Below are positions 1-32,468 of a stretch of DNA of 32,468 nucleotides, piece after piece (position 1 is the stretch's first letter; each line of letters opens with the position of its first letter). Made by a program: the position numbers and the translations under genes. This DNA comes from Bacilli bacterium (GTDB lineage: Bacteria; Bacillota_I; Bacilli_A; RF39; UBA660): the NCBI GenBank assembly GCA_028709545.1, contig JAQVWT010000007.1, positions 1 through 32,468 on the forward strand, in the 5' to 3' direction. The notes under the pieces were generated by a model, which had not been told where the DNA came from, did no database searches, and worked only from the letters and a program-made list of their open reading frames with translations.

Positions 1-2
1 TA

Positions 3-77
3 AATAAGCATCAAGCAATAAAAAGATTGCTTGAAGGCAATCCATTTACCGTAGATGAATTAATTAACAAAAGTTAA
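3..77 (+). CDS. C-terminal tail of an upstream CDS (partial)
   Basis: Open frame from the left edge ...NKHQAIKRLLEGNPFTVDELINKS*; runs off the window. Confidence 0.35.
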   Translation, partial: NKHQAIKRLLEGNPFTVDELINKS

Positions 78-136
78 TAATTTTCATATGCAATAATTTA
101 AATTTTACAAATCCCGTGAATAGTTACAAAGATTGA

Positions 137-165
137 TTGAATTCGATCTCTTTTTATGTTAATAT
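137..165 (+). promoter_or_regulatory. Putative sigma70-type promoter for the 189-2819 gene
   Basis: TTGAAT (137-142), 17-nt spacer, TAATAT (160-165). Confidence 0.5.
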
Positions 166-188
166 TTATTTAAGAAAGTAGTAAAAAT

Positions 189-2819
189 ATGAAAACAACT
201 GCTAAACAATATAAAATATATTTAATAATTGGCATAATGGTTTTATTTGCTGCTATCTTTAGTGCTACTTATGCAGTATTTAGAAAAAGCTCATCGCAAA
301 CAAGTGATAATATGATTAGTACTTTAGATTGTATTGATATTTCTATAACTGGTAATACAGATGCTTTATCATTAACTAGTTATCCAATGACAGATATCGA
401 AGGATCAACTCAGCTTCCATATCGTTTTACTGTTCAAAATAACTGTAGTACATATGTTGAATATCAAATAATAATGTCAGTTGAACAATCTTCAACCATT
501 ACAAACAAAGAATATATAAAAATAGATTTAGCTGGCTTAAAATCAAATAAAAGAGTACTACTTAGTGAGCTTACCGAAGAACCACAACCAGCTCTAACTG
601 GTTATAAAAATAACTATACACTCCTTTCTAATTCATTTAGTGGCGAAGAAAGTCATGTCTATAACTTTAGAATGTGGTTAAGTGGAGAGAATGAAAACAT
701 CTGGACCGATGAAACAATAATAGACCAAACCTTATCAGTAAGATTATCTATTATAGGAGTTACAAAAACCGAACCAAGTGATCTTTTAAATGAGAGAATA
801 CTTGCTCAAGGTGGAGGAAAAGTGGCAATTGAGGCCAAAGGAGACCCTGATTTTTCCAAAATAGCTACTTTAGATGATACAGGACTATATGCAGCCGAAG
901 ATGAGTATGGAACTTCTTATTATTATCGGGGAACCAAAGAATTAAATAATAATTTAATTTGGGGAGGCTTCCAGTGGAAGATAGTCAGAATTAATGGCGA
1001 TGGCTCAATAAGACTTCTATATAATGGCACAGAGGCTCAGTTTAATACAAATGGCACAATGAATGATACTGGAGAAGATACTCAAATAGAAGGAACTTCT
1101 AAATTTAATTCAAACCATGCTGATGCAAAATATGTCGGCTATATGTATGGCGGCGCAGTTGGAGAGCACTCTACACAAAGATTTGGGGAAATCTCAGCTG
1201 CCGCAACATATAATGAGACAAACAGTACAATAAAAGATGAACTAGATGATTGGTATGAGGCTAATATATTAGATAAACCATTTGAAACAGATGTTGCCAA
1301 CAATTTATTTTGTAATGACCGCCAGCTTAAAAGCGAGGTTAGCGGAGAAGCTACAGGCCCTGGTTATGGATATACCGCGGAGTCGGGTTATGCCTCGGAT
1401 TATCGATTATACACAAATAAAAAACCAACCTTAAAATGTGGATTAAAAAACGATCGATTTACTACAAGTGCTGATTCTATAATAGGAAATGGTGTCTTAA
1501 CTTATTCAGTAGGATTATTAACAGCTGACGAAGCATCAATGGCTGGATTAGTATATAATACAAATAATAATACTACCAATTATTTATATACCAATCAGAG
1601 TTGGTGGTCGTTTTCGCCGTACTATATGTTCTGCCCGTTTGCTTATTGTACTGCCCGCATGTTGATCGTTAATTCTTCTGGTCACCTGTATATGGACTGG
1701 ACGATTATGCCCCATGGGTCTCGCCCCTCAGTTTCTTTAATATCTGGGGTTCGAGCAACTGGCGAGGGTAGTGCAGCCGATCCATTTGTAGTAGTCACTG
1801 CGCCAACTTTAGGCGAAGCAATACTAGCTCAAGAGGTTGGTGGACCAGCAATGATAGAAGCAAAAGCAACCCCTGATTTTTCTAAAATAGCCACTTCAGA
1901 ATATGCGGGACTATATGCTGCACCAGATGAATATGGTATGTCCTATTATTATCGGGGAACCAAAGAATTAAATAATAACTTAATTTGGGGAGGTTTTCAG
2001 TGGAAAATCGTCAGAATCAATGGTGATGGATCAATAAGACTTGTTTATAACGGAACACAAGCTCAGTTTATCTCAAAAAGTTCTGTGAATGATACTGGAG
2101 AAGATACTCAAATTGGAACTTCTAGATTTAATTCAGCTATTTATGATGCCAAATATGTCGGTTATATGTATGGTGGATTAGAAGGAGAAGCATCTACGCA
2201 AAGAAACGGGTTAACTTCGGCTGCGGCATCTTATAATGAAACATCAAGCACGATAAAAGGAATACTAGATACATGGTATAAGACTAATATATTTGATCAA
2301 GGCTTAGGATCTCAGGTTGTCGATAATCTATTTTGTAACGATCGACAACTTCAAAGTGAAGTGGGGGGAGATGCAACAGGCCCAGGATATGGTGCATGTT
2401 ATTTAAAATGCGTGACCCATTACGCCGCATCTTACCGTATAATTGAAAATAAAACACCAACATTAAAATGTGACCTTAAGAATGATCGATTTACCACAGG
2501 TACAGATATAGAATTAGGAAATGGGTCTCTTACTTATCCGGTCGGATTATTAACATCTGATGAGGCATCAATGGCAGGCTTAGTACATAATACAAATAAT
2601 ACTACCAATTATTTATATACCAATCATGATTGGTGGTTGCTTACGCCGGACTACGTGGACCCGAATGGTTATGCACACGGGTGGCACATTGATTTGTCTG
2701 GTAAACTTTACGACCACTGGGCAAATTACCTCTATGGGGCTCGCCCGTCAGTTTCTTTAATATCTGGGGTTCGAGTAACCGGAATAGGCAGTGCAAACGA
2801 TCCTTTCAAGGCACTTTAA
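189..2819 (+). CDS. TasA/camelysin-like N-terminus followed by two tandem C-type-lectin-like modules; putative DGR target with two variable regions
   Basis: N-terminal hydrophobic helix ending ...SATYAVF (SipW-type signal); two homologous modules (ILAQ-GG..AIEAK..PDFSKIA..YYYRGTKELNNNLIWGGFQWKIVRINGDGSIRL...RPSVSLISGVR.TG.GSA.DPF). Confidence 0.85.
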   Translation: MKTTAKQYKIYLIIGIMVLFAAIFSATYAVFRKSSSQTSDNMISTLDCIDISITGNTDALSLTSYPMTDIEGSTQLPYRFTVQNNCSTYVEYQIIMSVEQSSTITNKEYIKIDLAGLKSNKRVLLSELTEEPQPALTGYKNNYTLLSNSFSGEESHVYNFRMWLSGENENIWTDETIIDQTLSVRLSIIGVTKTEPSDLLNERILAQGGGKVAIEAKGDPDFSKIATLDDTGLYAAEDEYGTSYYYRGTKELNNNLIWGGFQWKIVRINGDGSIRLLYNGTEAQFNTNGTMNDTGEDTQIEGTSKFNSNHADAKYVGYMYGGAVGEHSTQRFGEISAAATYNETNSTIKDELDDWYEANILDKPFETDVANNLFCNDRQLKSEVSGEATGPGYGYTAESGYASDYRLYTNKKPTLKCGLKNDRFTTSADSIIGNGVLTYSVGLLTADEASMAGLVYNTNNNTTNYLYTNQSWWSFSPYYMFCPFAYCTARMLIVNSSGHLYMDWTIMPHGSRPSVSLISGVRATGEGSAADPFVVVTAPTLGEAILAQEVGGPAMIEAKATPDFSKIATSEYAGLYAAPDEYGMSYYYRGTKELNNNLIWGGFQWKIVRINGDGSIRLVYNGTQAQFISKSSVNDTGEDTQIGTSRFNSAIYDAKYVGYMYGGLEGEASTQRNGLTSAAASYNETSSTIKGILDTWYKTNIFDQGLGSQVVDNLFCNDRQLQSEVGGDATGPGYGACYLKCVTHYAASYRIIENKTPTLKCDLKNDRFTTGTDIELGNGSLTYPVGLLTSDEASMAGLVHNTNNTTNYLYTNHDWWLLTPDYVDPNGYAHGWHIDLSGKLYDHWANYLYGARPSVSLISGVRVTGIGSANDPFKAL
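1602..1755 (+). other. Putative DGR variable region 1 (internal)
   Basis: Codons 1608-1721: no codon ends in A (38 codons, hand count) in an AT-rich gene; many NNC/NNG codons; identical flanks shared with VR2 (AATACTACCAATTATTTATATACCAATCA upstream; TCAGTTTCTTTAATATCTGGGGTTCGAG downstream). Confidence 0.7.
2631..2775 (+). other. Putative DGR variable region 2 (C-terminal)
   Basis: Same framework as VR1 with divergent core WWLLTPDYVDPNGYAHGWHIDLSGKLYDHWANYLYGARPSVSL; GC-rich, third-position A rare. Confidence 0.7.
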
Positions 2820-2884
2820 ATACAGGTTTATCTAATTAAATAAAAACTTATCTAAAATCGACAAAATTTGATTTTGGAAAAATA

Positions 2885-2913
2885 TTGCTTTTTCTAATGG
2901 CATATGTTATTAT
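2885..2913 (+). promoter_or_regulatory. Putative sigma70-type promoter for the pilin/sortase operon
   Basis: TTGCTT (2885-2890), 17-nt spacer, TATTAT (2908-2913). Confidence 0.5.
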
Positions 2914-2943
2914 ATAGCCATTCAAAAGGAGAGGGTTTTGATT

Positions 2944-4830
2944 ATGAAAAAGAAAATATTCTTGATAATTACAGGCATCTTATGTTTATTTGGTTTTACG
3001 TTTAATGCTGAAGCTGCACCTAGCACTATTAATGCTGGAAGCATGACTCGTATTACTGATTATGTCGAAGGAGTTCCTGCTTGGGTAAAGACTACTAGTA
3101 ATTTAAGTCACTATTTGTATTGTGAAGTTGCTAATTTAACTTTCCCAAGTAATAAAACATTGACACTAGGAACAGAAGTCGATAAAGGGTTTATTTATAT
3201 TTTAAATAATAAACCAAATACTGGTAATAGCGATAAAGACTATTATATTAAGCAAATAGCTGTTTGGTGGTATAAGGATGTTCTTGCTGGAGGAAATGCT
3301 AATATTTCAGCTAGCACTAAAACATATTGTACTAATAATAGATATACTCATGATGTATGTGGTAAAATATATAACTTAGTAGAAGGTGCAAAAAAACATA
3401 AAGTTGTAAAAGGTGTAATGAGTTTTGACGAAAACAATGTTAAATTTAGTGAAAGTAGTGGATACTATGTATCTGATAAGATTAGTTTCACTTCTTCAAA
3501 TTTAACTTCTTTAGGTAGTTTAAAATTAGTTAATGCACCAGCTGGTTCAATTATTGTTAATAGTACTATAAATTCAACTAATAAAGCAGGAACATTTAAA
3601 ATAAAAGTTCCAATAAGTTCGGTAAGATCAGGAGAAACTATTGAGTTTTCAGTTGAAGTAGATGGAAACTACAATACTTATTCTGTTTATGATTATTTAT
3701 ATACTGCAGCTTATCAAAGAGTTATTTATGATAAAGTATATGTTAATAATCATCCACTAAGAGCATCTAAAATATTTAAAATTACTAAAGCAAGTATTCC
3801 AAATGATACTAACTTATTAACTATTTATAAAGTTGATCAAGATGGAAACTCTTTAAAAAATGCTACTTTAACACTTTATAGAGGAAATTGTTTAAATTCT
3901 ACTTGTTATAGTAGTGATATATATACAACTTGGAAAACAACTACTAATCCAACAATATTTACTAATATTCCAACTGGTTATTATACAATTGTTGAAACCA
4001 GTACGCCAGTAGGATATACTACAGCACCTAAAGGATTAATTCGTGTTAGATATTCAGATGAAAGTTATTATCATACAGTAGTAAATGTTAAAGATACTGA
4101 AGTAAATCCTGTTAGAATAAGTAAAACTGATGTAATTAGTAAAAATGAAATTGCTGGAGCAACATTAGTTATTAAAGATTCTAATAATAATGAGGTAGTT
4201 TCATGGGTAAGTACTAATTCACCTAAATACTTAACTTTAGCTGAAGGAGAATATACTTTAGTTGAAAAATATGCACCGGCTGGTTATAAATTAACTACAA
4301 ATGATATTGATTTTAAAGTTGATGAAGTAGGTAATGTTATGGTTAAATCTAGTGCTGGAAAATATGTATCTACTCAATATATAAATATAGTTAATGAAAA
4401 AACTGATACTATAAATATTAGTAAACTAGATAAAAGCACTAATAATTATTTAACTGGAGCAACGCTTAGAATTAAAAATGAAAAGGGAGAAATTGTCACT
4501 ACTTGGGTAACAACTGGAGAAAGTTATAACACTTTATTAAGTAAAGGGGATTATACGCTAGAAGAGATATCAGCTCCAACTGGATATGATCTAAATAAAG
4601 AAGTTGTTTATTTTAGAGTATTAGAAGATGGAACACTGCTGATAAGAAATAATAGCGGAGTATATGAACTTGCTAACGGAATAATTGTTTATAATATGCC
4701 AGTTCTAGAAGAAGAAACTGTTATTGTACCGAAAACAGGCTTAACAAGTATACTTACTTATACTTTCGGAACACTAACTTTAGCAAGTGGTGCCTATTTA
4801 TTAAAGAAAAATGGACAATTTAGTATCTAA
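2944..4830 (+). CDS. LPXTG-type surface/pilin-like protein with N-terminal thioester-like domain and Cna-B (SpaA-type) repeats
   Basis: Signal peptide MKKKIFLIITGILCLFGFTFNAEA; YLYC ... KQIAVWWY (thioester-domain-like); repeated GATL.IK....YTL.E..AP.GY modules; C-terminal VPKTG + hydrophobic helix + KK. RBS GGAGAGGG suggests start at 2944 rather than 2938. Confidence 0.85.
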   Translation: MKKKIFLIITGILCLFGFTFNAEAAPSTINAGSMTRITDYVEGVPAWVKTTSNLSHYLYCEVANLTFPSNKTLTLGTEVDKGFIYILNNKPNTGNSDKDYYIKQIAVWWYKDVLAGGNANISASTKTYCTNNRYTHDVCGKIYNLVEGAKKHKVVKGVMSFDENNVKFSESSGYYVSDKISFTSSNLTSLGSLKLVNAPAGSIIVNSTINSTNKAGTFKIKVPISSVRSGETIEFSVEVDGNYNTYSVYDYLYTAAYQRVIYDKVYVNNHPLRASKIFKITKASIPNDTNLLTIYKVDQDGNSLKNATLTLYRGNCLNSTCYSSDIYTTWKTTTNPTIFTNIPTGYYTIVETSTPVGYTTAPKGLIRVRYSDESYYHTVVNVKDTEVNPVRISKTDVISKNEIAGATLVIKDSNNNEVVSWVSTNSPKYLTLAEGEYTLVEKYAPAGYKLTTNDIDFKVDEVGNVMVKSSAGKYVSTQYINIVNEKTDTINISKLDKSTNNYLTGATLRIKNEKGEIVTTWVTTGESYNTLLSKGDYTLEEISAPTGYDLNKEVVYFRVLEDGTLLIRNNSGVYELANGIIVYNMPVLEEETVIVPKTGLTSILTYTFGTLTLASGAYLLKKNGQFSI

Positions 4831-5500
4831 AAGAAAAATAAAAGTAACACTTGGAGTGCTTATAACATTTATTGGTTTATGTATTATATCAAGTACTTAT
4901 TTTAAAGAAAAGAAATTTGAAGTATTTGATGAAATGAATGAATTATATTATGAACAGATAGTTGAATTAGCTAATATACCAGAAGAGATAGATACTCTAG
5001 AATTACCAGAGGAGATAGATACTCCAGTAATAGAAGACCCAGAAGAAATAATTGAGGCTGTAGAGACAGTAGTACCTGTACCTGCACCAGTAATTGATTA
5101 TTCAAAATATTATATTGGTTATTTATCAATTCCAAAAATAAATTTAAAAAAAGGTTTTACAGAAATTAATAGTAAATATAATAATGTTAATCGTAATATT
5201 GAAATTATTAAACCATCTAAATATCCTGATGTTTCTAAAAGTAATTTAATTATTGCTAGTCATTCAGGAAGTAGTTCTGTATCATTTTTTAAAGACTTAT
5301 ATAAATTAAAACTTGAGGATGATGTATTTATAACTTATAATGGTACTGAATATAAATATAAAATAAAAAACATTTATACTGATTTAAAAGACGGTGATGT
5401 TGTTATTAAAAGAAATAAAGATATAACAACACTAACACTTATTACATGTACTAAAGGGGATAAAAACACACAAACTATATATATTTGTGAACTAGTTTAA
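4811..5500 (+). CDS. Sortase family protein, overlapping the 3' end of its likely substrate gene
   Basis: N-terminal TM; YIGYLSIPKINL, ASHSG (catalytic His), TLITCTK (catalytic Cys). Confidence 0.85.
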   Translation: MDNLVSKRKIKVTLGVLITFIGLCIISSTYFKEKKFEVFDEMNELYYEQIVELANIPEEIDTLELPEEIDTPVIEDPEEIIEAVETVVPVPAPVIDYSKYYIGYLSIPKINLKKGFTEINSKYNNVNRNIEIIKPSKYPDVSKSNLIIASHSGSSSVSFFKDLYKLKLEDDVFITYNGTEYKYKIKNIYTDLKDGDVVIKRNKDITTLTLITCTKGDKNTQTIYICELV

Positions 5501-5517
5501 AAAAGAATAAAAAGGAC

Positions 5518-5604
5518 AAAAGAGGTGATGATTATGGTAGAGTATACTCTCCTAGAAAAGATTAAAACAGTTTTTAATCTTATATATACATCACCTCTTT
5601 TTTT
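5518..5604 (+). promoter_or_regulatory. Structured element across the RBS/start: 13-bp perfect inverted repeat enclosing two further palindromes, ending in T7
   Basis: AAAAGAGGTGATG (5518-5530) / CATCACCTCTTTT (5589-5601); inner AGAGTATACTCT (5539-5550) and AAGATTAAAA-CAGT-TTTTAATCTT (5558-5581); T-run 5598-5604. Confidence 0.6.
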
Positions 5605-6256
5605 GATTTTACTTTTAGGAATATCTTTAATGGTAATAGATATATTATTTATTTCTAAAAAGGATTCTAAAACAAAAATTGTTTATGGGATAGTATCAAT
5701 TATCTTAATATTCTTCTTTATGTATTCTTATTTAGAATCACTGCTTAGTATCTTTGATACAATAGCTAAAAATATAGTGGCAATTATCTATTTTCCATCA
5801 GTACTTGAATATATATTAATGCTTCTTATTAGTTTAATAATATTAATTGTTAGTGTTGTTAGTAAGAAGATGAATAAAACAGTTAAAAGAATTAACTTAT
5901 TTGTTTTAATTATAAATAGTTTTCTCTTTTTTCTAATTTTAGATCAAATAGCTAAAAGTAATGTTGATTTAACCAATAAAATAAGTATTTATACTAATAG
6001 TACCTTAATGATGCTTTTAGAATTAAGTATAATTATCTTTGTGATTTGGATTACTTTCTTAATATTATATAAAATAATAAAAGCTTTTTTACCAAAAGAA
6101 AATTTAGAAACTTCTAATATAATATTAGATTTTCCAAAAACTATTGAAGAAGTAAAAAAAACAGAGAAAGAAGAAATGTTTACTTTAAAAGAATATCGTC
6201 AGATGAAAGTTTTGCTTGAGTCTATGAAAGAAAATGAAAGCGAAGAAAATAGCTAA
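5534..6256 (+). CDS. Hypothetical multi-pass membrane protein
   Basis: ORF with AGAGG 8 nt before ATG 5534 (track starts at GTG 5525); several hydrophobic helices, acidic C-terminal tail. Confidence 0.7.
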   Translation: MVEYTLLEKIKTVFNLIYTSPLFLILLLGISLMVIDILFISKKDSKTKIVYGIVSIILIFFFMYSYLESLLSIFDTIAKNIVAIIYFPSVLEYILMLLISLIILIVSVVSKKMNKTVKRINLFVLIINSFLFFLILDQIAKSNVDLTNKISIYTNSTLMMLLELSIIIFVIWITFLILYKIIKAFLPKENLETSNIILDFPKTIEEVKKTEKEEMFTLKEYRQMKVLLESMKENESEENS

Positions 6257-6272
6257 TAAAATAGCTATTTTT
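6246..6272. terminator. Terminator between convergent genes
   Basis: AAAATAGCTA-ATAAAA-TAGCTATTTT, T-rich tail. Confidence 0.75.
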
Positions 6273-6276
6273 AAAT

Positions 6277-7923
6277 TTAATCAACTATTAATTTAGCATG
6301 AACAACTAATCGATCTTGTCCTCGGTTATCACAAGTAGATAACGTTAATATCTTATCATTAGTAGTAATATTTTGATTAAAATTATAAACACTTCTTCCA
6401 ACTATTAGATCTAAGAAATTTTGATAATCTTCTTTAGTATAAAAAGAGGTTGTTAAATAATCAGTTGTATTAGGAATTTTATAAATAGATATTATTTGCC
6501 ATTTATACGCAGAATTTATAGTGTTAAAAGTAATTACTTGATTATTTGTTTTAGCGTGCCATGAACTATTCATCGTATATCTAAGAGTTCCAAACATAAT
6601 ACCAGCAGTTATATTATGTCCATATATTATTGTATTTTGATTTAAAACATCAATACTATTTCGGTAGTCCATAAATATCCAACCCATAGAGTTTTTATAA
6701 CTATTATAATCTCTATTTAGATAATATTCATTATCAGTAGCTTGTACTACTGGATAATCAATTCTCGTATTATTAACTGTCAGCCAACCCTTAGTATCAC
6801 TATTTATTTTAAGTAAGGTATCAAAAACCTTATCATAATTTTTATAATAAGAACTAACATAATTACTTTTAGTAGTAGTAGTGTCTTTTGGAACCACTCC
6901 ATCTATATAATCATATTCAGGATCTTGATCATTAAAATCATATTCATCATCAATTTGTTTAATAATATTCTTAAGTTCAGCTTCTATCTTTTTTATATCA
7001 CTTGCTTGAGTATAGTTTTTATAATAATTAAGCCCCATTAAAGTAAGACTTAAAATAATAACTCCTAAAATACATATTTTTATAAAATTTAAATTAATTT
7101 GTTTAAACAAATTTTTCCTTTTAAATTCTAAACTATAATTTATTTTAAATTTAATATTATTCTCTTTAAAATATTTATCATAATCAAGTTTAATATTATT
7201 TAAAGAATGATATATATCATTTAAGTTATTTCCTTCTTCTAATATCACAATTTTAATATTAACTTTATTATTATCAGATAATAATTTAATAATATATTTT
7301 AAGACAGAACTAGAAAATTTATTTAAATAAATTACTTTTAAATAATTATTAATATTAATAAATATTTCAAAATCATTAATATCTTCTTCAGTAAATAGAT
7401 TATTGATATTAATACTTTTTTTATAATAAATATCACTATAAGTAATAAGATTATTACTACTCATAAACTGACTAATAAAAAATATTTCCGTTCTCGTTTT
7501 AACTACTAAATTTTTATTTAAATCAAGACGTTCTAATAAATACTTAGGTATATCATAAACTTCTAATACTTTAAGGTATTTATTTTCAAGCAGCTCCATA
7601 AATATTTTATAATTAACTTGTTTATCAGGCTTGATATATAACTCTTCAATTGAAGGTATCTCATTAATTATTTTAATAATTAGTGATATTATCGAATAAT
7701 CTCTAATACTTACCTTATTAACTTCTCTTTTAATAATTACAACATTTAAAAATGAAGATACTAAATCTAAATTATCTATTATATAATCTTTACTAAAGAC
7801 AAGTTCTTTAGTATCAATTATATTCGTATTATTTAAATTCTCTTTAATAGTATCTTTTTTTAAAATTGATACAACTAATAAGTTTCTGGTTATTTTAAAC
7901 ATTATTTTATCCAAATATATCAC
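6277..7923 (-). CDS. Class B-like sortase with long N-terminal domain of unknown function and one internal TM helix
   Basis: C-terminal KINSDTKGWLTVNNTRIDYPVVQ..DNEYYLNRDY...GWIFMDYRN...IIYGHN...LTLSTCDNRGQDRLVVHAKL; TM near LNFIKICILGVIILSLTLMGL; ~280 aa before the TM unrelated to sortase. Confidence 0.85.
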   Translation of the reverse strand: MIYLDKIMFKITRNLLVVSILKKDTIKENLNNTNIIDTKELVFSKDYIIDNLDLVSSFLNVVIIKREVNKVSIRDYSIISLIIKIINEIPSIEELYIKPDKQVNYKIFMELLENKYLKVLEVYDIPKYLLERLDLNKNLVVKTRTEIFFISQFMSSNNLITYSDIYYKKSININNLFTEEDINDFEIFININNYLKVIYLNKFSSSVLKYIIKLLSDNNKVNIKIVILEEGNNLNDIYHSLNNIKLDYDKYFKENNIKFKINYSLEFKRKNLFKQINLNFIKICILGVIILSLTLMGLNYYKNYTQASDIKKIEAELKNIIKQIDDEYDFNDQDPEYDYIDGVVPKDTTTTKSNYVSSYYKNYDKVFDTLLKINSDTKGWLTVNNTRIDYPVVQATDNEYYLNRDYNSYKNSMGWIFMDYRNSIDVLNQNTIIYGHNITAGIMFGTLRYTMNSSWHAKTNNQVITFNTINSAYKWQIISIYKIPNTTDYLTTSFYTKEDYQNFLDLIVGRSVYNFNQNITTNDKILTLSTCDNRGQDRLVVHAKLIVD

Positions 7924-8005
7924 TTACTTTTCTATCCTAATAATATCACAAACTACTAAATATTAAAAAGGTTTCTAGTGAAATTGTCAAACTTTGCATG
8001 ACATA

Positions 8006-8034
8006 TTGCATGAAAATTATAAAAATGATAGTAT
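8006..8034 (+). promoter_or_regulatory. Putative promoter with direct repeats at the -35
   Basis: TTGCAT (8006-8011), 17-nt spacer, TAGTAT (8029-8034); TTGCATGA repeated at 7994-8001 and 8006-8013. Confidence 0.45.
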
Positions 8035-8055
8035 TAATATAGGACGTGAACATAG

Positions 8056-9836
8056 ATGCAGAAAAAAAACATTGTTTTATCAGCAGTACTAAGTATAGCA
8101 ATATTATTACTTATAACAATCGGGCTATCTTTTGCCTATTTTACTGCAAATATAACTGGTAGTGAAGAAACAACTACAATTACAGCTAAAGGTGGTAAAA
8201 TGCTTATTACTTTTAGTGGTGGAAGTGAAGTTGATGTTGATACTCTTGAACCAAGTAGTACTCCATTTGGAACTAAAACATTTACTGTAACCGGATTTAA
8301 TAATACTAATACACCAATGGGTTATAAAATAAGTTTAGTAATAGAAGAAAATACATTCTCAGAAAACGCTATTCAATATAAATTGATAAGCACTAATAAT
8401 GATAATAGTGGAAATGTAGCTACATCTATTAATGTACTTACTAATATAAGAAGTGGTGAAGGAACTTATACTTTAGGTTATGGAAATTTCGAAGTACCAA
8501 CTGATGCTAATAAAACTCATACCTATAACTTAGAACTATAATCAAAATGTGAATCAAGAAAAAGAAATCAAAGCCCATGTTATAGTAGAAAACTTTGATT
8601 ACGATAGTCTTCCTTATAATGAATCAAAAGGCGTAAATAGACCAGTCTTATTTACGGGCATGACTCCAGTCAAGTGGGATGATGAATTTAAGGAAATAGA
8701 AACAACAAAAAAAGACTCTGGCTGGTATGATTATAACAATAAAAAATGGGCGAATGCAAAAACATCTGATGGCTCATACTGGGTCTGGATACCCAGATAT
8801 GCTTATAAAATAACTGACGGTTATTACTCAAATGAAACTGGCACAATCGATATTAAATTTTTAAGAGAAGAAACAAGTGTAAGTGCAGGAAATACTATAA
8901 TAGAAACCACCGGATACAATCCCGGTGTTAAAGATACTTCAATGCATCACTTCCTTCATCCAGCATTTGACGTTGAAGGTTCAGAACTTGGGTTTTGGGT
9001 GGCTAAGTATGAGCCAACTGCTGCCGAAGGAGTTGCCACAATAACTGGCGACTGTGATCCAGCTGATGACGTGTCAACTAAAACAATTAAGGTAATGCCA
9101 AAGGCGATGTATAACTAACAGTAATGCCTTTGATGCTATATTAAGCATGAAAAATAATCCAGTCTATGGATGGGAACCAGAGGAAGTAGATCCACACATG
9201 CTCACCAACCTCGAGTGGGGAGCAGTAGCATACTTATCTAAGTCAATATCCGGAGCCGATACTGAGGAAATATGGAATAATGCATTTTATAAGTATCGCA
9301 CAGGCTGCTCCGGAACTGAAGTTGATGCTGCAAGTGAAAAAACATGCGTAGAATATAATACTCTAAATGGTCAAAAAGCCAGTACTACTCATAATATATA
9401 TGGCGTATATGACATGAGTGGTGGATCATGGGATAGAGTAATGGGTAATTACAATAACTTACCTACCACTAATACAAGTGGGTTTACAGAAGAAACATTA
9501 TTAAATATAAATTCAAAATATATAAATAGATATTTCACAAAAACAGAGGATTTACTCGGTGGTGTTGGAATGGCATATGATACTAATATTTATGGAGATG
9601 CCGTATATGAAACCAGTTACGATGCTGCTAGACATAATGGGTCAAGCTGGGAAGGAACAACAGCTGGTAGCTGGTACGGAGATGCTAGCTACTTACCGCA
9701 AGCCTCAGGTCCTTGGTTCTATCGAGGGGGCGACTCAGGTAATAACACCAATGCAGGACTGTTTAACTTCAGCAACAGCCGTGGGTGTGCTGATATATAT
9801 TACTCGTTTCGTCCTGGGCTGCGGCTAGCGTCTTAA
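8056..9836 (+). pseudogene. Frameshifted TasA-like + FGE-sulfatase-type C-type-lectin protein (DGR target), split over ORFs 8056-8541, 8549-9118 and 9147-9836
   Basis: Three consecutive ORFs in frames 1, 2, 0 read as one protein: ...THTYNLEL / (YNQNV)NQEKEIKAHVIVEN... / ...KVMP / ..NAFDAILSMKNNPVYGWEPEEVDPHMLTNLEWGAVAYLS...GVYDMSGG...WFYRGG...SFRPGLRLAS. The intact 10029 gene confirms the first junction should be continuous. Confidence 0.75.
9708..9833 (+). other. Putative DGR variable region 3 (FGE/CLec type)
   Basis: GPWFYRGGDSGNNTNAGLFNFSNSRGCADIYYSFRPGLRLAS; AAC/AAT/AGC-rich codons in a GC-elevated stretch at the C-terminus. Confidence 0.75.
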
Positions 9837-9893
9837 AAGAGCTTTTCCAAGTTAGAGCTTTTCCAGTTAACTGTGTCTGATAATAATAAATTT

Positions 9894-9921
9894 AAATATA
9901 CTTAACTAAGTATATTTTTTT
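9894..9921 (+). terminator. Rho-independent terminator
   Basis: AAATATACTTA-AC-TAAGTATATTT + T-run. Confidence 0.8.
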
Positions 9922-9971
9922 GAAGTCAAAAACGTTAATAAATATAAATAATTAATAATGTCATGTTTTGT

Positions 9972-9996
9972 CAGATCTATTGAATCTGTTTTTTTT
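9972..9996 (+). terminator. Small terminator-like hairpin upstream of the 10029 gene
   Basis: CAGAT-CTATTGA-ATCTG followed by T8. Confidence 0.45.
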
Positions 9997-10028
9997 AAAT
10001 GTTATGTTTGTCTAGGATGTGAGGACAA

Positions 10029-11576
10029 ATGAAACAAAAAAAAGATATACTAATTTTAGTAAGTGGTTTATTAATTATATTATTAGTAATTATTGGGGTA
10101 TCATATGCTTATTTTACTGCAAATATAACTGGTGGAGATGAGTCAACTACTATTGAAGTAAAGGGTGGTAGAATGACTATTATTTATGATGGTGGAGATG
10201 ATATTGATATTACTAATATCCTTCCCAGTAATAATCCAGTCGCTATTAAAAGATTTACTGTAACTGGTTTTAATAATACCAAAGTACCAATGGCATATAA
10301 AATGAGTTTAGTGGTTGAAAAAAATGATTTTTCAAGTGAGGCTTTAAAATATAAGTTAATTAGTGAGAATACCGATAATAATGGATTGGTGCTTCCGAGT
10401 ATAACAACATTAACAAAGATTCCTTCTGGAGCTAGCACTATTGAGCTAGGAACAGGGTCTTTTGAAGTACCAACTGACGGTAATAAAACTCATACATACG
10501 ATTTAGAAATATATTTTCCAAATGAGGATTATGATCAAAATATTGAACAAGATAAACAAATAGCAGCATATATTTTAACTGAAAACTATAATCCACCGCC
10601 GTTATTAAGTGATTTAATTTTAGCCCAAGGTGGAGGAGCAGAGGCGATTGAAGCTAAAGGAAAACCATTATTTAGTGTTATAAATGGTATAAGTGGAATA
10701 TATGCTGATTCTGATGAATATGGCACTTCATATTACTACCGCGGAATAAAGGATGAGCTTAATAATAATTTAATTTGGGGAGGATTCCAGTGGAAGATAG
10801 TCAGAATAAATGGTGATGGTTCTATTAGACTTATTTATAATGGGACAGAAGCTCAGTTTACTACCAATGGTGTAGTAAATGATGGAAGCACCGATACGCA
10901 AATTGGCACATCAGCATTTAATACAACAAATAATGATGATGCTAAATATGTTGGATATATGTATGGAGGACTAAATGGAGTAGCCTCTACCCAAAGAGAT
11001 GGTACGGTATCAAAAGCTGCAACTTATAACGAAACTTCTCCAGAAATTAAAAACATAATCGATAACTGGTATTCAACCAATATCTCAGGAAAAGAAATTG
11101 AAAATAATATAGTAGATAATTTGTTTTGTAATGATAGGCAAAGTAGTACTGGAACTGGGTATGGTAAATCTGCAACTGACTATCAAGGATTAGTGCGTTT
11201 AAATACTCAAAAAAATCCAACTTTAAAATGTGGAATTAAAAATGATTGCTTTACAGTAGCAGACACAGTTATCGGAAATGGAAATCTTACATACCCAGTT
11301 GGTCTAATTACTGCAGATGAGGCATCAATGGCAGGGTTAGTTAGAAGTTTGGGAGGAGAAAACAATTATTTACTCACTGATGAGGGATTTTGGACAATGA
11401 CTCCTTATCAAATGTATTCAAGTGGAAGTTCATATGCTAATATTTATCTTATTTCTGGTGCTCTAGCTCTTCATACTGCTGAGATGATTCGGGGAGTAAG
11501 ACCAGTAGTTTCTATCTTTGCTGATGCCCGAGTCCAAGGAACTGGTACGGCTAGTGATCCATTTGTCGCATCTTGA
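10029..11576 (+). CDS. TasA-like N-terminus + single C-type-lectin-like module
   Basis: N-terminus IVIIGVSYAYFTANITGGDESTTIEVKGG matches the 8056 protein; C-terminal module matches the two modules of 189-2819. Confidence 0.85.
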   Translation: MKQKKDILILVSGLLIILLVIIGVSYAYFTANITGGDESTTIEVKGGRMTIIYDGGDDIDITNILPSNNPVAIKRFTVTGFNNTKVPMAYKMSLVVEKNDFSSEALKYKLISENTDNNGLVLPSITTLTKIPSGASTIELGTGSFEVPTDGNKTHTYDLEIYFPNEDYDQNIEQDKQIAAYILTENYNPPPLLSDLILAQGGGAEAIEAKGKPLFSVINGISGIYADSDEYGTSYYYRGIKDELNNNLIWGGFQWKIVRINGDGSIRLIYNGTEAQFTTNGVVNDGSTDTQIGTSAFNTTNNDDAKYVGYMYGGLNGVASTQRDGTVSKAATYNETSPEIKNIIDNWYSTNISGKEIENNIVDNLFCNDRQSSTGTGYGKSATDYQGLVRLNTQKNPTLKCGIKNDCFTVADTVIGNGNLTYPVGLITADEASMAGLVRSLGGENNYLLTDEGFWTMTPYQMYSSGSSYANIYLISGALALHTAEMIRGVRPVVSIFADARVQGTGTASDPFVAS

Positions 11577-11601
11577 AAATTAATTTAAGATGTGGTAGAA
11601 T
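11573..11601 (+). promoter_or_regulatory. Putative thrS promoter overlapping the upstream stop codon
   Basis: TTGAAA (11573-11578), 17-nt spacer, TAGAAT (11596-11601). Confidence 0.6.
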
Positions 11602-11609
11602 CTAATTAA

Positions 11610-11808
11610 ATCAAAGAGAAGGACACAATTATTAAATAAAGTTTATAGAGAGTTAGTATTTTGGTGAAAGCTAATAACAATATTTAATAATTACTACCTT
11701 TTGAGAGAAATTAATAATTTACGTGTTACTTTGCGTTAAGAAGTTTAAGAGAAAATAAAGGATGGTACCGTGATTTAATCACTCCCTTGTACTATTCTTT
11801 TTTGTTTA
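11610..11808 (+). ncRNA. T-box leader of thrS
   Basis: AGAGAGTTAG...GGTGAAAGCTAATA stem I; candidate ACT/ACC specifier in AATTACTACCTTTTGAGAGA; T-box GGATGGTACCGTG; terminator AAAGGATGGTAC/GTACTATTCTTT (G-U tolerant) + T-run. Confidence 0.85.
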
Positions 11809-11822
11809 GAAAAGAGGAATTT

Positions 11823-13586
11823 ATGAAAAATATTAAAGAAGATGAAAGATTAAATGTAATTAATCATAGCTGTGCTCATTTACTTGCAGGGGCTGTTAAA
11901 CATTTATATCCTAAAGCATTATTTTGGGTGGGACCGGTTATCGAGGAAGGCTTTTACTATGACATTGATTTAGGTGATGAAGTTGTAAAAGAAGAAGATC
12001 TTGAAAAAATTGAAAGAGAAATGAAAAAGATTTCTAAAGATGGTAAAAGAATATTTAGAAGAGAAATTACTAAAGAAGAAGCTTTAAAAGAGTTTGCAAG
12101 TGATCCTTATAAACTTGATTTAATTAATAATATGGAAGATGAAGTAATTAGTATGTATACTCAAGGAGACTTTACTGATCTTTGTCGTGGACCTCATGTT
12201 GATACTGTTAAGGAGCTAAAGCATTTTAAACTATTAAAGGTGAGCGGAGCTTACTGGAAAGGTGATACTAATAATAAAATGCTACAAAGAATATATGGAA
12301 TATGTTTTGAAACAGCAGAAGAATTAGATGAGTATTTAAATTTGGTAGAAGAAGCGAAAAAAAGAGATCACCGAAAACTTGGAAAAGACCTTGATTTATT
12401 TTGCTTTTCAGATTTAGTAGGTCCTGGGTTGCCACTTTATACACCAAAAGGAACAATAATAAAAGAAGAATTACAAAAAGAAGTGGAAAGAATTTGTAAA
12501 AGTTATGGTTGGCAAAAAGTGTATAACCCTCATTTAGCTAATGTTAAATTATTTGAAATTTCAGGGCATGCATCAAAATTTTCTGAAGAACTATTTCATG
12601 TTACAAGTAATAAAGGACATAATATGGTATTAAAACCTGTTCTTTGCCCTCATCATACCCAGCTATATGCATCAAAAATGAGATCTTATCGAGATTTACC
12701 AATAAGATATATGGAGTCTGATAAAATGCATAGAGCGGAATTACAAGGAGCTGTAGGTGGGTTAGGAAGGGTTTATGCTATAACTGTTGAGGACGGGCAT
12801 TCATTTTGCACTATTAATCAAGTTAAGCAAGAGATAGTAAACTTAGTAAATATAATTAAAGATTTTTATAGTTCTTTAGGATTATGGGGTAATCACTGGG
12901 TATCTTTATCTGTAAGAGATTATAGCCATCCAGAAAAATATATTGGTGATTCTAAAGACTGGGATATATGTGAGGCAATGCTTGAGGAAATATCAAGCGA
13001 ATTAAAACTAGATGCTAAAAAATGTGAGGGAGAAGCAGCGTTATATGGTCCTAAACTTGATTTTATGTTTAAAGATGCTTTAGGGCGAGAAATACAAATA
13101 CCTACGGTTCAATTAGATTTTGCTACACCAAAAAGGTTTGAATTAGTTTACACTAATGAAAACGGAGATAAAGTAAACCCTGTCATGGTACATAGGGCCA
13201 TTTTAGGTTCCTACGAGAGATTTATTATGCTTTTAATTGAACATTTTGCTGGTGCTTTTCCTGTTTGGCTTGCACCAACTCAAGTAAATATAGTTCCAGT
13301 TAATAATAATTATCATCTAGATTACTCAAAGAAATTAGAAAAACTATTTAGTGAAGCTAATTTTAGAGTAGAACTTGATGCAAGAGAAGAGAAGCTTTCT
13401 TATAAAATTAGAGAGAGTCAAACTAATAAAGTACCAATTACAATTATAATTGGCGATAAAGAAGTTGATGCAAAAAATTTAACTTATAGAGTATATGGAA
13501 GTGAAGAATCTATTTCAATTCCAGTAGATGAGTTTATAAAAAAAGTAAATGAAAATATTCAAAATAAAAAAGTAAATAATATTTAA
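11823..13586 (+). CDS. thrS: Threonyl-tRNA synthetase (no TGS domain)
   Basis: NHSCAHLLAGAVKHLYP, FTDLCRGPHV, RYMESDKMHRAE, class II motifs; ATG 11823 after GAGGAA (track start 11787 lies inside the T-box terminator). Confidence 0.95.
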   Translation: MKNIKEDERLNVINHSCAHLLAGAVKHLYPKALFWVGPVIEEGFYYDIDLGDEVVKEEDLEKIEREMKKISKDGKRIFRREITKEEALKEFASDPYKLDLINNMEDEVISMYTQGDFTDLCRGPHVDTVKELKHFKLLKVSGAYWKGDTNNKMLQRIYGICFETAEELDEYLNLVEEAKKRDHRKLGKDLDLFCFSDLVGPGLPLYTPKGTIIKEELQKEVERICKSYGWQKVYNPHLANVKLFEISGHASKFSEELFHVTSNKGHNMVLKPVLCPHHTQLYASKMRSYRDLPIRYMESDKMHRAELQGAVGGLGRVYAITVEDGHSFCTINQVKQEIVNLVNIIKDFYSSLGLWGNHWVSLSVRDYSHPEKYIGDSKDWDICEAMLEEISSELKLDAKKCEGEAALYGPKLDFMFKDALGREIQIPTVQLDFATPKRFELVYTNENGDKVNPVMVHRAILGSYERFIMLLIEHFAGAFPVWLAPTQVNIVPVNNNYHLDYSKKLEKLFSEANFRVELDAREEKLSYKIRESQTNKVPITIIIGDKEVDAKNLTYRVYGSEESISIPVDEFIKKVNENIQNKKVNNI

Positions 13587-13632
13587 TTTACTTTCGTACC
13601 ACAAAATGTAATAATTGTGGTACGAAAGTAAA
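13587..13632. repeat. 18-bp perfect inverted repeat, 10-nt loop
   Basis: TTTACTTTCGTACCACAA / TTGTGGTACGAAAGTAAA; no T-run on either side. Confidence 0.85.
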
Positions 13633-13639
13633 AATAAAA

Positions 13640-13834
13640 ATGCCAAGAATATATATTAAAAGACCTAAAAAAAGACTTAAAGTAATAGTTGCTAATCCAA
13701 AAACTCCAAAGGAGTATGCTAAAATGATTGATGATTTGAATAAAACCTTTAGAGAATTGCATTCGGTAAGAGAAGTAAAGTATGGATACTTGTCGAAAAA
13801 TATAGAAAACGAAAGGAGCAGAAATGAATGTTAG
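13640..13834 (+). CDS. Small basic hypothetical protein, overlapping the RhuM-family gene
   Basis: 64-aa ORF; stop overlaps ATG of the next gene (ATGTTAG). Confidence 0.6.
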   Translation: MPRIYIKRPKKRLKVIVANPKTPKEYAKMIDDLNKTFRELHSVREVKYGYLSKNIENERSRNEC

Positions 13835-14835
13835 AAAATATAAAAAATGAAATAGTTATTTATAATGATGACGACAATATAAGAGTAGAAGTTATTTATG
13901 GTAACGAAACAGTATGGTTGCCATTAATGAAAATTGCTGAATTATTTAATAGAGATAAATCTGTAATTTCTAGGCATATAAAAAATATATTTGAAGAAAA
14001 TGAGCTTGATAACTCAGTTGTTGCAAATTTTGCAACTACTGCTACAGATGGAAAAACATATCAAGTAGATTATTATAATTTAGATATGATTATTTCCATA
14101 GGATATCGAGTAAATTCTAAAGTAGCAGTAAAATTTAGAAAATGGGCTACAAAAATATTAAAAGATTATATGATACAAGGCTTTGCTCTTGATGATGAAA
14201 GATTTATGCAGGGGAAAAAAGGCGATCAAGAATACTTTAAAAGATTACTTGAAAGAATAAAATTAATTCGAACAAGCGAGAGAATGTTCTATCAAAAGAT
14301 AACAGATATATTTGCTGAGTGTTCCATTGATTATGATAAAACAAGTGAAATAGCAAGAGATTTCTATGCTACAATCCAGAATAAATTTCATTATGCAATA
14401 ACAAAAAATACTGCTGCTGAAATAATATATACTCGTGCAGATAGTAAAAAAGATAATATGGGGCTTACGAATTGGAGAAAATCTCCAGATGGTAAGATAT
14501 TAAAAAGTGATGTTATTATTGCTAAAAATTTCTTAGATGAAAAAGAACTAAAAGATTTAAATAGTATTGTAAATATATTTTTAGATATTGCTGAAAATAG
14601 AGCTGAAAGACAATTGCCTATGAAAATGGTTGATTGGATAGAAAGGGTTAATATCACTTTATCTACGAACGATTATGATATATTATCTGATAAGGGAACT
14701 ATATCTCATGAACAAGCAAAAGAAAAAGCAGAAATTGAATATGATAAGTTTAAAGTTATTCAAGACAAAAAATATTTATCTGATTTTGATAAATTAGTTG
14801 ATGATGCAAATTTAATTGCTGATAAAAAAGATTAG
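13828..14835 (+). CDS. RhuM family protein
   Basis: VWLPLMKIAELFNRDKSVISRHIKNIFEENEL...YQVDYYNLDMIISIGYRVNSKVAVKFRKWATKILKDYMIQGFALDDERF. Confidence 0.85.
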   Translation: MLENIKNEIVIYNDDDNIRVEVIYGNETVWLPLMKIAELFNRDKSVISRHIKNIFEENELDNSVVANFATTATDGKTYQVDYYNLDMIISIGYRVNSKVAVKFRKWATKILKDYMIQGFALDDERFMQGKKGDQEYFKRLLERIKLIRTSERMFYQKITDIFAECSIDYDKTSEIARDFYATIQNKFHYAITKNTAAEIIYTRADSKKDNMGLTNWRKSPDGKILKSDVIIAKNFLDEKELKDLNSIVNIFLDIAENRAERQLPMKMVDWIERVNITLSTNDYDILSDKGTISHEQAKEKAEIEYDKFKVIQDKKYLSDFDKLVDDANLIADKKD

Positions 14836-14895
14836 GGTAAAAAAAAACACCCTAGTCCGTTAGGAGATGGCAATGGCAGGGTAGGTAGGGTGATT

Positions 14896-15021
14896 ATGTT
14901 TAAAGAATGTTTAAAAAATAAAATTATGTCATTTATAATTTCAGATAATGATACACCTTATTATCTTAGAGGCTTAAAAGAATATGATAACGAAAAAGGC
15001 TTTTTAAAGGTACGTGTTTAA
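14896..15021 (+). pseudogene. 41-aa ORF, probably a truncated remnant
   Basis: MFKECLKNKIMSFIISDNDTPYYLRGLKEYDNEKGFLKVRV*; well-formed but ends abruptly. Confidence 0.35.
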
Positions 15022-15132
15022 ATGCCCAGGATGTTTATTAAGCTATGTGTACTGAATGATCAAACTTTGAAATAAATGAAGATAATTAACAATAGTATAG
15101 ACCATTATTTTTAAGTTTGATTAAAAATCAAG

Positions 15133-15203
15133 AAGATTGTCCATAATATAGTAGGTGATTAAAATCGAACTAGTATCTATTATATATCGGACAATCTTTT
15201 TTT
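15133..15203 (+). promoter_or_regulatory. Inverted repeat spanning RBS/start of the DUF421 gene, ending in T7
   Basis: AAGATTGTCC (15133-15142) / GGACAATCTT (15189-15198), T-run 15197-15203; AGGTGAT lies in the loop. Confidence 0.6.
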
Positions 15204-15814
15204 ATTTTTTTGTAACTTTATGTTACCGAATAATGGGTAAAAGAGAAATAGGCCAACTTGGTATAATTGATGTAATAGTTTCAATTATGATTGCTGAATT
15301 ATGTGCGATTAGTATTGAAAATATTGAAGGTCCTATTTACTATACAATTATTCCTATTTGTATTTTAGTGGCTTTTGAAATAGCTTTTGCCTATATTTCA
15401 GTTAAATCTAGAACCTTTAGAACTTTTTTTAGCGGTAAAGCTAGTTTAATAATTAATAAAGGAGTAATTAACTATAAAGAAATGATTAAACAAAGATATA
15501 CTCTTGATGATCTTCTTCTTAGTTTAAGGCAGCAAAGTATTAAAAGTATTGAAGAAGTCGAATATGCATTTTTAGAAAATAATGGTAAACTTTCTGTTTT
15601 TAAATATAATTTACTTAAAACTGACGGGAAATATCCACTACCGATTATAGTTGATGGAATAGTTCAAAAAGAAACATTAAAAAATATAAGAAAAAGTCAG
15701 CTATGGCTCCGTTTATATTTAAAAAAACAAGAGTTAAATACAGATGAAGTTTTTTATGCGTTTTATAAAAACAAGAAAGTTTATATTATTAAACATACTG
15801 ACATAAATGTATAA
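15155..15814 (+). CDS. DUF421 (YetF-like) membrane protein
   Basis: N-terminal helices with YRIMGKREIGQLGIIDVIVSIMIAELCAISIE; start codon uncertain (GTG 15155 or a non-ATG codon after AGGTGAT). Confidence 0.85.
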   Translation: MIKIELVSIIYRTIFFYFFVTLCYRIMGKREIGQLGIIDVIVSIMIAELCAISIENIEGPIYYTIIPICILVAFEIAFAYISVKSRTFRTFFSGKASLIINKGVINYKEMIKQRYTLDDLLLSLRQQSIKSIEEVEYAFLENNGKLSVFKYNLLKTDGKYPLPIIVDGIVQKETLKNIRKSQLWLRLYLKKQELNTDEVFYAFYKNKKVYIIKHTDINV

Positions 15815-15823
15815 CATTTGTAC

Positions 15824-15864
15824 ATAAAAGTGTAAATTATATATAAATTTACACTTTTATTATT
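15824..15864 (+). terminator. Strong hairpin terminator
   Basis: 15-bp perfect stem ATAAAAGTGTAAATT-ATATATA-AATTTACACTTTTAT. Confidence 0.75.
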
Positions 15865-15907
15865 GTTAGAAATAAAATTATAGCTTATTATTAATATAGG
15901 AGGCATT

Positions 15908-16615
15908 ATGAAAGAAAATCTAAATGCTTTAATTAAGATTATTTTAGCAGCTTTCTTAATAACCTATGGTGAACACTATTATTATTTAGGCTTAACTAAA
16001 CTGGGAATAAATTTTAGTGATTCTTATCTAGGTGAAAGTATTATAATATTAAGTTTCTATATTTTGGTCTTCTTATTAATTTATTTTCTTTATCGTGATG
16101 ACCTTTCTAGAGATCTTAGAAGATTTAAAAGGAATGTTTTTCCTAATATATTGATGACAATTGTCTTTTTTATCGTTGTTACCTTGCTAATAGCAGTTGC
16201 TAATTATTTAGGTAATACACTGGCAGTATCTTTTAAAGTTAATTATGTAGGTCTAAATAATCAAAATATTTTTAGTGATTCTTTTGATCTTAAATTTATA
16301 GTTAATTTAGTTAAAAATATTTTAATTATTCCGATAATTAAATGTATTATATATGTCTTAGGAGTAAGTGATCTATTTTATTCAAAAAATAAATCAATTA
16401 TTGTAAGTGGACTAGTTGGGGCAGTTATATCTGTAGTAAGCACGGAAACCTCAGTAATTTATATGCTTATTAATGCAATCCCTTTCTTTGTGTTTTATGC
16501 ATCTCTTGCCTATATATATCGTAAGAATAATACTAATATCTGGTTTAGTATTATAACTTGTTTATTTTATAGTTTATTTGGTAATATCTTACTTGTTAAA
16601 CTATTTGGAGGTTAG
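15908..16615 (+). CDS. CPBP-like membrane protein lacking catalytic motifs
   Basis: Parallel layout to the downstream protein (IIVSGLVGAVISV vs VLISGLVFGLIHV; IWFSIITCLFYSLFGNILL vs IYFVIIPHALNNLLGIVA). Confidence 0.65.
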   Translation: MKENLNALIKIILAAFLITYGEHYYYLGLTKLGINFSDSYLGESIIILSFYILVFLLIYFLYRDDLSRDLRRFKRNVFPNILMTIVFFIVVTLLIAVANYLGNTLAVSFKVNYVGLNNQNIFSDSFDLKFIVNLVKNILIIPIIKCIIYVLGVSDLFYSKNKSIIVSGLVGAVISVVSTETSVIYMLINAIPFFVFYASLAYIYRKNNTNIWFSIITCLFYSLFGNILLVKLFGG

Positions 16616-16617
16616 AG

Positions 16618-17319
16618 ATGAAGGAAAAAATAATTAATTCAATTAAATTATTAGTCGTACTATTTATATTTTTTAGTATTGGTTATGTAGTAAGTTTTAT
16701 ATTTACAATATTAGGTTTTGACTTAGAAAATTTTAGCTTTTTAGATTCTGCATATGCTGATGCATTAATAAGTATTATCTTATTCTTAATTATCTTATTT
16801 TTATACTTTAAGTATTTTAAAAAAGATTTTAGTGAGTTTAAACTTGATCTTAATAAAAATATTAAGAAATGTATTAAACTATTTGGAATAATTCTTTTAG
16901 TTAAATTTGGAGCATCAGTTATGACCTCAATATTAGCAGTTATTTTAAATGTGGATTTTGCTCAAAGTGATAACCAGAATATGTTAGAAGATCTAATAAA
17001 AGTAGCACCTATTTTAATGCTAATATCATCAGTTATAATTGCTCCGTTTGTTGAAGAAGGAGTATTTAGATTAGGATTTAGAAAGGTTATTGACAAGCCT
17101 GTATTATATGTTTTAATAAGTGGTCTAGTTTTTGGACTTATTCATGTTTTTCCAACTGAACATAGTCTTATTCTTGGTCTTTTACAATCGATTATTTATG
17201 TATCTTTAGGAGTAGTACTAGCTTATATATATTTAAAAGAAGACAATATTTATTTTGTAATAATACCACACGCCCTTAATAATTTACTGGGAATAGTTGC
17301 AGCATTAATATTACTGTAG
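16618..17319 (+). CDS. CPBP family intramembrane metalloprotease
   Basis: APFVEEGVFRLGFR, FGLIHV, PHALNN motifs. Confidence 0.9.
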   Translation: MKEKIINSIKLLVVLFIFFSIGYVVSFIFTILGFDLENFSFLDSAYADALISIILFLIILFLYFKYFKKDFSEFKLDLNKNIKKCIKLFGIILLVKFGASVMTSILAVILNVDFAQSDNQNMLEDLIKVAPILMLISSVIIAPFVEEGVFRLGFRKVIDKPVLYVLISGLVFGLIHVFPTEHSLILGLLQSIIYVSLGVVLAYIYLKEDNIYFVIIPHALNNLLGIVAALILL

Positions 17320-17347
17320 TATAATAGAAAGAAATTTTGGTGAAGAG

Positions 17348-17845
17348 ATGAAAGAAGTAATAGCAAATTTAATAGGTTTTATTTATACATTTAGTATGGG
17401 AGATTATTTTTTCTTTATAGGAACGTTTCTCTTAATTGTTTTATTTATTTATATTTTATATTTAATTAAATTAGGCGAAATAGAAGAACAAGAAAAAACA
17501 ATCGAAAAAGCAGAAGTAGTTGATACTTTTGATATAGAAGAGGTCAGTAAATCTCTTGAAAATTATACGCCAGATGCTATAAAGCTTACTAATTATGAAG
17601 TAGAGCAAGAAGAAAGTGCAATTATTAGTTATGAAGAACTAGTTAAGAATAAAAATAAAGTCGGAATTGATTATGATGAAGAATATTCATCGGATATTCC
17701 TGAACTAAGTATTAAAAAAATAAATTTGACGACCGATGTTAAAACAGTAGAAGAACCAAGATTAGAAGTCAAATTAATGCAGTATGATAAAGAAGAAGCG
17801 TTTTTAAAAGCGTTAAAACAATTACAAGAAAATTTAAGCCGCTAG
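17348..17845 (+). CDS. Hypothetical single-pass membrane protein, acidic cytoplasmic region
   Basis: N-terminal TM then charged region; ORF and gene spacing. Confidence 0.7.
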   Translation: MKEVIANLIGFIYTFSMGDYFFFIGTFLLIVLFIYILYLIKLGEIEEQEKTIEKAEVVDTFDIEEVSKSLENYTPDAIKLTNYEVEQEESAIISYEELVKNKNKVGIDYDEEYSSDIPELSIKKINLTTDVKTVEEPRLEVKLMQYDKEEAFLKALKQLQENLSR

Positions 17846-17854
17846 GCTTTTTTT
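17836..17854 (+). terminator. Terminator-like hairpin overlapping the stop codon
   Basis: AAGCC-GCTA-GGCTT + T-run. Confidence 0.5.
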
Positions 17855-17865
17855 AAAGGAGGATT

Positions 17866-19137
17866 ATGAAAGTTTGTATTGAAACACTTGGCTGTAAAGT
17901 TAATCATTATGAAAGCCAGGTTATTAAAGAACAATTTGAAAATAATAATGACATAATCGTGACTATTAATGATAACCCAGATATAGTTGTAATAAATACA
18001 TGTACGGTTACTAATCAAAGTGATTCTAAAAGTAGAAAATTAATTAGACAAGCAAGAAGAATTAATCCAAATTCAATCTTAATAGTATGTGGATGTTCAT
18101 CGCAGATGCATCAAGAAGAATTAAATGATTTAGAAATAGATATTTTACTTGGTAATAAAGATAAGAGTAAAATTTTAGAATATCTTCAAGTGTATTTAAA
18201 TGATAAAAATAAAATATCTAAGTTTTATGATTTAAATAAAGTTGATTTTGAAGACATGAATATTAAAAACTTTTCTGGTCGAACAAGAGGTTTTGTTAAA
18301 ATCCAAGATGGATGTAATAATTATTGTTCTTATTGTATTATTCCTTATATTAGAGGGAATATTAGAAATAAGGATTTTAATTCTGCTGTAAATGAAATAA
18401 AAAGTTTAGTAAAACATGGCTATAAAGAAATAGTTTTAACTGGTATTCATACTGGTAGTTATGGAAAAGGTACTGACTATAATTTGGTTTCATTAATTAA
18501 AGAAATAAGTAAAATTAGTGATTTAGAGCATATTAGAATTAGTAGTATTGAAATAACCGAAATAACGGATGAGTTTTTAGAGGAACTTAAAAACAATTCT
18601 AAAATATGTGATCATCTTCATATCCCTCTTCAAAGTGGAAGTAATAAAGTTTTAAAAGAAATGAATCGTAAATATAATTTAGATAAATATTTTAAAATAA
18701 TAAATAAAATAAGAGATATTAGGCCTAATATTAATATTACAACTGATTTAATCGTTGGTTTTCCAACGGAAACTGAAGATGACTTTGGAGAGAGTATAGA
18801 TTCAGTAAAACAATTAAAGTTTGGAAAGATTCATGTTTTTCCATATTCGAAAAGAGATAAAACAGCCGCTGCTAATATGAAAAATATAGTAGCTCCTGCT
18901 ACTAAAAAGTTAAGAAGTAAAGAAATGATTAAAATATCTAATATTTTAGAAAATGAATATTATCAAATATTTTTAAATAAAACTCTTAAAATTTTAATTG
19001 AAGAGGTTAAAGAAGGGTGGTCAATTGGTCATACTTCTAATTATATTAAAGTAAAAATAAATAAAACATTAGAGCCTAATACTTATTATGAAGCGCAAAT
19101 CATAAAAATTGACAAAGAAGATGTTATCGGAGTATAA
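17866..19137 (+). CDS. mtaB: tRNA (t6A37) methylthiotransferase MtaB-like
   Basis: MKVCIETLGCKVNHYES...GCNNYCSYCIIPYIRG (radical SAM CxxxCxxC), IPLQSGSNKVLKEMNRKY, TTDLIVGFPTET. Confidence 0.9.
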   Translation: MKVCIETLGCKVNHYESQVIKEQFENNNDIIVTINDNPDIVVINTCTVTNQSDSKSRKLIRQARRINPNSILIVCGCSSQMHQEELNDLEIDILLGNKDKSKILEYLQVYLNDKNKISKFYDLNKVDFEDMNIKNFSGRTRGFVKIQDGCNNYCSYCIIPYIRGNIRNKDFNSAVNEIKSLVKHGYKEIVLTGIHTGSYGKGTDYNLVSLIKEISKISDLEHIRISSIEITEITDEFLEELKNNSKICDHLHIPLQSGSNKVLKEMNRKYNLDKYFKIINKIRDIRPNINITTDLIVGFPTETEDDFGESIDSVKQLKFGKIHVFPYSKRDKTAAANMKNIVAPATKKLRSKEMIKISNILENEYYQIFLNKTLKILIEEVKEGWSIGHTSNYIKVKINKTLEPNTYYEAQIIKIDKEDVIGV

Positions 19138-19163
19138 TTATTCAAAGAGTAGGAGAGATAAAA

Positions 19164-20072
19164 ATGAGAGCAATTGCTGAATATAAAATAAAGGGAACTT
19201 TTGATGATGAACCTGTTAATTTAAGTCTAACAGCTTATCGAGATAATATTAAAAAAAGTAAAGATAAAGGTTTAAGAGCATCTGTTTTAAGAGGCTTTAA
19301 TCTTCCAAAAAACATTACTATTATGTTTAAAAAGAATTCTGAGCTACATAAAAAAGTCGTTGCTGGTGCCTTAACTTTAATGATAGCTACTTCTTTTGCT
19401 GGTTGTAAAATGGAGCCAAAGGCAGAGGTTTTAAGTCCAACCCAAATTGAAGAAGTCGAAGAGTTAGAGCAAAAAGGTGCAATTACTTATACTATAAAGT
19501 TTGGAGATACTCTTGAAGATATCGCCTTTAGGTATACAAGTAGAATTACTTCGGAAGTTGCTAAAATTTGCCAAGATAATAAGATATCGAATGCAAATAC
19601 AATAAATGCTGGACAAACTATTAAATTAGATGTTCCAATTTCTAAGCTTGAATTATTTGGTTATACATTTACTATTGGAGAAGTGAGTGAAATCGAGGCA
19701 AAAACATATTTTGTTGAAAAAGCATTTGCTATTCCAGCATCTGAAGTGGATTCAGGAAATATTAGTTTTTGGCGTGATCAACAACGAGTAGTCGGGTTAA
19801 AAGAAGAAAACCCCCATAACCTAGAACGATCTCACGAGCTTCCGCTACTATATAAAGCCCATAAAGCAATCGAAGAGTTAGAAATTATGCAGAATAGTCA
19901 GACAGGTTTTTATAGTGAAGAGGACATTAAAATAAAAGAAGCGGCGATTTATAATAATTTAAAAGATTCTATATCAATAGCTGAAACAGCTACTGGTAAA
20001 AAATACGGAGAAGACTATATTTTAGAGCCTCCTATTGAAGTAGTGCCTCTAGAGCCCGCAAAAACCAAATAG
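19164..20072 (+). CDS. LysM domain protein with internal lipobox-like segment
   Basis: ITYTIKFGDTLEDIAFRYTS...NKISNANTINAGQTIKLDVP; internal LMIATSFAGC. Confidence 0.8.
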   Translation: MRAIAEYKIKGTFDDEPVNLSLTAYRDNIKKSKDKGLRASVLRGFNLPKNITIMFKKNSELHKKVVAGALTLMIATSFAGCKMEPKAEVLSPTQIEEVEELEQKGAITYTIKFGDTLEDIAFRYTSRITSEVAKICQDNKISNANTINAGQTIKLDVPISKLELFGYTFTIGEVSEIEAKTYFVEKAFAIPASEVDSGNISFWRDQQRVVGLKEENPHNLERSHELPLLYKAHKAIEELEIMQNSQTGFYSEEDIKIKEAAIYNNLKDSISIAETATGKKYGEDYILEPPIEVVPLEPAKTK

Positions 20073-20080
20073 TAAAGTAT

Positions 20081-20099
20081 AAAAAGCTTTGCTTTTTTT
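20081..20099 (+). terminator. Terminator
   Basis: AAAAAGC-TTT-GCTTTTT + T-run. Confidence 0.65.
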
Positions 20100-20153
20100 C
20101 ATCTTTTAAAAGACTATCTAGACTTTAGCTTTACTATTTGATACAATTTTCTT

Positions 20154-22334
20154 ATGAGTTTTATTAAAGGAAAATACCGAAAAACAATTTATGAAAGTAG
20201 TACTGGCTATATGGTCGGTCTTTTTAGGGTTCAAGAAACTGATGATCAAGAAATAGAAACTAATAAAACAATTACATTTACAGGTCATTTTAATGAGCTT
20301 ATGACTAATGCTCTTTATATATTCCATGGGGAATATATAGAGCATGAAAAGTATGGCAAGCAGTTTCAAACATCTAGCTATGAAAAAGTAAAACCTGAAG
20401 AAAAAGAAGCAATCATTGAATTCTTAACAAGTAGTTTTGTTAAAGGGTGTGGAATTAAAACTGCTGAAAAAATTGTTGGAGTATTTGGAAGTGAGTCTCT
20501 TGCTAAGATTAAAGAAAATGAAAGTAATCTTTTACTAGTACCTAATTTATCGGCTAAAACGGCTAAAAGTATTTATAATTCAGTTATTAAATATTATGAA
20601 ACCGATGAATATATAGTGTATTTACAAAACTTAGGTTTTACGATTAAAGAAACAATGAAATTAATAAAAATTTATGAAAAAGATATTAAAAATGTAGTTG
20701 AGGATAATATATATCTATTAACAGATTTAATTGAATTTAAAAAACTAGATCAAATATTTTTATTAAATAATAAACTAGATGATGAAAGAAGAATTGAAGC
20801 TTGTATAATTGAATCAATGAAAAGTTTATCTTTTCAAAATGGAGATATATATTTAGATAAAATTGAAATAGTAGAGTATTTAGCTAATCATTTTAAAATA
20901 TATACGCAAGTGGATGAGATCCTTGATCGATTATATTTAAATAAAAAAATCATAATTACTAGTGATGATTATTATTTAATTGATGAATATTTAGATGAAG
21001 TAAATAGTGCTGAGAGTTTAACTAAATTAATTAAAAAACCAGAATTAAAAATTAAATCCCTTGATGAATATTTAATTAAGTTAAATAATGAATTAAATAT
21101 AACTTATAATGATGAACAAAAACTTGCAATTACCAGAGCTTTAAAAAATAATATATCAATTATTACTGGAGGACCAGGTACTGGGAAAACCACGATTATT
21201 AAAGGGATTATTAAAATATATGGCTGGCTTAATAATTTAAATGATGTTGGCCTTGATAAAGAAGTCATGCTTCTTGCTCCGACTGGAAGAGCAGCTAAAA
21301 GAATGAGTGAAACAACGGCAATGCCCGCTAGTACTATTCATCGGTTTTTAAAATGGGATAAAGAAAGAAATACATTTGGAATAAATGAATTTAATAAAAT
21401 GCATTATAAATTAATTATTATTGATGAAACATCAATGATTGATAATCATTTATTATCAGCGTTATTTAAAGGCATTGATTTAAAAACGCAAATTGTCTTT
21501 GTCGGGGATGAGTACCAGCTGCCAAGTGTGGGACCTGGTCTTGTTCTAAGTGACATGATTCAAAGTGATGTAATTACACATACAAGACTAGAAAATATTT
21601 ATCGTCAAAGTGAAAACTCATATATTCCAGTTTTAGCAAAGGATATAAAAGAGGTCAATATCGAAGAAGATTTACTTGTTAAAAGAGATGATTATAACTT
21701 TATTGAAGTTCCAAGTAGTGAGGTTAAAAACATTATAAAACAAGTTATCAATAAAGCCCTTAAAAAGGGTTTAAATGAAACTAACTTTCAAGTACTTGCT
21801 CCTATGTATAAAGGAGAAAATGGTATTGATAATTTAAATGTTTTACTGCAAGATTTATATAATCCTAAAAAACCTAACAAAGAAGAAATATCTAATTTTG
21901 GAGTTATTTATAGAGTAGGGGATAAAATTCTTAATTTAGTAAATGATCTTGATTTAAATATTTCTAACGGTGATATCGGTTATATTAAAGAGATTAATCT
22001 AAATAGTAAAACAGATTTAGTTATAATTGATTATGAAGGTAATCTAGTTTCTTATAAGAAAGATGCAATGAATACTATTACTCATGCCTATGCAATTAGT
22101 ATTCATAAGAGTCAAGGTAGTGAGTTTGAACATGTTATTATTCCTATTACATTTAGTTATGGTAGAATGCTTTATAATAAGCTATTATATACAGGTGTAT
22201 CAAGAGCTAAAAAAAGCCTAGTATTAATTGGAAGTAGCAGAGCTTTTGCATCTTCAATAAAAAATAATTATAGTGAGATTAGAAAAACATCTTTAAAACA
22301 AAGAATACTGAATAATTTAAAAAATGGTGGTTAA
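20154..22334 (+). CDS. recD2: RecD2-type SF1B helicase
   Basis: GGPGTGKTTIIKGI (Walker A), LIIIDETSMID, VFVGDEYQLPSVGPG, TGVSRAKKSLVLIG; helix-hairpin-helix N-terminal region. Confidence 0.92.
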   Translation: MSFIKGKYRKTIYESSTGYMVGLFRVQETDDQEIETNKTITFTGHFNELMTNALYIFHGEYIEHEKYGKQFQTSSYEKVKPEEKEAIIEFLTSSFVKGCGIKTAEKIVGVFGSESLAKIKENESNLLLVPNLSAKTAKSIYNSVIKYYETDEYIVYLQNLGFTIKETMKLIKIYEKDIKNVVEDNIYLLTDLIEFKKLDQIFLLNNKLDDERRIEACIIESMKSLSFQNGDIYLDKIEIVEYLANHFKIYTQVDEILDRLYLNKKIIITSDDYYLIDEYLDEVNSAESLTKLIKKPELKIKSLDEYLIKLNNELNITYNDEQKLAITRALKNNISIITGGPGTGKTTIIKGIIKIYGWLNNLNDVGLDKEVMLLAPTGRAAKRMSETTAMPASTIHRFLKWDKERNTFGINEFNKMHYKLIIIDETSMIDNHLLSALFKGIDLKTQIVFVGDEYQLPSVGPGLVLSDMIQSDVITHTRLENIYRQSENSYIPVLAKDIKEVNIEEDLLVKRDDYNFIEVPSSEVKNIIKQVINKALKKGLNETNFQVLAPMYKGENGIDNLNVLLQDLYNPKKPNKEEISNFGVIYRVGDKILNLVNDLDLNISNGDIGYIKEINLNSKTDLVIIDYEGNLVSYKKDAMNTITHAYAISIHKSQGSEFEHVIIPITFSYGRMLYNKLLYTGVSRAKKSLVLIGSSRAFASSIKNNYSEIRKTSLKQRILNNLKNGG

Positions 22335-22358
22335 AATATTACTAAGGAGCTGAATTTT

Positions 22359-22511
22359 ATGAAAACGTTTTCTAATGTAATGATGTTTGCTGTAGGAGCA
22401 TGTGCTGGAGTAGGTGCATACCTAGGGTATGAATCTTTAACTAAAAATAAATATCAAGTTAAGAAGAAGATTAATGATACAATTGACCATATGCAAAGTA
22501 CAATGAAATAA
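22359..22511 (+). CDS. 50-aa small protein with N-terminal hydrophobic helix (absent from ORF track)
   Basis: MKTFSNVMMFAVGACAGVGAYLGYESLTKNKYQVKKKINDTIDHMQSTMK*; AAGGAG RBS; followed directly by a terminator. Confidence 0.7.
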   Translation: MKTFSNVMMFAVGACAGVGAYLGYESLTKNKYQVKKKINDTIDHMQSTMK

Positions 22512-22535
22512 GAAGTGTATAAAACTTCTTTTTTT
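22510..22535 (+). terminator. Terminator
   Basis: AAGAAGT-GTATAAA-ACTTCTT + T-run. Confidence 0.8.
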
Positions 22536-22549
22536 GATGAAAATATAAT

Positions 22550-23554
22550 ATGAAACAAATTAAAAATAAAAAATTATTAAATATACTATTATTTTTAACT
22601 AATATTTTAATAGCGATAATAATTATTAAAGAATTTAAAATATTAAATTTTTGTCATGTTATTTTAACTTTAATATCTCCTTTATTTATTGGTTATGGAA
22701 TTGCTTGGTTAATTAAACCAGTAATGTTTTATTTTAATAAATATTTTAAAACCATTACTAGTACGGTTATTACTTATACATTACTAGCATTACTTTTTTC
22801 TTTAATTGCTTACTTAGCAGTTCCAGTAATTATTAATGAGATAAAAATTCTTATTCCGCAACTTTCTTCTATGTATAAAAAAATAGATCCTGATATTTTA
22901 AATAAGATTGATTTTAATGGACTTTCTAATAAAGTACTTACTTTTTTAAATAAATTTACAATCAATATAAAAGATTTAACTTTAACTATATTTTATTCAT
23001 TATTTATTAGTTTTTTCTTTTTAACTAATCATAAAGATGTTAGTAAGTTTTTAGGAAGATATGTTCCTAGTAATCTTATATATAAGTTAAGTATTAATTT
23101 AAGAGCCTTTGTAAGAGGAACAATTCTTAATACAATAATATTATTTTTTCTAGCAATTATATCTTTTTTTCTAGCAAGTCTTCCATATGCTTTCTTATTT
23201 GCAATAATTATCTCATTTACTAATATAATCCCTTATATAGGTCCATATATTGGCGGAATCCCTTCGGTAATAGTTGCCTTTAATATAAGTCCTTCTTTAG
23301 GTATAACTATTTTAATAATTATTATATCTCTGCAGATAGTTGAGAGTTCATTTATTCATCCCTATATTATGAGCAAAGCCGTTAAAATAAATCCGATTTT
23401 AATAATTATTAGCTTAATAATTTTTAGTTATTTCTTTGGCATAGTCGGGATGGTTTTATCAACCCCAATAGTAGCAGTTATAAAAACTCTTTATTTATAT
23501 AATAAAGAGTTTAAAATAATTAATTTGCCAGTTCTCGATAAATGGTTTTATTAA
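22550..23554 (+). CDS. AI-2E family transporter-like permease
   Basis: Multiple TM; FTNIIPYIGPYIGGIPSVIVA, ESSFIHPYIMSKAVKINPI. Confidence 0.88.
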   Translation: MKQIKNKKLLNILLFLTNILIAIIIIKEFKILNFCHVILTLISPLFIGYGIAWLIKPVMFYFNKYFKTITSTVITYTLLALLFSLIAYLAVPVIINEIKILIPQLSSMYKKIDPDILNKIDFNGLSNKVLTFLNKFTINIKDLTLTIFYSLFISFFFLTNHKDVSKFLGRYVPSNLIYKLSINLRAFVRGTILNTIILFFLAIISFFLASLPYAFLFAIIISFTNIIPYIGPYIGGIPSVIVAFNISPSLGITILIIIISLQIVESSFIHPYIMSKAVKINPILIIISLIIFSYFFGIVGMVLSTPIVAVIKTLYLYNKEFKIINLPVLDKWFY

Positions 23555-24440
23555 AATCATGATCTGTTATTTCATAACTTTCTAAAGTTGAAGTGTCAAT
23601 TAAATAAAATTTATGAAGTAAAGTATCTTTAGAACGATCTTCACTTACGGGGTCATCCCAAGTCAAATCAAGATGAAGCCACGCATCACCCATAAAAACT
23701 GCGTTCCAAACATGAGTATCTGATGCTACTTTAAAGTTTGGGACATTCCATCTATTTAAAAATAGTGCCATTGCATCAGAATATCCCCCGCATATTCCAT
23801 AACCTTCTATTAATGGTCCGTAGGCTATATTAGATTTATATTTTATTATTCCACTAAGTCTGTCTTCATCATATTTAGTCTTATTGATTATATAATCATG
23901 GATAGTTAAAATCTTATCTTCAAGCTCCATTTCACTATTTAGTTTACTTGCTATTATTCTATCTATTTCCTGATTAATAATACTTATTTCATCAGGAGAA
24001 TATAGCTTATTTACTTTAATTGTTACCTCACCCGTTTCATCATAAACAACTTTTATATTATCAAAGTTATTAAATGGACTAACAAAATTATTAATATGAG
24101 TTAGAAGACTATTATCTGATGAAAAAGAATGAACATCATTTAAACACTCATAATATTCAGCCGGACAATAAAAAGTAAATGTTTCATAACCAGCATTTAA
24201 AGAAGAATAAAAAATATCTTTTAAATCTTGCTGGCTATAGGGAATATAATTAGTACTTTCTTTAACAAATTCAAAACCATTATTTTTATAATAACTATTA
24301 ACTTTACTTATAACAACAGTTGGTTCTCTTCGCAGGACTTTAGCAAGCTTATCAGTTATATCATCAAAATTAAATGCTAAAACCCCTAAACCGATAATAA
24401 AAAAGCTTAATATAATTATTTTCTTTACCAATATAATCAC
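23520..24440 (-). CDS. Transglutaminase-like domain protein, membrane anchored
   Basis: N-terminal TM; GYGICGGYSDAMALFLNRWNVPNFKV, HVWNAVFMGDAWLHLDLTWDDP (Cys-His-Asp). Confidence 0.88.
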   Translation of the reverse strand: MIILVKKIIILSFFIIGLGVLAFNFDDITDKLAKVLRREPTVVISKVNSYYKNNGFEFVKESTNYIPYSQQDLKDIFYSSLNAGYETFTFYCPAEYYECLNDVHSFSSDNSLLTHINNFVSPFNNFDNIKVVYDETGEVTIKVNKLYSPDEISIINQEIDRIIASKLNSEMELEDKILTIHDYIINKTKYDEDRLSGIIKYKSNIAYGPLIEGYGICGGYSDAMALFLNRWNVPNFKVASDTHVWNAVFMGDAWLHLDLTWDDPVSEDRSKDTLLHKFYLIDTSTLESYEITDHDFNKTIYRELAN

Positions 24441-24463
24441 CTAGATTAATGATAACCTAAAAA

Positions 24464-24495
24464 GCAAAAAAAAGAAATGGTTTCTACATTTCTTT
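24464..24495 (-). terminator. rpsT terminator overlapping its last codons
   Basis: Minus strand AAAGAAATG-TAGAAAC-CATTTCTTT + T-run. Confidence 0.7.
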
Positions 24496-24744
24496 GACGA
24501 TTTTATTTAATCTAGCTTTTTTTCGATTAGCAGTATTTTGTTTAAGAATTCCTTTACTTACTCCTTTATCGATATTCATTATTGCTGTTTTTAACTCCGT
24601 AGATGCTAGTAAATTGTTTTTCTCTTTAACTGCATTTTCTACTTTTTTAATTGAGTTTTTAATTTTTGAAGTGTAAATAGTGTTTTCTATAGTTGTTTTT
24701 TTAGTTGTAATAACACTTTTTTTCGCACTCTTAATATTAGGCAT
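24484..24744 (-). CDS. rpsT: 30S ribosomal protein S20
   Basis: MPNIKSAKKSVIT...; KGVSKGILKQNTANRKKARLNKIV. Confidence 0.92.
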   Translation of the reverse strand: MPNIKSAKKSVITTKKTTIENTIYTSKIKNSIKKVENAVKEKNNLLASTELKTAIMNIDKGVSKGILKQNTANRKKARLNKIVKEM

Positions 24745-24810
24745 AGATACGCTCCTTCCTTAAATTACTTATAAAGTGTACCAAAAGTTCTGGTAAAAAT
24801 CAATATAATG

Positions 24811-24840
24811 TTGCTTTTCAGTCAAGTTTAATGTTAGAAT
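24811..24840 (+). promoter_or_regulatory. Putative promoter of the 24871 gene
   Basis: TTGCTT, 18-nt spacer, TAGAAT. Confidence 0.45.
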
Positions 24841-24870
24841 AGAGTTATATAGTGGAGAGAGGAAAGTCAC

Positions 24871-25428
24871 ATGTATATTAAAAAATATTTGCATAATCGT
24901 TTATTATTTTCTATTATTAGTGTTGTGCTTATTGCTCTTGGTATAATAGGTTCTTCATATGCTCTTTTTATGGATGTAAAAACTGATGTTGATGCCCAGG
25001 TTTTAACTGTTGGTGATTTGCAAATAACATTTTCAAGTGATCCTAGTATTAGTATTGTGGATTTAGATCCCATGACTGATGAAGATGCCTATGAACAAAC
25101 AGATAATATCTATACATTTACAATTCAAAACTCTGGGAATGTTCCTTATACATATACTATATCGCTTATTGATAATGATGAATATCCATCTGAAACACTC
25201 TTAAATCCAAGTTTTATTAGATTTGATTTTAATAATGTTGGGGTTCGGACTTTAGCTGATATTGAAGACAGAGAAATATTTAAAGGTAACTTAGATGTTG
25301 AACAAACTAAACTATTTACTTTAAGAATATGGTTTGGGGCACCCGATTTAGAAGATATACCAAACGAAGCTTTGGGAAGTGAAGTTCGTTTAAAAATAGT
25401 TGTTGATGGTAAAGCAGGAATATCATAA
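24871..25428 (+). CDS. TasA/camelysin-like protein with SipW-type signal, no lectin domain
   Basis: LIALGIIGSSYALFMDVKTDVDAQVLTVGDLQITFSSD...NIYTFTIQNSGNVPYTYTISLID. Confidence 0.8.
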   Translation: MYIKKYLHNRLLFSIISVVLIALGIIGSSYALFMDVKTDVDAQVLTVGDLQITFSSDPSISIVDLDPMTDEDAYEQTDNIYTFTIQNSGNVPYTYTISLIDNDEYPSETLLNPSFIRFDFNNVGVRTLADIEDREIFKGNLDVEQTKLFTLRIWFGAPDLEDIPNEALGSEVRLKIVVDGKAGIS

Positions 25429-25454
25429 TAAAGAATAAAAAAGGAGAATGGAAA

Positions 25455-25880
25455 ATGGAATACGATATCTTATTTGATAATGAAGAAGAAAGAGGTGCAA
25501 CTGAAAGAGTACTTGCTAGTGTAAGAATTAAAACATTAAGTAAGGAACTTGATTTACTTATTAGTGAAATAATTAAAATAAGTAATAACTTAGATAATTT
25601 ACTTGAAGAAAATAAACTAGGACCAAGATACTTAGAGAGAATAGGTACTATTGAAAATCTAATCCCAGTTCATTTAGATGATGATTTAAATGATATTGAT
25701 TTTAGAGTTAAAGAAATAATTGAAGATTTAATAAAAAGAATCAATACAAGAATAAATCTTGTGAAAAATAGTGAAGTTTTAATAGTAGAACTAAAAGAAA
25801 CATATTCGGTTGATGAGGATAAGATACTTGAAGATATAAACCTTGCAAGGTTAAATAAATCAGATTTTATTGAAGAATAA
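25455..25880 (+). CDS. Hypothetical coiled-coil-rich protein
   Basis: ORF with AAGGAGAATGG upstream; charged heptad-like sequence. Confidence 0.65.
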   Translation: MEYDILFDNEEERGATERVLASVRIKTLSKELDLLISEIIKISNNLDNLLEENKLGPRYLERIGTIENLIPVHLDDDLNDIDFRVKEIIEDLIKRINTRINLVKNSEVLIVELKETYSVDEDKILEDINLARLNKSDFIEE

Positions 25881-25948
25881 AAGATATGGATGGAGGGAAT
25901 ATTTTTCGACTAAACTATTAATTGTTTGTTAGAAAGTGTTTAATTTAT

Positions 25949-27688
25949 ATGATAAAGAATTATAAAAAAAGTATATTTGATAATCTTATTACTATTATGT
26001 GTAGTTCTTTTTTTGTTTCTTCAATATTTAGTTTAATTTATAATAAACATAGTTTTATAAATTTAAATTTTGTAAGTGAGGTAAATATTATAATGTTTTT
26101 TGGGTTTTTTTTGCTTACATTTATGTCTCTTATTTTTATTGGGAATAAAGATAAGATTAAAACTAGATCTTTATGGTGTTTATTATTATCAGTTATTTTA
26201 TTTTCAGTTCTTTTAGCAATTGATACATATGAAGATATATATTTTGTAATTGGTTTACTTATTTTAAATAGTATTGTAATTTATTATGTGCTAAAAGATG
26301 ATAAGTTAAATTTAGATAAGATAAATATAAGTAATAAATTATTATTTGTTTTAATATGTCTTGGGTTTGTAATATGTACTACTTTAGTAGCGATCTTGAC
26401 TATTTATAGATATAAATCATTTGGGGCAAGTACTTATGATCTTGGTATCTTTGCTCAGATGTTTGAGTATCTTGCCACTACTTTAAAACCGCTTACTACT
26501 TTAGAAAGAGATGGGTTATTATCTCATTTTGCGGTTCATTTTTCGCCTATTTATTATTTTCTTCTTCCTGGGTATTATTTATTTAGATCACCTGAGTATT
26601 TACTTGTTATGCAAAGTATATTTATATTTGCCGGAGTATTTCCTATATATTTACTTTGTAAGCATAAGAAGATTAATAATTTTTATACCTTATTAATTTG
26701 TTTGATCTATTTAACTTATCCAGCCCTTACTGCCGGAGCGTTTTTTGATTTTCATGAAAATAAGTTTTTGACTGTCCTTATTTTGTGGATGCTTTATTTT
26801 TTAGAGAAGAAAAAAGATGTACCTATGTTTATTTTTATGGTTTTAGTTTTAATGGTAAAAGAAGATTCAGCTTTATATATTATGTTTATTGGTTTATATA
26901 AATTGTTTAGCGAAAAGAAAATAAAAAATGGAGGTAAAATATTTTTTAGTGGCATTTTGTATTTTCTTTTCGCTATTTTGATAATCTCTTTATATGGTGG
27001 AGAGATTATGAGTAGTAGATTTGATAATTTCTTTATCGGTGATGGTGGTTTATTTGCTGCTTTTAAAACGATGTTTTTTAACTTTGGATATCTAATTAAC
27101 GAAATTATTAGTACTAAAAAATTAGAATATATATTTTGGATGTTTCTTCCGCTTAGTTTTTTGCCAATTATAAATAAGAAGATATCTAATTTAATTCTTT
27201 TAGTGCCGATGTTAGTTATTAATTTAATGCCAGAATATGGTTATCAATATAATGTTAATTTTCAGTATACTTATGGAGTAGCCGCACTTTTATTTTATGC
27301 TTTTATTAATAATATATCTTTACTTAATAAAAATAGTAAACGTGTATTAATAGTTTTATCGTTAGTAAGTAGTATTTATTTAAATATTTCTTTAAATTAT
27401 AATAAATTTTTGTCATATAGTAGCTATGAATCTAGTTATCATAATGAGACAAGACTTTGTCTTGATAAGATACCTATAGATAAAAGTGTTACAGCAACTA
27501 CTTATCTAACGCCTTATTTAAGTAAATATAAAACTTTATATATGCATCCGTCTAAATATCTTACTGATTATTATGTAGTTGATATGCGTGATAATAATAA
27601 TTTAATTACTTTAAATGAATTAAAAAATAAAGGTTATATAGCTTGGAACAACTGTGGATATATAAATATTTATAAGGTTGGAAATTAA
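25949..27688 (+). CDS. DUF2079 multi-pass membrane protein (start 25922 or 25949)
   Basis: FGASTYDLGIFAQMFEYLATTLKP...SHFAVHFSPIYYFLLPGYYLF...FDFHENKFL. Confidence 0.8.
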   Translation: MIKNYKKSIFDNLITIMCSSFFVSSIFSLIYNKHSFINLNFVSEVNIIMFFGFFLLTFMSLIFIGNKDKIKTRSLWCLLLSVILFSVLLAIDTYEDIYFVIGLLILNSIVIYYVLKDDKLNLDKINISNKLLFVLICLGFVICTTLVAILTIYRYKSFGASTYDLGIFAQMFEYLATTLKPLTTLERDGLLSHFAVHFSPIYYFLLPGYYLFRSPEYLLVMQSIFIFAGVFPIYLLCKHKKINNFYTLLICLIYLTYPALTAGAFFDFHENKFLTVLILWMLYFLEKKKDVPMFIFMVLVLMVKEDSALYIMFIGLYKLFSEKKIKNGGKIFFSGILYFLFAILIISLYGGEIMSSRFDNFFIGDGGLFAAFKTMFFNFGYLINEIISTKKLEYIFWMFLPLSFLPIINKKISNLILLVPMLVINLMPEYGYQYNVNFQYTYGVAALLFYAFINNISLLNKNSKRVLIVLSLVSSIYLNISLNYNKFLSYSSYESSYHNETRLCLDKIPIDKSVTATTYLTPYLSKYKTLYMHPSKYLTDYYVVDMRDNNNLITLNELKNKGYIAWNNCGYINIYKVGN

Positions 27689-27701
27689 TAAAAATACTCT
27701 A

Positions 27702-27730
27702 TTGAATTTTGCGATATGTCGTGGTAAAAT
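27702..27730 (+). promoter_or_regulatory. Putative promoter of the 27754 gene
   Basis: TTGAAT, 17-nt spacer, TAAAAT. Confidence 0.55.
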
Positions 27731-27753
27731 TAATATAGCGAGGAGAGGTATAT

Positions 27754-29373
27754 ATGACCCCAGAACAAATAAATAAGCAAAATGAAAATCCAGAAAGAAA
27801 AAGAGGAATTGATTTTATTGATTTAATTGAGAAAGATGGATATGAAATAACTAATTATCAAAAGGTTACAGAAATAGCTGAATTAGTAGCAAGTGGCTCT
27901 AAAGAAACTTTAAGAAAATATTATTCACTAAAAGATTTAGAAAACAAAATGGGTAATATGGAAGAGTTAACCACAGATTTTAGATTTGGAGTAAGGGATA
28001 TACTTACTGAAATAAACGCAGTAGTAAAAAATGATATTAAATTATTAGGAGTGGATAACCATTTCGATAAAATGATTAATGGTGTTAAGTCTAAGTTAGG
28101 TATTTATCAAGCTGAGACTAGGGTGAAGGAAGCTGAGGCTTCTAGAGCTAAAACCCGAGCTGCTATTGCCGCACTTGATTCTAATACTACTATGACTGAA
28201 AAAGCAAAAAATGCTGAATTTAGGAGGCTTTTTAATATATATACAGGTCCTAATGTTAAGGCGATAGAGAATGCTAAAAAAATTGAATCAAAACAAGATG
28301 ATAATTTTAATATAAATTTAGATAATGACTTTTTAGATAAAATTAGTTATGATTTAAAAAATATGTATGATTATTTAATGGTTTCTAGTTTATCTAGTAA
28401 TGCTAAAAAAATACTTATTGATAAGTTTAATAAAATTGTTGCAATGCGTAATGAATATAAAGGAAGATTAAATAAATATGTTTCTAATCTAAGTTTATAT
28501 AAAAAGACTTTATCATCATTAGGTTTAAGTGTAGCAGCCGATAAAAATATTAAAAAATCTGGTAAACCAGAGGTCTCTATAAATGAAGATATGAAACCTT
28601 CTGAAAAAGTAGCTGAAACCAAAGAAGTAGTTGATTTAGATAAAGAACCAATTATTGCTGAAGAGGCTGGATCTAAAGAAGAAATACAAAATATTAATTC
28701 TGCTCCTGATTTAGAAATTGATAAAAAACCTGATTATCAATTTGCAAATGATGAAGAAAAACTAAATAGTGAATCTCTTGATTCGAAAATAAATACAATT
28801 AATCAAGAAGAACCAATTAAAGATTCACCTAATTTAACCCCCGAGATTAAACCTAAAAGAGGGAAGAAAGTAATAGCGTTTAAAAAAGCAATTGGTAAGC
28901 TTGCTAAACCAGCAAGATTAACTGCAGTGCTATTTATAACTGGTTCTTTCTTGCTACCAGCCTTAGGATCTCCATTTGGTCTTGTAGCTGGAGCACTTAT
29001 TGCTGTTGCTTTAGAAAAAACAATTGCTAAAAAGAAAAATATGGAAAACAATAAAGATCGTAAAACTATTAAGGAAAGTTTATTTAATTTAAAAGATGAA
29101 ATAGTTAAAAAAGCAGGTCTTTCAATTATACTGCCAGAGGAAAAAAATGAGTTAGATGATTTTATAGTTGAAATTGATTCTCATTTAAAAGAAGAATTAG
29201 CAAAAGACAAAGAAGCAGAGTTATTAGTAGCAAGTGATGATAAACTTGATGAAGAAGTTAGACTTGCTCAAGAAATAATGAAAGAGGATGGATTAACTCC
29301 TGATGTAGCTGCTAATAAAGCAGTTGAAATGCAAGAAGAAAAACCGGCTGATTTTAAGCCATTTAGACGTTAA
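27754..29373 (+). CDS. Hypothetical protein, long charged/coiled-coil region then one or two hydrophobic helices
   Basis: ORF with GAGGAG RBS; hydrophobic LTAVLFITGSFLLPALGSPFGLVAGALIAVAL. Confidence 0.75.
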   Translation: MTPEQINKQNENPERKRGIDFIDLIEKDGYEITNYQKVTEIAELVASGSKETLRKYYSLKDLENKMGNMEELTTDFRFGVRDILTEINAVVKNDIKLLGVDNHFDKMINGVKSKLGIYQAETRVKEAEASRAKTRAAIAALDSNTTMTEKAKNAEFRRLFNIYTGPNVKAIENAKKIESKQDDNFNINLDNDFLDKISYDLKNMYDYLMVSSLSSNAKKILIDKFNKIVAMRNEYKGRLNKYVSNLSLYKKTLSSLGLSVAADKNIKKSGKPEVSINEDMKPSEKVAETKEVVDLDKEPIIAEEAGSKEEIQNINSAPDLEIDKKPDYQFANDEEKLNSESLDSKINTINQEEPIKDSPNLTPEIKPKRGKKVIAFKKAIGKLAKPARLTAVLFITGSFLLPALGSPFGLVAGALIAVALEKTIAKKKNMENNKDRKTIKESLFNLKDEIVKKAGLSIILPEEKNELDDFIVEIDSHLKEELAKDKEAELLVASDDKLDEEVRLAQEIMKEDGLTPDVAANKAVEMQEEKPADFKPFRR

Positions 29374-29390
29374 AAGAAAGGGTGTAGGCT

Positions 29391-29663
29391 ATGGAAATAG
29401 ATACTATTGTAACACTTGAAGGAAATGAAAAATATTATTTAGCAGATGTTACTATTCAAAACGATGTTAAATACTTTTTAGCAAATAAACTTGATGAAAA
29501 AGAAGAGTTAACAAAAGAATCATGTATTTTTGAAGAAGTTAAAGATGGTGATGAAATATATTTAGATGAAGTCTTAGATCAAACTAAACTTAAATATATA
29601 ACTACTGTTTTTACTTCTAGTTTAATTAGTGATTTAGAAGATGAAATTAATGAAGAAGCTTAA
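29391..29663 (+). CDS. DUF1292-like protein
   Basis: DTIVTLEGNEKYYLADVTIQNDVKYFLANKLDEKEELTKESCIFEEVKDGDEIYLDEV. Confidence 0.65.
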   Translation: MEIDTIVTLEGNEKYYLADVTIQNDVKYFLANKLDEKEELTKESCIFEEVKDGDEIYLDEVLDQTKLKYITTVFTSSLISDLEDEINEEA

Positions 29664-29677
29664 AGGCTTTTTTTTTC

Positions 29678-29702
29678 TAAAAAAAAGAAGATTAATATCT
29701 TC
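29678..29702 (-). terminator. trpS terminator (minus strand)
   Basis: GAAGAT-ATTA-ATCTTC then T8 on the minus strand. Confidence 0.7.
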
Positions 29703-30681
29703 CTAGTCCAAGCTTCTTATAAACTTCTAACATTTTATTTTTAGATATCTCTTCTACTTTTTTTAGACCTTTATCAAGGATATTATCTATATAATCTGTT
29801 TTTATTATTTCATTATATTTATTTTGAATATATTCTAAAAGTTTTATTACTTCATTAGCTACTTTAGTCTTAAATTCACCATAATTAGAATTTTTAAATT
29901 CTTCTTCAATAGTTTTAATATCTTTATTTGTAAGACATGAATATATAGTTATTAAATTTGATATTCCCGGTTTATTTATAATATCATATTTAATAATATT
30001 ATCTGAATCGGTGACAGCACTCATTATTTTTTTGCGAGCAACTACTAAGTCATCTAAGAGATTAATTACCCCTTTTTGATTATCATCAGTTTTACTCATT
30101 TTTTTAGTTGGATCTTGAAGATCCATAATTCTAGCACCTTGTTTAGCAATTACTGGTATTGGGACTTTAAAAGTAGTTCCGTAGCGGTTATTAAATCTTT
30201 CAGCAAGTGTCCTCGTAAGTTCAACATGTTGTTTTTGGTCATCACCCACTGGGACAACATCAGCATCATATATTAAAATATCAGCGGCCATTAATACTGG
30301 ATAAGTAAATAATCCGGAGTTAATACTTTCATTTTTTTGCCCTAGAGATTTATCTTTATATTGAGTCATTCTATTTAGTTCACCCATATAACTATGGCAA
30401 GTAAGTGCCCATGAAAGGGCTGGATGATAAATGTTTTCTGATTGATTAAAAATCGTTGTATGTTTAGGATCTAGTCCACAAGCTAGATATAAACCTAGCA
30501 TTTCTTTTATATTATTTCTTAGCTCTTTAGGGTCGGGATTAATAGTTAGAGAATGAAGATCGGCAACAAAGACAAATGATTCATAATCTTTTTGCATTTC
30601 TATAAAATGTTTTATTGCACCTATATAATGTCCGATATGAAGTTCTCCTGTTGGTTTAATACCAGATAATAATCTTTTCAT
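29692..30681 (-). CDS. trpS: Tryptophanyl-tRNA synthetase
   Basis: MKRLLSGIKPTGELHIGHYIGAIK (HIGH), KKMSKTDDNQKG (KMSKS-like). Confidence 0.95.
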   Translation of the reverse strand: MKRLLSGIKPTGELHIGHYIGAIKHFIEMQKDYESFVFVADLHSLTINPDPKELRNNIKEMLGLYLACGLDPKHTTIFNQSENIYHPALSWALTCHSYMGELNRMTQYKDKSLGQKNESINSGLFTYPVLMAADILIYDADVVPVGDDQKQHVELTRTLAERFNNRYGTTFKVPIPVIAKQGARIMDLQDPTKKMSKTDDNQKGVINLLDDLVVARKKIMSAVTDSDNIIKYDIINKPGISNLITIYSCLTNKDIKTIEEEFKNSNYGEFKTKVANEVIKLLEYIQNKYNEIIKTDYIDNILDKGLKKVEEISKNKMLEVYKKLGLGRY

Positions 30682-30761
30682 TTAATTCACCTTCTAAAAT
30701 TATATCACAATATGTATAAATTTTAAATAACTATCCATAATTATAACAGAGGAGAGAAGTC

Positions 30762-31301
30762 ATGAAAAAAAGGTATTTGTTAGGGCTTTTACTTTTAATA
30801 TTCTTTACTGCTGGTTGTTCTTTAGGTAATACGCCAACATCAAAAGTAGAAGAGCTTTTAAAAAGATATAACAGCAATGCTGATGTGGTTAAAACTGAAT
30901 TAGGAGATTATTTAAGTTCCCTTAATTTAGATGAGGAAAATCAATCAGGCTATGAAGCAGTATATTTAAGACAATATTCGGATTTAACATATGAAATTAA
31001 GGATGAAAAGATTGACGGTGATGAGGCAACTGTTACAGTCCAAGTAAAAGTTTATGATTATTATAAGGCTGAGCAAGATATTAATGATTATGTGAGTGCC
31101 CATCAAAATGAATTTTATGGAGATGATAATGTTTATAGTTCAGAAAAAGCATTAAAATATCGCATAGAAGAACTAAAAAAGGTTAGTAATAAGGCAGAAT
31201 ATACAGTAGATTTTACTTTAACTAAAGTAAATGATGTCTGGACAGTTGATACAATGACAAATGAACAATTAGAAAAAATCCATGGGACTTATGCATATTA
31301 A
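30762..31301 (+). CDS. Putative lipoprotein
   Basis: MKKRYLLGLLLLIFFTAGCSLG lipobox; GGAGAG RBS. Confidence 0.8.
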   Translation: MKKRYLLGLLLLIFFTAGCSLGNTPTSKVEELLKRYNSNADVVKTELGDYLSSLNLDEENQSGYEAVYLRQYSDLTYEIKDEKIDGDEATVTVQVKVYDYYKAEQDINDYVSAHQNEFYGDDNVYSSEKALKYRIEELKKVSNKAEYTVDFTLTKVNDVWTVDTMTNEQLEKIHGTYAY

Positions 31302-31310
31302 GTCTTTTTT
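31286..31310 (+). terminator. Terminator overlapping the lipoprotein stop
   Basis: GACTTA-TGCATAT-TAAGTC + T-run. Confidence 0.6.
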
Positions 31311-31344
31311 ATTTTTTTTTGAATAGATTTTTATAGGTGAAGTT

Positions 31345-32468
31345 ATGAAAAAAATATTAACATTCTTATTAATCTTATTAATGCCAACTATGGTATCAGC
31401 AAGTGAACTTGCAGGTGGGGCAGTATCTAGCATTTTAATGGAGGTTAGCACTGGTAAAATACTCTATGAGTATAATAGTGATGATCAGCTAGCACCAGCT
31501 AGTATGACAAAGCTAATGACGATGCTTTTAATTATGGAGGCTTTAGAGTCTGAAAAAATCACTTTAAATGATGATGTCCTGATTACAAATAATGCAGCTA
31601 GTATGGGTGGTAGTCAAGTTTTTTTAGAAGCTGGTAGTCAAATGAAAGCCGAAGAACTTTTAAAAAGTATTGCCATTGCTAGTGCTAATGATTCATCAGT
31701 TGCAATGGCCGAGCATATATCAGGAACCGAAGGAGCCTTTTTAGCCCAGATGAATAATCGCTGCAAAGAGCTCGGGTGTCAAAATACTAACTTTATGAAT
31801 GTTCATGGACTTGATGCCAATAACCATTATTCATCGGCAAGAGATATGGCACTTATTGCCAGAGAATTATTAAAACATGAAAAAATTTTAAATTATACCA
31901 ATATATATGAGGAATATTTAAAAAAACCTGATGGAAGTTCAACTTGGATGGTAAATACTAATAAACTGATTAAATATTATACTGGACTTGATGGTTTAAA
32001 GACCGGTTTTACTGATAATGCTGGTTACTGTTTAACTGCAACTGCTAAGAGAAATAACATGCGTTTTATTAGTATCGTTATGAAAGAACCAACACCTACT
32101 TCGCGAAATAATGATATAATCGAACTTCTTAATTATGGATTTAGTAATTATAAACTTAAAATAATTCTTGATACAACTAAAGAACTAGGAGAGCTTGAAG
32201 TAATAAAAGGTAAATCTAAAACCGTAAAAATAGCTTTAGTAGAAAATGCCACTAATTTAGAAAATATTAATGAAGAGAAAAAATATACTTATAATATTAT
32301 CGCATCACCTATAAAAGCACCGGTAAAACCTGGTGATATAGTAGGTAGTCTAGATATAATAGAATCAGGAAAAGTAATTTCTAGTTTTGATATAACGGTT
32401 AAAAATAAAGTTTTAAAAGCCAATGTTTGGGATTTATATAAAAGAAATTTAAATAGTATTTTAATTGG
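31345..32468 (+). CDS. D-alanyl-D-alanine carboxypeptidase (PBP5/DacF-like), truncated by window end
   Basis: MKKILTFLLILLMPTMVSASE..., PASMTKLMT (SxxK), SANDS (SxN), LKTGFTD (KTG); not in ORF track because it has no stop in the window. Confidence 0.92.
   Translation, partial: MKKILTFLLILLMPTMVSASELAGGAVSSILMEVSTGKILYEYNSDDQLAPASMTKLMTMLLIMEALESEKITLNDDVLITNNAASMGGSQVFLEAGSQMKAEELLKSIAIASANDSSVAMAEHISGTEGAFLAQMNNRCKELGCQNTNFMNVHGLDANNHYSSARDMALIARELLKHEKILNYTNIYEEYLKKPDGSSTWMVNTNKLIKYYTGLDGLKTGFTDNAGYCLTATAKRNNMRFISIVMKEPTPTSRNNDIIELLNYGFSNYKLKIILDTTKELGELEVIKGKSKTVKIALVENATNLENINEEKKYTYNIIASPIKAPVKPGDIVGSLDIIESGKVISSFDITVKNKVLKANVWDLYKRNLNSILI

Follow-up and report, generated by a model that had tools for sequence, protein, structure and literature searches.

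The presence of several variable regions (VRs) in a single DGR target protein has been documented in a few lineages. In Marichromatium purpuratum 984, three tandem FGE paralogues carry three VRs within one ORF (PMC3521204), and in Thiohalocapsa PB-PSB1 both DGR 4 and DGR 5 present three tandem CLec domains with VRs (PMC10907252). Similarly, among multi-VR DGRs, 31 of 271 hit a single ORF several times (PMC6642488). MutS-like proteins (MSL, PF01624) and Avd are known accessory proteins of such systems (PMC10053308). We describe here a protein of this kind encoded in the window, i.e., the whole stretch of 32,468 nucleotides that was analysed, which belongs to a 95.8%-complete MAG of 1.15 Mb in 80 contigs (G000; contigs cited below by a bare C-number are those of this assembly). 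Its two modules each contain a putative VR, one internal (VR1) and one C-terminal (VR2), and we hold it to be very probable that both are DGR variable regions, an estimate that includes a sizeable possibility, somewhat short of even, that no template serves them now.

A hydrophobic N-terminal segment opens the protein and is followed by a leader domain of about 200 aa and two homologous modules that are both DUF6273-like/C-type-lectin-like (Table 1). The ORF and the two segments singled out as variable in the initial annotation were found in place; the two cores diverge strongly from one another, and their difference of three codons is real (9 nt). The module scaffolds differ throughout (24% of nucleotides), with exact flanks common to both modules on either side of the cores; the downstream one measures 28 nt (1728-1755 = 2748-2775) as first described, whereas the upstream one extends over 32 nt (1566-1597 = 2595-2626) rather than about 29. 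These flanks alone are not exceptional, because module 1 and module 2 share other identical stretches of 35 and 28 nt.

Table 1. Position of the features discussed in the text (window coordinates; aa, residues of the tandem protein).
Feature	Position	Strand	Residues	Basis or remark
Tandem two-module protein, 876 aa	189..2819	+		ORF list; structure model; Foldseek DUF6273 matches
Module 1, internal	801..1793	+	aa 205-535	
VR1 core, putative internal variable region	1608..1727	+	aa 474-513	Homologous position to G004 proven VRs
28-nt 3' flank of VR1	1728..1755	+		Identical to that of VR2; candidate IMH side
Module 2, C-terminal	1836..2816	+	aa 550-876	
VR2 core, putative C-terminal variable region	2637..2747	+	aa 817-853	
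28-nt 3' flank of VR2	2748..2775	+		Identical to 1728-1755
Diverged VR of a second target family (PWFxRGG...SFRPG)	9695..9831	+		Homologous to C63 TR (other contig)
Single-module paralogue	10029..11576	+		Core ~11394-11498 without DGR codon signature (third-position A 8/35, GC3 0.14)

Profile searches with Pfam and NCBIfam gave no match for the protein. Its fold was predicted from 33 sequences with a mean pLDDT of 88 (pTM 0.90). The best Foldseek matches of this confident model were viral DUF6273 proteins (E 1e-5 to 1e-4, TM 0.35-0.53), and true C-type lectins appeared only as weak matches of low probability. No relatives were found among the viral contigs searched. Downstream, at window positions 2938-7923, lie a pilin-like protein with SpaA repeats and an LPxTG-like end, as well as two sortase genes, adjoining the DGR-type targets. 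Given these neighbours, a cell-surface role of the tandem protein is likely, and the fold together with the sortase/SpaA neighbourhood suggests that it would bind a ligand at the surface.

The codon usage of both cores stands apart from that of the scaffold. Third-position A is absent from VR1 (0/38 codons) and rare in VR2 (3/35), against 38-39% in the scaffold (Fisher 8e-8 and 1.4e-4, respectively), exactly the depletion that had been counted by hand, and GC3 reaches 0.58 in VR1 and 0.57 in VR2 versus 0.23 and 0.21 in the scaffold. Differences between VR1 and VR2 are distributed 32:11 between codon positions 1+2 and position 3, against 85:91 in the scaffold (p=0.0016), with third-position divergence not reduced: 11 of 35 third positions differ (0.31), about the scaffold rate (0.37). 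It had also been argued that roughly half of the differing positions hold A in one copy. The count is right (10/20 in the 3' half of the core, 22/43 overall, for 109/176 in the scaffold) but it is no evidence, since two different random bases include A half the time.

The further proposal, that the adenines of one common template were replaced independently in both cores, is not supported: given these third-position differences and the 9-nt difference in length, a single template was not the recent source of both VR1 and VR2. The known TRs of the genus (n = 3) harbor A at 5/107 third positions, a frequency at which one shared template for VR1 and VR2 was rejected (P ~3e-7). The two cores would have been written from different or diverged templates, or would have aged since writing.

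The genome contains the machinery expected for such writing. Two DGR cassettes (MutS-like ORF, bAvd, RT and TR) are present, on C63 and C80, which answers positively, and twice, the initial call for a DGR-type RT. On C63, the order is TR, MutS_I-like ORF, bAvd and RT, the latter exhibiting the motifs IGNYTSQY and YMDD, the intact catalytic motif (RVT_1 E 2e-18). The C80 cassette consists of a target, MutS_I-like ORF, bAvd, RT, TR and a second target, and, compared with the G003:C58 orthologue, its RT (L002:1180-2157, minus strand) shows an in-frame deletion of 96 nt that removes the catalytic YxDD and leaves C63 as the only cassette with an intact RT catalytic motif. The bAvd profile PF22296 scores above its cut-off on C80 and below it on C63; DivGenRetAVD NF033474 matches the two Avd ORFs with E 2e-8 and 1e-11, below its cut-off. 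Mismatches between the C63 TR and a VR on C64 fall at TR A in 13 of 14 cases (p=1e-8), and those between the C80 TR and its two VRs in 15 of 17 (p=8e-8) and 16 of 20 (p=4e-7). The C80 RT thus lacks YxDD, yet the TR and two VRs beside it show adenine-specific mismatches. By HMM, the C-terminal part of the module is also recognised in the C80 DGR target (5.6e-6). In total, this genome contains about a dozen cores of VR type, belonging to three template families and mostly far from any RT, so that surveys limited to the vicinity of RTs miss most targets.

The second target family is also represented in the window, where an FGE-like DGR target gene (8056-9836) is split into three ORFs by stops near 8541 and 9118; the reading frame is interrupted upstream of its diverged VR. 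The homologue on C64 forms one intact frame and the copy on C71 is also interrupted. At the end of contig G000:C6 (L125:1430-1825), a leader resembling TR63 runs into a VR-like 3' part that is mutated, which may reflect recombination between a TR and a VR or a junction made during assembly; a second VR63-like 3' end is located at the contig terminus.

The link between the tandem protein and adenine-specific writing comes from G004, an 84%-complete MAG of a sister species in the same genus. Its contig C39 encodes an orthologue of 847 aa with an internal and a C-terminal VR, and a TR is located at G004:C32:5107-5221 (L120; contig JAQVZB010000032.1), downstream of a single-module target gene; no RT was found on this 11.4-kb contig nor in the 84%-complete MAG. 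The TR was compared with four VRs over their 3' part only (49-56 nt, hypergeometric p). Mismatches fell at template A in 11 of 11 cases over 56 nt for the internal VR of the tandem protein (2e-6), in 13 of 13 over 54 nt for its C-terminal VR (2e-7), in 14 of 14 for the VR on G004 C23 (4e-8) and in 9 of 11 for that on G004 C32 (2e-3). Upstream of the compared stretch, the VRs of this TR contain 11 nt that are missing from it, and the TR aligns poorly to VR1 and VR2. Since it matches both VRs of the orthologue, a single polypeptide with two DGR VRs, one of them internal, is demonstrated for this family, and VR1 and VR2 occupy positions homologous to VRs proven by A-only TR mismatches. The initial annotation had considered such an arrangement unusual; it is uncommon, but tandem proteins with an internal VR have been described before (PMC3521204, PMC10907252, PMC6642488). 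Tandem two-module proteins recur on several contigs and in several genomes of the genus (C70, G004:C39, G005:C44, L109, L111, L113).

The template repeat that was to be sought for VR1 and VR2 was not found in their own 95.8%-complete assembly. The search relied on blastn with VR1, the consensus of sibling VRs and the G004 TR, on IUPAC patterns and on a generic AAY-rich TR pattern. All blastn and pattern matches in the assembly corresponded to VRs and to the known C80 TR, neither the C63 TR nor the C80 TR matches VR1 or VR2, and when 60 kb surrounding the two RTs were scanned with VR1 and VR2, without gaps and tolerating changes at adenine, the only matches were A-rich and due to chance. No TR found in the assembly matched the template inferred from the sibling VRs either.

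The sibling modules on C32, C53 and C34 show the classic DGR signature. Between C32 and C53, all 20 differences in the core fall at codon positions 1 or 2, for a ratio of 49:58 (positions 1+2 : 3) in the scaffold (p=1e-6); under ordinary selection, about eight synonymous differences would be expected in the core (P of zero ~1e-4). A matching TR therefore existed recently, and as it is likewise absent from the assembly, a TR absent from the assembly does not mean a TR absent from the cell. GC3 amounts to 0.71-0.74 in the fresher VRs of C32, C53 and C34 versus 0.57-0.58 in VR1 and VR2, and third-position A rises to 6-7/35 in the tandem pair of C70. The single-module paralogue in the window, judged by its codons, may be decayed or a non-target. 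One genome thus exhibits a gradient of decay, from the fresh cores of C32, C53 and C34 through the intermediate VR1 and VR2 and the weak C70 pair to the 10029 ORF, where the signature is lost.

The explanation that we favor is a target family with a tandemly duplicated C-type-lectin-like module, in which each polypeptide would carry an internal and a C-terminal VR. Reverse transcription of the TR RNA would introduce errors at adenines, and the resulting cDNA would take the place of the VR in one module or the other (mutagenic retrohoming); a single secreted or surface protein would thereby display two binding patches, each randomised independently. The templates of VR1 and VR2 would differ from one another and be missing from, or lost by, the assembly. 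Adenine-specific TR/VR pairs are established for other targets of this genome and for both VRs of the G004 orthologue, and from the position and codon composition that VR1 and VR2 share with proven VRs we infer that such a system wrote them. The claim that both are VRs is supported in part, by the cassettes, the DGR-type composition and the orthology to proven VRs, and is weakened by the missing TR. Ordinary diversifying selection, or recombination with foreign alleles, could in principle have produced similar cores without any DGR, in agreement with the undiminished third-position divergence between VR1 and VR2 and with the fact that the position test alone needs no DGR. We regard this as improbable, as the depletion of third-position A and the high GC3 are confined to the core, the positional homology to the G004 VRs with their A-only mismatches is exact, the sibling cores differ 20:0 and DGR cassettes are present in the genome.

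A closer contender is that a DGR once wrote VR1 and VR2 but their TR has since been lost, so that they now undergo ordinary evolution, to which we give a little under an even chance; with regard to origin it is a sub-case of the favored explanation, with regard to present function a rival. Such retirement would fit the lack of a TR in a nearly complete assembly, the third-position divergence equal to that of the scaffold, the GC3 below that of C32, C53 and C34, the gradient of decay down to the C70 pair and the 10029 ORF, and the broken RT of C80. On the contrary, the total lack of third-position A in VR1, against 38% A at scaffold synonymous sites, argues against long amelioration, and the TR that recently wrote C32 and C53 is missing from the assembly as well. 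Lastly, the duplicated module might be an artefact of metagenome assembly, considering that the MAG is split into 80 contigs, that contigs C53 and C13, which overlap by 127 nt, both end precisely at a VR, and that the two modules of L109, covered at 2.7x, are for the most part identical. The scaffolds of the present modules differ throughout and the same tandem architecture is found on all the other contigs listed above, which makes a chimera extremely improbable. As to the contigs just cited, the overlap between G000:C53:1-127 and C13:1-127 is exact and covers one VR core, which makes the VR a branch point of the assembly graph. In L109:3217-5199, from a related MAG, the tandem modules including their VRs are mostly identical, by gene conversion or assembly artefact.

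More speculatively, and rather against the odds, double-module targets with two VRs independently written from different templates could be a standing architecture of the genus. These bivalent hypervariable receptors would depend on stand-alone TRs that reach about a dozen scattered targets in trans, and a single functional RT might work for several families of TR. The tandem architecture is common to several species of the genus, and the coexistence in a single genome of VRs that are fresh, older or decayed offers a way to date the loss of a VR's template.

Compared with DGRs of the BPP-1 type, this genome similarly has its own RT with the (I/V/L)GxxxSQ motif, bAvd, a TR adjoining the RT, C-type-lectin-like targets, and template-A mismatches in the C63-C64 and C80 pairs as well as in the G004 tandem protein. 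It departs from them by the TR of VR1 and VR2, which was not found in the assembly, by several targets remote from any RT, and by the G004 TR, which lies beside a target gene on an 11.4-kb contig where no RT was found. On C63, on C80 and in relatives, the RT comes after a stand-alone MutS_I-like ORF and bAvd, in line with the MSL and Avd accessory proteins (PMC10053308). As in the multi-VR DGRs that hit one ORF (PMC6642488), several VRs occur per target ORF, but no TR was found in the assembly for VR1 and VR2. A further likeness is with the Marichromatium and Thiohalocapsa targets, where tandem CLec modules in one polypeptide also have a VR each, some of them internal; those targets are of the vWA-CLec type (in conflict systems) or FGE-type, with TR and RT at the locus. 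To these few cases of several DGR VRs in one protein, the present locus adds a Bacilli lineage with a small genome of 1.15 Mb, in which the modules are DUF6273-like and encoded near sortase and SpaA-pilin genes.
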